The notes under the pieces were generated by a model. It saw only the letters and a list, made by a program, of their open reading frames with translations. It made no database searches and was not told the DNA's origin. Below are positions 1 through 48,049 of a stretch of 48,049 nucleotides of DNA, piece by piece; position 1 is the stretch's first letter, and each line of letters begins with the position of its first letter. Source of the stretch: a virus; IMG/VR virus record IMGVR_UViG_3300010885_020780, positions 1 through 48,049 of that record; one strand, 5' to 3'. The position numbers and the translations under genes are program-made.

Positions 1-2
1 AA

Positions 3-155
3 GACAATTCCTGTCAACCACCTAATCCGGGAGAACTTCTAACAAAAGAAGAATTCTATAATGAGATGGATACAAATAGTGAATTGTATAAAGAGTGGGA
101 GAAATCTATTACAACTCTTTATTTTTACATATCAAAACAAAATAAAAATGAATAA
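3..155 (+). CDS. 3' end of a truncated phage gene with KEEF module
   Basis: Reading frame open from the left edge to a TAA at 153-155; the start lies outside the window. The last 50 residues contain LTKEEFYNEMDTNSELYKEW. This resembles the helical insert found in the thymidylate synthase pieces nearby ([19 protein letters not shown] and SKEEFLEKLRTDKEFNDEF). It may be another fragment or relative of that module. The downstream gene starts inside its last codons (ATG at 148), a translational-coupling arrangement. The function of the whole protein cannot be told. Confidence 0.5.
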   Translation, partial: DNSCQPPNPGELLTKEEFYNEMDTNSELYKEWEKSITTLYFYISKQNKNE

Positions 156-291
156 CTCGGAGGTAAACGATGACCAATTATGGGACCATTACAGTGGGCT
201 ACCAAATCCATTGTGGTATCAACATATAGCAGAAACAGATGAAGAAGAAGATACAAGTGATAGTAATGATATTACAGTTACTACTGAATAA
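148..291 (+). CDS. Small acidic hypothetical protein
   Basis: 47 residues starting MNNSEVNDDQLWDHYSG. The start at 148 overlaps the end of the preceding frame by 8 bases. A longer in-frame reading from 61 would run across that gene and has no support. The C-terminal half is strongly acidic (DEEEDTSDSND) and lacks any recognisable motif. Probably co-transcribed with its neighbours. Function unknown. Confidence 0.45.
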   Translation: MNNSEVNDDQLWDHYSGLPNPLWYQHIAETDEEEDTSDSNDITVTTE

Positions 292-315
292 AATAAAACG
301 AAAAAGAAAGAGTAT

Positions 316-666
316 ATGGGACTTGTAAACAAACAATACAAAGACCTTATTGGTGATGCTTATAAGAATTATGGACAGAAAATTATATCTGAAGGTTATC
401 AATATTTAGTTGCAATAGGATGGCCTAGTACACAAGAAGAATTTATCAACAAAATCAAAACAGATAACGAATTTGCTAAAAGGTGGGATATTACAATTGA
501 AACAAAAGAGTTGAGTGAAGACGAAAGAATAAACCTTCTTCACGTCAAACACGGAAATAAAGGTCATCATATAGAAGCAGGATTTAATATGTTAGATGAG
601 TTTGATATTCCAACCAAAATAATAAGAGCAACATACAAAAACAAAACAATAGAGAGTTATGAATAA
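316..666 (+). pseudogene. Chimeric remnant of a duplicated thymidylate synthase
   Basis: 116 residues assembled from separated parts of thymidylate synthase. Residues about 13-58 repeat the internal insert of the next gene almost exactly ([17 protein letters not shown], then [15 protein letters not shown]). The rest (KELSEDERINLL ... LDEFDIPTKI) is a diverged copy of the segment following the catalytic Cys (RELSYDQRFEIF ... LDELNIPTRA in the downstream half-gene). The N-terminal folate and nucleotide motifs and the PPCH catalytic motif are missing, so it cannot be an active enzyme. It overlaps the start of the next gene by 8 bases. It is either a decayed duplicate or a small protein made by deletion. 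Confidence 0.6.
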
Positions 667-1150
667 ATTAGATTTACATTACCAAGCACTTCTTCAAGAC
701 ATTCTTGACAACGGAGTAGAGAAAAAAGACAGAACAGGTACAGGAACAATCTCAGTATTCGGTAGACAAATACGTCACAATATGAAAGATGGTTTCCCTT
801 TACTTACTACAAAGAAGATGCCATTCAAAACAATCGTAACAGAACTTCTTTGGTTCTTACGAGGTGATACAAATATTAAGTATTTGGTTGATAATGGATG
901 TAATATTTGGAATGGTGATGCTTATAAGAATTATGGACAGAAAATTATATCTGAAGGTTATCAAAATTTAGTTGCGATAGGATGGCCTAGTACACAAGAA
1001 GAATTCATCAACAAAATCAAAACAGATGATGAGTTTGCTAAGAAGTGGGGTGAATTAGGGCCTGTGTATGGGGCTGGTTGGCGTAATTGGAACGGCAAAT
1101 CAGACGAAAAACTTTACGAAGATTATTTGAAAAAAGTTAAAGAAAAGTAG
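659..1150 (+). CDS. thyA: Thymidylate synthase, N-terminal fragment of split gene
   Basis: Thymidylate synthase methylates dUMP to dTMP using methylenetetrahydrofolate. This 163-residue product holds only the N-terminal half: phosphate-binding loop DRTGTGT (about residues 24-30), [19 protein letters not shown] and the [12 protein letters not shown] motif. After WNGK the homology stops and an unrelated tail ([16 protein letters not shown]) runs to the stop. The missing half, with the catalytic Cys, is at 2151-2858, and a homing endonuclease gene lies between. Activity would need the two polypeptides to associate, or RNA splicing that I cannot demonstrate. The insert GDAYKNYGQ...KKWG is also present in the duplicate at 316-666. 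Confidence 0.85.
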
Positions 1151-1198
1151 TATTTTTCCATTTATTACCATATTTATATATAGTAAACAATGGTAATT

Positions 1199-1891
1199 AT
1201 GAACTACAAAAAAATACACGACAACCTTATTGAGAGAGGAAAAAATAGAAAATTAGAAGGATATGTTGAAAAACATCACATTATACCAAAATGTATGAAT
1301 GGAACTAACGAACCAAATAATTTAGTGGAATTAACTGCTAGAGAACATTTTTTAATACATTGGTTATTACACGAAATGTATCCCGATAATACTGATTTGA
1401 AATATGCTTTTTGGTCTATGTGCCGTAATTCAGATAACCAACAGAGATATAAACCATCATCAAGGGTGTATGAATATGCTAAACACAAAATGTTAGAAGT
1501 GTGGATAAAATTTAAACCATCTGATAATCAGATAAATTCCATTAAAGAAAGTTTAACAGGTACTAAATGGTATCATAAACTTGATGGAAGAAATTTAAGA
1601 GCCTTTCCTCATGACCCTAAAATAATTGAAGAAGGGTGGTTACAAGGTAGGTTTGGTGGTAAATCAATATCAAACAAAGCTAACGAAGATAAAGAAAAAA
1701 AGTATGAAGGAAAGAAATTACCATCAACCTCAAACAAAAGGTGTTCAATAGACGGTGTCGAATTTGAATCAGCTAAAGCTGCTGCGGATTTTCTTAATAT
1801 GAATGAGTTTTCTATTAGATGGATATTACAAGGTAGAGGTCGTTCACAAAAACATAAAGAAAAGTATAAAAATTGGTATTATATAAATTAA
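1199..1891 (+). CDS. HNH homing endonuclease with NUMOD1-like tail
   Basis: Site-specific DNA endonuclease that spreads itself by cutting alleles lacking it. The HNH core is near the N-terminus: YVEKHHIIPKC, then NLVELTAREHFLIHWLL, with the paired His of the active site. A C-terminal NUMOD1-like DNA-binding segment (SIDGVEFESAKAAADFLN ... IRWILQG) follows. I chose ATG 1199 (MNYKKIHDNL), as usual for the family; an in-frame ATG lies 9 bases upstream. It sits inside the split thymidylate synthase gene, a conserved target typical of such elements. A similar tail ends the GIY-YIG protein at 2915-3748. Confidence 0.88.
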   Translation: MNYKKIHDNLIERGKNRKLEGYVEKHHIIPKCMNGTNEPNNLVELTAREHFLIHWLLHEMYPDNTDLKYAFWSMCRNSDNQQRYKPSSRVYEYAKHKMLEVWIKFKPSDNQINSIKESLTGTKWYHKLDGRNLRAFPHDPKIIEEGWLQGRFGGKSISNKANEDKEKKYEGKKLPSTSNKRCSIDGVEFESAKAAADFLNMNEFSIRWILQGRGRSQKHKEKYKNWYYIN

Positions 1892-1903
1892 AAAAGAAAA
1901 ATT

Positions 1904-2140
1904 ATGGAAAATTACAAAGCGGATTATTACAATCCAGAAACATTTGAAAAATCAGAAATTGAAACTAAAATCCCTGTTGATTTAGTTAGACAAATACGTA
2001 GAGACTTAGAAATTATACAAGGTTATCTCGTAACACCTACATTAATTAATCCTGATGATAAGGATTCTGTTGTGTTTGGTATTATGGATATGAATGACAA
2101 AACAATGAAGTATAAAGTAACAATTTCACCAAACAATTAA
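1904..2140 (+). CDS. Hypothetical protein between split thyA halves
   Basis: 78 residues beginning MENYKADYYNPETFEKSEI, with LVRQIRRDLEIIQGYLV in the middle. No family recognised. It lies 12 bases after the HNH gene and 10 bases before the second thymidylate synthase half, so it belongs to the material inserted between the halves, or travelled with it. Weak Bacteroidota-style A-rich leader before the ATG. Confidence 0.55.
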   Translation: MENYKADYYNPETFEKSEIETKIPVDLVRQIRRDLEIIQGYLVTPTLINPDDKDSVVFGIMDMNDKTMKYKVTISPNN

Positions 2141-2150
2141 ATTTCCGTTT

Positions 2151-2858
2151 ATGAAGTATACTCACGAAGATGGGACTCCATTCTCAAAAGAAGAGTTCTT
2201 AGAAAAATTACGAACAGATAAAGAGTTTAATGATGAGTTTGGTAATAAAGGAATAGACCAAATCACAAACCTAATCAACGACCTTAAAACAAATCCTGAT
2301 AGTAGACGTTTGATGGTGAACGCTTGGAATGTTGGAGAATTAGACCAAATGGTTCTTCCACCTTGTCATTATGGATTTCAAGTTTATACAAGAGAGTTGA
2401 GTTATGACCAAAGATTTGAAATTTTCATTTTAAAAAATGAAAGAAAGTTTGATTGGACTCCAGATAAAAGGATAACATCTGATGTGTTAGATGAATTGAA
2501 TATCCCAACCAGAGCAATCTCTTTAATGTTTAATATGAGGTCAAATGATGTTCCATTAGGTCTTCCATTTAATATATCATCTTATGGTTTATTATTAGAA
2601 ATTATTGGGAAAATGGTTAATATGATACCTGACGAATTAATTACTAATTTAGGTGATGCTCATATCTATAAAAACCAAGTAGATGGTGTTAAAGAACAAT
2701 TAACAAGGGAACCATTTGAATTACCTAAATTAGTTATGTCTAACCAAATTAATTTTAATGAAAGTGTCGATGAATTTTTGAATAGTTGTTTAATGACTGA
2801 TTTTATTCTTGAAAATTATCAATCACATTCAACCATTAAAATGCCATTATCTAATTAG
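2151..2858 (+). CDS. thyA: Thymidylate synthase, C-terminal catalytic fragment
   Basis: Carries the second half of thymidylate synthase: the phosphate-binding arginines NPDSRR, the catalytic cysteine in LPPCHYGFQVY, the RSNDVPLGLPFN nucleotide motif and GDAHIYKNQV. All core active-site residues of the C-terminal half are visible. Its N-terminus (EDGTPFSKEEFLEKLRTDKEF) is not continuous with the end of the first fragment. Instead it repeats the EEF-type insert already present there, so the break point is marked by a duplicated module. Homology to the normal enzyme resumes at KGIDQITNLINDLK. If it associates with the 659-1150 product, a functional enzyme is plausible. Confidence 0.85.
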   Translation: MKYTHEDGTPFSKEEFLEKLRTDKEFNDEFGNKGIDQITNLINDLKTNPDSRRLMVNAWNVGELDQMVLPPCHYGFQVYTRELSYDQRFEIFILKNERKFDWTPDKRITSDVLDELNIPTRAISLMFNMRSNDVPLGLPFNISSYGLLLEIIGKMVNMIPDELITNLGDAHIYKNQVDGVKEQLTREPFELPKLVMSNQINFNESVDEFLNSCLMTDFILENYQSHSTIKMPLSN

Positions 2859-2914
2859 TTTTTTCATAATTTGACGATATTTATATTAAAGAGTAACCCT
2901 TAAAGTAAATCAAT

Positions 2915-3748
2915 ATGAAAAAGTTTTTAATCTATGAAATAAAAAACAATATAAATGGTAAATCTTATATTGGACAATATAGTGGTGAGTCATTTGAAAA
3001 GTATTTTGGAAGTGGAAAATTAATTAAGTTATCAATAAAAAAATATGGATTAGAAAATTTTTCTAAAACAATTTTAGAAGAGTGTTTTAATAAAAACGAA
3101 TTGAATGAAAAAGAAATTTTTTGGATAGATAAATTAAAAACTATTGAAAATGGTTATAATTTGACTGAAGGTGGAACAGGGGGTGATTTGTCTGAATTTA
3201 TAAAGTATGATGAGAATTGGGTTGAAAAACAAAGAATCTCTACAAAAAAATATTGGGACAATCTAACTGAAGATGAAAGAAAAAAAAGAAGTGAAATTGT
3301 TTCAGGTGAAAAAAATGGGATGTATGGTAAAGATGGGTTTTGGAAGGGTAAAAAAATACCAATAGATATTATTAAAAAGTCATTGGAGAATAGAAGAAGT
3401 TACGATAAAGAACAAAACCCAAATTGGAAAGGTGGGGTTACTTATGTTTATTGTGAATGTGGTAAAAGAATAGGTTATGGTCATACTCACTGTAACAAGT
3501 GTAGACCAAGAACTGAAAGTAATAATCCTTTTTACGGAAAACAACATACAGAAAAAACTAAAAATAATTTAAGAGAAAAAAGAACGGGTGTTTATAATGG
3601 GAGTCAAAATATTCCAATAGTAATTGATGATGTTGAATATAGGTCTTCAGGGGAAGCATCAAAAATACTTAATATTCCAATGGTCACAATTCGTTGGAGG
3701 GTTAAAAGTAATAATAAAAAATTTGAAAACTATAAATATAAAATATGA
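2915..3748 (+). CDS. GIY-YIG homing endonuclease with NUMOD domains
   Basis: 277 residues. The N-terminal GIY-YIG nuclease core reads IYEIKNNINGKSYIGQY, followed by the FGSGK and KYGLENFSK segments and the conserved Glu in NEKEIFWIDKL. NUMOD3-like repeats (NGMYGKDGFWKGKK, NPFYGKQHTEKTKNNL) flank a CxC...CxxC zinc-like cluster (YCECGK...CNKC). A C-terminal NUMOD1-like segment ends the protein. It lies immediately after the split thymidylate synthase gene, the same type of target as T4 td/I-TevI, but it is free-standing here. The stop overlaps the next start (ATGA). Confidence 0.9.
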   Translation: MKKFLIYEIKNNINGKSYIGQYSGESFEKYFGSGKLIKLSIKKYGLENFSKTILEECFNKNELNEKEIFWIDKLKTIENGYNLTEGGTGGDLSEFIKYDENWVEKQRISTKKYWDNLTEDERKKRSEIVSGEKNGMYGKDGFWKGKKIPIDIIKKSLENRRSYDKEQNPNWKGGVTYVYCECGKRIGYGHTHCNKCRPRTESNNPFYGKQHTEKTKNNLREKRTGVYNGSQNIPIVIDDVEYRSSGEASKILNIPMVTIRWRVKSNNKKFENYKYKI

Positions 3749-3927
3749 AAAGTCCATTAACAGGAAAAGAAATGAAATTAATGTCGGAACCATCCACATT
3801 AACATACAAAGGGAAAGAATACAATGTGATAAACCACTTCTACCTATGTGAATCAACAAATGAACAATTCACAACAACAGAATTGGATGAGAAGAATTTA
3901 GAAGAATTATACAAACAAATAAATTAA
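3745..3927 (+). CDS. Small YgiT/MqsA-like N-terminal domain protein
   Basis: 60 residues, MKSPLTGKEMKLMSE ... YKGKEYNVINHFYLCE ... EQFTTTELDEKNLEELY. The pattern resembles the N-terminal domain of MqsA/YgiT-type proteins of Bacteroidota (a GKEM start, a YKGKE strand, then a Cys and TTTELD). The first CxxC of the zinc site is absent and only one Cys remains. No helix-turn-helix domain follows, so it is not a full antitoxin. ATGA overlap with the endonuclease gene suggests coupled translation. Confidence 0.55.
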   Translation: MKSPLTGKEMKLMSEPSTLTYKGKEYNVINHFYLCESTNEQFTTTELDEKNLEELYKQIN

Positions 3928-3930
3928 ATT

Positions 3931-4080
3931 ATGTGGGATATAGTAGTAATAAAAAAAGAAGACGATAAGTACATTGTTATGACACCCAATGGTGATGTGC
4001 ATTGTATAACAGAAGAGACATTTCAAACTTTTGAAAGAAATGGTAGGGTAAGTTATGACCCTGAACATAAAAAAATGTAA
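3931..4080 (+). CDS. Small hypothetical protein
   Basis: 49 residues, MWDIVVIKKEDDKYIVMTPN ending YDPEHKKM, beginning 3 bases after the previous stop. Its composition is that of a real small phage gene and it continues the operon. No family recognised. Confidence 0.5.
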   Translation: MWDIVVIKKEDDKYIVMTPNGDVHCITEETFQTFERNGRVSYDPEHKKM

Positions 4081-4088
4081 ATAAGTTT

Positions 4089-4691
4089 TTAATAAAACTT
4101 CATATATAGTTCAACTATTTTTGTTGCCAATCTACCAATAGTTCTATTAACATCATCCAAATCAATTTCCATACCTTTTGATTCCATCCATTTTAAAGTA
4201 CCCTGAATCATTATGTCTTTAGATTCTTCAGAACTATCTAACATGTCTTGGAAATTTTCATTGTCTTCATTATTTTCACCATAATATCGGTCAATCCATT
4301 TTTTACCGGAATATAAGAACGGTCCTGCTTGAAACATATTCACAGGACCGGCCTTTTGAACTTTCTTAAGGTATTCTTTTAAAAATCTCCAATCAAAATT
4401 TTCAAAAATTTCAGGATTTTTACTAAAAAAATCATATTCCTTATTTCCGGTTTGTTCATCAATTTGTTTTTCTTGAGTTTTTTTCCACGCATCGGTTACA
4501 CTAACCAATGACAATTTACTTCCATTTTCCCAATTAACACTGATAATTAATGAGCCATCTGATTCAAATGGGTCTCTTTGAACTTTAGTTACAACACCTT
4601 TTGTTCCCGGAGGAACGCTTGTTTCACGTTCCATATGGAAACATACTATTTCATCACCAACATTTAATGGTGCATTTAATTGTCCTTTCAT
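4089..4691 (-). CDS. Hypothetical protein with N-terminal SH3-like segment
   Basis: 200 residues from MKGQLNAPLNVGDEIVC. The longer in-frame reading upstream would cross the divergent gene and the promoter, so this ATG is preferred; it has the ATATTTAT element 4 bases before it. Residues 1-60 (VGDEIVCFHME...GTKGVVTKV...ISVNWENGSKLSLV) look like a small beta-barrel of the kind seen in phage proteins. The C-terminal half is helical (FLKEYLKKVQKAGPVNMF). Divergent from the tagged membrane protein at 4723. Function unknown. Confidence 0.7.
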   Translation of the reverse strand: MKGQLNAPLNVGDEIVCFHMERETSVPPGTKGVVTKVQRDPFESDGSLIISVNWENGSKLSLVSVTDAWKKTQEKQIDEQTGNKEYDFFSKNPEIFENFDWRFLKEYLKKVQKAGPVNMFQAGPFLYSGKKWIDRYYGENNEDNENFQDMLDSSEESKDIMIQGTLKWMESKGMEIDLDDVNRTIGRLATKIVELYMKFY

Positions 4692-4722
4692 ACTTATAAA
4701 TATAATCAATATATTTATTATT

Positions 4723-5343
4723 ATGGAATTTTTAATCACAGAATCACAGTTAAAGAAAATTTTAACAGAACAAGACAAATCTAAAATGACTGATTACATG
4801 AAAGAACTATATTCTTTCACTGAAAATATAGTTAATCGTGTTAAATCAATATACGGTTTAAATCTTAAGATGTTATTAACTTGGGGTACATCTGTTGGGG
4901 GTCTTATGGTTCCATTAGACGAATTTATTAAAACCGGAAACTTTAATTTAACCGAGGAACAGGGAATTTTAATTCTCGCTGCGGTGGCGTCAACACTCTT
5001 TTTTGAAAATAAAAAAGGTATTTCAAAAATAATTGAAAAAATAAAAGAGGAAGGTGTTTTGTCTCAATTTGAACAAATTTTATCTAAGGGAGAAGAATTA
5101 AAATCAGCATTTGTTGGTTTTTTAACTTCCATTAATGTAACAATTGGGTCACTCATGGAAGTTGTTGCTTATAGTTTTTTAATTCCAATTATTTTTGATA
5201 TTTCTGCAATTGCGGAATCGTCAACAAATTTAAGACAAAGTGCATTACAAATCGTTGAGAGATTATTGGCTTCAGGTGTTATTGGTTTAAGTAGTCAATC
5301 CTTAACCGTAGCGATTAGAAAAATGTTAAAAAAACTTAAATAA
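4723..5343 (+). CDS. Tagged membrane-type protein (ITES tag)
   Basis: 206 residues starting MEFLITESQLKKILTEQ, a variant of the MKYIITES tag with two [LI]TE sites. The rest has hydrophobic segments at about residues 78-91 (GILILAAVASTLFF), 125-145 and 148-160 (VAYSFLIPIIF), then an amphipathic end (IRKMLKKLK). This suggests membrane association after delivery. Expressed from an ATATTTAT element 4 bases before the ATG. No homologous family recognised. Confidence 0.7.
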   Translation: MEFLITESQLKKILTEQDKSKMTDYMKELYSFTENIVNRVKSIYGLNLKMLLTWGTSVGGLMVPLDEFIKTGNFNLTEEQGILILAAVASTLFFENKKGISKIIEKIKEEGVLSQFEQILSKGEELKSAFVGFLTSINVTIGSLMEVVAYSFLIPIIFDISAIAESSTNLRQSALQIVERLLASGVIGLSSQSLTVAIRKMLKKLK

Positions 5344-5344
5344 T

Positions 5345-6319
5345 TTACTTGTCTAAAAGTATTTTTTGAATCACTTTTTCTTCTTGAATAGGAGTTAGTT
5401 GATGTCTGTGAGGATATTTTTTAAACCAATTTCGAACTAAACTTTCCATATCATTTTTTTCTCGTCTTGCTCTTTTTTCAAATCCGGCTCTTTGTGCTCC
5501 TATTTCGTATTTGTGCGTATAATATTTAAATGGGTCAGATTGTTCTTTAATTGCTCTTCTTCCACTATCATATTGTAAAATATGTTCAATTTCGTGTCTA
5601 ATAACTTCATTTAATTCACTAACTAGTTCATTAATAATTTCATTACCTGAATTAGGATTTACGATAATTTCAACATCTATCACATTATCTTTGTAATATA
5701 AATCACCATCAACTTCAAAAGTTTTAACATCGTCACTTTGTTTAATAGACAAATTTAAACTAAATTCAATACCTAATTGTGGGTAATTATAATATTGTTC
5801 TGTTTCTCTCAAATCATCCGGTAATTGGTATTCCCCAAATGATTTTGTTTTGTATAATGAAATAACATCATTCACGATTCTCTTAACAATATTATCATAT
5901 TTTTTCTCCATAATTAAGCTTTCGTTTATGTTTTTACTTATTTCATTTACCACCTTAGTACAAATGGTGGGATTATTTAACCCCCAATATTTTAAAAAAT
6001 TTTGTAATTGAACCGTAACTCTGTTAGTTAAGATATAAAAAGTTAAGTCATCATTACCCACCACTTTTTCTTTTTTACCGTTCATTAACATATTGGTTAA
6101 TGCGTCCATCATAGGGTGAGAATCCTGAATATATATGGTACAGGTGACAAATGTCATTTCATCTCCCATCCTTATCATTCTTTTAGTTCCCGTAATTTGA
6201 ACTTTAACATTAGCAAATACATCGGATGGGAAATTATCACCCATAGGGTCTTCAACTCTAAACTCATGTTGGGATAAGAATTTATTAAATCTCTCTATCG
6301 GTAATTCTAATTCTTCCAT
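5345..6319 (-). CDS. Putative zinc metallopeptidase (HExxH)
   Basis: 324 residues from MEELELPIERFNKFL. The start was chosen because GTATTTAT lies exactly 4 bases upstream; an ATG two codons earlier is inside that element. A zinc-peptidase motif is clear in the C-terminal third: NEVIRHEIEHILQYDSGRR (HExxH), followed by charged helical sequence (EIGAQRAGFEKRARREK) that may supply the third ligand. The N-terminal 200 residues have no recognised fold. Convergent with the membrane protein at 4723-5343, with one base between stops. Substrate unknown. Confidence 0.72.
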   Translation of the reverse strand: MEELELPIERFNKFLSQHEFRVEDPMGDNFPSDVFANVKVQITGTKRMIRMGDEMTFVTCTIYIQDSHPMMDALTNMLMNGKKEKVVGNDDLTFYILTNRVTVQLQNFLKYWGLNNPTICTKVVNEISKNINESLIMEKKYDNIVKRIVNDVISLYKTKSFGEYQLPDDLRETEQYYNYPQLGIEFSLNLSIKQSDDVKTFEVDGDLYYKDNVIDVEIIVNPNSGNEIINELVSELNEVIRHEIEHILQYDSGRRAIKEQSDPFKYYTHKYEIGAQRAGFEKRARREKNDMESLVRNWFKKYPHRHQLTPIQEEKVIQKILLDK

Positions 6320-6466
6320 AATCATAAATACTTCTTAAATGAGTTTGGTTCTTCTATGCAAATATACTACATTTATTCATACAAAAAAAATTAAAATGTT
6401 AAAATTTATATCATAAATTGACTCAACGAAATAAAAAAATTATCATTTATAAAAACAAAATAACTT

Positions 6467-7594
6467 ATGTCAAAAATAACAGAAATTAAAAAACAGTATC
6501 CCGAGTTAAACATTTCAATAATCGATTTGTTTTCGAAATTTGATGGGACAAAGACAAATAAATATTTACCGTTACTTTGTAAATTATTTGTGTATCGATT
6601 TCAACCTAAAAAAATGTGGGGGGAAAAAGACAGTATTAATGAAATGACTCATATTAAAGATAGACTAATTAACGATTACGGGTTCAACACCGAAGGAATG
6701 TCCGATAATGAAATGTATTCATATTATGTTTTTATGGACCATTTTAATAGTGACGATGTTCGAGATATCATTTCTTTCCGCAAATTCAATGAAAGAGGAT
6801 TAATATCAAATAATGATGTTACATCATATCAAACATTTGAGGAAATTAGAGCTTCAGTGGGTTTAGCGGCGTTAAAAGATGATGAAAAAATAATGAAATC
6901 TCAAGTGGTTAAAGAATATGAAGACGATGTTTGGTTAGTATTGAGACCGTTGACATTTGGTTCATCTTCAAAATATGGTGCTGGAACTAAATGGTGTACC
7001 ACTTATCAAAACGATAAACAATATTTTGAAAGATATTGGAGAAGAGGTATTTTAGTTTATTTTATTAATAAAATTACCGGATTAAAATTTGCGGTATTCA
7101 AATCTCTTGATGATGAAAAAGAATTAAGTTTTTGGAACGCTGCCGACCAAAGAGTTGATTTTTTAGAATTAACAATTGAGGATTACATGTTCCCGATAGT
7201 TAAAAATATTTTAAAATCAGATAAAACTAACAAAGATTTATGTTCGGTTAAAATCCAAATACAAGTGGAAATAGAATGTAATCGTTCAATGTCGAAATCA
7301 TTGAGGAGTATAGAAGAATTAGATGAAGTACCAATGCCACGAATAAATTTTGAAATGGAAGACAGAACTGTTGAATCGAGAGTTTTTCAATTAAGACCTC
7401 AAGGTAGAGAAATTCGTGATGAAATTGAGTCAATTATGGAAGAACCTATGGGTTACGAAACAGAAGTGGTTGAAGAAAATAATTCAGCAATTAGAAGAAG
7501 AATTCAGAATATTAGAGAATCATTGGGATTGAGAATACAAAACATAGAAATCGAAGGAACTCATCAAGTTGGAGAAGAAGATTGTCAAGGATAA
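6467..7594 (+). CDS. Conserved phage protein with KWCTT motif
   Basis: 375 residues. The central part contains DVWLVLRPLTFGSSSKYGAG, then TKWCTTYQNDKQYF, GILVYFINKITGLKFAVF and FWNAADQRV. This signature recurs in uncharacterised proteins of large phages, distantly reminiscent of PcfJ-like sequences. The C-terminal 100 residues are charged and probably helical or disordered. No catalytic assignment can be made. A strong bidirectional terminator follows the stop. Confidence 0.65.
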   Translation: MSKITEIKKQYPELNISIIDLFSKFDGTKTNKYLPLLCKLFVYRFQPKKMWGEKDSINEMTHIKDRLINDYGFNTEGMSDNEMYSYYVFMDHFNSDDVRDIISFRKFNERGLISNNDVTSYQTFEEIRASVGLAALKDDEKIMKSQVVKEYEDDVWLVLRPLTFGSSSKYGAGTKWCTTYQNDKQYFERYWRRGILVYFINKITGLKFAVFKSLDDEKELSFWNAADQRVDFLELTIEDYMFPIVKNILKSDKTNKDLCSVKIQIQVEIECNRSMSKSLRSIEELDEVPMPRINFEMEDRTVESRVFQLRPQGREIRDEIESIMEEPMGYETEVVEENNSAIRRRIQNIRESLGLRIQNIEIEGTHQVGEEDCQG

Positions 7595-7598
7595 AAAA

Positions 7599-7627
7599 AA
7601 TACCCCGTAATTGGGGTATTTTTTTTA
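7599..7627. terminator. Bidirectional rho-independent terminator
   Basis: Inverted repeat AATACCCC-GTAA-TTGGGGTATT flanked by an A-run on the left and a T-run on the right. It can serve both convergent genes (6467-7594 and 7625-8188). Confidence 0.9.
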
Positions 7628-8188
7628 TCTATTATTTTTTGATAACCCGAGTTGTTTAGAGTATCTACCAACTGAACAACTCCAATATCCTGAGGTTGTT
7701 TTATCTATCTTTTGGTCACATTTATCACTACTTTTAATTTTAGGACTAGTGAATGTGACTTTTTTAATACCTTCATCTATCGTTTTAACATAAACCTCAA
7801 ATTTTTTAGGTCCACCCAATTCAACTTTTTTTCTTTTATATATCTCCTCTTTTAAAATATCTTCTTCAGTCTCTGTTTCATATATATAAGGTGCATCCAA
7901 ATAAACATACTCTTTACCTATCTTAACTTTAATACCTAAGTCAGACTCAACCATCATCTTATCTTCTTCATTAAGGTCTATTTTACCTTCATTCCATAAT
8001 TTTCTAACCTCATTAACCAAGTCAAAATATTTTTGAGAATAGGTATTAAAAACATTGTTAGTTAATGACATTTTTTCTGTGATATGATAAGATAATGATT
8101 CGGAGATTACAACATCCTCCTTCAAAACCAAAGTTTTATCTAAATGAGACTTTAATGTCTCTTTTATTAATTCTCTTAAATTACTCAT
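7625..8188 (-). CDS. Tagged protein with C-terminal YWSC module
   Basis: 187 residues beginning MSNLRELIKETLKSHL, a helical tag-like N-terminus with IKE. The C-terminal region (VELGGPKKFEVYVK ... KVTFTSP ... GYWSCSVGRY) matches the end of the protein at 33484-34080 (VQLGKVMQGDVKKSKVYVK ... RYWSCRAW). The two therefore share a module with conserved Cys and Trp. A GTATTTAT element lies 15 bases upstream of the ATG. Function unknown; the YWSC ending is familiar from virion-associated proteins of large phages, which is a recollection and not something shown here. Confidence 0.65.
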   Translation of the reverse strand: MSNLRELIKETLKSHLDKTLVLKEDVVISESLSYHITEKMSLTNNVFNTYSQKYFDLVNEVRKLWNEGKIDLNEEDKMMVESDLGIKVKIGKEYVYLDAPYIYETETEEDILKEEIYKRKKVELGGPKKFEVYVKTIDEGIKKVTFTSPKIKSSDKCDQKIDKTTSGYWSCSVGRYSKQLGLSKNNR

Positions 8189-8203
8189 ATATTTTATTTT
8201 ATA

Positions 8204-8211
8204 ATAAATAC
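8204..8211 (-). promoter_or_regulatory. GTATTTAT element, long spacing
   Basis: GTATTTAT on the minus strand, 15 bases before the ATG of the gene at 7625-8188. It belongs to the minority class with 15-17 base spacing. Confidence 0.45.
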
Positions 8212-8288
8212 AACCATAAAAACTAATAATTACACATCATTAAAAACTAATAAACTCACAACAACAAAAACTAACTCTTACACAACCT

Positions 8289-8360
8289 CAAGGACAAATT
8301 GTCTTATATAATGTCCTTGATATTTATAGTTATAAACTAATTAAATATCAAGGACATTAT
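8289..8360 (+). promoter_or_regulatory. Start-codon-masking hairpin with alternative stem, endolysin gene
   Basis: Bases 8308-8326 and 8342-8360 are a perfect 19-base inverted repeat. The right arm includes the first two bases of the endolysin start codon (8359-8361). The loop also pairs internally (TAGTT with AACTA). A third copy of the core, CAAGGAC at 8289-8295, can instead pair with GTCCTTG at 8313-8319 in the left arm and so release the start codon. Two mutually exclusive folds are therefore possible. A TATTTATA box lies inside the left arm. Confidence 0.65.
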
Positions 8361-9180
8361 GTTATTAAAAAAAGGGTCGAAAGGTGACGACGTAAAAAAA
8401 CTACAAACAAAGTTAGGTGCCACATCTGACGGTGATTTTGGTCCAGGGACTGAAAAATTAGTTAAAGAATGGCAAACCAAAAATGGATTAACTGCTGACG
8501 GAATCGTTGGTGATGGAACTTGGAAAAAAATGTTTCCGGGTGAAGTAATTAAAGAAGATGTTGTTATTCCATCGGGAGGATTATTCAAATTAGAAAAATT
8601 AAAAGGCCACATTCCCGAATCAGTAATCTCTCAGATTACTGACACGGCAAAAAAATTTAACATTACTAACCCATTAAGATTAGCTCACTTTTTGGCTCAG
8701 TGTGGTCACGAATCAGGTGGATTCAAAGCGGTTTCTGAAAATGTTAACTATTCCGCAGATGGTCTTAAAAAGATATTTCCAAAATACTTTCCCGGTAACT
8801 TAGCAGAATCTTACGCAAGAAACCCTGAAAAAATTGCATCAAAAGTATATGGTGGTAGAATGGGTAATGGTGATGAATCAACAAAAGAAGGATTCAAATT
8901 TAGAGGCCGTGGGTATATCCAATTAACTGGTAAATCAAACTATACAAACTTTGCTAAATTTATCGGTGAAGATACAGTATCAAACCCTGATTTAGTTGCA
9001 ACAAAATATCCATTGGCGTCTGCAGCATTTTTCTTTGACTCAAATAAATTGTGGTCTATTTGTGATAAAGGAGCTGATGACGCTACGGTAACTGCGGTGA
9101 CTAAAAGAGTGAATGGTGGAACTATTGGTTTACCTGATAGAATTAAACATTTTAAAGAATATTATAATCTTTTAAAATAA
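8359..9180 (+). CDS. Endolysin: peptidoglycan-binding domain plus GH19
   Basis: Cell-wall hydrolase for host lysis. Residues about 1-55 form a PG_binding_1 domain (KGSKGDDVKKLQTKLG ... DGDFGPGTEKLVKEWQ ... DGIVGDGTW). From about residue 90 a glycoside hydrolase family 19 (chitinase-like lysozyme) domain follows. It has the catalytic His-Glu in LAQCGHESGGF, then YIQLTGKSNYTNF, and NGGTIGLPDRIKHF at the end. Full length for a phage GH19 endolysin. The start codon lies in a long hairpin (8308-8360), suggesting translational control of lysis timing. No signal peptide, so a holin is needed; 13028-13285 is a candidate. Confidence 0.93.
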   Translation: MLLKKGSKGDDVKKLQTKLGATSDGDFGPGTEKLVKEWQTKNGLTADGIVGDGTWKKMFPGEVIKEDVVIPSGGLFKLEKLKGHIPESVISQITDTAKKFNITNPLRLAHFLAQCGHESGGFKAVSENVNYSADGLKKIFPKYFPGNLAESYARNPEKIASKVYGGRMGNGDESTKEGFKFRGRGYIQLTGKSNYTNFAKFIGEDTVSNPDLVATKYPLASAAFFFDSNKLWSICDKGADDATVTAVTKRVNGGTIGLPDRIKHFKEYYNLLK

Positions 9181-9183
9181 TTC

Positions 9184-9215
9184 TTTTGAATGTAACATTA
9201 AAATACCTATCTTTG
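9184..9215 (+). promoter_or_regulatory. Bacteroidota-type promoter
   Basis: TTTTG at 9184-9188, 19 bases, then TATCTTTG at 9208-9215, matching the Bacteroidota -33/-7 consensus. Reads into the gene at 9231. Confidence 0.8.
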
Positions 9216-9230
9216 TAAAAAAAAAATAAA

Positions 9231-9494
9231 ATGGGAATTTCAATTAACATGAAATCGGCTCTTAATGATTATAAATGGGTCGTTAGAATTTTAAATTCTT
9301 CAGAAACGAAGGAACATTTAGAATGCACAGAAAAATGTTTTAATCTTTGGGATGATAAATATTTACCTCCCGAAGTTGTTGGTCTTGAGAAACAATTTTT
9401 GAGACGATTAAGAAATAATTTTTGGAGTAATTATCATCAAAAAAGAATTTCTATCACATTCAAAAAAAAGTTGGTTTCAGTAGTAAAGAACTGA
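9231..9494 (+). CDS. Hypothetical basic protein
   Basis: 87 residues starting MGISINMKSALNDYKWVVR, with CTEKCFNLWDDKYLPPEV and a basic C-terminus. No family recognised. It has its own host-type promoter 15 bases upstream and a terminator downstream, so it is a single-gene unit. Likely expressed early. Confidence 0.6.
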   Translation: MGISINMKSALNDYKWVVRILNSSETKEHLECTEKCFNLWDDKYLPPEVVGLEKQFLRRLRNNFWSNYHQKRISITFKKKLVSVVKN

Positions 9495-9567
9495 ACTTTT
9501 TTTAAAATTTAGTGTATTTATTTATTACACATCACTCTTCGGAGTGTTCTCATATATTTTTTTCCAA

Positions 9568-9607
9568 AAGACCCGTGAATTTATTTTGACGGGTCTTATT
9601 TTTTTAC
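9568..9607 (+). terminator. Terminator overlapping next promoter
   Basis: AAGACCCGT ... ACGGGTCTT hairpin (9568-9597) followed by a T-run. The -33 box of the next promoter (TTTTG 9584-9588) lies in the hairpin loop region, so transcription end and restart are fused in about 50 bases. Confidence 0.8.
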
Positions 9608-9615
9608 TATCTTTG
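9584..9615 (+). promoter_or_regulatory. Bacteroidota-type promoter
   Basis: TTTTG at 9584-9588, 19 bases, TATCTTTG at 9608-9615. Drives 9634-9807 and probably the genes through 10808. Confidence 0.8.
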
Positions 9616-9633
9616 TCAAAAATAAAATACATT

Positions 9634-9807
9634 ATGATAAAATTACAATTATACTTCAATATGATAGGGTGGATATTCATCTTTATAACTTGGGGCATGC
9701 AATTAAAATCAAATCAGAGCGATAATTTTAAAAAGATTGAAAAATCTTTAACTTATTTAGGACTTATCTGTTTTATAATTTCAATTTTAATTTACTTTTT
9801 AAACTAA
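9634..9807 (+). CDS. Small two-span membrane protein
   Basis: 57 residues from MIKLQLYFNMIGWIFIFI, with hydrophobic spans at about 5-20 and 39-56 joined by a polar loop (KSNQSDNFKKIEKS). The start at 9634 is favoured because the promoter lies 19 bases upstream; the longer in-frame reading crosses the promoter and terminator. Could be a holin-like or host-membrane-modifying protein. Function not assignable. Confidence 0.6.
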   Translation: MIKLQLYFNMIGWIFIFITWGMQLKSNQSDNFKKIEKSLTYLGLICFIISILIYFLN

Positions 9808-9817
9808 CAATAACAAC

Positions 9818-10429
9818 ATGGAAGATTTTTTTGAAGATTTAAACAACAGACCAAAACCAAATATATTCAAAAGAATATATTTATGGTGGAATCACGATGG
9901 TAAATATTACCACAAATACGTTAAACAAGGGGTTAAAAATCTCATCTATTGGTTCCCAATCATATGGAAAGACCGAAATTGGGATAGTCATTACATCTTT
10001 GAGATAATGAAACATAAATTAACCTCCCAAGCAGATTATATTGGTAGTAGAGATTTACACACTCGTGCTCAACAAGATGCTCGTTATATGAGACTATGTG
10101 TTAAATTAATTCAAAAAATTCAGGAAGAAGATTATACAATGGAGTATATGGATTATGCTAAAGATAGACATTTTTTCACACCTTGTGAAGACAGACCAGG
10201 TTCATCACTTTGGAACACTGAAAATATTTGGGAAAAATACGATGACTACTTCAAAAAATACCCATTAATCTATAAACGAGTTATGAATGGTGATGGTCCC
10301 TTTGGATTAGACGGTAGAGAGGACGATAAACACGTAATCGCTATGAATATTGGTCACGTAAATCACGATAGAGCCCGTAAATTATTATTTAAAATAATCG
10401 AGTCCAAAATCGAGGGATGGTGGGATTAA
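9818..10429 (+). CDS. Conserved phage hypothetical protein
   Basis: 203 residues. It has motifs seen in a widespread uncharacterised phage family: FPIIWKDRNWDSHYIFEIM, then LHTRAQQDARYMRLC, then a C-terminal helix. The family is a recollection and its role is unknown. It follows the small membrane protein by 10 bases in the same operon. Confidence 0.65.
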   Translation: MEDFFEDLNNRPKPNIFKRIYLWWNHDGKYYHKYVKQGVKNLIYWFPIIWKDRNWDSHYIFEIMKHKLTSQADYIGSRDLHTRAQQDARYMRLCVKLIQKIQEEDYTMEYMDYAKDRHFFTPCEDRPGSSLWNTENIWEKYDDYFKKYPLIYKRVMNGDGPFGLDGREDDKHVIAMNIGHVNHDRARKLLFKIIESKIEGWWD

Positions 10430-10443
10430 TAAAAAAAAATAAG

Positions 10444-10614
10444 ATGAAAAAATTAATAGTAAGTTTAGTAGTTATTGCATTCACATTACAAAGTTGTTCA
10501 ACTTGTCACTCAAGACGAAGAGCACAAAATAGAAAATGGTATGTAGAGGTTGGAGCGAAGAAATACGTCAACAAAAAAATAAAATCAATTCAAACACAAT
10601 TAGTAATTAATTAA
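10444..10614 (+). CDS. Small lipoprotein
   Basis: 56 residues from MKKLIVSLVVIAFTLQSCST. It has a lipoprotein signal peptide with the lipobox LQSC and a short basic mature part (SRRRAQNRKWYVEVG). The ATG at 10444 is preferred over the earlier in-frame ATG at 10417 because the signal peptide starts here. Candidate roles are an outer spanin-like lysis function or superinfection exclusion. The nearby endolysin favours the former only weakly. Confidence 0.7.
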   Translation: MKKLIVSLVVIAFTLQSCSTCHSRRRAQNRKWYVEVGAKKYVNKKIKSIQTQLVIN

Positions 10615-10622
10615 TATAGATT

Positions 10623-10808
10623 ATGTGGCAAGTATATAGTTGTATGGTAGTGGCAGTAATAGTCGTGGCTGTATTATGGGTCAATGGAATTACAAATATG
10701 CACAAAAATCATCCAGATTACAAAGGCAATGAACTTTTTGGAGGATTTGATTTTGATGATGAAGATGAGGTCGATAATGAAAATCAAAAAGATTATGATG
10801 AAGATTAA
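10623..10808 (+). CDS. Single-span membrane protein with acidic tail
   Basis: 61 residues. One membrane segment (VVAVIVVAVLWVNGI, about residues 8-24) is followed by a very acidic cytoplasmic tail (DFDDEDEVDNENQKDYDED). Nine bases after the lipoprotein gene. Function unknown. Confidence 0.6.
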   Translation: MWQVYSCMVVAVIVVAVLWVNGITNMHKNHPDYKGNELFGGFDFDDEDEVDNENQKDYDED

Positions 10809-10820
10809 AAATGTTTTCAT

Positions 10821-10828
10821 TATCTTTG
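10821..10828 (+). promoter_or_regulatory. Host-type -7 box
   Basis: TATCTTTG 16 bases before the ATG of the metallophosphatase gene. No good -33 box was seen at the expected distance. Confidence 0.6.
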
Positions 10829-10844
10829 TAAAAAAATAGAAATT

Positions 10845-11546
10845 ATGAGAATTACATTTATCAGTGACACGCACAATAAACACAAACAAATAACTGCCGA
10901 TTTACCAGGTGGTGACATCTTATTACATAGCGGCGATTTAACATCTATGGGTTACGAACACGAAATCAGAGAGTTCTGTAAGTGGTTCAACAACATTGAA
11001 GGTTATACTCACAAGATATTCATTGCTGGAAACCACGATTGGGGATTCCAAGACAATGTTGATAAAGTGAAAGAAATTTTGGAATTCTACAGTGGAATTA
11101 CTTACCTTCAAGATAGTGAAGTTAAAGTTAAAATTGGGGATGAAAGAGAAGTAAAAATCTATGGCTCTCCTTGGCAACCCGAGTTTTACAGTTGGGCGTT
11201 TAACCTACCTAAAAATGGTCCGGGGTTAATGAGTAAATGGGAAGGAATCCCTGAGGATACGGACATATTACTTACTCACGGACCGGCATTTAGTATTTTA
11301 GACACTGTAGAAGGAAGAAGACACGATAATTTGGGTTGTGAGTTATTAACAGAAAGATTACAGGTTATAAGTCCTAAAATCCATCTTTGTGGTCATATCC
11401 ACACCGGATATGGTTATGTTAGAAAAAAGGACACTCACCACTTTAATTCATCGGTTTTAAATGAAAGATATACTTACACACAAAAACCAATGACGATTGA
11501 TTGGAACCCGGAAACAAACGAAGTAGAATTTCCTAATATCGACTAA
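10845..11546 (+). CDS. Calcineurin-like metallophosphoesterase
   Basis: 233 residues with all five metal-binding motifs of the family: SDTHN (residues 7-11), HSGDLT, AGNHDWGF, THGPAFSIL and CGHIHTGYG. The arrangement resembles MPPED-type phosphoesterases. Such enzymes cleave phosphodiesters such as cyclic nucleotides or nucleic-acid ends; the substrate here is not known. It has its own host-type promoter, suggesting early expression. The stop overlaps the convergent tagged gene by 14 bases. Confidence 0.85.
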   Translation: MRITFISDTHNKHKQITADLPGGDILLHSGDLTSMGYEHEIREFCKWFNNIEGYTHKIFIAGNHDWGFQDNVDKVKEILEFYSGITYLQDSEVKVKIGDEREVKIYGSPWQPEFYSWAFNLPKNGPGLMSKWEGIPEDTDILLTHGPAFSILDTVEGRRHDNLGCELLTERLQVISPKIHLCGHIHTGYGYVRKKDTHHFNSSVLNERYTYTQKPMTIDWNPETNEVEFPNID

Positions 11547-11781
11547 ATAAAACTTGCCAAACAACCTGAGGGATTTTGGTAAATATTTCATCAGAACCTT
11601 CCTTACTTAAATTAGGGAGGTCTTTGATGTATTTTTGGAGATATTTTGGTTCCTGTCTTAATCTCGAAACAATCGAACTTTTTCTATATAACCTATCAGG
11701 ATTATATTCATATTGTTCTTTTATTACCTTTTTAATGATAAGTTTTAAATCATTCTCATTTAATTTTACAATTGTTCTCAT
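11533..11781 (-). CDS. Tagged small protein (IRLTE-type tag)
   Basis: 82 residues beginning MRTIVKLNENDLKLIIKKVI, then KEQ, the IRLTExDLxxLIKK tag with L-x-E at VKLNE and I-x-E at VIKE. The remainder (PDRLYRKSSIVSRLRQEPKY) is basic. GTATTTAT lies 4 bases before the ATG. No family beyond the tag. Confidence 0.65.
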   Translation of the reverse strand: MRTIVKLNENDLKLIIKKVIKEQYEYNPDRLYRKSSIVSRLRQEPKYLQKYIKDLPNLSKEGSDEIFTKIPQVVWQVLFSRY

Positions 11782-11785
11782 AACA

Positions 11786-11793
11786 ATAAATAC
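11786..11793 (-). promoter_or_regulatory. GTATTTAT element, 4-base spacing
   Basis: TTAAGTATTTAT on the minus strand ends 4 bases before the ATG at 11781. The TTAA prefix recurs at 28031 and 38433. Confidence 0.6.
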
Positions 11794-11801
11794 TTAACAT
11801 A

Positions 11802-12119
11802 ATGAAAAACAAAAAAGACATATTAATTTGTAGTTGCCACTCAACGGACCATCAATTAATCATAATGTATGAAGAAGATGAATTGGATAATGGAATAACA
11901 TATCCTATGTGTTATTTTCACATACATCTAAAGAAAAGACCATTTTGGGAACGAGTTAAATATGGTATTCAATACATGTTTGGGAGACAATGTAATTATG
12001 GAGCATTCGATGAATTTATATTCAATCCTGATGATTCATATAAATTACAAGAATTGGTTAACTATTTAAAAAATCAAAAAAAAAATAAATTGAAGGTAGT
12101 GAATAACTACCTTTTGTAG
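11802..12119 (+). CDS. Conserved phage protein, CSCHS motif
   Basis: 105 residues. It contains ILICSCHSTDHQLIIMYEE, FHIHLKKRPFWERVKYGIQY and MFGRQCNYGAFDEFIF, a pattern found in an uncharacterised small phage family (recollection). The Cys-x-Cys-His cluster could bind metal. A hairpin (12093-12113) lies inside its last codons and may act as terminator before the next promoter. Confidence 0.6.
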   Translation: MKNKKDILICSCHSTDHQLIIMYEEDELDNGITYPMCYFHIHLKKRPFWERVKYGIQYMFGRQCNYGAFDEFIFNPDDSYKLQELVNYLKNQKKNKLKVVNNYLL

Positions 12120-12126
12120 TATTTAT
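12119..12126 (+). promoter_or_regulatory. GTATTTAT element, 4-base spacing
   Basis: GTATTTAT then TAGT then ATG of the 12131 gene; preceded by a GGTAG...CTACC hairpin with T-run. Confidence 0.6.
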
Positions 12127-12130
12127 TAGT

Positions 12131-12766
12131 ATGGCAGACCAAAGTAACTTTTCAAGATTCCCAAAAAAACAATTAGTTTTTATTGCTAATAAACTTATTG
12201 AAGACGGATTTGAATGGGATGATATCACTCATAATTATCAGGATATATATGATGATAATGAAGATATACTTAAACAAGTATCCTCGTATTTTAACGAGTC
12301 AGTGGTCGAAGAGGATGTTCAGTTTTTTATTAAATTTTTAGAAATTAATGATGACTTACTTTCAAAAATATTTGAAAGTAATGATAAAACATTAATGGAA
12401 CAACTTATAATTCCGGAATCAAATGATTATTTAGTTGAATATACCGTTATGGGTAGTTGTACATTCACCGAATATTATGATACTAAATTCTCATCTTATG
12501 ATAAAAATTGGGTTATAGATTCAGTAAATATGCAAAGAAATGATGGTAATTGGGATTTCTATGCAGGTCAGTTAAAAGACACTAACTATGATAATTGGGA
12601 ATCATCAGATTGGGAAATTGATGAAGTTAAAGAAATAAGTAATACTCAAGAATCTCGTAATCCAAGAAAGTTATTAGAAAATACTGAAAAACTTATCCCT
12701 AAATTAGATAAAAACACTCTTGTTAGTTTAAAATTTCTTATAGACAAACAATTAAAGAACCTTTGA
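12131..12766 (+). CDS. Hypothetical acidic protein
   Basis: 211 residues, rich in Asp, Glu and Asn, with MADQSNFSRFPKKQLVFIAN at the start and LVSLKFLIDKQLKNL at the end. No family recognised. Expressed from a GTATTTAT element. Its 3' end overlaps the convergent gene by 15 bases. Confidence 0.6.
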   Translation: MADQSNFSRFPKKQLVFIANKLIEDGFEWDDITHNYQDIYDDNEDILKQVSSYFNESVVEEDVQFFIKFLEINDDLLSKIFESNDKTLMEQLIIPESNDYLVEYTVMGSCTFTEYYDTKFSSYDKNWVIDSVNMQRNDGNWDFYAGQLKDTNYDNWESSDWEIDEVKEISNTQESRNPRKLLENTEKLIPKLDKNTLVSLKFLIDKQLKNL

Positions 12767-12976
12767 TTTCCTTGTTATTTTTTTCGTTTCTTTAGTTAAT
12801 TCCCCTATTGTCTTTTTCTTTGATGGGTCAGACCATTCAAATCCCTTTTTATATCTAATTTCAACCTCTACAGGGCCAAAAGTTGTTATAGATGAATTAT
12901 ACTTCCAAATGGTTGTTGTTTCTTCATCCTCGTAAACTACCTGTCTTTTTGTATTTTTAGTGATTTCTATTGCCAT
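12752..12976 (-). CDS. Hypothetical protein
   Basis: 74 residues from MAIEITKNTKRQVVYEDEE. The start is fixed by a TATCTTTG box only 4 bases upstream, implying a leaderless mRNA; the longer reading begins inside that box. Likely beta-rich (TTTIWKYNSSITTFGPVEVE) with a basic C-terminus. No family recognised. Confidence 0.6.
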   Translation of the reverse strand: MAIEITKNTKRQVVYEDEETTTIWKYNSSITTFGPVEVEIRYKKGFEWSDPSKKKTIGELTKETKKITRKSKVL

Positions 12977-12980
12977 GGGA

Positions 12981-12988
12981 CAAAGATA
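12981..12988 (-). promoter_or_regulatory. Host-type -7 box, leaderless spacing
   Basis: TATCTTTG on the minus strand, 4 bases before the ATG at 12976. Confidence 0.6.
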
Positions 12989-13009
12989 CAAAAAAGTTTT
13001 TAATAAAAA

Positions 13010-13029
13010 AAACCCCTTGTGAGGGGTTT
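13010..13029 (-). terminator. Rho-independent terminator
   Basis: AAACCCC-TTGT-GGGGTTT type hairpin overlapping the stop of the 13028-13285 gene, with a T-run on the minus strand (A-run at 13003-13012). Confidence 0.8.
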
Positions 13030-13285
13030 AAATTTGTTCTTCAGTTTCTTCTCCTTTATTTTTATTAATCCATTTGTCCACCGAACCGATACCAAATGAA
13101 CCTAAAACTAACCACACAAAGGCGTTAAAAATGAATTCGTTTATTACTAGGTCTTGACCTAAATAACCTGTGATAATATCCGCAATTGCGAATGCCACCA
13201 TCATGATGAAAGCTAAAAAGCCAACAACACTTTTTTCATTAATTGAGTTATCGTCATTGAATAACTCGATAAAAAATTTTTTCAT
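13028..13285 (-). CDS. Putative holin-like two-span membrane protein
   Basis: 85 residues. A short polar N-terminus (FIELFNDDNSINEKSV) precedes two membrane spans at about residues 20-41 and 51-70 (FIFNAFVWLVLGSFGIGSV). A charged C-terminus (DKWINKNKGEETEEQI) ends it. Size and topology fit a class II holin and it lies 4 kb from the endolysin. Sequence similarity alone does not prove it. Terminator directly after the stop. Confidence 0.5.
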   Translation of the reverse strand: MKKFFIELFNDDNSINEKSVVGFLAFIMMVAFAIADIITGYLGQDLVINEFIFNAFVWLVLGSFGIGSVDKWINKNKGEETEEQI

Positions 13286-13348
13286 AGTATTTGGTAATTT
13301 ACTTATTAATAAATATCAAAAAAATACTATTTATTAAAAAAATATATC

Positions 13349-13501
13349 ATGGCAAAAGTTAATACAAGTTCCAATTCATCAGTTAAATTAGACATATCAA
13401 AAGTTAGTCGTCCGGGTGTTCATTCAAAAAATAAATCTTCAAAATTGAAATCGTCTAAGAATTACTTAAAAAAGAGTGTAGGTCAAGGTAAAAAAAGATA
13501 G
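13349..13501 (+). CDS. Small basic Ser/Lys-rich protein
   Basis: 50 residues, MAKVNTSSNSSVKLDISK then VSRPGVHSKNKSSKLKSSK, ending VGQGKKR. Very basic. The KVSRPGVHSK core looks like a conserved small phage protein (recollection). Possible nucleic-acid binding. An ACTATTTATT element lies upstream. Confidence 0.6.
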   Translation: MAKVNTSSNSSVKLDISKVSRPGVHSKNKSSKLKSSKNYLKKSVGQGKKR

Positions 13502-13540
13502 TACATTTTTTAATTAATAATTTTTATTATATTTCTTATT

Positions 13541-13828
13541 ATGCTAGATAAGAAACAAAGATTTTTTCGTCTAATTGAAAGTTATATTAATGATTTCCGA
13601 GGAGATGCGGTACGAGAGTTCTATGGAAACAACTCACAAATAAAAGTCCATACAATGACTCAAAGTTTTTCAACTAATGTCTTATTATTTGAAATTGTAG
13701 TTATGTTAGGGGAGACGATTAATGAATCTGCCATGGACGACACACTTGCAAGCGTTTTAGTTCAAGATTCTATGGTATATTTCTATCCTGAATCTAAAAT
13801 ACAAACTTATGTTAGGTTTGATACTTAG
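13541..13828 (+). CDS. Hypothetical protein
   Basis: 95 residues starting MLDKKQRFFRLIESYINDF, a basic amphipathic helix followed by a beta-rich body (VLLFEIVVMLGETINESAM). No family recognised. Convergent with the next gene, stops overlapping by 4 bases. Confidence 0.55.
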   Translation: MLDKKQRFFRLIESYINDFRGDAVREFYGNNSQIKVHTMTQSFSTNVLLFEIVVMLGETINESAMDDTLASVLVQDSMVYFYPESKIQTYVRFDT

Positions 13829-14136
13829 TTAATTTGACTTTTTTTTAACGTCTCATGAAGTTCGTTGTTTTCTTTTTGTAAAAATTCAACTTTAATAGCT
13901 AATTGTGCGACTGATTCAGTTAGTTTTAATATAGTAAGTCGCATAGTTTCTTTTTCCTTACTACTTTCTTGTAATAACACTTCTAATTTACCAATTCTAT
14001 CTCTACAATCGAGTCTGACAAAATCTTCATCTTTTTCTTTTCTTAAGGCTCTTTTTTCGTAAAATCTCCAAGCGCTTGTTGAACCTAATATAGTTACGGC
14101 AGTAATTAAAACTGTCCAAAGTGATTCCTGTTGCAT
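13825..14136 (-). CDS. Membrane-anchored coiled-coil protein (spanin-like)
   Basis: 103 residues. An N-terminal membrane segment (VLITAVTILGSTSAW) is followed by a long charged coiled coil (residues about 45-98, LEVLLQESSKEKETMRL ... VEFLQKENNELHETLKK). This topology matches inner-membrane spanins, and holin- and endolysin-like genes lie in the same 5 kb, but other tethered coiled-coil proteins look alike. Confidence 0.5.
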   Translation of the reverse strand: MQQESLWTVLITAVTILGSTSAWRFYEKRALRKEKDEDFVRLDCRDRIGKLEVLLQESSKEKETMRLTILKLTESVAQLAIKVEFLQKENNELHETLKKSQIN

Positions 14137-14200
14137 ATTCTAAACTATTTCCTAATAAATAGTCAATTGTTAATAAAAAATTAGGTGTTTCGTTAAAATG

Positions 14201-14290
14201 CGAATAATTATTATTCTTAAAAGAATAATAATATAACAATAAAATATAATAAAAAATAAAAATAAGTACTAGAACTAGAACTAGAACTAG
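14201..14290. repeat. Hairpin and ACTAGA short tandem repeat
   Basis: An AT inverted repeat (TTATTATTCTT ... AAGAATAATAA) is followed at 14268-14290 by 3.8 tandem copies of ACTAGA, giving four CTAG sites in 23 bases. It lies between the gene at 13825-14136 and the stop of the gene at 14291. Confidence 0.8.
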
Positions 14291-14536
14291 TTAGGAAAAA
14301 TTCACACAACACTCAAGTCCTATATATCCTTCTAATGTTGATTGTACATTTCTTGGAAACTCCGAAGAGCCTGATGATTTTACCTGAATAAATAATGTAA
14401 ATGAATCGGGAACCCATTTAGATAATTCATCATCATATTTAAATGTTGGAGTCATGTCAAATTCACTCATTGTTACCCCGATATACGATGTCTCTAACAC
14501 CGTTTCACACAGCCGTTTTAATCTATCTTTATCCAT
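14291..14536 (-). CDS. Hypothetical protein
   Basis: 81 residues from MDKDRLKRLCETVLE. An earlier in-frame ATG at 14584 would overlap the upstream gene by 67 bases, so the later start is preferred but uncertain. Beta-rich middle (SFTLFIQVKSSGSSEF) and a Cys pair near the end. Translation may be coupled to the DUF2452-like gene. Confidence 0.5.
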   Translation of the reverse strand: MDKDRLKRLCETVLETSYIGVTMSEFDMTPTFKYDDELSKWVPDSFTLFIQVKSSGSSEFPRNVQSTLEGYIGLECCVNFS

Positions 14537-14901
14537 ATCATGTCGGAATTTAAAATAACTGAATATATGTGTTTTTGTCTCCAAGTATTCGGTTCTATTA
14601 ATGATAAGAACTTTTCACCTTTAATATTCTCGTATAGGTGGTAAATTTGACCAATAATGGGTTCAAAACGATAAGATGACTCATAGACCTCTTGATTAAT
14701 AATAAATGAATTATAGAGGTTCTCTGCGTCTCGCATTAATTCTTTATATTTTGTGTCATATATTTTGTTCGCTTTATCAGTCCCATTTCTTTTAAATGAC
14801 GATAAATCGGTTGATTCTATTTTTGGTGACCCAACATGTGATGGGTACGAAAGTAAATTCGCCCTTAATTCTACCTTATCGATGTGTGATTGTGTTGACA
14901 T
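14518..14901 (-). CDS. DUF2452-like protein
   Basis: 127 residues. The C-terminal half fits the DUF2452 pattern: a long helix (KYKELMRDAENLYNSFII) followed by YRFEPIIGQIYHLYEN and FLSLIEPNTW. DUF2452 proteins are small cytosolic proteins of unknown function common in Bacteroidota, so this gene probably came from a host. The family call comes from memory of the FEPIIG...HLY...LSLI.P..W pattern. Confidence 0.7.
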   Translation of the reverse strand: MSTQSHIDKVELRANLLSYPSHVGSPKIESTDLSSFKRNGTDKANKIYDTKYKELMRDAENLYNSFIINQEVYESSYRFEPIIGQIYHLYENIKGEKFLSLIEPNTWRQKHIYSVILNSDMIWIKID

Positions 14902-14907
14902 AAAAAA

Positions 14908-14935
14908 AAAAGTGTCCCTAATTGGAACACTAATT
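14908..14935 (-). terminator. Probable terminator
   Basis: AGTGTCC-CTAATT-GGAACACT hairpin (one bulged base) with A-run on the left, just after the start of the upstream gene and 30 bases beyond the stop at 14963. Confidence 0.55.
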
Positions 14936-14962
14936 ATAAATTATTTTTTTTTTAAATTCAAC

Positions 14963-15463
14963 TTATTGACCTTTAATCATTGATATACCGTGTTTCAGGA
15001 ATTCTTTAGCTCGAGGAGAAACATGATTCATACCATAGACTTTTTCAATGTCTTTAACTAATTCTTCACCATGTTCATTTTCTTTGTAAAGTTCAATGAT
15101 TTTATCCATTGCGTTATTACATTCTTTCTTTGTTTCATCAAAGTAGTTATAAGGTTTAAATGATTTAACATGATTCATTATCTCAGATGCTAAATGTTCT
15201 CCACCATCTGAAACTTTTGGATGTAATCTAAGTGTTTTTAATAATTCTAATCTATCAATTAGACCATTAACACCATTTTTTCTAATTGTTACACCATCAA
15301 TATAATCTTCGGCTTCATCATCACCCATAATCTCATCTAATGACCTAACATTTCCACCATGGCAGAATTTTCTATCTTCTTTTTTTTCAGACTCTTCAGT
15401 CATGTAAAGTTTTTTGATTGAATCAATTTCTGATTCCGTAATTGTAAATCTTTTAGTTCCCAT
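14963..15463 (-). CDS. Tagged protein (FTITES tag)
   Basis: 166 residues beginning MGTKRFTITESEIDSIKKLY, then MTEE, a hybrid of the two main tags with ITE and a second MTE site. The body is mainly helical and charged (CHGGNVRSLDEIMGDDEAED ... KYNYFDE-like turns). ATATTTAT 4 bases before the ATG. No family beyond the tag. Confidence 0.65.
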   Translation of the reverse strand: MGTKRFTITESEIDSIKKLYMTEESEKKEDRKFCHGGNVRSLDEIMGDDEAEDYIDGVTIRKNGVNGLIDRLELLKTLRLHPKVSDGGEHLASEIMNHVKSFKPYNYFDETKKECNNAMDKIIELYKENEHGEELVKDIEKVYGMNHVSPRAKEFLKHGISMIKGQ

Positions 15464-15467
15464 ATCT

Positions 15468-15475
15468 ATAAATAT
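15468..15475 (-). promoter_or_regulatory. ATATTTAT element, 4-base spacing
   Basis: ATATTTAT on the minus strand, then 4 bases, then ATG at 15463. Confidence 0.5.
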
Positions 15476-15501
15476 AATGATAAATATAATGTTGTATTAT
15501 A

Positions 15502-15509
15502 ATATTTAT
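15502..15509 (+). promoter_or_regulatory. ATATTTAT element, 4-base spacing
   Basis: ATATTTAT, 4 bases, then ATG of the secreted nuclease at 15514; divergent from the element at 15468. Confidence 0.5.
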
Positions 15510-15513
15510 TTAA

Positions 15514-16152
15514 ATGAAAAATATTGTTATTACATTTGGATTTATTTTAACATCATTGTTATCTTTTTCTCAAGACACTATAAGAATTAAACACACCAAT
15601 TACACAACAGTCTTTAGTAAAACTAAACATTACCCCGTATTAGTTGAATGGTGGACAACCAAATCAATGGTAAGTTGTCCAACACCTCTCAAACGAAAAG
15701 ATAATTTTAAACCGGACCCTCAACTAATTAAAGAAACTGATATTGTAAAAGATTACGTTGGTAGTGGTATGGATAGAGGACACATGATGCCAGCAGCAGA
15801 CAATTTATGTCAGTCATCTCAGGTTCAAGACGAATGTTTTTACTTTTCTAATATGACACCTCAACCACATACATTAAATGCTGGTTCGTGGAAAACATTA
15901 GAAATATTGACAAGAGAATTAGCAAAAAAAAATGACAGTATTCATGTATGGTGTGGGTCAGTGGGTAGTGTCAAAACTTTTGGGGTTAATAAAGTATCAA
16001 TTCCATCTAAATGTTGGAAAGTAATTTATATTAAAAAGACAAAAGAATACCTTTATCATATCTTTCCAAATACTTCGGATAAAATACCGTTAGAAAAATT
16101 AAAAGTATCTAAAGGAGATGTTGAAAAATTAACGGGATTTAAATTTAAATAA
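15514..16152 (+). CDS. Secreted DNA/RNA non-specific endonuclease (NUC1 family)
   Basis: 212 residues. A Sec signal peptide at the N-terminus (IVITFGFILTSLLSFSQ, cleavage near residue 20) precedes a His-Me finger nuclease domain of the Serratia nuclease/NUC1 type. The catalytic motif is DRGHMMPAAD (about residues 87-96), and the metal-binding Asn is in YFSNMTPQPHTLNAGSW. It would act in the periplasm or outside the cell. In a phage it may digest released host DNA or competing DNA. It looks host-derived. Expressed from an ATATTTAT element although it has no tag. Confidence 0.9.
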   Translation: MKNIVITFGFILTSLLSFSQDTIRIKHTNYTTVFSKTKHYPVLVEWWTTKSMVSCPTPLKRKDNFKPDPQLIKETDIVKDYVGSGMDRGHMMPAADNLCQSSQVQDECFYFSNMTPQPHTLNAGSWKTLEILTRELAKKNDSIHVWCGSVGSVKTFGVNKVSIPSKCWKVIYIKKTKEYLYHIFPNTSDKIPLEKLKVSKGDVEKLTGFKFK

Positions 16153-16154
16153 AA

Positions 16155-16180
16155 AACCCCTTTTTAGAGGGGTTATTTTA
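16155..16180. terminator. Bidirectional terminator
   Basis: AACCCCT-TTTT-AGAGGGGTT hairpin with A and T runs on its two sides, between convergent genes 15514-16152 and 16181-16372. Confidence 0.85.
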
Positions 16181-16372
16181 TTAATATAATTTTTGAGAAT
16201 CATTAAACAATTTTTTCATTTTAGATTCAATTATATTAATTTTTTGTTGGTCTGAATCCGAGACTTCGAAATTCTCCGCTTTAATTTGTCTAACTTCTTC
16301 TTGCATTCTTTGATATCTCGTAATCATATCATTATACAATCGGGCCTTTTCGTCTTGTGTTAAATTCATCAT
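16181..16372 (-). CDS. Small helical protein
   Basis: 63 residues (62 if the second Met is used), M-MNLTQDEKARLYNDMITRY. A predicted helix, charged spacer and second helix (NIIESKMKKLFNDSQKLY). The MNLTQDE start is not close enough to the MNLQE tag to be grouped with it. Function unknown. Confidence 0.6.
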   Translation of the reverse strand: MMNLTQDEKARLYNDMITRYQRMQEEVRQIKAENFEVSDSDQQKINIIESKMKKLFNDSQKLY

Positions 16373-16416
16373 ATCTTGTGTTTTTATTAAATGTATTATT
16401 ATTTGATAAATTGTAA

Positions 16417-16611
16417 TTAGTTATTCTCTTTTTTATGTTTTTTCCATTCTAACCAAAACGAGGTTAGAACTAAAATATTCATTCCACAAGACGCGATAAT
16501 TTCGTAAATGTCTTCATAAATATTCATGGTTAGGTGTACATGACCAATAACCCAAAATGGAATGGCCAAATTAGACCCAATCCATATTACGGCATACTTA
16601 ATAAATTTCAT
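16417..16611 (-). CDS. Small two-span membrane protein
   Basis: 64 residues with two hydrophobic spans (VIWIGSNLAIPFWVIGHV and CGMNILVLTSFWLEW) and a basic C-terminus. One base separates it from the gene upstream. Possibly an inner-membrane modifier; unknown. Confidence 0.6.
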   Translation of the reverse strand: MKFIKYAVIWIGSNLAIPFWVIGHVHLTMNIYEDIYEIIASCGMNILVLTSFWLEWKKHKKENN

Positions 16612-16612
16612 T

Positions 16613-16948
16613 TTAGGTTGAAACGTTAGTATCTATCATATCAAAAGTTGTATTATATATTCTATACCTTATTGATGTTTTGTTGTTATCAATACCAAGA
16701 TATGGTAATAATTTTCTAATATGATGGTCAATTAGATAATGTTGGTCGAATTGAAAGTCATCCCACATATTCTCTTTGGTTGCTTTAGGGTCATTCAAAT
16801 AAATGTTAAAATGGAGAGTATTTTCAAGGTAACCAAAAGGGTTTTCGCTATTGTGGACTTCAATTTCACCAATAACCGGGTAGATGTTCTTAATAACATC
16901 ACTATTAACTAATTTTTCAAGTCCTTTAATTTGAGAGTCATTTATCAT
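16613..16948 (-). CDS. Hypothetical protein of the small-paralog group
   Basis: 111 residues, MINDSQIKGLEKLVNSDVIK. The end, HIRKLLPYLGIDNN, resembles QYLPYFGFTS in the gene at 20985-21302. Part of a five-gene overlapping operon; it overlaps the tagged gene upstream by 4 bases (ATGA). Confidence 0.6.
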   Translation of the reverse strand: MINDSQIKGLEKLVNSDVIKNIYPVIGEIEVHNSENPFGYLENTLHFNIYLNDPKATKENMWDDFQFDQHYLIDHHIRKLLPYLGIDNNKTSIRYRIYNTTFDMIDTNVST

Positions 16949-17307
16949 AAGTAATAATCAATTGTGTTAACCGGAATTTTAAAAGTTTCAACAAACCATT
17001 CTTTAAATCCATCTTTCCAATTATCATTAAAATAACCCTCCAATGAGTTAAGAAGTCCTTGGTCTTCAATATACAACATTGGACTTAATGGTTTTCGATA
17101 ATCAGAGGCATCTAACCAATAATCTTCCCCATATAACCTGAATAATGTTTCATCATCCATATAATCACCGAGATAAAATTCTATAGCGTCTTGTTCGTCT
17201 CCATCCTCAGTTAAATGAGTCCAATGAATATTACCAACATCAAGAGTACTATTTAAATAGTTTTTTACCGTTTGGTTTAATTTACTTTCCGTAATTATAT
17301 ATTTCAT
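16945..17307 (-). CDS. Tagged protein (MKYIITES) with WF-type C-terminus
   Basis: 120 residues beginning MKYIITESKLNQTVKNYL. The body is acidic, and the C-terminus (FNDNWKDGFKEWFVETFKI) shows the W-F tail shared with a group of small paralogs across this window. One base from the gene upstream, so probably cotranscribed. Function unknown; see the finding on tags. Confidence 0.7.
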   Translation of the reverse strand: MKYIITESKLNQTVKNYLNSTLDVGNIHWTHLTEDGDEQDAIEFYLGDYMDDETLFRLYGEDYWLDASDYRKPLSPMLYIEDQGLLNSLEGYFNDNWKDGFKEWFVETFKIPVNTIDYYL

Positions 17308-17308
17308 T

Positions 17309-17578
17309 TTAATCTTCTAATAATTCCCAAGTCACTCCTAACCAATAGTCACGACCTTCTTTTAATCCGGTATATCCGGTAACCGATTCAATTATATTTT
17401 CCATATCAAATGGATGGTTATAATTGTTGGCTTCATATACTAATTCAAAATAAGGGTAATCACCATCATAGGTTGACCTCATTTCTTTTAAAATTCTAAT
17501 CACAGGATAAGGATGAACTGATGAATGTCCAAAAAAAGCATCTAATAATGATTCAACTTTTTTACTATCCTTAATCAT
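17309..17578 (-). CDS. Hypothetical protein
   Basis: 89 residues, MIKDSKKVESLLDAFFGHSS, with YFELVYEANNYNHPFDMEN in the middle. No tag. Tightly packed between the peptidoglycan hydrolase gene and a tagged gene. Confidence 0.6.
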   Translation of the reverse strand: MIKDSKKVESLLDAFFGHSSVHPYPVIRILKEMRSTYDGDYPYFELVYEANNYNHPFDMENIIESVTGYTGLKEGRDYWLGVTWELLED

Positions 17579-17579
17579 A

Positions 17580-18281
17580 TTAGGCTAAACCCGATTTTGA
17601 TTTATCAACTAAAGAAGCATAAATTGGTTGTGCCATTTGATTAACCTGTGAAGATATTTTTTTAACCGTATCTTCATATCCTTTTGACGAGGCATATCGT
17701 TGTCCTTTATCGTTCACAAAATTATTCACTAAATCTGAGGCATTCTTACCACCACTCAAATATTTTTTAGCAATTAAATCATAATATGATTGAATCCCAC
17801 TTTGAACCGACCCATGTTGAATGTTTTTACCTGTATCTACATTACCGACATTAAATGGGTTTTTAGTTCTAATTGGTCTTGCCTTTGGATTACTTGAGAA
17901 CCCTCCCTCGGCAGATAATTGAGCTAATGCCAATTCAGGTGGTACATAACCTTTAAATTTATTAAAAGAATTTTTAGCGGCATTTGCTAACATATCTCCG
18001 TTAATGTTTAATAAATTAGATGACCTACCTTGAATAAATTTATCTGCAATATTAGAATAGGCGTTCAAACCTTCAGTAGTGTTTAAATTTAATTGTGTAA
18101 ACTTATCACCTGAACTTAAAATAGGATTTGTTGTTGAGGACTCATCACTTTTTGAAGGGGGTTTAGAACCTCCTGATAATATATTCTTCAAGATATCCAT
18201 ACTATCTTTCCCGGTAATTTGTTTTGTTATTAAATCTATAAGTTCTTGTTCGGTTAAACGAACTTTAATTTTCTTTCCCAT
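17580..18281 (-). CDS. Tagged peptidoglycan hydrolase (glucosaminidase/lysozyme-like)
   Basis: 233 residues from MGKKIKVRLTEQELIDLITK. The IRLTE-type tag is at residues 1-22, a Ser/Pro-rich linker follows (GGSKPPSKSDESSTT), and then a lysozyme-superfamily domain (PELALAQLSAEGGFSSNP, TKNPFNVGNV, SGIQSYYDLIAKKYL). The Glu of SAEGG is the likely general acid. The start is set by GTATTTAT 4 bases upstream. A peptidoglycan-degrading enzyme carrying the tag fits a virion-delivered lysin that opens the wall at DNA entry. Confidence 0.75.
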   Translation of the reverse strand: MGKKIKVRLTEQELIDLITKQITGKDSMDILKNILSGGSKPPSKSDESSTTNPILSSGDKFTQLNLNTTEGLNAYSNIADKFIQGRSSNLLNINGDMLANAAKNSFNKFKGYVPPELALAQLSAEGGFSSNPKARPIRTKNPFNVGNVDTGKNIQHGSVQSGIQSYYDLIAKKYLSGGKNASDLVNNFVNDKGQRYASSKGYEDTVKKISSQVNQMAQPIYASLVDKSKSGLA

Positions 18282-18285
18282 AGTG

Positions 18286-18293
18286 ATAAATAC
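18286..18293 (-). promoter_or_regulatory. GTATTTAT element, 4-base spacing
   Basis: GTATTTAT on the minus strand, CACT-type 4-base gap, ATG at 18281. A second GTATTTAT follows 9 bases farther upstream. Confidence 0.6.
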
Positions 18294-18317
18294 TTGTATT
18301 AAATAAATACAACAAAA

Positions 18318-18338
18318 AACCCCCATATATTGGGGGTT
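18318..18338 (-). terminator. Rho-independent terminator
   Basis: AACCCCC-ATATAT-GGGGGTT hairpin flanked by A-rich sequence, between the cyclophilin gene and the upstream operon. Confidence 0.75.
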
Positions 18339-18361
18339 GTAATAGAATTAATTAAATAATC

Positions 18362-18796
18362 TTAATCTAATATCGATATTGAGTTTATTTTGTCTCCGGA
18401 TTGTATTGAATCAATTACTTCTAACCCTTCATTAACTTTACCAAAACAAGTATGGTTCCCATCTAAATGCGCGGTTCCCTGTCTTCCGTGACAAACGAAG
18501 AATTGGGAACCTCCGGTGTTTCTACCAGCATGGGCCATTGATAATACTCCTCGGTCGTGGAATTGTTTTGGTGCCGTAACTTCACATGGGATATTATATC
18601 CAGGTCCACCACTACCGGTCCCGTTTGGACATCCACCTTGGATTACAAAATTAGGAATAACTCTATGAAAGTTTAATCCATCATAGAATTTTTTACCTAT
18701 TAAATCTTTGAAGTTGTTTACTGTGATTGGAGTTTCATTGTCGTATAGTTCGGCAATCATATCTCCCTTGTCTGTTGAAATTTTTACTTTAGTCAT
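18362..18796 (-). CDS. Cyclophilin-type peptidyl-prolyl isomerase
   Basis: 144 residues, a complete bacterial-type cyclophilin. The active-site segments FHRVIPNFVIQGG (catalytic Arg), GVLSMAHAGRNTGGSQFFV and LDGNHTCFGKV are all present. It catalyses cis-trans isomerisation of X-Pro bonds. No signal peptide, so cytoplasmic. Cyclophilins are uncommon in phages; this one was probably taken from a host and may help fold phage proteins. Confidence 0.93.
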   Translation of the reverse strand: MTKVKISTDKGDMIAELYDNETPITVNNFKDLIGKKFYDGLNFHRVIPNFVIQGGCPNGTGSGGPGYNIPCEVTAPKQFHDRGVLSMAHAGRNTGGSQFFVCHGRQGTAHLDGNHTCFGKVNEGLEVIDSIQSGDKINSISILD

Positions 18797-18841
18797 ATTT
18801 TATCTTTTGAGAAGTATATGAAAAGTATTTTATATTGTCAA

Positions 18842-19108
18842 TTAAGAAATGCCTGTAGACTTCTCCATCATTATAACCTCAACCTTTAATCCAATATAAT
18901 TTTTTATCTTATCACGAATTATCGATTCGTATTTTGCTCTCGATTTACTCATTAAATAATTTTTTAATGGGATTAAAACATATATTGTACCGTTCTTACT
19001 TATTTCAACATCAACTTTCATTGCCAATGGGACATTAACGTCCTCAACCATTTCTTTAATAGCCAATTTTATCCTTTCTTTTTGTTTTTCACTAATTATC
19101 ACATCCAT
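18842..19108 (-). CDS. Hypothetical protein with ISE-type N-terminus
   Basis: 88 residues starting MDVIISEKQKERIKLAIKEM, loosely like the MKYIITES tag (ISE site). The start ATG overlaps the upstream TGA (TGATG); the codon before it is GTG. Basic middle (NYLMSKSRAKYESIIRDKI). Coupled to the metallopeptidase gene. Confidence 0.55.
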   Translation of the reverse strand: MDVIISEKQKERIKLAIKEMVEDVNVPLAMKVDVEISKNGTIYVLIPLKNYLMSKSRAKYESIIRDKIKNYIGLKVEVIMMEKSTGIS

Positions 19109-19527
19109 CACATTCGTTCTTTAATATCGTTTAACATAATCTCATTAAAATCAACTCCATGTCTTCCCTTAAAGTGTTTCAATAATAATTCAATTGGTTT
19201 GTTATAACCTTTATCCCGTAATAACAGGTAAGCTCCCAAATCAGCTTCAATTTCATCCTTTTCATTTCTTGGACCGTCGTGACCCAATATCATGTGAGTC
19301 ACCTCGTGAGCCTCAATAAATTTTAAAATGTCTTTTCCGTCAGGTTCTCCTACCAAAACCTCACCATCTATTATCATAATATTTTGTCCCGGGAACATAA
19401 ACCCAAATCCATACTGTTCAAAAAAACCTTCAACTTGTGAATATAGAGGGTCATCTTCAAAAACAACCACAACTGTAACATTATCTAAAAATTCACTTAC
19501 GTATTCCAACTGAGTTTTATTTATCAT
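19108..19527 (-). CDS. Putative zinc metallopeptidase (HExxH)
   Basis: 139 residues. The motif AHEVTHMILGHDGP supplies HExxH, and EIEADLGAYLLL about 15 residues later the third ligand Glu. This is the layout of ImmA/IrrE-like (M78/DUF955-related) and similar small metallopeptidases. In that group, partners are often regulators that get cleaved. A host-type promoter box lies about 20 bases upstream, suggesting early expression. Substrate unknown. Confidence 0.75.
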   Translation of the reverse strand: MINKTQLEYVSEFLDNVTVVVVFEDDPLYSQVEGFFEQYGFGFMFPGQNIMIIDGEVLVGEPDGKDILKFIEAHEVTHMILGHDGPRNEKDEIEADLGAYLLLRDKGYNKPIELLLKHFKGRHGVDFNEIMLNDIKERM

Positions 19528-19546
19528 AAAAAAATTAATTATTGGA

Positions 19547-19554
19547 CAAAGATA
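19547..19554 (-). promoter_or_regulatory. Host-type -7 box
   Basis: TATCTTTG read on the minus strand, 19 bases before the ATG at 19527. Confidence 0.6.
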
Positions 19555-19619
19555 CGTAAAAAATGTTATTTGAGTGACTTATTTTATAAATACTTTGAGT
19601 TTGATTAAATTTTTTTTCA

Positions 19620-19627
19620 TATCTTTG
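19620..19627 (+). promoter_or_regulatory. Host-type -7 box
   Basis: TATCTTTG 12 bases before the ATG of the kinase gene at 19640. Confidence 0.65.
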
Positions 19628-19639
19628 TAAAAAAATATT

Positions 19640-20032
19640 ATGGAAAAAGAGTTATATGTAATTCGTGGGATTAGTGGCTCAGGTAAAAGTACATTAGCGA
19701 AATCTATTGGAGGTGTTCATTACGAGGCTGATATGTTTTTTATTAATCCTGAAACGGGGGTGTATGAATTTGTCCCATCCAACATAAAACACGCCCACGA
19801 GTGGTGCAAAGTAAATGTTGAATATGAAATGACTCATGATGCGGAAAGAATCGTAGTGTCAAACACATTCACTCAGGAATGGGAAATGAAACCGTATTTT
19901 GAACTTGCGGAAAAATATGGGTATATAGTATTCTCGATTATTGTGGAAAATAGACACGGAGGTGTCAATGAACACGGAGTTCCGGAAGATAAATTGGAAA
20001 TAATGAAAAATCGTTTTGAAATTTCACTTTAA
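19640..20032 (+). CDS. P-loop kinase, polynucleotide-kinase-like
   Basis: 130 residues. Walker A GISGSGKST at residues 9-17, then YEADMFFINPETG (the acidic lid/DxD region) and VSNTFTQEWEMKPYFELAE. This pattern is common in NEDD4BP2-like and polynucleotide 5'-kinase-like P-loop proteins. Likely substrate: an RNA or DNA 5' end, or a small molecule. The next gene, 18 bases away with its own promoter, is a cyclic-phosphate-processing receiver-like protein, which favours nucleic-acid end repair. Confidence 0.75.
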   Translation: MEKELYVIRGISGSGKSTLAKSIGGVHYEADMFFINPETGVYEFVPSNIKHAHEWCKVNVEYEMTHDAERIVVSNTFTQEWEMKPYFELAEKYGYIVFSIIVENRHGGVNEHGVPEDKLEIMKNRFEISL

Positions 20033-20045
20033 TTCCATACTTTTG
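20014..20045 (+). promoter_or_regulatory. Bacteroidota-type promoter, leaderless spacing
   Basis: TTTTG at 20014-20018, 19 bases, TACTTTTG at 20038-20045, then 4 bases to the ATG at 20050. Most of it lies inside the preceding gene. Confidence 0.7.
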
Positions 20046-20049
20046 CGGT

Positions 20050-20409
20050 ATGAAAATATTCCTTGATGATGTGAGAGACCCTTATGATGTATTTAAGAAC
20101 ACAATTGACCCCATTTATGAGGAAAATGATACTTGGGTCGTTGTAAGGGATTATTATCAATTTATTAACCTTATTCAACGATTGGGTGTCCCAAAAGTAG
20201 TATCTTTTGACCATGATTTAACTCAAAACCATTATTTACCCGAAAATCAGTCAAATATCGACTATAAATTGATAAAAGACTATACCGGATATGATGCGGC
20301 CCAATGGTTAATTGATTATTGTAAAAATAAAGAGGTTAAAATACCTGAAATTAGGGTACATTCATTAAATTTTGAGGGAAAACAAAATATTAAGGAATTA
20401 TTTCTCTGA
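20050..20409 (+). CDS. Cyclic-phosphate-processing receiver-like domain protein
   Basis: 119 residues. It fits the Cpp_REC pattern: FLDDVRDP at the start, WVVVRDYYQFINLIQRLGVP, VSFDHDLTQN, GYDAAQWLIDYC, VHSLNFEGKQNIK. The domain is a receiver-like fold proposed (established literature on RNA-repair systems) to process cyclic phosphate ends. The conserved DD, D-H-D and H residues are all visible. Paired here with a P-loop kinase, giving a possible two-enzyme end-healing module. Confidence 0.75.
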   Translation: MKIFLDDVRDPYDVFKNTIDPIYEENDTWVVVRDYYQFINLIQRLGVPKVVSFDHDLTQNHYLPENQSNIDYKLIKDYTGYDAAQWLIDYCKNKEVKIPEIRVHSLNFEGKQNIKELFL

Positions 20410-20985
20410 AACAAAGGCTCTAATCTTAATCTTATCCCAATTTTTGAGGTCTTCACCATTATCACCAAGTTTTAATGATGACATAGTTCTATGCCAACCT
20501 TCAACTAGTTCATATTTACCATTTTCATGTTTAATTACAATAATTGGTTCATTTTTACCTGTTGAAGAGGCTAATTCTCGTTGAATATCCATTCTTTCCT
20601 TATCATTATCAACCATATAGGCATCAACATTCCCAAATTCTCTTTCAATAAACGCATTTATTGTATTTTCCGTAAAATCTTCGGGATTTACTTGAATTAT
20701 TTGTAGTTTCCATGGTCCTTTTAGGTAATTATATAACATTTTTCCAAGAAATGGTATTGGGTCACCAAAAAATTGATTCATTATATCATAAAACACTTCT
20801 TTATTACCACATAAAATATTTGTGGTAAATTCTCTTAAGATATATTCAGGAGTTTTTGGAAATTCTTGTTTAAGTCTATCGTAGAATTTTTTACATTGTG
20901 ATGATTTTGGGCTTGAAATTGGTATTGAGGTTACAATTTCATTTAAATAATTTTTTAATATGTTCCTAATTTGTTCTTTCATCAT
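20398..20985 (-). CDS. ParB/sulfiredoxin-fold domain protein
   Basis: 195 residues. The helical N-terminus MMKEQIRNILKNYLNEIV resembles the looser tag class. The C-terminal part has ASSTGKNEPIIVIKHENG and YELVEGWHRTMSSLKLG, the G-x-HR signature of ParB-like nuclease/CTPase domains. Alone, such domains occur in phages as nucleases or NTP-binding enzymes. Stop overlaps the convergent receiver gene by 12 bases. Confidence 0.65.
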   Translation of the reverse strand: MMKEQIRNILKNYLNEIVTSIPISSPKSSQCKKFYDRLKQEFPKTPEYILREFTTNILCGNKEVFYDIMNQFFGDPIPFLGKMLYNYLKGPWKLQIIQVNPEDFTENTINAFIEREFGNVDAYMVDNDKERMDIQRELASSTGKNEPIIVIKHENGKYELVEGWHRTMSSLKLGDNGEDLKNWDKIKIRAFVSEK

Positions 20986-21302
20986 TACATTATTGCTATT
21001 CCCACTTGAGAGGTAAATCCAAAATATGGAAGGTATTGTTCTAATCCTTTTTCAATGTCTTGTTTTTTTGGTGTATTCTTCCAACTCACCATTGTAATAG
21101 ATTTAAATGGATGTCCGATTTTAATAAAAATATTATATTTTCCACCCGGATATAGAGTATCTCCTGACCCAGTAATTGTTTGAATTCCGTCTAACTCAAA
21201 CCAAATATCATCAGAGTATCGGTTAGCTATCTCAAGACCTTTATCAGATTGTAGAAATTTCTCAAACATTTTGAGTGACTGTAATACTTCTTCTTTTGTC
21301 AT
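20985..21302 (-). CDS. Hypothetical protein
   Basis: 105 residues, MTKEEVLQSLKMFEKFLQSD. The end (GLEQYLPYFGFTSQ) resembles the 16613-16948 protein. GTATTTAT lies 5 bases before the ATG. The stop codon overlaps the next start (TAATG). Confidence 0.6.
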   Translation of the reverse strand: MTKEEVLQSLKMFEKFLQSDKGLEIANRYSDDIWFELDGIQTITGSGDTLYPGGKYNIFIKIGHPFKSITMVSWKNTPKKQDIEKGLEQYLPYFGFTSQVGIAIM

Positions 21303-21307
21303 ATGTT

Positions 21308-21315
21308 ATAAATAC
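21308..21315 (-). promoter_or_regulatory. GTATTTAT element, 5-base spacing
   Basis: Minus-strand GTATTTAT, 5 bases before the ATG at 21302. Confidence 0.55.
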
Positions 21316-21329
21316 AATAATAAACAAAA

Positions 21330-21349
21330 AACCCACCTATTGGTGGGTT
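21330..21349 (-). terminator. Rho-independent terminator
   Basis: AACCCACC-TATT-GGTGGGTT hairpin with A-run on the left, just beyond the stop at 21353. Confidence 0.8.
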
Positions 21350-21352
21350 CTA

Positions 21353-21514
21353 TTATTTTTCCGGGTAATATTTTTTACCTTCAAATAAGATAAATTTGGT
21401 TCCAACGGTGTTTATTAAAGATTTAGACTCTTCCCAAGTCTCTTCTTTACCCTCAAAAGGTTTTAATGTAATCTTACCTTCATCTACTAAAATTGTTCCT
21501 ATTGTTTCACTCAT
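21353..21514 (-). CDS. Small hypothetical protein
   Basis: 53 residues, MSETIGTILVDEGKITLKPF ending KKYYPEK. Probably a small beta protein. Its own terminator follows at once. No family recognised. Confidence 0.55.
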   Translation of the reverse strand: MSETIGTILVDEGKITLKPFEGKEETWEESKSLINTVGTKFILFEGKKYYPEK

Positions 21515-21555
21515 ATCTAAATATAACAATTCTTTAAAGATAATGAATGATTATA

Positions 21556-21948
21556 TCAATTATTCCTCACCTCTTTTTTAAGAACTGAATTCACATTTTC
21601 ATCATAGGTTTGATTAAACCAATCCATCAAAACATATTCAAAATTCATTCCGTATTTTTTCACATAATTATAAATTTTTGGTGACACATACAGACGGATA
21701 AATTCATCTTTATTTGATGCTCCCACACCTGACTCCCAACTTGGTTTAGTTGTAAAAACAACCCTAAAATAAAGTTCACTGTTCACCGGATTAAAGTATC
21801 TACGAGATGGACCTGAAAAAACGGGATTAACCCTTTCCATTTCTAAATTTCCAATTTTTGGAAATCGTTTTGTTAAAAAAGATTCAAAATTATTATCCTT
21901 ATCTTCTGTCAATATTTTATATTGTGATTCAGTTATTATATATTTCAT
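21556..21948 (-). CDS. Tagged protein (MKYIITES)
   Basis: 130 residues beginning MKYIITESQYKILTEDKD, a two-site tag (ITE and LTE). The C-terminal FEYVLMDWFNQTYDEN is the shared W-F tail. Middle beta-rich (NSELYFRVVFTTKPSWE). CTATTTAT lies 4 bases upstream. Unknown function. Confidence 0.7.
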   Translation of the reverse strand: MKYIITESQYKILTEDKDNNFESFLTKRFPKIGNLEMERVNPVFSGPSRRYFNPVNSELYFRVVFTTKPSWESGVGASNKDEFIRLYVSPKIYNYVKKYGMNFEYVLMDWFNQTYDENVNSVLKKEVRNN

Positions 21949-21952
21949 ATTA

Positions 21953-21960
21953 ATAAATAG
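21953..21960 (-). promoter_or_regulatory. CTATTTAT element, 4-base spacing
   Basis: Minus-strand CTATTTAT, 4 bases before the ATG at 21948. Confidence 0.5.
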
Positions 21961-21974
21961 ATTTATAATAAAAA

Positions 21975-21994
21975 AACCCTCATTAGTGAGGGTT
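21975..21994 (-). terminator. Rho-independent terminator
   Basis: AACCCTCA-TTAG-TGAGGGTT hairpin with A-run; overlaps the stop codon of the 21993-22145 gene. Confidence 0.8.
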
Positions 21995-22145
21995 ATTTTT
22001 TGGTTTGTTTAAAATTAGGTTTTTCTGATTTTTTTTCTTTCGGTAATTCAATTTCAGAACAAGGATTAGATTCCAACGCAACTCCTAATGCCCTCCGTAG
22101 ATAATCTGTATACCCTTCAAACAATGTAAAATTTTCTTCTCTCAT
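21993..22145 (-). CDS. Small hypothetical protein
   Basis: 50 residues, MREENFTLFEGYTDYLRRAL ending KPNFKQTKK. Its stop lies in the terminator hairpin. No family recognised. Confidence 0.5.
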   Translation of the reverse strand: MREENFTLFEGYTDYLRRALGVALESNPCSEIELPKEKKSEKPNFKQTKK

Positions 22146-22168
22146 ATTTATTTTTTTTTATTATTAAT

Positions 22169-22465
22169 TTACCAAAAAATTGGTTTTATTTCTTCTTTAT
22201 TTTCAGTTAGTTCTAATATAAGTTCATGTTCCATTGAATATGACATATGTTCCCAATATATCCCACAAAAATCTGAAATTGTTTTTATATCTTCAAAAAG
22301 TTCACTACCTCTATTAATTACAAGTTTCCATTTACATTCTTTCACCCGAGTATATTCTGAGTAGACATGATTAGTACTGGTTATTGATAAAGATAATCTT
22401 GACCTTTGTCTATATGAAGGTAAAAGACATTTTAAAATATATTCAAATTGTTCCCATTTACTCAT
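22169..22465 (-). CDS. Hypothetical protein
   Basis: 98 residues, MSKWEQFEYILKCLLPSYRQ. Mixed helix and strand, with SDFCGIYWEHMSYSMEHEL near the end. Two bases after the upstream gene, so translation is likely coupled. Confidence 0.55.
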   Translation of the reverse strand: MSKWEQFEYILKCLLPSYRQRSRLSLSITSTNHVYSEYTRVKECKWKLVINRGSELFEDIKTISDFCGIYWEHMSYSMEHELILELTENKEEIKPIFW

Positions 22466-22467
22466 TA

Positions 22468-22905
22468 CTACATATTTTCAATTAAAACAAATCCGATAAG
22501 ACCTTCAATGTATTTTATAACTTCATCTTCAGTAATAGAACTAATTGGTTTAAATTCTATTTCATTTTCAGTTCTAAATGGAATAAATTGTAAATCTTCT
22601 AATAATCCTCTGTTATTTAATTCAATTCTGTTTCTGTCTACCGTTGGGTCTAAAATAACATTAAATTTATCCATCAGTTTTTTTCTAAAATCATCATAAT
22701 GGTCAGGATGAAATAAAACTTCAAGGTCCGGATGAACAATAATAGTATCGGCACTACTTCTTAAAGATGAATGTTGAATTTTATTTGAAATTAAATTTAT
22801 CTTTTGAAGGAGAGTTTTATTCCATTCTCGTTGTGCGTGAGGTGTCGGTTCTTCAACTCCCATCCATCCTCTTAAATCCCATTCTTCAATATGTGAATTT
22901 TCCAT
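22468..22905 (-). CDS. Hypothetical protein
   Basis: 145 residues, with RGWMGVEEPTPHAQREWNKT near the start and DTIIVHPDLEVLFHPDHYDD in the middle. The GxxxPTPHAQREWN segment reads like a phage protein but I cannot name it. Cotranscribed with its neighbours and the lipoprotein gene. Confidence 0.55.
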   Translation of the reverse strand: MENSHIEEWDLRGWMGVEEPTPHAQREWNKTLLQKINLISNKIQHSSLRSSADTIIVHPDLEVLFHPDHYDDFRKKLMDKFNVILDPTVDRNRIELNNRGLLEDLQFIPFRTENEIEFKPISSITEDEVIKYIEGLIGFVLIENM

Positions 22906-22911
22906 AGTGTT

Positions 22912-23337
22912 TTATATTTGAATTGGTAATAATCTCTCAGGTAGATATTGTTCAGGGCATACAATGGTAATACTATCAATATAACCCGGATATTCCAATA
23001 AGTAACTCATATCCACCTCATAAGTTTCCCTATAGTTTAACATAATATACGGGGTGGTTACCTTATTATCAATTTTAATTCTAACCTTTTCAAAATCAAA
23101 TTGCATAAAACGATATTCCCCATTAATCTCACCCATCAGTTTTACAACCGTTGAGGTCTCACTATTTGAACTAACTGAACCGGCAATCAAAAAGAATGAA
23201 CCCGATGTATGAGTCTCCGTAACATCCCGATTAACCAACTGTCTTAAATAAATTTTCTCACTATGATAATCTTTGTATTCTCTTGGTTGACAACTAAACA
23301 AAAATAACATAACAAATAATCCTAATAATTTTTTCAT
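22912..23337 (-). CDS. Lipoprotein
   Basis: 141 residues from MKKLLGLFVMLFLFSCQPRE, a lipoprotein signal peptide with lipobox LFSC. The mature part is beta-rich (SGSFFLIAGSVSSNSETSTV ... EYRFMQFDFEKVRIKID), suggesting a periplasm- or surface-facing protein, possibly for superinfection exclusion. The start at 23337 is preferred over the upstream in-frame Met, which lies in the promoter. TATCTTTG is about 20 bases before it. Confidence 0.75.
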   Translation of the reverse strand: MKKLLGLFVMLFLFSCQPREYKDYHSEKIYLRQLVNRDVTETHTSGSFFLIAGSVSSNSETSTVVKLMGEINGEYRFMQFDFEKVRIKIDNKVTTPYIMLNYRETYEVDMSYLLEYPGYIDSITIVCPEQYLPERLLPIQI

Positions 23338-23356
23338 ACCTTTATTTTTTTTTTTA

Positions 23357-23364
23357 CAAAGATA
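23357..23364 (-). promoter_or_regulatory. Host-type -7 box
   Basis: TATCTTTG on the minus strand, 19 bases before the lipoprotein ATG at 23337. Confidence 0.6.
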
Positions 23365-23385
23365 CAAAATAATTTTTAAATAAAA

Positions 23386-23407
23386 AACCCTTCAATTAAG
23401 AAGGGTT
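23386..23407 (-). terminator. Rho-independent terminator
   Basis: AACCCTT-CAATTA-AGAAGGGTT hairpin with A-run, 9 bases beyond the stop at 23416. Confidence 0.8.
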
Positions 23408-23415
23408 ATATTTTT

Positions 23416-23727
23416 TTAACATTTTGATTTTAATCTACGAACGGAAACCGGAATTTCAAACATATTGTAGATAGCGTCCCATACATCATCAACAAGTTCG
23501 TCTGAGTCGTCTTGACTATACTTTATATTTTCGTTAATCCAAATTGTAACGGCATACTCATCTTTATCGACAAATCGTACAACATTTGCTTTACAAACAA
23601 GGTCATCATTAGGAACAAATATAGTATCCATATATCTTTGAATTAGTTTTACCTTTCTCCAATCCTCATCAGTCTCAACTACAATTGATTCCCGTAATAC
23701 TTTCTTTATGATTTTATTTAATTCCAT
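23416..23727 (-). CDS. Protein with helical tag-like N-terminus
   Basis: 103 residues, MELNKIIKKVLRESIVVETD; the first 13 residues resemble MNLQEHIRKVLRE. Ends WDAIYNMFEIPVSVRR, related to the MFG...W endings of nearby paralogs. GTATTTAT 5 bases upstream. Confidence 0.6.
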   Translation of the reverse strand: MELNKIIKKVLRESIVVETDEDWRKVKLIQRYMDTIFVPNDDLVCKANVVRFVDKDEYAVTIWINENIKYSQDDSDELVDDVWDAIYNMFEIPVSVRRLKSKC

Positions 23728-23732
23728 ATATG

Positions 23733-23740
23733 ATAAATAC
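23733..23740 (-). promoter_or_regulatory. GTATTTAT element, 5-base spacing
   Basis: Minus-strand GTATTTAT, 5 bases before the ATG at 23727; overlaps the end of the upstream gene. Confidence 0.5.
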
Positions 23741-24003
23741 TACTCAACGTGATTTACATTATATTTGTTACTAATCTTAAACCATTTTGATATAAGATTG
23801 AAATAATTATTCTCAATAAATTTTGCACCGAACCGTTTCCCTAATTCAAGTTTAACTTTATCTGAACTATAAATTGTTTCTGTCTTTATATCAAACAGAA
23901 AATAATTATTAGTCCAAGTTTGTTCGGCTTTATCATATGTCATATAAGGATAACCAAATTTATCCTCAATCATTTTTACAATTTCTTTTTCAATTTTTGT
24001 CAT
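23740..24003 (-). CDS. Untagged small paralog (KFGxP type)
   Basis: 87 residues, MTKIEKEIVKMIEDKFGYPY. The start pattern (helix, then xxFGY) and the end (YFNLISKWFKISNKY) match the 24931 and 32606 proteins. Lacks the ITES tag. Overlaps the upstream gene by 14 bases. Confidence 0.6.
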   Translation of the reverse strand: MTKIEKEIVKMIEDKFGYPYMTYDKAEQTWTNNYFLFDIKTETIYSSDKVKLELGKRFGAKFIENNYFNLISKWFKISNKYNVNHVE

Positions 24004-24382
24004 CTAATATGAATGAATTTATTTTTACTGTTCTATTTTCATCTGTAATTAGGGGTCCGGATTTGAATTGGTATTCATCGCCTATTGAACTATAAAACAT
24101 TTTCCCTAATCTTTGTATTTCTTCGACAATTAAATTTTCAGGGTCGTGATTGGGGTAAAATAAATTACCAAATCTCCAAAACTCATCCCATCTTGAATCT
24201 AATTTTTGTTTAAAATGTTCTTCAAGTTTTGATTCACTCATTATTAATTTAACAGTAAATAATGTTGAATAAGATACAAAATCGTCAATATTTCCTATTG
24301 CTCCGGTAATGTAAGGATAATCTTTACTTAATACCTTTGCCATCATATCTAATCCTTTTTGTTGGTCTTCCGTTAATTCCAT
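23990..24382 (-). CDS. Hypothetical protein
   Basis: 130 residues from MELTEDQQKGLDMMAKVLSK. ATG 24382 is chosen over one 18 bases upstream because of the promoter distance. The N-terminus contains LTE in a helix, like the tags, but differs otherwise. Host-type promoter 15 bases upstream. Confidence 0.6.
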   Translation of the reverse strand: MELTEDQQKGLDMMAKVLSKDYPYITGAIGNIDDFVSYSTLFTVKLIMSESKLEEHFKQKLDSRWDEFWRFGNLFYPNHDPENLIVEEIQRLGKMFYSSIGDEYQFKSGPLITDENRTVKINSFILDDKN

Positions 24383-24397
24383 ATTCAATAGTTTCCA

Positions 24398-24405
24398 CAA
24401 AGATA
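24398..24405 (-). promoter_or_regulatory. Host-type -7 box
   Basis: TATCTTTG on the minus strand, 15 bases before the ATG at 24382, with TTTG 20 bases farther upstream. Confidence 0.6.
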
Positions 24406-24466
24406 TAAAATTGACTCATCATTTACAAAAAAAATAGGAAATAATTTTTATGATTACAATTAAAAA

Positions 24467-24490
24467 AACCCTATCATAATCGATAGGGTT
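24467..24490 (-). terminator. Bidirectional-looking terminator
   Basis: AACCCTATC-ATAATC-GATAGGGTT hairpin with A-run left and T-run right, beyond the stop at 24497. Confidence 0.85.
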
Positions 24491-24496
24491 TTTTTA

Positions 24497-24613
24497 TTAA
24501 AGTTCTTTTTTCAAACGACTAAGAATTTCATTATTCTTATTCATTCTTTTTAAACCTTTTAGAGTGTTCGCTCTGTTCTTTTTTGGTTTCCCGGGTTTTC
24601 TTGATTTTGACAT
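24497..24613 (-). CDS. Tiny basic protein
   Basis: 38 residues, MSKSRKPGKPKKNRANTLKG ending ILSRLKKEL. One third Lys/Arg. A GTATTTAT element lies 15 bases upstream and a terminator directly downstream, so it is a complete transcription unit. Probably nucleic-acid binding. Confidence 0.6.
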   Translation of the reverse strand: MSKSRKPGKPKKNRANTLKGLKRMNKNNEILSRLKKEL

Positions 24614-24628
24614 GATTAGTATTTGACA

Positions 24629-24636
24629 ATAAATAC
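24629..24636 (-). promoter_or_regulatory. GTATTTAT element, long spacing
   Basis: Minus-strand GTATTTAT, 15 bases before the ATG at 24613. Confidence 0.4.
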
Positions 24637-24638
24637 TA

Positions 24639-24941
24639 TTAAGGAACAATTAATTTTCTATTACCCATGTCTTGATGAATCTCACGACAAATACTAATAA
24701 CTTCATTTGCCTTAAAACCTAAATAATTAAATAGGTTAAACATCTCATCACAATTTCCCATAACACGAGAATAATGGTCATCAACATCAATTAAAAGCCT
24801 GATGGGTAATTTATCCATAAATTTGTTCTTCTCCGTAGGATTCAATATTAATTGAATTTTATCGTTGTGTCGGTACTTAACACCAATGATGGTAGCACTC
24901 TCCACTTCAAAAAAAGTTAAAAATAATTCTTTATTTGTCAT
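24639..24941 (-). CDS. Hypothetical protein
   Basis: 100 residues from MTNKELFLTFFEVESATIIG. A longer in-frame reading to 25043 overlaps the upstream gene by 113 bases, so ATG 24941 (11-base overlap) is preferred. Ends FLGFKANEV-like helix and EIHQDMGNRKLIVP. Resembles 27706-28026 in its closing helix (LGFKANEVISICREI versus LGLSPHDMAKICKEY). Confidence 0.55.
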   Translation of the reverse strand: MTNKELFLTFFEVESATIIGVKYRHNDKIQLILNPTEKNKFMDKLPIRLLIDVDDHYSRVMGNCDEMFNLFNYLGFKANEVISICREIHQDMGNRKLIVP

Positions 24942-25173
24942 ACCCAATTTTTTTACCAAATGTTTTAATAAACCAACTATGGATAATCTCATAGTAATTA
25001 TCCGGACCAAACCAAGAGTATAAATCAGATTCAACATCAACATACCAAATCAATTTCTTGTTTGAAGTTTCATAAATAAATAAGTCGTCAAGTTTATAAC
25101 CATTTTGTATTTTGGTTAGAGACGAATTACCGTATCTGTCTTCCAAATATTTTTCTATTAGTTCTACTTTCAT
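24931..25173 (-). CDS. Untagged small paralog (YLEDRYGN type)
   Basis: 80 residues, MKVELIEKYLEDRYGNSSLT ending IIHSWFIKTFGKKIGYDK. Clearly related to 32606-32851 (EYLEIKYGN ... FTNWFYEKYK). Host-type promoter 4 bases upstream, implying leaderless mRNA. Unknown role. Confidence 0.65.
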   Translation of the reverse strand: MKVELIEKYLEDRYGNSSLTKIQNGYKLDDLFIYETSNKKLIWYVDVESDLYSWFGPDNYYEIIHSWFIKTFGKKIGYDK

Positions 25174-25177
25174 AAAG

Positions 25178-25185
25178 CAAAGATA
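25178..25185 (-). promoter_or_regulatory. Host-type -7 box, leaderless spacing
   Basis: Minus-strand TATCTTTG, 4 bases before the ATG at 25173. Confidence 0.6.
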
Positions 25186-25194
25186 TAAAAAAAA

Positions 25195-25217
25195 ATCCCA
25201 CCGGCAATGGGTGGGAT
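25195..25217 (-). terminator. Rho-independent terminator
   Basis: ATCCCACC-GGCAAT-GGGTGGGAT hairpin with A-run and T-run, 14 bases beyond the stop at 25231. Confidence 0.8.
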
Positions 25218-25230
25218 GTATTTTTTTTTA

Positions 25231-25494
25231 TTAATATTGTTGGGGGTCGTAGAAAAAAGTCTGTTCTATCATACCCCTGTTATCCAAAATGTATTTTGAT
25301 AATTCTTTTACCCTATTTTTGATTTTATTACTCTCAAAATCATTCTTAGGTAAATCATCGTACTTTAACCCAATTCCAACCTGATAAAGAATAACATATC
25401 CCATATCTGTTGACGAAACATGAATATTTTTAATCTGAGGATACTCATCCTTTAACATTGTAAGTAATAATTTTTTTAACGATTTTTCAGTCAT
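25231..25494 (-). CDS. Hypothetical protein
   Basis: 87 residues, MTEKSLKKLLLTMLKDEYPQ. The N-terminal helix followed by DEYPQIKN resembles the protein at 37991 (VLMREYPWIKD). GTATTTAT exactly 4 bases before the ATG. No named family. Confidence 0.6.
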   Translation of the reverse strand: MTEKSLKKLLLTMLKDEYPQIKNIHVSSTDMGYVILYQVGIGLKYDDLPKNDFESNKIKNRVKELSKYILDNRGMIEQTFFYDPQQY

Positions 25495-25498
25495 ATTA

Positions 25499-25506
25499 AT
25501 AAATAC
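25499..25506 (-). promoter_or_regulatory. GTATTTAT element, 4-base spacing
   Basis: Minus-strand GTATTTAT, gap TTAA-type of 4 bases, ATG at 25494. Confidence 0.6.
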
Positions 25507-25509
25507 CTA

Positions 25510-25719
25510 CTAATTTTGAGAAATAACTAATATACTTTCTTCATCAATATACATTTCATTAATATCCCATAATTTGGTGTGCCATAAACAATATTTCTGA
25601 TTACATCCTTTGGTTATTGTTACTTTAGTTCCTTTCGGTATTTCAATTATGTCATCAGGATGCTCATATTTTTCGGAAAGTAATAACCGTCTCTTTAAGT
25701 TTGCTTCTGCCGCCCACAT
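25510..25719 (-). CDS. Small hypothetical protein
   Basis: 69 residues, MWAAEANLKRRLLLSEKYEH, with a Cys pair KGCNQKYCLWH and a beta-rich end. Five bases after the upstream small gene. No family recognised. Confidence 0.55.
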   Translation of the reverse strand: MWAAEANLKRRLLLSEKYEHPDDIIEIPKGTKVTITKGCNQKYCLWHTKLWDINEMYIDEESILVISQN

Positions 25720-25724
25720 AAAGA

Positions 25725-25892
25725 TTACTCAATAATCCCTTTACCTAAAATAAGAGGAGATGAAGTCTCGTGACCTGCAACTGTAAAAAAATTATCATAC
25801 TCTTTGATAATCATTGTTGAATCCGGAGTAAATGTTTGTTTGTATTTTGATAATACGTACTCTCTAACTTTGTTTTGAATTTCTTGTGTCAT
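25725..25892 (-). CDS. Small hypothetical protein
   Basis: 55 residues, MTQEIQNKVREYVLSKYKQT ending LILGKGIIE. First gene of a two-gene unit with 25510-25719; host-type box 31 bases upstream. Confidence 0.55.
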   Translation of the reverse strand: MTQEIQNKVREYVLSKYKQTFTPDSTMIIKEYDNFFTVAGHETSSPLILGKGIIE

Positions 25893-25923
25893 TTTATTTT
25901 TTTTTAGGTTATAATTTATTCCA

Positions 25924-25931
25924 CAAAGATA
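25924..25931 (-). promoter_or_regulatory. Host-type -7 box
   Basis: Minus-strand TATCTTTG upstream of the gene starting at 25892. Confidence 0.55.
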
Positions 25932-26008
25932 TAAAAAAGTTTTGATATAATACCAAGTATTATAATTAATTTATACGATATTTATTTAATATCAAAAACA
26001 CGAATATT

Positions 26009-26137
26009 ATGTCAATAGATGAAGCGAGAGATTTCTTAAGAAACCGAGGTCGTTCTACTTGTACCTGTAAATACGGGACTATCGAAAGAATGATAGAGGA
26101 GGCAATTCGATTAAGAGACCTTGAGGAAGTAAAATAA
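26009..26137 (+). CDS. Tiny protein with CTC motif
   Basis: 42 residues, MSIDEARDFLRNRGRSTCTC ending RDLEEVK. A lone plus-strand gene within a minus-strand block, followed directly by a terminator. The helix-Cys-x-Cys-helix layout could bind metal or nucleic acid. No family recognised. Confidence 0.5.
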   Translation: MSIDEARDFLRNRGRSTCTCKYGTIERMIEEAIRLRDLEEVK

Positions 26138-26139
26138 AA

Positions 26140-26163
26140 AACCCACCGATTAGGGTGGGTTTT
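26140..26163. terminator. Bidirectional terminator
   Basis: AACCCACC-GATTAG-GGTGGGTT hairpin with A-run and T-run between convergent genes. Confidence 0.8.
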
Positions 26164-26167
26164 ATTA

Positions 26168-26599
26168 TTATTTTGCTCTCATCTGTTTCATTTTATTAAT
26201 CATTAAATTTAAATGATTAGCAGTCGCAATATCTATTTTATCTTGATATTCAGGCTTTTTAAACAATTCACTTTTCATCATTTCACTTGAACATAATCCG
26301 GGTCTTACATTTTCAATAACACTAAAATCGGGAGTTTTACAAGATTCGGGAACCATATTCTCAGGTATACCTTGGTCAGTAAAACATTTTAAAAATGGGT
26401 TATTTTGAGATGTCGTAGTTCCTGTCGTAGTTCCTGCTTCCGGTGCTTGAGCTTGTTCATTAACTAATGGTTTTGAATCTCCAAGTTTTGAATTAATCAA
26501 TTTAGAGAAATTCTCGGTCATGACTTTCATTCCCCCTGTGTGTTGTTCAAGGATACTATTTTTCTCCTCAGCAGATAAATTATTTAATATGTGTTTCAT
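26168..26599 (-). CDS. Protein with LSAEEKNSILEQH-type N-terminus
   Basis: 143 residues, MKHILNNLSAEEKNSILEQH, then a second helix and PLVNEQAQAPEAG. The NLSxEEKxxILExH start recurs in phage proteins of this kind (recollection) and may be a fourth tag type, ending with VNEQ. A Thr-rich linker precedes a four-Cys C-terminal domain. Function unknown. Confidence 0.6.
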   Translation of the reverse strand: MKHILNNLSAEEKNSILEQHTGGMKVMTENFSKLINSKLGDSKPLVNEQAQAPEAGTTTGTTTSQNNPFLKCFTDQGIPENMVPESCKTPDFSVIENVRPGLCSSEMMKSELFKKPEYQDKIDIATANHLNLMINKMKQMRAK

Positions 26600-26623
26600 T
26601 TATTATTTTATTATAAGTATCTC

Positions 26624-26712
26624 GTTATTGTGGAAAATATTTGCTCAGTGTTCCGTTATAATGGAAAATAAAGGACAATTTTATTTAATTTTTACTTTTT
26701 AATGGAAAATAT
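26624..26712. repeat. Three imperfect TTATnATGGAAAATA repeats
   Basis: Copies at 26624-26640, 26655-26670 and 26696-26712, in the 118-base gap between two minus-strand genes. No gene seen in the gap. Confidence 0.55.
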
Positions 26713-26717
26713 CTTCT

Positions 26718-27041
26718 CTATTCACAAGGTAAAGGACTTACATAATGTCCCACAAACATAGTAATCCCCAAATAATTGTTTATTTTTTCTTTAAGTTCCT
26801 TCGCATATTTACGAATTTTAACATTTTTCAAATCTTTTTCAATAGGATTTTTAGTATACCAATCCTTATCGATAATTAAATAACAATGAAAATTGTTATC
26901 TTCCTCGTCATACCCAACATCCAATTCACAAATACCTTCCATATCCATGGAATTATAAAATTTTTCTACCATTCTGATAATAGAACCGGGGTTATTTGTC
27001 TGAATTGTTGAGAATTGTTCCTCAGTTATAATGTATTTCAT
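26718..27041 (-). CDS. Tagged protein (MKYIITEE)
   Basis: 107 residues from MKYIITEEQFSTIQTNNPGS; the ATG at 27041 is chosen because it begins the tag. Middle ELDVGYDEEDNNFHCYLIID, end KEKINNYLGITMFVGHYV. One base after the upstream tagged gene, first of three tagged genes in a row. Unknown function. Confidence 0.68.
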   Translation of the reverse strand: MKYIITEEQFSTIQTNNPGSIIRMVEKFYNSMDMEGICELDVGYDEEDNNFHCYLIIDKDWYTKNPIEKDLKNVKIRKYAKELKEKINNYLGITMFVGHYVSPLPCE

Positions 27042-27042
27042 A

Positions 27043-27369
27043 TTAATTTCTTTCAAAAGTATAAACACCTTCAGGAAAATTCATCCCTGTTTTATCTTTC
27101 ATCCATTGCATTAAAGACATGTCTGTATCATATGTATCCAATGAAAACATAGATTGGATTGAATACCAAATATCTTCATGAACCCCCAAAGAAAGGTCTT
27201 CATCAGTCTCATCTGATTCAAACACAGTATTATCATATTTATCTGTCCACCAAACATAACCAACCATGGATGAAGGGTGTACATGTTTAACCAACTCATC
27301 ACCAATAAGATTGGTAATGTAATTATCGATAATGATATTAAGTCGGGATTCTGTTATAATATATTTCAT
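27043..27369 (-). CDS. Tagged protein (MKYIITES) with W tail
   Basis: 108 residues from MKYIITESRLNIIIDNYITN. The body is acidic; IWYSIQSMFSLDTYDTDMSL followed by MQWMKDKTG is the shared MFS...W ending, closely like 28060-28320 (NIQSMFSVDRPEF ... GEWFKDRYG). That gene lacks the tag, so the same domain exists with and without it. Confidence 0.7.
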   Translation of the reverse strand: MKYIITESRLNIIIDNYITNLIGDELVKHVHPSSMVGYVWWTDKYDNTVFESDETDEDLSLGVHEDIWYSIQSMFSLDTYDTDMSLMQWMKDKTGMNFPEGVYTFERN

Positions 27370-27370
27370 C

Positions 27371-27703
27371 CTAAGAACATTTATTTTTATGGTCCTTAAA
27401 GTATTTCTCCAAGTAATTACCAAATTTATCTACAAAATAATAGTAGAGAGAATCCCTATCTTTTGGTTTTAAAACATAATCAAAGTCATTAACAAAGTAA
27501 TCATGATACATTTCAACTAACATATCACAAGCATCACCAATAAAATCTCCAATACCGTCATAATCACCACATATATCCATTCCATCAAGAATTCCCCACT
27601 CCATATCATTCTTCATATTTTGGAACGGTAATCTCCTACGAACTTCAACCGATAAATCTTCGGTTAATAATCTATATTGGGATTCGGTTATGATGTATTT
27701 CAT
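27371..27703 (-). CDS. Tagged protein (MKYIITES)
   Basis: 110 residues, MKYIITESQYRLLTEDLSVE, with ITE and LTE sites. Then RRRLPFQNMKNDMEW and an aromatic C-terminus (YYYFVDKFGNYLEKYFKD). One base separates it from the next gene. Unknown function. Confidence 0.68.
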   Translation of the reverse strand: MKYIITESQYRLLTEDLSVEVRRRLPFQNMKNDMEWGILDGMDICGDYDGIGDFIGDACDMLVEMYHDYFVNDFDYVLKPKDRDSLYYYFVDKFGNYLEKYFKDHKNKCS

Positions 27704-27705
27704 TA

Positions 27706-28026
27706 TTATCTATTTTTTCTTGTGTTATAGAATGTTGCGTTTAATATGGATGGTTTATTAAGCTTATCAGCTGCATATTCTTTACATATTTTAGCCATAT
27801 CGTGAGGAGAAAGTCCTAACATACTTGTTGCGGTATAGAAGTCTTTATTATCAAAATTTAATACATTAGTCTCAGTATTAAATTCGAAGGCAATACGACC
27901 ATCGTTATTTTGATAACTGAACATAACATGAGTGGTTCCCATGTACATAGGTCGACTACCTGATTTTTTATAACCGGAATATATTGTATCAAAATAATTG
28001 AAGACGAGTCGTTTCATTTTATCCAT
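27706..28026 (-). CDS. Untagged hypothetical protein (FNYFDT type)
   Basis: 106 residues, MDKMKRLVFNYFDTIYSGYK. The N-terminus matches that of 28060-28320 (MKKVVFKYFDTFCYG). The rest is different (HVMFSYQNNDGRIAFEFN). GTATTTAT 4 bases before the ATG. Confidence 0.62.
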   Translation of the reverse strand: MDKMKRLVFNYFDTIYSGYKKSGSRPMYMGTTHVMFSYQNNDGRIAFEFNTETNVLNFDNKDFYTATSMLGLSPHDMAKICKEYAADKLNKPSILNATFYNTRKNR

Positions 28027-28030
28027 AATG

Positions 28031-28038
28031 ATAAATAC
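28031..28038 (-). promoter_or_regulatory. GTATTTAT element, 4-base spacing
   Basis: TTAAGTATTTAT on the minus strand, 4 bases before the ATG at 28026. Confidence 0.6.
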
Positions 28039-28059
28039 TTAAAAGATTAAAAAGAGAAA

Positions 28060-28320
28060 TTATAAAACCCTCCATACCGCTAATCCATACCGGTCTTTAA
28101 ACCATTCCCCTAAAAGTTCTTTAAATTCGGGTCTATCAACACTAAACATTGATTGGATATTATCCTGTAATAACCCATTAAAAAAAACATGTTCAAATTC
28201 TGTGTCATACCCAAAAGTGTCGGAAGCGTTTTTAGGTTTAAACCAATTTTTGTGTTTTTCATCCTCAATTAATTCTCCATAACAAAATGTATCAAAATAT
28301 TTAAATACTACTTTTTTCAT
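28060..28320 (-). CDS. Untagged small paralog with MFS-WF end
   Basis: 86 residues from MKKVVFKYFDTFCYGELIED, ending NIQSMFSVDRPEFKELLGEW then FKDRYG. ATG 28320 is chosen because TATCTTTG lies 4 bases upstream. A chimera of two neighbours: N-terminus like 27706, C-terminus like 27043. Confidence 0.65.
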   Translation of the reverse strand: MKKVVFKYFDTFCYGELIEDEKHKNWFKPKNASDTFGYDTEFEHVFFNGLLQDNIQSMFSVDRPEFKELLGEWFKDRYGLAVWRVL

Positions 28321-28324
28321 TTGA

Positions 28325-28332
28325 CAAAGATA
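28325..28332 (-). promoter_or_regulatory. Host-type -7 box, leaderless spacing
   Basis: Minus-strand TATCTTTG, 4 bases before the ATG at 28320. Confidence 0.6.
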
Positions 28333-28340
28333 ATAAAAAA

Positions 28341-28363
28341 AACCCACCGATTAAAGTAGGGTT
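28341..28363 (-). terminator. Probable terminator
   Basis: AACCCACC ... GTAGGGTT imperfect hairpin with A-run and T-run, beyond the stop at 28374. Confidence 0.6.
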
Positions 28364-28373
28364 ATATTTTTTT

Positions 28374-28556
28374 TTATTCACATTTACATACACCGTCACC
28401 ACCTTTATCAGGGTCACATACACATTCCTGTTTTGGGGTTCCGGTTTTTAAAGTGTAGTCAGGGAATAATGACATTATCGATTTAATCTCATCAATTTTA
28501 CCCTCACTATTAAAAATGGTGATAGTCTTTTCTTCTTTATTAATTTTATATTCCAT
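28374..28556 (-). CDS. Small protein with Cys-rich tail
   Basis: 60 residues, MEYKINKEEKTITIFNSEGK, ending with four cysteines in CVCDPDKGGDGVCKCE. Possible metal site. No family recognised. Confidence 0.55.
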   Translation of the reverse strand: MEYKINKEEKTITIFNSEGKIDEIKSIMSLFPDYTLKTGTPKQECVCDPDKGGDGVCKCE

Positions 28557-28611
28557 AATTTTCTTTTTTCATTTTATAAATATTCATAAACTATGGTTTC
28601 CCGGAATATGT

Positions 28612-29478
28612 CTAATTAATTTTAACACCCTTCTCAATTGTTTCCTCAAGATAATCTATAAATGCCTTTGTTCTATCTTCTTTACTGTCATAATAGTTAC
28701 CATAACCTATTATTTCTCCACTTTGGTCAGGTAATGGTTGGGTTTCTTTAACACCATTTTCAATAATATCACCTATATTGCGTGGTCTAAAACCTTTATA
28801 ATGATAAATTTCTTTAACACCATTTTTAATCACACCATCAATTCTTCCTTTGTGGTGATATACATCATCGTGGGTTTCTTTTATACCATTATCAAGGGTA
28901 TCTTCAAGTCCAAAATGATTTGGACTTCCAGGCATAATATTCTTCACCCCGTAATTAATTGTATCGTCAATTATTTGATTTATTACATATTGACGTGGGA
29001 TAGAACTTCTCACACCACCTTTAATAACTCCTTCAACCCAACTTTTATTTTCACACCAATTAAATTGTGTTTCTTTTATTCCATTTTGAATAATATTATC
29101 CAACCTTTCATCACCATCTAACCAATCACCATATTCGGTATATGTTGGTGACATTTTAGTTTCTTTCACCCCATTTTCAATTGTGTCATCGATTGACCAA
29201 TCCGTTTTCATATAAGCCATTCGAGTTTTTTCCACCGTATTCATTACATTATCTTCCACCCATTTTGTGATGAGGTGTTGGTTTTGAACAACCTCTAATG
29301 AAGCGTAAGCAAAAAGATTTTTAAAGAAATTATAGTTATACCACAAGGTTTTACATTCAGTTAATTCTATTACCCATTGTTTGGGCTCGGTAAAGATTAA
29401 CCATGTGGAACCATTATGACTATAGGTGTCCACCCCTTTGGTGGATTCGTTGATTAACTTATTTATTATTTTTTCCAT
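28612..29478 (-). CDS. Repeat protein with I-E-NGVKET units
   Basis: 288 residues. N-terminus MEKIINKLINESTKGVDTYS is helical with INE. From about residue 73 it holds eight or nine copies of a unit ending [IL]-x-x-x-I-x-[NKY]-G-[VI]-K-E-T: at 96-107, 126-137, 148-159, 169-180, 191-202, 213-224, 235-246 and 277-288. Most spacings are 21-22 residues, with variable loops between. I do not recognise this repeat; a solenoid or segmental binding surface is plausible. Overlaps the upstream gene by 20 bases. Confidence 0.7.
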   Translation of the reverse strand: MEKIINKLINESTKGVDTYSHNGSTWLIFTEPKQWVIELTECKTLWYNYNFFKNLFAYASLEVVQNQHLITKWVEDNVMNTVEKTRMAYMKTDWSIDDTIENGVKETKMSPTYTEYGDWLDGDERLDNIIQNGIKETQFNWCENKSWVEGVIKGGVRSSIPRQYVINQIIDDTINYGVKNIMPGSPNHFGLEDTLDNGIKETHDDVYHHKGRIDGVIKNGVKEIYHYKGFRPRNIGDIIENGVKETQPLPDQSGEIIGYGNYYDSKEDRTKAFIDYLEETIEKGVKIN

Positions 29479-29878
29479 CTACTTTCTTTTTAAACAATTC
29501 AAAAAACTTATCTTCATTTGTTTTTTCCGGAGGAATAACAAATGATTCAACTTTAAATGTTACAAAATCCATTTCACCACCATAGGTCATTTTGAAATAA
29601 TCATTAACTAATGTTTCATAATGAGTTTTATCTCCTTGAGGTGCATTGTTCTCATTAAAATATATATTAATACCAACCAAGAATTTAAAAGTTGGTTCAA
29701 AAGTCATGGGATTATAAACACTATTACTTTTATAACCAACTGTGACAATCTCTTTAATCTCAGGACACAATTTTAAAACTACAGTATTAAAACTTTCAGG
29801 TATTTCAATCTCACACACATTCACATATGTGTCTTTCATATTAATTGTTGTATCGTAATCATGTTTGGGTTGTCTCAT
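29459..29878 (-). CDS. Hypothetical protein
   Basis: 139 residues from MRQPKHDYDTTINMKDTYVN. A longer in-frame reading to 29956 overlaps the upstream gene by 71 bases, so this start (7 bases after it) is preferred. Beta-rich (FKFLVGINIYFNENNAPQGD), basic C-terminus. Confidence 0.55.
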   Translation of the reverse strand: MRQPKHDYDTTINMKDTYVNVCEIEIPESFNTVVLKLCPEIKEIVTVGYKSNSVYNPMTFEPTFKFLVGINIYFNENNAPQGDKTHYETLVNDYFKMTYGGEMDFVTFKVESFVIPPEKTNEDKFFELFKKKVDGKNNK

Positions 29879-29885
29879 AAGTTTT

Positions 29886-30167
29886 TTAAATATTATGTTT
29901 AAATGTATTTGGGTAAATGGTTGCATCTTCAAAAGACTCTGTGGATATAAACTCACTTTTCATGTAATTAATTACATGTTCCATCATTTCGTAATCTTTA
30001 AAATCTCCGTTTTTATGACCCGCTTTCATCAATAAAGACATACCCGCAGCCAGCATCATTGTTGATTCCTTAACAGATAATACCTCTTGGCTCTTTGGGA
30101 ACCCAATGTCAAAGTAGTTTCTATTATTTTCTCGTCTCCAAGTTACGGCAATTGTTAACTCACTCAT
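29886..30167 (-). CDS. Hypothetical protein
   Basis: 93 residues, MSELTIAVTWRRENNRNYFD, with a helical middle (TMMLAAGMSLLMKAGHKNGD). First gene of an operon reading to 28612, driven by the TATCTTTG box at 30186. Confidence 0.6.
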   Translation of the reverse strand: MSELTIAVTWRRENNRNYFDIGFPKSQEVLSVKESTMMLAAGMSLLMKAGHKNGDFKDYEMMEHVINYMKSEFISTESFEDATIYPNTFKHNI

Positions 30168-30185
30168 TTTTTATTTTTTATCTGA

Positions 30186-30193
30186 CAAAGATA
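30186..30193 (-). promoter_or_regulatory. Host-type -7 box
   Basis: Minus-strand TATCTTTG, 18 bases before the ATG at 30167. Confidence 0.6.
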
Positions 30194-30204
30194 CAAATAA
30201 TATT

Positions 30205-31533
30205 TTAAATAAATTCACTTTTTTTTACCAACCAATATCCATTATCAAATATTTTAGCATTCGGAATGTTTACATTTTCATAATTATCACCACCAATATA
30301 TCCATTATCTCTAATTTTATCATAATATTTTGATATTATTGGTAATATATCCTCATTTTTTCTATTATTAACGAATAAAAATGAGATATTATTAAAATCA
30401 TTGACAACATCTTCAGGTTTTTCCTCAACATGAGATATGTTCTTAAAGTGATAGTTATTACAATTAAACCCAACTTTAACATCATCCCATGTAATATTAT
30501 TATCAATATTGAACTTATCTTCACCAATTAAAGGGTCTATCGAATAGATATTCGTAAATAACCCACAACTACCGAAGAAAAAGGTTGATTCTCCGAAATG
30601 AGGATAAAGTTCAACCATAATTTCATTCTCACCTAATTGTTCCGACAAGAACCCTAATAATTTAGAAATTCCAAAAAAATTAGGTTTATTAAATTTTTGA
30701 ACCCCAAATTTTGGTTTATCTAAAATCAATTCAACATATCTTTCATTAATATCTTTAGGGTGTTTTAAATAGTGAACTATTTTTTTGTTCATGACATTCC
30801 CATCTTGGTCAAACGATAAACCTATTTGACCAGCGCTTTCTCTAAATTCATTATAGTATGTGTCAGAGTCGGCGTTTTCCGCACTAAAATTATCACTTAA
30901 TTGTTTAAACAAATTTTTTCTTAAGGTAAAACAATTATGAGTGTTATAAAATTGTTCCAAATAAATGTCTGAGGCGTATTTAATTGGATAATACGATTCA
31001 GACATATCTTTAATTGTGTCTCGAGTTGCAACATAAGCATGAGCACCATTATAATTTGTGTTAAATTTTGGAACCACTAAATTTTCTGACACATCAATAC
31101 CGTTCTGTCCATCAGTTTTTTTACCCAAATGAATTAAATCCCAATCATACTGATTTATTTCGTTGAAAAAGTTTTGATATTTTTCTGTAAACTTTTCATC
31201 CTCCAAAACAGGATATGTTATATAAACATCGTCCTCTAAAAACAAAGCAGTTTCGACACCATCCGTTAATGCTTGGTCCCAAGCCTTTTTATGAGACAAG
31301 GCACATGCGAAAATACCCATGGTTATTTTACCCCAAGGGTCAAAAAACGATGTGTTAAGTTTTTTTTCTTTTATCAGTTGTTCAACAGATAATTCCTTCC
31401 CATCAACCGCCTCAATAAATGTTAAGTCAATACCGGGAAGAGCCTTAATGAGAGCCTCTTTCCTATCCGGTCGGCGTTTTAAATTTATTACATATATTTT
31501 ATCAAACCCTAATGTTGATTCTTTATTAATCAT
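30205..31533 (-). CDS. GT25-type glycosyltransferase with C-terminal methyltransferase-like domain
   Basis: 442 residues. The N-terminal ~210 fit glycosyltransferase family 25: KIYVINLKRRPDRKEA, IEAVDGKELS, GIFACALSHKKAWDQAL and the metal site LFLEDDVYI. The C-terminal ~150 (IMVELYPHFGESTFFFGS, then IYSIDPLIGEDKFN, ISFLFVNNRKNEDILPIISK, GYIGGDNYEN) have the layout of a class I methyltransferase domain of the Methyltransf_24 kind. A degenerate glycine loop suggests weak or altered SAM binding. Overlaps the upstream glycosyltransferase by 4 bases. The target could be host surface glycans or phage components. Confidence 0.75.
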   Translation of the reverse strand: MINKESTLGFDKIYVINLKRRPDRKEALIKALPGIDLTFIEAVDGKELSVEQLIKEKKLNTSFFDPWGKITMGIFACALSHKKAWDQALTDGVETALFLEDDVYITYPVLEDEKFTEKYQNFFNEINQYDWDLIHLGKKTDGQNGIDVSENLVVPKFNTNYNGAHAYVATRDTIKDMSESYYPIKYASDIYLEQFYNTHNCFTLRKNLFKQLSDNFSAENADSDTYYNEFRESAGQIGLSFDQDGNVMNKKIVHYLKHPKDINERYVELILDKPKFGVQKFNKPNFFGISKLLGFLSEQLGENEIMVELYPHFGESTFFFGSCGLFTNIYSIDPLIGEDKFNIDNNITWDDVKVGFNCNNYHFKNISHVEEKPEDVVNDFNNISFLFVNNRKNEDILPIISKYYDKIRDNGYIGGDNYENVNIPNAKIFDNGYWLVKKSEFI

Positions 31534-32564
31534 AGTGAGTCAAGGAATTTTTTATATTGTTCATAATTATTTTCATTATTTAATTCTTTAATATCTTCAA
31601 ATAAAGTTTTTAGTATGTCTTTAATATCATCCACGGAAGTTTTATCTATAACGTCTAACATGTTAGACATTGAGTCCACTTTGTTATTAACAATGAATGG
31701 ATATGATTTAAAAAATAATGAAGAGCTAGAAGTTTCACTTATTAAAGGGACAGACCCATTTAAGAAACTGAAAAAAGTATAATAGTCAAAACTATCATAT
31801 GTTGACAAGTTAGAGTAGATATAATTTTCTTTAAAAAATTTCTCATCATTTTTTACTTTACCCTTAAATTTGATTCTATCAATGGTAGATGTTAAATGAT
31901 TTACCGTCATTTCATTTAAGATGTCATCTCTTCCATGAGTACCATACAAGTTCAGATTATATTTGGGATTAAATTTCATTAAATTTAATAAATCAAATAG
32001 ACCGGATTGATTTGATGGATATCCGTTAAACCCTATATTCTTATTGGGGGTTATGTTATTTAAATTTAATTTAATTTGGTCTCTATTACCTAAAGGTGGA
32101 GATATAACTGAGAATGGTTTGGAGGTCTTAAGATTATAATAATGTTGAAATAAGTTAACATCTTTATTGTTAAAAAAGATAAACCCGTCAGCGTAGTTTT
32201 CGTAGATTAACTGTTGTTGATTAAGAGGTAACCCATTAAAACTATTAATCATTCCATTAACATATATCTCTATAAAATCTTCATTAAGTTTTTTACTATG
32301 ATGAGGTATTGTATCAATTACAAATATTTTTGGGATTTGTAATTCATCAAAGAATTTTCTATAAACTCCAATACTACTAACCCTATAATCCATGAATATT
32401 AATGCATGAGTATAAGTTTTATTTATACTGTAAGTTATGTTAGTTGAATTAAAATCATATGTATCATTCTGAGTTATATGTAATGAATCTAAAATTTTAT
32501 TAAGTGTAATGATTTCATTAATATATCCCTTATTATGATAATTGGTTATGGCACATAAGTTCAT
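31530..32564 (-). CDS. GT-B-fold glycosyltransferase (GT4-like)
   Basis: 344 residues. Weak but consistent GT-B pattern: a GFNGYPSNQSGLFDLLN donor loop, YNLNLYGTHGRDD, RIKFKGKVKNDEKFFKENY and SFLNGSVPLISETSSSSLFF, where the Glu and small-residue loop resemble the donor-sugar site. Coupled by ATGA overlap to the GT25 gene, so the two probably act on one glycan. Confidence 0.65.
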   Translation of the reverse strand: MNLCAITNYHNKGYINEIITLNKILDSLHITQNDTYDFNSTNITYSINKTYTHALIFMDYRVSSIGVYRKFFDELQIPKIFVIDTIPHHSKKLNEDFIEIYVNGMINSFNGLPLNQQQLIYENYADGFIFFNNKDVNLFQHYYNLKTSKPFSVISPPLGNRDQIKLNLNNITPNKNIGFNGYPSNQSGLFDLLNLMKFNPKYNLNLYGTHGRDDILNEMTVNHLTSTIDRIKFKGKVKNDEKFFKENYIYSNLSTYDSFDYYTFFSFLNGSVPLISETSSSSLFFKSYPFIVNNKVDSMSNMLDVIDKTSVDDIKDILKTLFEDIKELNNENNYEQYKKFLDSL

Positions 32565-32605
32565 TATTTTTTATTTAAAAATAACAAAATAATATTATTT
32601 GTCAA

Positions 32606-32851
32606 TTAGAGAGATGACTTTCTTTCCAACTTATACTTCTCATAAAACCAATTGGTAAATATGGAATGATAACGACCATCTCCAAACCAATCACATAAAT
32701 CCTCGTGAGCGACACCAACAAACCCAACACTCTTTAGTGTTTTATAATAAGTACAAACCCCATTAATGGTAATTGTCGCCTCATTTTCATAGGTTTCACA
32801 ATTACCATATTTAATTTCCAAGTATTCAAGTATAATTTGTTCCTTATTCAT
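32606..32851 (-). CDS. Untagged small paralog (YLEIKYGN type)
   Basis: 81 residues, MNKEQIILEYLEIKYGNCET ending IFTNWFYEKYKLERKSSL. Paralog of 24931-25173. Host-type promoter 6 bases upstream. Confidence 0.65.
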   Translation of the reverse strand: MNKEQIILEYLEIKYGNCETYENEATITINGVCTYYKTLKSVGFVGVAHEDLCDWFGDGRYHSIFTNWFYEKYKLERKSSL

Positions 32852-32857
32852 AGGTCA

Positions 32858-32865
32858 CAAAGATA
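32858..32865 (-). promoter_or_regulatory. Host-type -7 box
   Basis: Minus-strand TATCTTTG, 6 bases before the ATG at 32851. Confidence 0.6.
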
Positions 32866-32874
32866 TAAAAAAAA

Positions 32875-32901
32875 ATCCCAACCTAATTAAAGATTGGGGA
32901 T
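32875..32901 (-). terminator. Rho-independent terminator
   Basis: ATCCCAA-...-TTGGGGAT hairpin with A-run and T-run, 8 bases beyond the stop at 32909. Confidence 0.7.
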
Positions 32902-32908
32902 TTTTATT

Positions 32909-33121
32909 TTATTCCTCTTCAACATCAACAAAGAATATTTCTTTTTCTTCAATTGGGCTCATATCCCAAAAATTTTCTTCAATATATTTTTTCATTTCGT
33001 TTTCGGTCATACCATCCAATTCCGGATAGTCCGATACGGTAATGGTTACAGGTGCGTGTCAAACGGCAATACAATGGGATTCTAATAATCCAAAACTGAG
33101 TTTTTTAGGTGCTTCTGACAT
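32909..33121 (-). pseudogene. Gene interrupted by an in-frame TGA
   Basis: From ATG 33121 the frame reads MSEAPKKLSFGLLESHCIAV, then TGA at 33059-33061. It then continues HAPVTITVSDYPELDGMTEN and on to TAA at 32909, 70 sense positions in all. The part after the TGA is clearly homologous to the gene upstream (LEDYPELEGMSKEQAIDYVE). The TGA is followed by C, a context known to favour readthrough. Either a nonsense mutant or a readthrough gene; a short product from the internal ATG is also possible. Confidence 0.7.
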
Positions 33122-33123
33122 AA

Positions 33124-33417
33124 TTAAAACATTTTAGCAACAGCGTTAATTTCTTGGGTCTCATTCGTAATTTTGTCTCTACGAATATCCATATCGTTAA
33201 GTTGTTCCTCAAGTGAACCATAACCAAATTCATCATTGGTTGGTTTCATTTCCGAAGCGTTGGATTCAACATAATCAATAGCCTGTTCTTTACTCATACC
33301 TTCCAATTCAGGGTAATCTTCAAGGTTTAATTCCACCGGTTCTTTAACGATAGATGTTTCATAATATTCTCTAGCGAATACAGCAATTGTTTTTGGGTTT
33401 TCTGTTTGTTCTGACAT
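33124..33417 (-). CDS. Hypothetical acidic protein
   Basis: 97 residues from MSEQTENPKTIAVFAREYYE. ATG 33417 is preferred over an in-frame ATG 48 bases upstream that falls in the terminator and promoter. Contains LNLEDYPELEGMSKEQAIDY, shared with the interrupted gene next to it. Two bases separate them, pointing to tandem duplication. Confidence 0.65.
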   Translation of the reverse strand: MSEQTENPKTIAVFAREYYETSIVKEPVELNLEDYPELEGMSKEQAIDYVESNASEMKPTNDEFGYGSLEEQLNDMDIRRDKITNETQEINAVAKMF

Positions 33418-33434
33418 AATGTTTAAGTTTTTTG

Positions 33435-33442
33435 TAAAGATA
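33435..33442 (-). promoter_or_regulatory. Possible host-type -7 box
   Basis: Minus-strand TATCTTTA (one mismatch to TAnnTTTG), 17 bases before the ATG at 33417. Confidence 0.35.
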
Positions 33443-33451
33443 AAAATAAAA

Positions 33452-33473
33452 AACCCCACTGTCAAGAGGGGTT
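33452..33473 (-). terminator. Rho-independent terminator
   Basis: AACCCC-ACTGTCAAGA-GGGGTT hairpin with A-run, beyond the stop at 33484. Confidence 0.75.
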
Positions 33474-33483
33474 ATATAATTTT

Positions 33484-34080
33484 TTACCATGCACGACAAC
33501 TCCAATAACGGGGTTTCCATCTTGGTCCCGGATTATCACAATTATGTCTAGCTCTAAAGGATTTACGTCTTGCGGGGTCATTCTTTTTAATTGTCATTCT
33601 TTTACCTTTAGCGGATGTACCACCAAAACCAAAATTAACCTTAACAACTTTACCCTTGTCATTTTTAACATATACCTTGGACTTCTTCACATCACCCTGC
33701 ATAACTTTACCAAGTTGAACCTTTCGTCCTTGATATTCGGCTTCAGTTAGTAAGTCACCAACAACAAAGTTGGTTTCCTCAACTGAACCGTATTCATCTT
33801 CATATAATGTTTCATTCTTTGGTTTAATACCCTTCTTCTTCATGTTGATGGCAATTGCGGCTTGTTGAGCAGGACTTGAGGCCTCATTTGTCTCTTCATC
33901 ATAAGATTCATTCTTAACACAGTTTGGATATTTTTTTCCAAACATTGTCTTCATTCCTTTTTTAGTATAACCTTTCCAGCAGGCTTCGGTCATTTCCTTT
34001 TCACTTGTTTCTTGCTCGGTAAGAACTCGTTTGATTAATCTAATCAAATCACCTTCAGTAAGTCTAACAATATTCCCCAT
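33484..34080 (-). CDS. Tagged multi-module protein (VRLTE tag, YWSC end)
   Basis: 198 residues. The tag MGNIVRLTEGDLIRLIKRVL, then TEQ, is followed by ACWKGYTKKGMKTMFGKK, PNCVKNE, QQAAIAINMKKKGIKP, LLTEAEYQGRKV, KKSKVYVKNDKGKVVKVNFG, and finally DPARRKSFRARHNC with PRYWSCRAW. These segments look like separate conserved phage modules strung together (recollection of similar phage proteins). The last two are shared with 7625-8188. Three [LI]TE sites. GTATTTAT 16 bases upstream. Confidence 0.7.
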   Translation of the reverse strand: MGNIVRLTEGDLIRLIKRVLTEQETSEKEMTEACWKGYTKKGMKTMFGKKYPNCVKNESYDEETNEASSPAQQAAIAINMKKKGIKPKNETLYEDEYGSVEETNFVVGDLLTEAEYQGRKVQLGKVMQGDVKKSKVYVKNDKGKVVKVNFGFGGTSAKGKRMTIKKNDPARRKSFRARHNCDNPGPRWKPRYWSCRAW

Positions 34081-34096
34081 ATTAAATTTCTTTATT

Positions 34097-34104
34097 ATAA
34101 ATAC
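34097..34104 (-). promoter_or_regulatory. GTATTTAT element, long spacing
   Basis: Minus-strand GTATTTAT, 16 bases before the ATG at 34080. Confidence 0.45.
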
Positions 34105-34116
34105 TCAACAATTAGG

Positions 34117-34124
34117 ATATTTAT
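34117..34124 (+). promoter_or_regulatory. ATATTTAT element, 4-base spacing
   Basis: ATATTTAT, gap TAAT, ATG at 34129; divergent from the element at 34097. Confidence 0.5.
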
Positions 34125-34128
34125 TAAT

Positions 34129-34425
34129 ATGGAAATAATATTAACAGAGATTCAATATAAAAAATTACAATCAAACAAACCTCCAATAGATTTATTACGA
34201 AGATTTGATTTAATTAAATCAACAATACCAAAAGTTATTAAGTATTATGATGTTGATGAATACAATAGAGAGGATTTTATTGATGAGGTTCTTCATCAAC
34301 TATACGACGAAATTGATTATTATGGTATCGACAATTTTTTTGATTATGTTAAACCATTATTCTATGATGATATTGGGAATATATATGATAGGAAAGTGGG
34401 TTATAGATTAAAAAGAAGGAAATAA
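34129..34425 (+). CDS. Tagged small protein (EIILTE)
   Basis: 98 residues, MEIILTEIQYKKLQSNKPPI, a variant of the MKYIITES tag, then an acidic Tyr/Asp-rich helical body (IKYYDVDEYNREDFIDEVLH) and a basic end. Bracketed by its own promoter and terminator. Unknown function. Confidence 0.62.
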   Translation: MEIILTEIQYKKLQSNKPPIDLLRRFDLIKSTIPKVIKYYDVDEYNREDFIDEVLHQLYDEIDYYGIDNFFDYVKPLFYDDIGNIYDRKVGYRLKRRK

Positions 34426-34427
34426 AA

Positions 34428-34448
34428 AACCCACTAATTAGGTGGGTT
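34428..34448. terminator. Rho-independent terminator
   Basis: AACCCAC-TAATTAG-GTGGGTT hairpin with A and T runs on either side. Confidence 0.8.
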
Positions 34449-34457
34449 TAATAATAA

Positions 34458-34557
34458 TTAGAAATTAAAATCTTCATCGTCACGTCCAGTGTATCGTGAT
34501 AATTTTTTTAACCAGTCTATTTAAATCTGATTCCGTTAATCTTATAATTTTTTTCAT
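34458..34557 (-). pseudogene. Tag-only mini-gene with A7 frameshift
   Basis: From ATG 34557 the frame gives MKKIIRLTESDLNRLVKK, an almost ideal IRLTE tag, then runs through seven A's and ends IITIHWT at a TGA (34480-34482). Removing one A from the run gives instead LSRYTGRDDEDFNF to a TAA at 34458. Either ending makes a protein that is little more than the tag. Assembly or sequencing error in the homopolymer, programmed slippage, or decay are all possible. GTATTTAT 17 bases upstream. Confidence 0.6.
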
Positions 34558-34574
34558 TTTGTTATCATTTTAAT

Positions 34575-34582
34575 ATAAATAC
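34575..34582 (-). promoter_or_regulatory. GTATTTAT element, long spacing
   Basis: Minus-strand GGTATTTAT, 17 bases before the ATG at 34557, just downstream of the first intergenic repeat copy. Confidence 0.45.
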
Positions 34583-34592
34583 CTAAGGATTC

Positions 34593-34633
34593 AAAAAAGG
34601 GCTGGGATTCCCTCGAACGAAGTGAGTCCGGAC
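34593..34633. repeat. Intergenic repeat copy 1
   Basis: AAAAAAGGGCTGGGATTCC, CTCGAACGAAGTGAG and TCCGGAC in order; about 41 bases. Near-identical copies at 35967-36008 and 36641-36682, each upstream of a minus-strand tagged gene. Confidence 0.9.
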
Positions 34634-34642
34634 CACGAGATA

Positions 34643-35050
34643 TTATTTCCGTCCCCAACCATAACCAACAATTTTACCATTAATATATTCCTTCCAAGTT
34701 TTATTCCATGGACCCGAGAACAATATGGTCATACATCCGTTACTATTAGAAATTCGGTGATATGAATCCCGGGGGAAATAGACCAAGACCTTTTCTCGTC
34801 TAACAATATGATATTCCCCACTAACCTCGTCATCCAAGATTTGTTCATCATACTGACCAAATAGTTTCACAGACCAAGCATTAAAGGCGTGGGTATGGAA
34901 TCGGTCCTGACTACCAAAGGATTTATGAAAATAAAAGAATATAATGGAGAATAACCACTTACACTCAAATAATACAAATTGACTAACGATTTGGTCCCCG
35001 AATTCAAATCTATTGTATTTTAATAGGGAAATTGTTTTTGTTTTTACCAT
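34643..35050 (-). CDS. Cupin-like phage protein
   Basis: 135 residues. The signature FHTHAFNAWSVKLFGQYDE, then FPRDSYHRISNSNGCMTILF and SGPWNKTWKEY, is that of a small cupin-fold protein often found in phages (recollection). The His pair and later His fit a cupin metal site. Catalysis unknown. No promoter of either type was recognised upstream. Confidence 0.7.
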   Translation of the reverse strand: MVKTKTISLLKYNRFEFGDQIVSQFVLFECKWLFSIIFFYFHKSFGSQDRFHTHAFNAWSVKLFGQYDEQILDDEVSGEYHIVRREKVLVYFPRDSYHRISNSNGCMTILFSGPWNKTWKEYINGKIVGYGWGRK

Positions 35051-35163
35051 AATGAATATACCTTATGGAATAAAAGTATAAATATTATTTTCGGTTATGT
35101 CAAATAAAAAAGGTGGTAAGATGGACATTTGATTTCCCCAATATAATTCACTATATTTAACCT

Positions 35164-35649
35164 ATGAACTTATACGAACAATACGAAAACTCAAAAACGG
35201 GGGGTACCATCTATGATAAAATTAAAGTTATCACCAAAATCATTATAGAATACCCAAAAATAATAGATTACATATATAACCGAATAGATACCTGTTTCGG
35301 AAAACATATTGTATACGTTGTCCATATGAAAGTGGACGATGTTGATATGATTAAAATTGGTTATACCAAAAATTCCATTAAAGATAGATATAAAGAAAAA
35401 AGATGGACAGACCACCACAAAATAGAAATCATTCAAGTCATTAGGGAATATACCCTACAATCCAAAGGTGCCGTTAATTTTGAAAAAGAATTGAATTGTC
35501 AATGTGTAAATTATAGAACAGATTCAAACCTAAAACTTCCGGGTAAAAATGAATTTATGAATTTCAATAATCTTGATGGGGTTCTATACCAATACGATAA
35601 TCTGTTCCCGCAATACAAAGATGTAATAGGTCTTAAATCACCAAATTAA
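35164..35649 (+). CDS. GIY-YIG-like (T5orf172/MUG113-type) nuclease-domain protein
   Basis: 161 residues. KHIVYVVHMKVDDVDMIKIG then YTKNSIKDRYKEKRW has the degenerate VYVV...KIGYT core of the T5orf172/MUG113 branch of the GIY-YIG superfamily, with the catalytic-type Arg. Beyond it, NFEKELNCQCVNYR gives the Glu. The KLPGKNEFMNF end is typical of the branch. It may be a nuclease or an inactive relative. Confidence 0.65.
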   Translation: MNLYEQYENSKTGGTIYDKIKVITKIIIEYPKIIDYIYNRIDTCFGKHIVYVVHMKVDDVDMIKIGYTKNSIKDRYKEKRWTDHHKIEIIQVIREYTLQSKGAVNFEKELNCQCVNYRTDSNLKLPGKNEFMNFNNLDGVLYQYDNLFPQYKDVIGLKSPN

Positions 35650-35650
35650 T

Positions 35651-35676
35651 AAACCCCACCTTGAAGGGAGGGGTTT
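35651..35676. terminator. Bidirectional terminator
   Basis: AAACCCCACC-TTGAAG-GGAGGGGTTT hairpin between convergent genes. The CCCCACCTTGAAGGGAGGGG core is repeated exactly at 37343-37362. Confidence 0.85.
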
Positions 35677-35944
35677 ATTCTATTCCGTCAATTCTTGTAT
35701 CAGAAAATCTTTCTCTTAAATAACGAACCAATAACTCATTGGTAAGTTCCCCAAACATTTGATTTAATGAATACTCCGTTTGATAATCCGCATAGTAAAA
35801 TTGATATTGTATGGTAAGTCCAAATACCTCCCCGTTCTTATCCACAAACTCCCGAGGTGCTCTATCATATGTTAAATCATATTGGGAGTCCATAAAATTT
35901 TTAAAAATTCTTTCTAATCTACTCTCACTTATAACATATCTCAT
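35675..35944 (-). CDS. Tagged small protein (MRYVISES)
   Basis: 89 residues, MRYVISESRLERIFKNFMDS, the ITES tag with ISE. Then FVDKNGEVFGLTIQYQFYYA and NQMFGELTNELLVRYL, related to the MFG-type endings of paralogs. GTATTTAT 4 bases before the ATG and repeat copy 2 directly upstream. Confidence 0.68.
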   Translation of the reverse strand: MRYVISESRLERIFKNFMDSQYDLTYDRAPREFVDKNGEVFGLTIQYQFYYADYQTEYSLNQMFGELTNELLVRYLRERFSDTRIDGIE

Positions 35945-35948
35945 ATTG

Positions 35949-35956
35949 ATAAATAC
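35949..35956 (-). promoter_or_regulatory. GTATTTAT element, 4-base spacing
   Basis: Minus-strand GTATTTAT, 4 bases before the ATG at 35944. Confidence 0.6.
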
Positions 35957-35966
35957 TCAAGGTTCC

Positions 35967-36008
35967 AAAAAAAGGGCTGGGATTCCATCGAACGAAGTGA
36001 GTCCGGAC
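35967..36008. repeat. Intergenic repeat copy 2
   Basis: Same GGGCTGGGATTCC...CGAACGAAGTGAGTCCGGAC core with one difference (ATCG for CTCG). Confidence 0.9.
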
Positions 36009-36030
36009 CGGGCGGTATACGAGAAATAAA

Positions 36031-36053
36031 AAACCCCAACATTATTGGGGTTT
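36031..36053 (-). terminator. Rho-independent terminator
   Basis: AAACCCCAA-CATTA-TTGGGGTTT hairpin with A-run, overlapping the end of the 36042 gene. Confidence 0.8.
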
Positions 36054-36605
36054 ATATAGTGGTTTAATCTTTTCTAAATCTGATATAAATCTATTTAAAG
36101 TTGCGGTTTCAGTATAGAACTTATTAGATAAATCCCCCATTTTTTGTTTAGGTATTGACGATTTAATATTCTCCAATTCCTGTTTCAAAAAATGGGATTG
36201 TGTGTAAACATCTTTTAAATTTACATTACCCCCTTTAGGTGTAGTAACCGATTTAATTAATCCATCAACATATGTCTCAGTAATACCATTCCCTCCACCA
36301 CTCTTAACGTAATGTTTTAACCCTTTTATGTCAGATAAATGTGAATTAAATAAAGAACCCAACTTATCCCCAACCTTTACATTAGTTGGAAAAGATTGTA
36401 TCAACGACTGAACCTTACTCGGTAATTGTGACATAAGTGGTAAACCACTTTTTAACCCCTGTTTCACAAGTGGTTTAGTCTTAGAACCGTATTTTATTAT
36501 TTGTTTTACAATACCCGATAACTGTTCATTCACATCCGACTCAGTCGAAAACTTTTTAATTAATGTAACCAAATCAGATTCGGTTAATCTTATTGTTTTT
36601 CCCAT
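36042..36605 (-). CDS. Tagged protein (TIRLTES tag)
   Basis: 187 residues, MGKTIRLTESDLVTLIKKFS, the cleanest example of the second tag, with LTE and STES. The body is basic and helical (IIKYGSKTKPLVKQGLKSG) with a GGGNGITETYVDGLIKS turn comparable to EEGGNGVSDHYIQRMM in the next gene. Function unknown; candidate internal virion protein. GTATTTAT 17 bases upstream. Confidence 0.68.
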   Translation of the reverse strand: MGKTIRLTESDLVTLIKKFSTESDVNEQLSGIVKQIIKYGSKTKPLVKQGLKSGLPLMSQLPSKVQSLIQSFPTNVKVGDKLGSLFNSHLSDIKGLKHYVKSGGGNGITETYVDGLIKSVTTPKGGNVNLKDVYTQSHFLKQELENIKSSIPKQKMGDLSNKFYTETATLNRFISDLEKIKPLYKPQ

Positions 36606-36622
36606 AATATATTTATATTACT

Positions 36623-36630
36623 ATAAATAC
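36623..36630 (-). promoter_or_regulatory. GTATTTAT element, long spacing
   Basis: Minus-strand GGTATTTAT, 17 bases before the ATG at 36605, next to repeat copy 3. Confidence 0.45.
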
Positions 36631-36640
36631 CTAAGGACTT

Positions 36641-36682
36641 AAAAAAAGGGCTGGGATTCCCTCGAACGAAGTGAGTCCGGAC
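36641..36682. repeat. Intergenic repeat copy 3
   Basis: Same core as copies at 34593 and 35967, followed here and at copy 2 by GCGGTATACGA. Confidence 0.9.
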
Positions 36683-36697
36683 GACGCGGTATACGAA

Positions 36698-37156
36698 CTA
36701 AAAGATATATTCCTCCAACCCATCAACCTCAATCCCCGCCTCCTCATACATAACATAATTCATAATGTCCTTACCCTTTGTTAATGAAGTAATCCTCTTA
36801 TGTTCCCCCTTAGTTAATGAAACAGTAGAAGAATATTTCTTAATCAATAAGATAAAATCGGAAACACTCATATCAGGAGTATCATTCAATTCCTTAAAGA
36901 TTATCTCGGTGCTCATCATCCTCTGAATGTAATGGTCACTAACCCCATTACCACCCTCTTCAATTAAACCCTTAGATTTTAACCCCGTGTCAAAATACTT
37001 AATACTCGTAATATCCCATAATGGGTTTCTATTCCTTGAACAGAATTCCCTAAGTAATTCCTTATTATCCTTCACTTCCCCATATCTAACCAATAAACAT
37101 TTAAAGTCCTTTAAGGTCTCCTCAATCTTTCGTAGTTTTAATGGTGATATTTTCAT
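36698..37156 (-). CDS. Hypothetical protein
   Basis: 152 residues, MKISPLKLRKIEETLKDFKC. Shares IEEGGNGVSDHYIQRMM with the preceding tagged protein (GGGNGITETYVDGLIK), which suggests a common structural element or interaction. No tag. Uses more CCC/CTC codons than neighbours. Confidence 0.6.
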   Translation of the reverse strand: MKISPLKLRKIEETLKDFKCLLVRYGEVKDNKELLREFCSRNRNPLWDITSIKYFDTGLKSKGLIEEGGNGVSDHYIQRMMSTEIIFKELNDTPDMSVSDFILLIKKYSSTVSLTKGEHKRITSLTKGKDIMNYVMYEEAGIEVDGLEEYIF

Positions 37157-37342
37157 AGACCCTAATGATAAAAAATAATTCCCAATTTATCAAAAAAATT
37201 CCAAAAATTTTTATAAGACATATAGACCTTCGTTGAAACAAGGGGTCGTGTTTTAGAAAATACAATAATGGTAATTCCCATCACTAACTAACAATTCATT
37301 GGATAATGTTAGTTAATCCCCACATTAACCGAAAATAAAAAA

Positions 37343-37362
37343 CCCCACCTTGAAGGGAGGGG
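37343..37362 (-). terminator. Rho-independent terminator
   Basis: CCCCACC-TTGAAG-GGAGGGG hairpin with A-run, overlapping the end of the 37364 gene. Same core as 35651-35676. Confidence 0.75.
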
Positions 37363-37363
37363 A

Positions 37364-37753
37364 TTAAATCACTATCGCTCTAATAGTTTTATTTCTCATA
37401 AATGTTCCATTTGTGTTGGTTGGCCCCGAATTAAATGAATCACCCATAATGAATATCCTGTTTCCTTTATGTTCCTCCAAGAATGATAAAATAAATTCCA
37501 TAGCCGTTAATATAGAATCAACCATTTCGTATTCATATTGACTCATAAATTCTTCTCTTATAGAATTAAATTTTGAGGTTAATTGATGTTCCCTAATTCT
37601 ATGTACCGTACTCGTGTAAGCCAAAAAATGTTTCCCATCAATGGTAATCGATGGTGAGTCAATGATTTCAAATTCATATGTTGTCCCCTCTCTTATTATT
37701 TTCTCAATTTGATAATCAAGTATTTCTTTAAGCTCTTGTTCTGTTGTATTCAT
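37364..37753 (-). CDS. Hypothetical protein
   Basis: 129 residues, MNTTEQELKEILDYQIEKII, then REG; a tag-like helical start with IREG rather than a clear [LI]xE ending. Ends NRIFIMGDSFNSGPTNTNGT. CTATTTAT 5 bases upstream. No family recognised. Confidence 0.6.
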   Translation of the reverse strand: MNTTEQELKEILDYQIEKIIREGTTYEFEIIDSPSITIDGKHFLAYTSTVHRIREHQLTSKFNSIREEFMSQYEYEMVDSILTAMEFILSFLEEHKGNRIFIMGDSFNSGPTNTNGTFMRNKTIRAIVI

Positions 37754-37758
37754 ATCTT

Positions 37759-37766
37759 ATAAATAG
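37759..37766 (-). promoter_or_regulatory. CTATTTAT element, 5-base spacing
   Basis: Minus-strand CTATTTAT, 5 bases before the ATG at 37753. Confidence 0.45.
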
Positions 37767-37789
37767 TAAAAAAGGTCATTTTTTCCCCA

Positions 37790-37960
37790 AAAATTATTTT
37801 ATTTGATTTAGGGGATTATCCCCCCTATATGACATTCTGACAGTATAGTATAGGGGGATACCGCAGGGAGGGGGGGTCTACCCCACCCCATAGGGGAGTA
37901 TGGACCCGGGGACTTATCAATAGTTATGAACACCTCCCCTCCCTACATGTTAATAACTAA
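37790..37960. other. GC-rich structured intergenic stretch
   Basis: No gene seen. Contains GGGGATTATCCCC, CCCCTATA ... TATAGGGG flanking a 17-base loop, a run of seven G's, and TAGTTAT ... ATAACTA arms. Base composition is sharply different from the AT-rich flanks. Confidence 0.6.
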
Positions 37961-37961
37961 A

Positions 37962-37986
37962 AACCCCCACTTCAATAGTGAGGGTT
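37962..37986 (-). terminator. Rho-independent terminator
   Basis: AACCCCCACT-TCAAT-AGTGAGGGTT hairpin, directly after the stop at 37991. Confidence 0.7.
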
Positions 37987-37990
37987 AATG

Positions 37991-38428
37991 TTAATAAGTT
38001 TCATCAAGTTCAATAGGAACTGTCAGGTTGTCAATGAGGTGATATTGTCCGACCATGAATCTTCTATCATATGTCATCCTTAGGTCTTGTGGAATGGCGG
38101 GGGACTTCTGAGTTGCTTCAATGGTGTCGTTAAGTAACTGTGTTGTTTCTCTCATCTCATCAGTGGACCCTTCGAAGTACATGGAGATAACGGTTGTGTC
38201 ATAGTCTTCCTTATTTCTTACTGCACTATCAATCCACCGGGCCACCTTCCAATCATATTCATTCCCCAACTCATAGGGGTCAATGTATATGTCAAGGAAT
38301 AGGACATACTTATATTTCTCCAATCCGGGGATGTCAAGTTGAACATCTTTTATCCATGGGTATTCTCTCATTAGGACCTTCCTAACAATCTTATATGTGT
38401 AGTTGTTTAATATTTCTTCTGATGTCAT
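37991..38428 (-). CDS. Hypothetical protein
   Basis: 145 residues, MTSEEILNNYTYKIVRKVLM, then REYPWIKDVQLD, like 25231-25494 (LKDEYPQIKNIHV). The middle has YVLFLDIYIDPYELGNEYDW. GTATTTAT 4 bases before the ATG. Confidence 0.65.
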   Translation of the reverse strand: MTSEEILNNYTYKIVRKVLMREYPWIKDVQLDIPGLEKYKYVLFLDIYIDPYELGNEYDWKVARWIDSAVRNKEDYDTTVISMYFEGSTDEMRETTQLLNDTIEATQKSPAIPQDLRMTYDRRFMVGQYHLIDNLTVPIELDETY

Positions 38429-38432
38429 GATA

Positions 38433-38440
38433 ATAAATAC
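38433..38440 (-). promoter_or_regulatory. GTATTTAT element, 4-base spacing
   Basis: TTAAGTATTTAT on the minus strand, 4 bases before the ATG at 38428. Confidence 0.6.
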
Positions 38441-38459
38441 TTAATTAAATGTTAAATTG

Positions 38460-38491
38460 TTTGGCGGGGTCATTATAAATCATTACCTTTG
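38460..38491 (+). promoter_or_regulatory. Bacteroidota-type promoter of a small transcript
   Basis: TTTG at 38460-38463, 20 bases, TACCTTTG at 38484-38491. No gene longer than 25 codons follows. Confidence 0.55.
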
Positions 38492-38495
38492 TATC

Positions 38496-38596
38496 ACTGA
38501 ATCGGTCACACTTCATTTTTAGATGAAGAATCAACCCGACAGGGGGCGAACCGGGTGGTGGAAGAGTGGACGGATGAGCGCCCCATATTTTTTTTT
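38496..38596 (+). ncRNA. Candidate structured small RNA
   Basis: About 100 bases between the promoter at 38460-38491 and a stem (GGGGCG ... CGCCCC) followed by nine T's. Internal hairpin CTTCAT-TTTTAG-ATGAAG and CCCG...CGGG pairing. Alternative: a 25-codon frame at 38523-38600 (MKNQPDRGRTGWWKSGRMSA ...). Confidence 0.4.
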
Positions 38597-38676
38597 ATAA
38601 ACCCCGCCCATTAATGAGAATATGATAATGGACCCTATATGGTTCTGAAAATTATTCTTAATAAAACCCCGGATTG

Positions 38677-38707
38677 TTTGTGGATTCCATAATTTGGACT
38701 ATCTTTG
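38677..38707 (+). promoter_or_regulatory. Bacteroidota-type promoter
   Basis: TTTG at 38677-38680, 19 bases, TATCTTTG at 38700-38707, 8 bases before the ATG at 38716. Confidence 0.75.
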
Positions 38708-38715
38708 TGTTACTT

Positions 38716-38805
38716 ATGAGAAACTTATTAAAATACTTGCTTATCGGTTGGATTGTTGCCGGAGTATATCGTGTTCTGACCGGTGGGGATAAACGACGAT
38801 ATTAG
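38716..38805 (+). CDS. 29-residue membrane peptide
   Basis: MRNLLKYLLIGWIVAGVYRV, then LTGGDKRRY: one membrane span with a basic tail. A very good host-type promoter stands 8 bases upstream, which is the main support. It lies antisense to the 3' end of 38728-39039. Too short for a family call; small phage peptides of this kind can target host membrane proteins. Confidence 0.55.
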   Translation: MRNLLKYLLIGWIVAGVYRVLTGGDKRRY

Positions 38806-39039
38806 TCTTTGACATTCGTTGAGAATATCTAAAGAGGAATAATCCCCGCCCATATCATATAGTCCTTCCACCTTGGCGTCCACACATGCCCAAGAGTTCA
38901 TGCTTAGTGGTTTCCTATTGAACCCCACCTTTACCTTCTCGAAATATAGAACCCCCTTTTGAATGAGGTTGTGGTCTGAGATGGTTATTCTAATTACCCC
39001 CTCATCCACATAATCTATGTTGAATATTAAATCTTCCAT
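38728..39039 (-). CDS. Hypothetical protein
   Basis: 103 residues, MEDLIFNIDYVDEGVIRITI, then VLYFEKVKVGFNRKPLSM and SLDILNECQRLISSFI. Beta-rich first half. Its last 26 codons overlap the plus-strand peptide gene. The composition is that of a real gene but GC content is higher than usual. Confidence 0.5.
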   Translation of the reverse strand: MEDLIFNIDYVDEGVIRITISDHNLIQKGVLYFEKVKVGFNRKPLSMNSWACVDAKVEGLYDMGGDYSSLDILNECQRLISSFIPTGQNTIYSGNNPTDKQVF

Positions 39040-40026
39040 GTATGTTTTCTTTAAGTATAGTTAAGGAACGTATAAAAATAAAGATGTTAAGTGGCGGGGA
39101 ACGTCCCTGACATGGTGTCAGTTGATAAAAAAATGTTTGGTTGTTGATAAGTTTGGGGGTAATTTATTAGGATTTGTCAGAATGTCAGTCGAGGTTTCGC
39201 TAAGGGATAATCCCTTTCCCCGCATTTAACCCCCACCACATTACCATTCTCCCCCACATTTTACCACCATATCCTGTGTGATTATACTGTAAAGACCACT
39301 TTTTCCCCTCTCACGACCCCTACAGGACCAGTTTTTTACTATATACAAAACCTGGCAAAAAGAGTAGAGAGTAGTGCAAGACGCGGGGAAACGAATGTAA
39401 TGAGTGTTATGATAGTATTATAATACTTCAACGAGGGTGACCGATATTACTTAATGGACCATTCATAGACCATTATATGTCCTTTCATAGGAAGACAAGT
39501 CGTAGGTGGATATATAATAAAAGTTATTATTCGTATCACTCATGTGAGTTTTAAACTGACTACACTGATACAAAACATAACTTATTATAGTGTCCTGTCA
39601 TTGTTCATTTCATTTTATTGTTCATTGTAAATGAACATCCTTTAATAATGAACACTCACCGGATTACTAATACCACTTCGTTTATTGTCTTGTCGTTAGT
39701 TGGGGACCCCGAACATTAGGGGCGGGGATAGTTTACTGTTTACTATTAACAGTAAATAGTAAAAAGAATTATTATCCGGTTATTGGTAGTAAAAAGGTTA
39801 TGGACCGATAATGAATATACGTATTTATCCGTATATATACGAATGGGTATACGAATTTAAAATAGTAAAGGATGAAACTATGAGTGAATCCGGAGTGTAG
39901 TGGGAACTGACCGACAGGGAAGTGGAACGGAACATAGGTATGAACGAATGGTTTAATCCTTTAGTATTTTCCTTATTGTAATCTATCATATGGTCCGAGT
40001 CGTTAATCCCCGACCCCTTTATAATA
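39040..40026. other. 1-kb gene-free region rich in dyads; origin candidate
   Basis: I see no convincing gene. It holds many inverted repeats: CTGACA-TGG-TGTCAG (near 39107), AAGGGATAATCCCTT, the palindrome AGTATTATAATACT, TGTTCATT-GTA-AATGAACA with further GTTCAT copies near 39600-39660, TTTACTGTT ... AACAGTAAA near 39733, GGGGACCCC, and CGTATATATACG near 39830. G/C tracts alternate with AT blocks. Such a region may be a replication origin or a cluster of untranslated RNA and regulatory sites. Confidence 0.5.
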
Positions 40027-40029
40027 AAA

Positions 40030-40053
40030 AACCCCCACCGGTAAGTGAGGGTT
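40030..40053 (-). terminator. Rho-independent terminator
   Basis: AACCCCCACC-GGTAA-GTGAGGGTT hairpin with A-run, beyond the stop at 40057. Confidence 0.8.
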
Positions 40054-40056
40054 GTA

Positions 40057-40488
40057 TTAAATATACTGACTTAACATCATCCTAAATAGTAAATCTATTG
40101 CATCCGAGGGTAATTCTTCGTATTTGGGGTAATATGTCATAATTCCTCCATTATCCTTATAAACAATAACTTTAACATTATCTTTATGTAATCCTTCTAT
40201 TTGGTGTTTGTCTCCATCTTCTTCTTTAAATCGAATTGGAGGTTGTCGTATTATTTCAAGACTAAAATAATTACCATCATTTATTTGATTAGATTGGTCT
40301 TTGATATAATTAATCTTATCTTCATCTGTAAAATATTTCTCCACTGCATCGTAGTCACCCACCATTCTAAATGTATTATCTATCCCAACAGTATTAATCA
40401 TGTTCTTTATAACCTTATCCATTCTGTCTTCAGTTATTACCCCACCCATTATCTCGTGTATTCTTTCTATGTTCTCTTGTAAATTCAT
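40057..40488 (-). CDS. Tagged protein (MNLQENI tag)
   Basis: 143 residues, MNLQENIERIHEIMGGVITE, then DRMDKVIKNMINTVGIDNTF. Paralog of the next gene along most of its length (MVGDYDAVEKYFTDEDKINY against MVGNIDLIEPYLKEVDKTNY). The tag ends in ITED. Three bases after the paralog. Unknown function. Confidence 0.72.
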   Translation of the reverse strand: MNLQENIERIHEIMGGVITEDRMDKVIKNMINTVGIDNTFRMVGDYDAVEKYFTDEDKINYIKDQSNQINDGNYFSLEIIRQPPIRFKEEDGDKHQIEGLHKDNVKVIVYKDNGGIMTYYPKYEELPSDAIDLLFRMMLSQYI

Positions 40489-40491
40489 GTC

Positions 40492-40911
40492 TTACTTTCT
40501 AACTAAAATTCTAAATATTTCATCAACAATTTGTGATGGTAAACTCTCATATACAACTCTATTGTCACCCACATTATGACCACGATAGTAAATATCAATA
40601 TACGCTCTGTCCCTACCTAAATAACCAATTTGTTTGTGGTCATTATTAACTTCGTCAAAGAAAATTGGTTCTTCTCCTATCTCCCTTAAACTAACACCAC
40701 CTCTACCTAATTCAGCAACTTTATCTTTAATGTAATTTGTTTTATCAACCTCTTTTAAATATGGCTCAATCAAATCAATATTTCCCACCATTTTAATGGT
40801 AGTAGGAATCCCTAAATCATCAATCATTTTCTTTATTAAATCCGTATCTTTATCCTCGGTAATAATCCCCATCATTGATTGGATTCTATATATGTTCTCT
40901 TGTAAGTTCAT
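40492..40911 (-). CDS. Tagged protein (MNLQENI tag), paralog of previous
   Basis: 139 residues from MNLQENIYRIQSMMGIITED. A longer in-frame reading to 41013 crosses a terminator and the upstream gene. Body as in 40057-40488: DLIKKMIDDLGIPTTIKMVG and RVVYESLPSQIVDEIFRIL. ATATTTAT 4 bases before the ATG. Confidence 0.72.
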   Translation of the reverse strand: MNLQENIYRIQSMMGIITEDKDTDLIKKMIDDLGIPTTIKMVGNIDLIEPYLKEVDKTNYIKDKVAELGRGGVSLREIGEEPIFFDEVNNDHKQIGYLGRDRAYIDIYYRGHNVGDNRVVYESLPSQIVDEIFRILVRK

Positions 40912-40915
40912 AATA

Positions 40916-40923
40916 ATAAATAT
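40916..40923 (-). promoter_or_regulatory. ATATTTAT element, 4-base spacing
   Basis: Minus-strand ATATTTAT, 4 bases before the ATG at 40911. Confidence 0.5.
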
Positions 40924-40927
40924 AAAA

Positions 40928-40952
40928 AAAGGGAGAATATTATCTCCCCTTT
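40928..40952 (-). terminator. Terminator-like hairpin
   Basis: AAAGGGAGA-ATATTA-TCTCCCCTTT hairpin between 40492-40911 and the end of the 40961 gene. Confidence 0.6.
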
Positions 40953-40960
40953 GTTTTATT

Positions 40961-41242
40961 TTACCTACCTTCGTATTGCCATAATACCGCGTTACAATAT
41001 GCGTGTACCGCACCTTCAGTCATATTGGTCTTATGACAATGTTGTAAATGAATTGGGTGGTCTAAAAACCCTTGTGGGAATAATCGCCAATTGATTGGTT
41101 TACTTGTTATTATTGCAGGTGATGTCTCATCTAATGTCTCCCCACAATACATACATAAATTGTTCTGTTCTTTGATATATTGTAACCTAACCTCTCTTCG
41201 TTGTGGCTGAGTTAATTTTGTGTAGTCTGTTGGTAAATTCAT
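40961..41242 (-). CDS. Endonuclease VII/HNH-like zinc nuclease
   Basis: 93 residues. CMYCGETLDE (first zinc Cys pair), then HPIHLQHCHKTNMTEGAVHA and YCNAVLWQYEGR. The H-x-x-H-x-H-K-T ... G-x-V-H-x-x-C-N layout matches the core of recombination endonuclease VII and related phage HNH proteins, with Cys where the catalytic-region Asp of DHDH normally sits. It may resolve branched DNA. An iteron-like repeat lies upstream. Confidence 0.7.
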   Translation of the reverse strand: MNLPTDYTKLTQPQRREVRLQYIKEQNNLCMYCGETLDETSPAIITSKPINWRLFPQGFLDHPIHLQHCHKTNMTEGAVHAYCNAVLWQYEGR

Positions 41243-41288
41243 ATGAGAATAATAATCATAGGTATTTGTTTTGTCAAATTAAAACAGT

Positions 41289-41360
41289 GTGGTGAATTAT
41301 AGTTATTTGTGGTGAAATATGGTTATTTATCCCCCTCTTTTGGGAATTATGGTTATTTAC
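41289..41360. repeat. Tandem 20-base GTGGTGAAwTATrGTTATTT repeats
   Basis: Two adjacent 20-base copies at 41289-41308 and 41309-41328 and a diverged third at 41341-41359. Related sequence near 42452-42532. Confidence 0.8.
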
Positions 41361-41377
41361 CCCCTTTCCTGTGAATA

Positions 41378-42358
41378 TTACTTTTTTAAATGGTTAAATC
41401 TAAACTCTATCTTTGCTCCCTTTGGGTCTTCCGGAGTCCATCTAAATCTCTTACCCATATAATCAATTAATTCACCTCTCATTTTAATTTTGATTGCGTC
41501 TTCTACCTTGGTCTGATTAAGATTAGGAATCTCCCCTCTTAAATAGTTTTGCGGTGTGTCCACTTGTCTTCCACCGTCTCTATTAAAAACATCATATACA
41601 TCTATATTCACGATGGCCTTGTCGTCTTCTATATTTATATTTTTTACTTGGAACTTTATATTTGTGTTTGGAACTATTTGTTCCGGGTCTTGATACCAAT
41701 AATTATATGTCTTCGCCGTTTTCTTTCTCTTTGTTAAATCAGGTTCAATAGTTTTTAATTTCTGTATCTTATTTTTCATTACATCCTCGTGACTATATCC
41801 TCTTTCTATAAGTTCCATTTCCTTAGGAGTTAATGTAAATAAATTATCAAACTCTTTATTGTCCCATGATACAGGATTTGAATTGCTCATCTGTTTACTT
41901 GTAGATGAAGAATATCTTTTTGTCACCTCATACCACTTATCATCTTTGAATATATAAACCGGGTACCACCCGTATGATGCAACTTTATAATATGGAACTC
42001 TGTTTGGGTCTTTGGTCCAATATCCTTCTAAATTTGAACCCCTGAAAGGTAATTGAGCTATTGTATATAACTTTGCCTTTGGATTTGATACAACCTTCCC
42101 ACTTTGTTTTCTTGGGTCAACAAAATTTTCCTTTGTTAAGTTTGAATAGTCACCATCTTTTCTAAAGTTTAATACATACAACTCCAAAATATATTGTTCG
42201 AACCCTTTAGGTATTCCCATATATGGTGCAAAGTTTTTGATAGCCTCTAACAAAGACGCTCTTGTTCTATTCTTTTTCTTCTCCACATCTAACAACTTGA
42301 ATAACTTGGAGATTACTCTTAGTGATGGCTCATTGGATTGTTCCTCTATTCTTTTCAT
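41378..42358 (-). CDS. Hypothetical protein
   Basis: 326 residues, MKRIEEQSNEPSLRVISKLF. Helical N-terminal 80 residues, then aromatic-rich strands (GYWTKDPNRVPYYKVASYGW), a charged linker (IEPDLTKRKKTAK) and a beta-rich end with AKIEFRFNHLKK. Not recognised. ATATTTAT 5 bases upstream. Flanked on both sides by gene-free repeats. Confidence 0.65.
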   Translation of the reverse strand: MKRIEEQSNEPSLRVISKLFKLLDVEKKKNRTRASLLEAIKNFAPYMGIPKGFEQYILELYVLNFRKDGDYSNLTKENFVDPRKQSGKVVSNPKAKLYTIAQLPFRGSNLEGYWTKDPNRVPYYKVASYGWYPVYIFKDDKWYEVTKRYSSSTSKQMSNSNPVSWDNKEFDNLFTLTPKEMELIERGYSHEDVMKNKIQKLKTIEPDLTKRKKTAKTYNYWYQDPEQIVPNTNIKFQVKNINIEDDKAIVNIDVYDVFNRDGGRQVDTPQNYLRGEIPNLNQTKVEDAIKIKMRGELIDYMGKRFRWTPEDPKGAKIEFRFNHLKK

Positions 42359-42363
42359 TATTG

Positions 42364-42371
42364 ATAAATAT
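42364..42371 (-). promoter_or_regulatory. ATATTTAT element, 5-base spacing
   Basis: Minus-strand ATATTTAT, 5 bases before the ATG at 42358. Confidence 0.45.
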
Positions 42372-42451
42372 ATTGTTAATAGAAAAACCTCATCGTCAAT
42401 TATAAGGTTCCGGTCTTATATTGTGACTTTATAAGGATTGGAACTTATATT

Positions 42452-42532
42452 ACCCATTTTGGTAATAATGGAGATTATTACACATTTTGGTAATATGGTG
42501 AATTATGATTATCTTTGGTGAATAGTGATTAA
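42452..42532. repeat. Degenerate ATTTTGGTAATnATGG repeats
   Basis: ATTTTGGTAAT at 42456 and again 28 bases on, each followed by ATGGnGAnTTAT, plus TTGGTGAATAGTGATTA. Resembles the tandem repeats at 41289-41360. Confidence 0.65.
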
Positions 42533-42618
42533 AATGACTCACCCATTGTGAAAAACATTTATTGTGTGTGTGTTTATTATTTGGTGTTCCATTAAGATGC
42601 CCCTTTTAATCAAATAAA

Positions 42619-42626
42619 CTATTTAT
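42619..42626 (+). promoter_or_regulatory. CTATTTAT element, 4-base spacing
   Basis: CTATTTAT, gap AGTT, ATG at 42631. Confidence 0.5.
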
Positions 42627-42630
42627 AGTT

Positions 42631-43329
42631 ATGATAAAAAACAAACTAACTATTGTAATCCCCTCTAAAAATGAGAGCGGAATTATTGACAAAACTCTCA
42701 CATTACTTAATGAACAACACTATCTTTTTGGTATTCGTGTGATTATCTCTGATTCTTCAGATGATAATACTCGTAAGATTATTAAATCAGGGAAATACAC
42801 AAATTTAAAGATTAGAATTATTGATGGTGGATTACCAAGTATTGCAAGAAATAAAGGAGCTAAATTGGTTAAAACCCCTTATGTATTATTTTTGGATGCT
42901 GACATCTTTTTAACATCCCCATTTACAATATTTAATACTATCAACACCATTGAAGATGAAGACCTACATCTCCTTACCACTAAATTTAGGGTTGAGGGAT
43001 TTTATTCATTTGTCTTCCCAATATTTGAGTTCTTTAGGGACTTAACAATTAAGACGGCTCCTTGTGCTATTGGTGGGTTTATGATGTTTAAAATGTCAGA
43101 ATTTAAACTTCTTGGTGGATTTAATAATGATGATAAGTTTGCTGAAGACTTCCATCTTAGTATGAAAGTAAACCCTCAACAGTTTGGTGTGTCTAACGAA
43201 AAAGTGTATACAACCGATAGACGATTTAGAAAGAAAGGATTATGGTATATGATTAAAATGGCCTACCTTTCCAATAAAAATAAACATAATCCTGAGTTCT
43301 TTAAAGATGACCACAACTATTGGGTATAA
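42631..43329 (+). CDS. GT2-family glycosyltransferase
   Basis: 232 residues. GT-A fold signatures: LTIVIPSKNESGIIDKTL, VIISDSSDDNT, LPSIARNKGAKLV, the metal-binding LFLDADIF, and IGGFMMFKMSEFKLLGGFN followed by AEDFHLSMK (catalytic ED). Transfers a sugar from a nucleotide donor; acceptor unknown, plausibly a lipid or surface glycan. Its stop overlaps the LpxH-like phosphatase gene by 23 bases, so they are translated together. Confidence 0.88.
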   Translation: MIKNKLTIVIPSKNESGIIDKTLTLLNEQHYLFGIRVIISDSSDDNTRKIIKSGKYTNLKIRIIDGGLPSIARNKGAKLVKTPYVLFLDADIFLTSPFTIFNTINTIEDEDLHLLTTKFRVEGFYSFVFPIFEFFRDLTIKTAPCAIGGFMMFKMSEFKLLGGFNNDDKFAEDFHLSMKVNPQQFGVSNEKVYTTDRRFRKKGLWYMIKMAYLSNKNKHNPEFFKDDHNYWV

Positions 43330-44029
43330 ATGTGTTGTTCTATCCGACCTACATTTAGGTATGTCCGATAGTAAACCTAAAAAGATTCTTGAATTTCTCG
43401 ATACAATTAAAACTGATGTTCTTATCCTTAATGGAGACATTATTGATATTGATGCACTTAATCGTGGGAGTAAATGGAAGAATAAACATATGAAGGTTAT
43501 TATTAAACTATTGGACATGTCCCGTAATACCGAGATTATTTATATCAGAGGAAACCACGATAATGATGTAAAAGAATTATTCTCATCCGGAGTTGGAAAC
43601 ATTAAGTTTATGGATGAATATATCTATAATGTTGAAGATAAAAAGTATCTCGTCTTTCACGGTGATAAGATTGATATCACAACCAAATATAAATTCCTTA
43701 CACAGATTGGTTCCATTGGTTATGACTTCGCTCTTCGTCTTAATACTTGGTACAATAAGTATAGAGAATTCACAGGTAAACCATACTATAGTATCTCTAA
43801 AGTAATTAAAGAAAACTTTAAAAAAGCATTATCATTCATTAATGATTTTGAAATTAATGCTTGTGATTATGCCAAGACCCTTAATTGTGATGGTGTTATC
43901 TGTGGCCATATTCATATCCCCGCCATTAAAGAAATAAACGGAATCAAATATTATAACTCCGGTGATTGGGTGGAAAACTTCTCCACCCTTGTTCTTACTC
44001 AGGACAATGAATGGGTAATTATTTTTTAG
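43307..44029 (+). CDS. LpxH-like metallophosphatase
   Basis: 240 residues. Motifs SDLHLGMSD, LNGDIIDIDALN, IYIRGNHDN, VFHGDKIDI, CGHIHIPAIK and YYNSGDWVEN, in the order and style of the UDP-2,3-diacylglucosamine diphosphatase (LpxH) branch of metallophosphatases. Lipid A synthesis is a host pathway, so the phage copy could alter host envelope lipids. The link to a glycosyltransferase gene, overlapping by 23 bases, supports a glycolipid role. Exact substrate not provable here. Confidence 0.8.
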   Translation: MTTTIGYKCVVLSDLHLGMSDSKPKKILEFLDTIKTDVLILNGDIIDIDALNRGSKWKNKHMKVIIKLLDMSRNTEIIYIRGNHDNDVKELFSSGVGNIKFMDEYIYNVEDKKYLVFHGDKIDITTKYKFLTQIGSIGYDFALRLNTWYNKYREFTGKPYYSISKVIKENFKKALSFINDFEINACDYAKTLNCDGVICGHIHIPAIKEINGIKYYNSGDWVENFSTLVLTQDNEWVIIF

Positions 44030-44035
44030 TATTTC

Positions 44036-44066
44036 TTTGTATTATAAATTATTCTTTATATCTTTG
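44036..44066 (+). promoter_or_regulatory. Bacteroidota-type promoter, leaderless spacing
   Basis: TTTG at 44036-44039, 19 bases, TATCTTTG at 44059-44066, then 4 bases (CCTC) to the ATG at 44071. Confidence 0.75.
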
Positions 44067-44070
44067 CCTC

Positions 44071-44592
44071 ATGGAAATAGACTTATCAAAATATAGTATT
44101 GGAGAACTTGTTGGATTAAAGAACGAGGTTAGTAACATGATTAACAATTACAAGGATGGTTACTTTTACATCTGTAATGTTCGTTCATATGGTAGGAATT
44201 GGAGAGACAATAGTATTCATAATATTCACACACTTCAAACACTTTGTTATGAGTATGGTGGTGAGGATGGTATTGTTGATGTCTATTCTAATAATCCCGA
44301 CCTTTCCATGATTGAGAACTATGGTGACCTTATGTATATCGTCTCTGAATCTGATTATACCAAGTGGAAAGATTATGAGTATTTTAAAAATACTATTCCA
44401 TCCATTTCTAAAGAATTAGATGAATGGGAAAATAGAGATAATGTACCTTTTCTTTATCGTCCATCGTTTGCCCCATACTATAGTAGAGAAGAATTAGATA
44501 AGATGATTAAGAAACTTGCCGATGATGATATGTCGTTTATATTCCCCACCCCTTATAAACCGAATGAAGATTTAGATACTGATGATAACTAA
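44071..44592 (+). CDS. Hypothetical protein
   Basis: 173 residues from MEIDLSKYSIGELVGLKNEV. ATG 44071 is set by the promoter 4 bases upstream; the longer reading runs through the phosphatase gene. Helical N-terminus, then YFYICNVRSYGRNWRDNS. Acidic C-terminus. No family recognised. Confidence 0.6.
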   Translation: MEIDLSKYSIGELVGLKNEVSNMINNYKDGYFYICNVRSYGRNWRDNSIHNIHTLQTLCYEYGGEDGIVDVYSNNPDLSMIENYGDLMYIVSESDYTKWKDYEYFKNTIPSISKELDEWENRDNVPFLYRPSFAPYYSREELDKMIKKLADDDMSFIFPTPYKPNEDLDTDDN

Positions 44593-44644
44593 TCTCTCAT
44601 GTGGTGGCTATCATTAAATCCCAATCCCGTTTTTCTCTTATGAA

Positions 44645-44652
44645 CTATTTAT
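44645..44652 (+). promoter_or_regulatory. CTATTTAT element, 5-base spacing
   Basis: CTATTTAT, 5 bases, ATG at 44658. Confidence 0.5.
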
Positions 44653-44657
44653 AAACT

Positions 44658-45014
44658 ATGAAGTATATTATTACAGAGAGTCGATTAAAAGATGTGGTTT
44701 CAAAATACTTGGATAGTATCAATTGGAGGGTTTTAGAGTCAAGTGATGAGATATTCCCTTTTGAAGTTTATGAACATTCATCAGATAAGGGCCCAACTTT
44801 TGTTGTTAGAGCCAATACCCATAAATATGGTGTGACTAATGTTTTATTAATTTTAGATTCATTTCAGAATAAACTTGAAGATATGTTTGGTGAATCTACC
44901 GTGGGTGAAGGACCCGATGACGAACCAAACACATTAGTAATGGATTGGTTCAATAAACACTTTGATATTCAGGTTGAGGATTATTCATTCCTAAATAACA
45001 ATTATTTTAACTAA
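44658..45014 (+). CDS. Tagged protein (MKYIITES) with WF tail
   Basis: 118 residues, MKYIITESRLKDVVSKYLDS, then INWRVLES and KLEDMFGESTVGEGPDDEPN followed by MDWFNKHFDIQVEDYS. Close relative of the next gene and of 16945, 27043 and others. Unknown function; a main representative of the tagged paralog family. Confidence 0.72.
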   Translation: MKYIITESRLKDVVSKYLDSINWRVLESSDEIFPFEVYEHSSDKGPTFVVRANTHKYGVTNVLLILDSFQNKLEDMFGESTVGEGPDDEPNTLVMDWFNKHFDIQVEDYSFLNNNYFN

Positions 45015-45016
45015 TC

Positions 45017-45391
45017 ATGAAATATATTATAACAGAGAATAGATTGAACAACATAATCTTTAAGTATCTTAACGATATTGATTGGGAGATTGCCGATTAT
45101 AATGATTGGGAGTTCGGACAAATGACAAGATTATTCTTTAAAAGCGAATCTCAATTTCCTGAAGACACAATATTTGAGGCATATAACAATGAAGATTGTA
45201 CCGATGTTAGTATTGAAGATGATGTTGAATGTCCGGAAGAACGAGTATTATTAGTTAATAGACCATTCTATAACCAAATTATGGGACTATTTGGGTTAAA
45301 TCATCAAAATACCCACTCTATATTGATTAGTTGGTATGAAAGTTACACTAACGAAACTATTGATGACAAGTCATTGGGTTTTATCGATTAA
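45017..45391 (+). CDS. Tagged protein (MKYIITEN), paralog of previous
   Basis: 124 residues, MKYIITENRLNNIIFKYLND, then IDWEIADYNDWEFGQMTRLF and IMGLFGLNHQNTHSILISWY. Two bases after the preceding paralog, so a tandem duplication. Unknown function. Confidence 0.72.
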   Translation: MKYIITENRLNNIIFKYLNDIDWEIADYNDWEFGQMTRLFFKSESQFPEDTIFEAYNNEDCTDVSIEDDVECPEERVLLVNRPFYNQIMGLFGLNHQNTHSILISWYESYTNETIDDKSLGFID

Positions 45392-45426
45392 AACCCCCCG
45401 CCATCAACGAGGTTTATAAGTTTATA

Positions 45427-45831
45427 TTACCTGTTGTAAGGTCTAAACCTTGCTGGATTTGCCTTTATTGCCGACTTGGGAAATCTTAAACCAACCCCTT
45501 GTTGTCTTGCATTTTTTAACGTTCTTGAGTATTCTGTTAGTTCCTCATTTCCCATATTATCAATAGATTTTACAAATTTATAACATTTCTCACTTACCCC
45601 ACCTTTTTCGTGGTCTGTTATTGATATCGTTACTTTGTCATAATTTATTTTAATGTCCGGATGATGGTTTTGTGTTTCAGCAATTTTTGCCACTTTATTA
45701 ACAAAATCAATAGATTCATTAAAATCTTTAAATGTAAAAGTTTTTTCTAATTTTTGATTTGAATTACCCCAACCTTTGGATTCATTAACTGTTTCCCTTA
45801 ATACTTTTCTTATGTGTTCTTGTAAGTTCAT
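45427..45831 (-). CDS. Tagged pterin-4a-carbinolamine dehydratase
   Basis: 134 residues. The N-terminal tag MNLQEHIRKVLRETVNESKG is followed by a PCD/DCoH domain: FTFKDFNESIDFVNKVAKIA, then ETQNHHPDIKINYDKVTISI and TDHEKGGVSEKCYKF. The catalytic HHP and the later D-H pattern are intact. PCD recycles oxidised pterin cofactors. Here it carries a basic C-terminal extension (RTLKNARQQGVGLRFPKSA) besides the tag. A metabolic enzyme with the same leader as neighbouring unrelated proteins is the clearest sign that the leader is a transferable signal. Confidence 0.85.
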   Translation of the reverse strand: MNLQEHIRKVLRETVNESKGWGNSNQKLEKTFTFKDFNESIDFVNKVAKIAETQNHHPDIKINYDKVTISITDHEKGGVSEKCYKFVKSIDNMGNEELTEYSRTLKNARQQGVGLRFPKSAIKANPARFRPYNR

Positions 45832-45835
45832 TATT

Positions 45836-45868
45836 TTATTTATAATTTTGTTTGTCTTGTAAGTTCAT
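45836..45868 (-). other. Orphan tag start (MNLQDKQNYK)
   Basis: ATGAACTTACAAGACAAACA reads MNLQDKQNYK then TAA. The ATG overlaps the TGA of the metallopeptidase gene (ATGA). The 5' bases match the 5' ends of the tagged genes, so this is a stranded partial tag just upstream of the complete tagged gene at 45831. Confidence 0.7.
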
Positions 45869-46467
45869 ATTGTATTAACCTTAATCATATTATAAAATAT
45901 CTCAGATATTTCATCAAAACTACTAACGTTTTTTGATTTAATTGTATTTTTTGTTTGTGTTATTAACTTTTCAAAATGATTTAATGGAACGTTTTTATAT
46001 ACCGATAACGTTTTTCTATTTGGTACACTTATAAACCCTAATTTAAGAAATTCCCTCACTTTTCTATTTGCAAATTCGTCAGCAATTATTTCAATTTGTT
46101 TCATCGCAATTGAGGCATCTTTAACATCTGTTTCATCCAAATAAAATTCATACATTTTTTTATCACCATATTTTTTATATTGATACTGATGGGCAATCTC
46201 ATGGAAAATTATAAATAAAAAATCAGGTAATTCTTGTTTAAATATTACTTCATTAAATAAAACCCCATTGTGTAACGCCAACCCTAAAGCCGGATATTTA
46301 AACATCGTAACTTCAATTTTTTTACAATTTGAATCCTTTATAAATGATTCAATATTACCAATAAAACTTTCGGTTTCTGGATATGTTTTCATAATTTGTG
46401 TTAGGAATGACTCAATACCTTGAGTTTCTTCCCTTAATACTTTTCTTATGTGTTCTTGTAAGTTCAT
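45865..46467 (-). CDS. Tagged zinc metallopeptidase
   Basis: 200 residues from MNLQEHIRKVLREETQGIES. The tag (residues 1-14, ending LREE) is nearly identical to that of the dehydratase next door, though the bodies are unrelated. The catalytic site LFIIFHEIAHQYQYKKYG (HExxH) is followed by MKQIEIIADEFANRK with the third ligand. ATG 46467 is chosen because it begins the tag. A third HExxH protein in this window, and the one clearly tagged. Confidence 0.78.
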   Translation of the reverse strand: MNLQEHIRKVLREETQGIESFLTQIMKTYPETESFIGNIESFIKDSNCKKIEVTMFKYPALGLALHNGVLFNEVIFKQELPDFLFIIFHEIAHQYQYKKYGDKKMYEFYLDETDVKDASIAMKQIEIIADEFANRKVREFLKLGFISVPNRKTLSVYKNVPLNHFEKLITQTKNTIKSKNVSSFDEISEIFYNMIKVNTI

Positions 46468-46468
46468 A

Positions 46469-47242
46469 TTATTTTTCTTCCGGTAATTTTGTATCTTTGA
46501 TAAATTTGTTATGTGAAGCTTTATATGATTTTTGAGTTTCATCATTAACATTTTTTGTATATTGCCAATTCCAATATAAATCTTTATTTGGTTTAAATCC
46601 GTAAAACTCATGAACCTGCTTTTGTATTTCAGTTACATTCTCACCATTCCAATTCTGTCCCACACAAATAAATCCGGTCTCAATATCTTTAACAAGATTT
46701 GATTCCCCTAATGTATTATGTCTGTTCTCAATCCAAGTTAATCTCTCAATTAAGTTCTGATAGAACATATTGGTTTGTCCCCATCTTACCGAACTAAAGA
46801 ATATAACCGCGTCAGATTCAAATAATTCTTTGGAAATCTTCCATAACTCATCCTTTGGATTGTTAAAACTCGCCCAACACCTGTGGTCCCCTGATGGGTT
46901 TTTTTTCTTATCTTTGAGCATCGCCTTTAATACACCACAACTATTTCCATCTTTTCTTGATACATTCCCTTCACATGGAACAATATTAAGTTCAGAGACA
47001 TCAATTAATACTGAAGTATTTTTTAATTCATCGTTGAGATACATTGCAATTGCCTTTGATTTTGGAATGTCAATATTTTTATCATCCCAATTAAATCTAT
47101 TGGAACAACTTAAGATTAAAACTTTTTTCTTATCTTTGAGGATGTCCAATGTTTTTTTAATTGATTTCCAAGCGTCCGATTGAACCATTTCTTCGGCAAT
47201 CATCATCTCTCTTATTCTTTGTATATTTTCCTGTAGGTTCAT
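46469..47242 (-). CDS. Tagged flavodoxin-fold NAD(P)H-dependent reductase-like protein
   Basis: 257 residues. Tag MNLQENIQRIREMMIAEEM. The body fits the FMN_red/flavodoxin-like fold: KKVLILSCSNRFNWDDKN (first strand and FMN phosphate loop), SKAIAMYLNDEL, VLIDVSELNIVPCEGN, then LFESDAVIFFSSVRWGQTNM and NLIERLTWIENRHN (second FMN loop). Two Cys (NIVPCEG, DGNSCGVLK) may matter in catalysis or metal binding. A redox enzyme with a phage tag. One base precedes the next gene. Confidence 0.75.
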   Translation of the reverse strand: MNLQENIQRIREMMIAEEMVQSDAWKSIKKTLDILKDKKKVLILSCSNRFNWDDKNIDIPKSKAIAMYLNDELKNTSVLIDVSELNIVPCEGNVSRKDGNSCGVLKAMLKDKKKNPSGDHRCWASFNNPKDELWKISKELFESDAVIFFSSVRWGQTNMFYQNLIERLTWIENRHNTLGESNLVKDIETGFICVGQNWNGENVTEIQKQVHEFYGFKPNKDLYWNWQYTKNVNDETQKSYKASHNKFIKDTKLPEEK

Positions 47243-47739
47243 TCTAAATTAAGTATTTCTTGTTTAATCTTTAAGGTTTCCTGTTTTAGTAAATCAAAAT
47301 ACTTATATAACTCATCATTTCTATCGTATAATCTTTCTATCTCCTCTGTATAGTCCTCATCAGGGTGTGTGTTATATAAAAGTTCAAACACTCTATCATC
47401 ATTTTTGTCATGCTCTCTTCTATAATTGTTATACTCAATCAATTTGGATATATCAATATTTAAATTCTTATCTTTGACGTAAGATATTAGTTTTTCAACT
47501 AGTGAGTCCGATGTAAAACTATTTTCATCATCTAAAAACGCCTCAACCGAACCAATCTGAAATTCAAATTTATCTATGTTATTTATAACATTGTCAACAC
47601 TTGTGTTTATTGTTATATCATTGTCCTTTGCAGACTTGTTTAACCCCTTCTCTATTTGTTTTACAGTGTATGACGATTTAACCTCAGAGATAATCCCCAT
47701 CACTTCCTGTATCCTATTTATATTCTCTTGTAAGTTCAT
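47239..47739 (-). CDS. Tagged protein (MNLQENI tag)
   Basis: 166 residues, MNLQENINRIQEVMGIISEV, tag ending in ISE. Body acidic and helical, with coiled-coil-like C-terminus (YFDLLKQETLKIKQEILNLE). ATGA-type 4-base overlap with the next gene. No family recognised. Confidence 0.7.
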   Translation of the reverse strand: MNLQENINRIQEVMGIISEVKSSYTVKQIEKGLNKSAKDNDITINTSVDNVINNIDKFEFQIGSVEAFLDDENSFTSDSLVEKLISYVKDKNLNIDISKLIEYNNYRREHDKNDDRVFELLYNTHPDEDYTEEIERLYDRNDELYKYFDLLKQETLKIKQEILNLE

Positions 47740-47748
47740 GTTAATTTG

Positions 47749-48048
47749 TTATTGATTATCCCTTAAATTATTAAGATAAGATTCCATCTCATCTTTTTCA
47801 TCGTATTTAAAGGTTTTTAATACTTTAATGTTTTTAGTTGAGATTGATTTTCCACCAGCACCTTTATTTACATATATCCTATCCGATTCCAAATGATGTA
47901 TTGGTGTTGCTTGAAAATAATATTTAAGTGGTAAATAAGCCATCGGTATCATTATTTCAAATACGGCATAATCCGGCATCTCAATCTCCGATTCAACATC
48001 AACACCCATCATCGATTGTATCCTATTTATATTCTCCTGTAAGTTCAT
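47749..48048 (-). CDS. Tagged protein (MNLQENI tag) at window edge
   Basis: 99 residues, MNLQENINRIQSMMGVDVES. The start codon ends at 48048, so the gene is complete but its upstream region is outside the window. Beta-rich middle (FEIMIPMAYLPLKYYFQATP). Nucleotide 5' end almost identical to 47739 and 40911. Unknown function. Confidence 0.72.
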   Translation of the reverse strand: MNLQENINRIQSMMGVDVESEIEMPDYAVFEIMIPMAYLPLKYYFQATPIHHLESDRIYVNKGAGGKSISTKNIKVLKTFKYDEKDEMESYLNNLRDNQ

Positions 48049-48049
48049 A

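Follow-up and report, generated by a model that had tools for sequence, protein, structure and literature searches.

Interchangeable N-terminal leaders on enzymes of a T4-like phage lineage as probable capsid-targeting propeptides

Introduction

Three neighbouring minus-strand genes (45427-45831, 45865-46467 and 46469-47242) of the window, i.e. the whole 48,049-base virus fragment analysed here, open with related leaders of the form MNLQE[H/N]I..., raising the question of what such a leader does at the N-terminus of an enzyme. A previous, sequence-only reading of this DNA regarded the leader as a possible packaging tag and concluded that, if so, the phage would inject active enzymes and could alter host metabolism before phage transcription begins.

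Both capsid-targeting propeptides and their processing by gp21 have precedents in T4, and phiKZ-like phages also process packaged proteins in a glutamate-directed manner. For the T4 internal protein IPIII, residues 1-10 suffice for targeting to the prohead core, and foreign enzymes fused to them are packaged and delivered; residues 4 and 7 are important for targeting and residues 8 and 10 for processing, while gp21 cuts after L/I-X-E (PMC9026906). IPI starts with MKTFKEFTSTTTPVSTITE/A, and IPII and IPIII start with MKTYQEFIAE/A (the slash denotes the cut, here placed according to the literature rule). T4 Alt, an ADP-ribosyltransferase, is packaged in the head and injected (PMC5512222). A description of an enlarged system with multiple leaders, or of tagged dehydratase, zincin or reductase cargo, was not found in the literature searched, which is weak evidence of its absence.

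Here we propose, with a probability of roughly 0.8, that the leaders act as capsid-targeting propeptides like those of the T4 internal proteins and are cut by a gp21-type protease, and that the enzymes are ejected with the DNA. If true, injected effectors among the many uncharacterised genes of these phages would be recognisable by their leader from sequence alone. The T4 internal-protein principle, so far a matter of a few anti-restriction proteins and a single ADP-ribosyltransferase, would be widened to modular enzyme cargo, and the cargo that jumbo phages deliver with their DNA would become a directly testable question.

Leaders on three enzymes

The first gene (45427-45831, minus strand) encodes a pterin-4a-carbinolamine dehydratase of 134 residues, as the sequence-only reading had stated: the protein matches PF01329 (Pterin_4a) with E=2.7e-23 and, above the cut-off, NCBIfam NF002017 (4a-hydroxytetrahydrobiopterin dehydratase), and the motif E-x3-HHP-x5-Y-x9-H can be read in the sequence as ETQNHHPDIKINYDKVTISITDH. 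The active-site residues are conserved. The leader, residues 1-17 (MNLQEHIRKVLRETVNE; 45781-45831, minus strand), has predicted cuts after LRE13 and/or VNE17, the N-terminus being MNLQEHIRKVLRE/TVNESKGW. The same core is found in five distinct upstream contexts, each of which ends in glutamate (VNE, MNE, MFE). Relatives in the PDB align from residues 12-26 onward, with the best from 25; the closest solved dehydratases align from 18-26 only and two others from 12-14, and the Pfam and NCBIfam profiles align partly over the leader. In these alignments the leader fills in part the place of the usual N-terminal segment and does not form a clean extra extension, leaving the comparison with homologues outside the phage partly ambiguous for this enzyme. 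Just upstream of the dehydratase start (45831, minus strand) lies the remnant of a leader start (ATGAACTTACAAGAC..., MNLQDKQNYK-stop), which suggests that the leader may have been duplicated.

The second gene (45865-46467, minus strand) encodes a zincin-like metallopeptidase of 200 residues. The mechanically called ORF start at 46611 overlaps the next gene; the likely start is 46467. Residues H89, E90, H93 and E126 are invariant across 15 homologues and the sequence reads HEIAHQ, which upholds the assignment as an HExxH peptidase; HExxH together with a distal glutamate is the hallmark of the gluzincin type. Neither Pfam nor NCBIfam yielded a match. A profile search returned a weak match to proabylysin (4jiu, E=0.003), which was also the best match in Foldseek, albeit at a non-significant E=1.6. 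The structural model has a pLDDT of 87.9, and leader residues 1-10 are its low-confidence part (56). The leader comprises residues 1-13, MNLQEHIRKVLRE/E (N-terminus MNLQEHIRKVLRE/ETQGI; 46429-46467, minus strand), and its 39 nucleotides are identical to those of the dehydratase leader, while the two genes are unrelated.

The third gene (46469-47242, minus strand) encodes a protein of 257 residues that has 216 phage relatives as well as cellular homologues. The phage version matched nothing in Pfam or NCBIfam. Foldseek comparison of its model, whose pLDDT is only 68, with the PDB retrieved FMN reductases, azoreductases and quinone reductases (E 3.7e-6, probability 1.00), and on the strength of this model a flavodoxin-like alpha/beta fold is predicted, in agreement with the reductase proposed previously. 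Its leader, residues 1-17, MNLQENIQRIREMMIAE/E (N-terminus MNLQENIQRIREMMIAE/EMVQ; 47192-47242, minus strand), represents a separate subtype, which has only MNLQE.I in common with the leaders of the dehydratase and the zincin. Hence, the description "nearly the same leader" is accurate for the latter two proteins and does not extend to the flavoprotein. The leader ends, LRE13 in the dehydratase and the zincin and IAE17 in the flavoprotein, are kept across homologues.

The flavoprotein permits a closer look at the junction. Among 55 unique phage flavoproteins, which carry several kinds of leader, E17 is invariant (55/55), P3 is only I, L or V, and P2 varies freely (S, A, L, Q, N, H, Y). An invariant glutamate, I/L/V at P3 and a free P2 correspond to the pattern expected from gp21 specificity. 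From E17 to the body motif there are 27 residues in every homologue in which the site pattern was found. Homologues were also detected at 31 cellular loci (L343-L373), in Sulfurovum and relatives, Patescibacteria, Woesearchaeota and others, and these mostly match the phage protein only from about residue 26-35 on. The presence of the same N-terminus in bacterial homologues would speak against a packaging tag; the leader is absent from all 29 cellular ORFs, so that the packaging reading withstands this comparison. The body motif is preceded by a median of 29 residues in the cellular proteins, by 44 in the phage precursor and by 27 in the phage protein after the predicted cut. On this measure, the start of the cellular flavoproteins roughly coincides with the predicted mature N-terminus of the phage protein.

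Recurrence and exchange of leaders

The same leader class is present on at least 7 genes of the window. Four of them, all on the minus strand and with the leader recognised in the sequence, lie beyond the trio: 40057-40488 (MNLQENIERIHEIMGGVITE/D), 40492-40911 (MNLQENIYRIQSMMGIITE/D), 47239-47739 (MNLQENINRIQEVMGIISE/V) and 47749-48048 (MNLQENINRIQSMMGVDVE). The last two, whose functions are unassigned, are the fourth and fifth consecutive leader-bearing genes; the fifth is located at the contig edge and its leader ends without a clean [I/L]xE site. Other leader types within the window are MKYIITES, VRLTEGDL and ELNKIIKKVLRES, and two genes with a second-class leader adjoin the cluster on the plus strand (44658-45391; MKYIITE/S at 44658-45014 and MKYIITE/N at 45017-45391). 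The motif [IL]TE occurs within the first 30 residues of 13 of 51 window proteins, as compared to 1.8 +/- 1.3 after shuffling; in two relatives of ~300 kb the corresponding numbers are 28 versus 7.1 and 32 versus 6.3. Given this excess and the leaders on at least 7 window genes, the recurrence of the leader is not due to chance. The more general [I/L]xE is short and contained in ~33% of shuffled N-termini. Therefore, a site in a single protein means little, and the argument rests on conserved placement, exchange of leaders and module junctions.

Exchange is most apparent for the zincin, whose homologues in other phages carry at least three non-homologous leader classes. Swapped leaders include MNLQETIRRILRE-E, MKTIRLTESDLVKLIKRVINE-E, MKYILTESQYNLLLE-Q, MKIILTENQYKSIILE-E, MSIKNTIRRILKE-E and others, and in the leader-bearing homologues the junction [I/L]xE stands directly before the conserved body. 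No leader can be recognised in a few distant homologues. By pattern (regex) matching, which makes the counts approximate, 732 distinct leader-bearing sequences fall into 259 body clusters, 97 of which include the MNLQE class. Judged from these sequence comparisons, the leader is a portable module that is exchanged between unrelated proteins.

The class-A leader departs from the genome in its codon usage. Since these leaders have common codon choices that differ from those of the genome, they are in part recent copies of one another, and shared DNA ancestry explains part of their similarity. The codon skew, the 39-nucleotide identity of the dehydratase and zincin leaders and the remnant upstream of the dehydratase start would also suit a leader that is mainly a translation-start and recombination cassette, i.e. 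a good initiation region that was spread by duplication and whose peptide has no targeting role. We consider this improbable, however, since the [I/L]xE ending is the sole common feature of non-homologous leaders, and since the glutamate is invariant while the preceding residue varies. The proteins with internal modules described below also speak against it. A comparison of k-mers upstream of tagged genes, long structural-block genes and other genes in two relatives revealed no clear shared late-promoter signal.

Junctions inside proteins

The dehydratase ends in a basic C-terminal module, YSRTLKNARQQGVGLRFPKSAIKANPARFRPYNR (45430-45531, minus strand), which follows ELTE and recurs on several otherwise different proteins. 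The basic module of ~34 residues, YARTLKNARQQGxGLRFPKSAIKANPxRFRPYNR, is mostly C-terminal and also found at L006, L054, L125, L127, L131, L132, L137, L138 and L177; perhaps it associates with DNA in the head. A polyprotein-like gene of the window (33484-34080, minus strand) reads MGNIVRLTEGDLIRLIKRVLTE/QETSEKEMTE/ACWKGYTKKGMKTMFGKKYPNCVK... and carries the CWKGY module after [LIM][TK]E. This module, CWKGYTQKGMKTMFGKRYPNCVK, is present on many leader-bearing proteins and also in L235, L137, L163 and L231.

At the borders of these modules the same signature returns. The YARTLKN module is preceded by E at P1 and L/M/I at P3 in 11/11 distinct contexts, and the CWKGY module follows [LIM][TK]E in 19/19 (allowing one linking residue before CW). 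The GLHDTSW body, which sits on three kinds of leader and also inside longer proteins, comes after E in 13/13 distinct contexts, with I or L at P3 in 9/13. The sequences behind these junction counts are from related phages and are not phylogenetically independent, so that a product probability computed naively over the junction glutamates is not relied on. Some proteins of relatives consist of multiple modules (L132, L137); the L137 protein begins with a leader, contains both basic modules and has another leader, TNLQESIRRIIREE, in its interior. Such an architecture would make sense if a protease cuts the proteins into pieces. Initiation is irrelevant inside proteins, and translation-start effects thus provide no explanation for internal leaders and E-preceded modules.

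Tagged and untagged genes

In two large relatives, conservative leader patterns match ~37 of 380 genes (G001) and ~30 of 339 genes (G013), often in consecutive runs. Among the hallmark genes of G001, no leader was found on recombinase, helicase, primase, ribonucleotide reductase and thymidylate synthase, nor on the TerL, portal, sheath, tube and baseplate genes. One tagged protein of a relative contains an ADP-ribosyltransferase domain (ART-PolyVal, E=2.2e-12) behind a leader that is nearly that of the window zincin, and further tagged domains in relatives comprise HD, nucleotidyltransferase, P-loop, VanY-type peptidase and ParB-like domains, several of these matches being weak. The view of the leaders as tags on metabolic enzymes was accordingly too narrow: the tag is general, and metabolic enzymes are one part of its cargo. 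At L336 (G013:C1:242631-249855) ~10 consecutive same-strand genes carry leaders, with the MNLQE and LIRxILKE types mixed, and most of them have no assigned function.

Head genes of the lineage

The window belongs to a ~300 kb T4-like lineage of probable Bacteroidetes phages. Homologues of 42 of its 79 predicted genes, i.e. about half, are present in the 308,574-base relative G001, and the flavoprotein is 93% identical to its counterpart there. The fragment itself contains no head genes and hence neither gp21 nor gp23. In all 18 large relatives examined (~230-322 kb), a prohead protease of the T4 gp21 type (Peptidase_S77) and a Gp23 capsid protein are encoded, both above the cut-off. All gp23 proteins of the relatives listed except one have the N-terminal sequence ENQAS[FHY]LINE/[AS]; LINE/[AS] fits the T4 rule L/I-X-E and is therefore regarded as a gp21-type site. 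Amphipathic N-terminal helices may have several targeting roles, and leaders of this kind could direct proteins elsewhere, e.g. to the membrane, the tail or an intracellular compartment, with [I/L]xE being incidental. Such a destination is very unlikely, however, as the gp21 site is the conserved feature across unrelated leaders and as the relatives encode gp21 along with a capsid protein that contains such a site.

Capsid targeting is the best explanation for the leaders, because they match T4 propeptides in length, hydrophobic spacing and the terminal [I/L]xE. The spacing L3, I7 and I10 in the MNLQENI subtype appears, by analogy, to match that of the T4 leaders. According to this explanation, the short amphipathic helix formed by the leader at the N-terminus would attach to the scaffold core of the prohead and thereby bring the enzyme into its interior. 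As the head matures, the gp21-type prohead protease of the phage would cleave at the leader end, behind the glutamate of [I/L]-x-E. Cleavage would free the mature enzyme among the packaged DNA, together with which it would be ejected into the host.

Alternatively, the leader might bind the prohead core while the cargo has a function in head assembly or is broken down in the prohead, and no active enzyme would reach the host. Degradation of the scaffold protein gp22 by T4 gp21 (T4 annotation) and the presence of several short, functionally unassigned cargo proteins would agree with such a fate. Conservation of the active-site residues in the dehydratase and the zincin argues against it, as do the tagged ADP-ribosyltransferases, which match a known injected class, and we rate this alternative as unlikely. 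The reading of the leader as a packaging tag is well backed by the gp21 and gp23 genes of every relative examined, the [I/L]xE junctions, the swapping of leaders, the polyprotein-like cargo, the ADP-ribosyltransferases that carry a tag and the replication and tail genes that do not. On comparative grounds this part of the sequence-only reading is retained, while enzyme activity in the host before phage transcription and altered host metabolism go beyond the evidence; any role of the dehydratase, zincin and reductase in the host is speculative. Whether the heads of this widespread jumbo-phage lineage carry, by way of several interchangeable leaders, tens of interchangeable payload proteins per genome (metabolic enzymes, proteases, ADP-ribosyltransferases and polyproteins cut by the prohead protease) that are delivered with the DNA is, in our estimate, an even bet.

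Comparison with known packaged proteins

As in IPI, IPII and IPIII of T4 (CTS, gp21-cut), otherwise different proteins have in common an N-terminal propeptide of ~10-20 residues ending in I/L-x-E, and a gp21-family protease and gp23 are likewise encoded in the lineage. In contrast, the T4 internal proteins are a handful, whereas ~30-37 leader genes per genome are recognised here by pattern; there are several non-homologous leader classes, the cargo includes enzymes (dehydratase, zincin, reductase), and further internal sites are found along the cargo. T4 Alt finds its parallel in the ADP-ribosyltransferase domains among the leader-bearing proteins of relatives, but none of the three window enzymes is an ADP-ribosyltransferase.

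Polyvalent proteins of phages and conjugative elements (Iyer et al. 2017, PMC5512222) resemble the present system in being an injected payload with ADP-ribosyltransferase, ParB-like and metallopeptidase domains. They are multi-domain proteins, combining many disparate domains in one polypeptide, whereas mostly separate small proteins with one tag each are seen here, and each window protein has a single catalytic domain. Processing is predicted to be carried out here by the prohead protease, and there by a built-in metallopeptidase. The ejection proteins of phiKZ and SPN3US are alike in that several packaged proteins undergo glutamate-directed processing by a prohead protease. However, the phiKZ/SPN3US propeptides are cut at S/A-x-E or A-x-E instead of the T4-like I/L-x-E, and those of SPN3US are mostly longer, several exceeding 100 residues (PMC5694885), as compared to roughly 7-25 in the leaders described here.

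Host and further features of the fragment

In G001, a bS21 gene (PF01165) is located on the opposite strand between the portal and protease genes. This placement agrees with the arrangement that the consulted portions of Chen et al. 2022 (PMC9723584) describe for bS21-encoding freshwater jumbo phages infecting Bacteroidetes, which makes Bacteroidetes the likely host; the same portions do not mention the leaders reported here. Cultured relatives were sought: the flavoprotein was matched by no phage record, and among phage records the dehydratase had only a weak match to one uncultured record. Flavobacterium phage immuto, a Bacteroidetes phage in culture whose capsid protein is related, shows only a few leader-like N-termini. 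Virion proteomics for the lineage were not found in the literature searched.

Two further loci of the window deserve mention. The 145-residue protein encoded at 22468-22905 (minus strand) resembles a stretch of the gp23 proteins of the lineage (27-29% over ~145 residues in G001 and G013); it has no Pfam match and is possibly a paralogue of a capsid-protein fragment. A search of the window against Rfam gave zero matches, and thus no intron at the gathering threshold at 659-2858 (plus strand), where the thymidylate synthase gene is apparently divided in two by an HNH-like ORF (1190-1891). The thymidylate synthase of G001 is split in a similar manner, but the intervening ORF is a different one.
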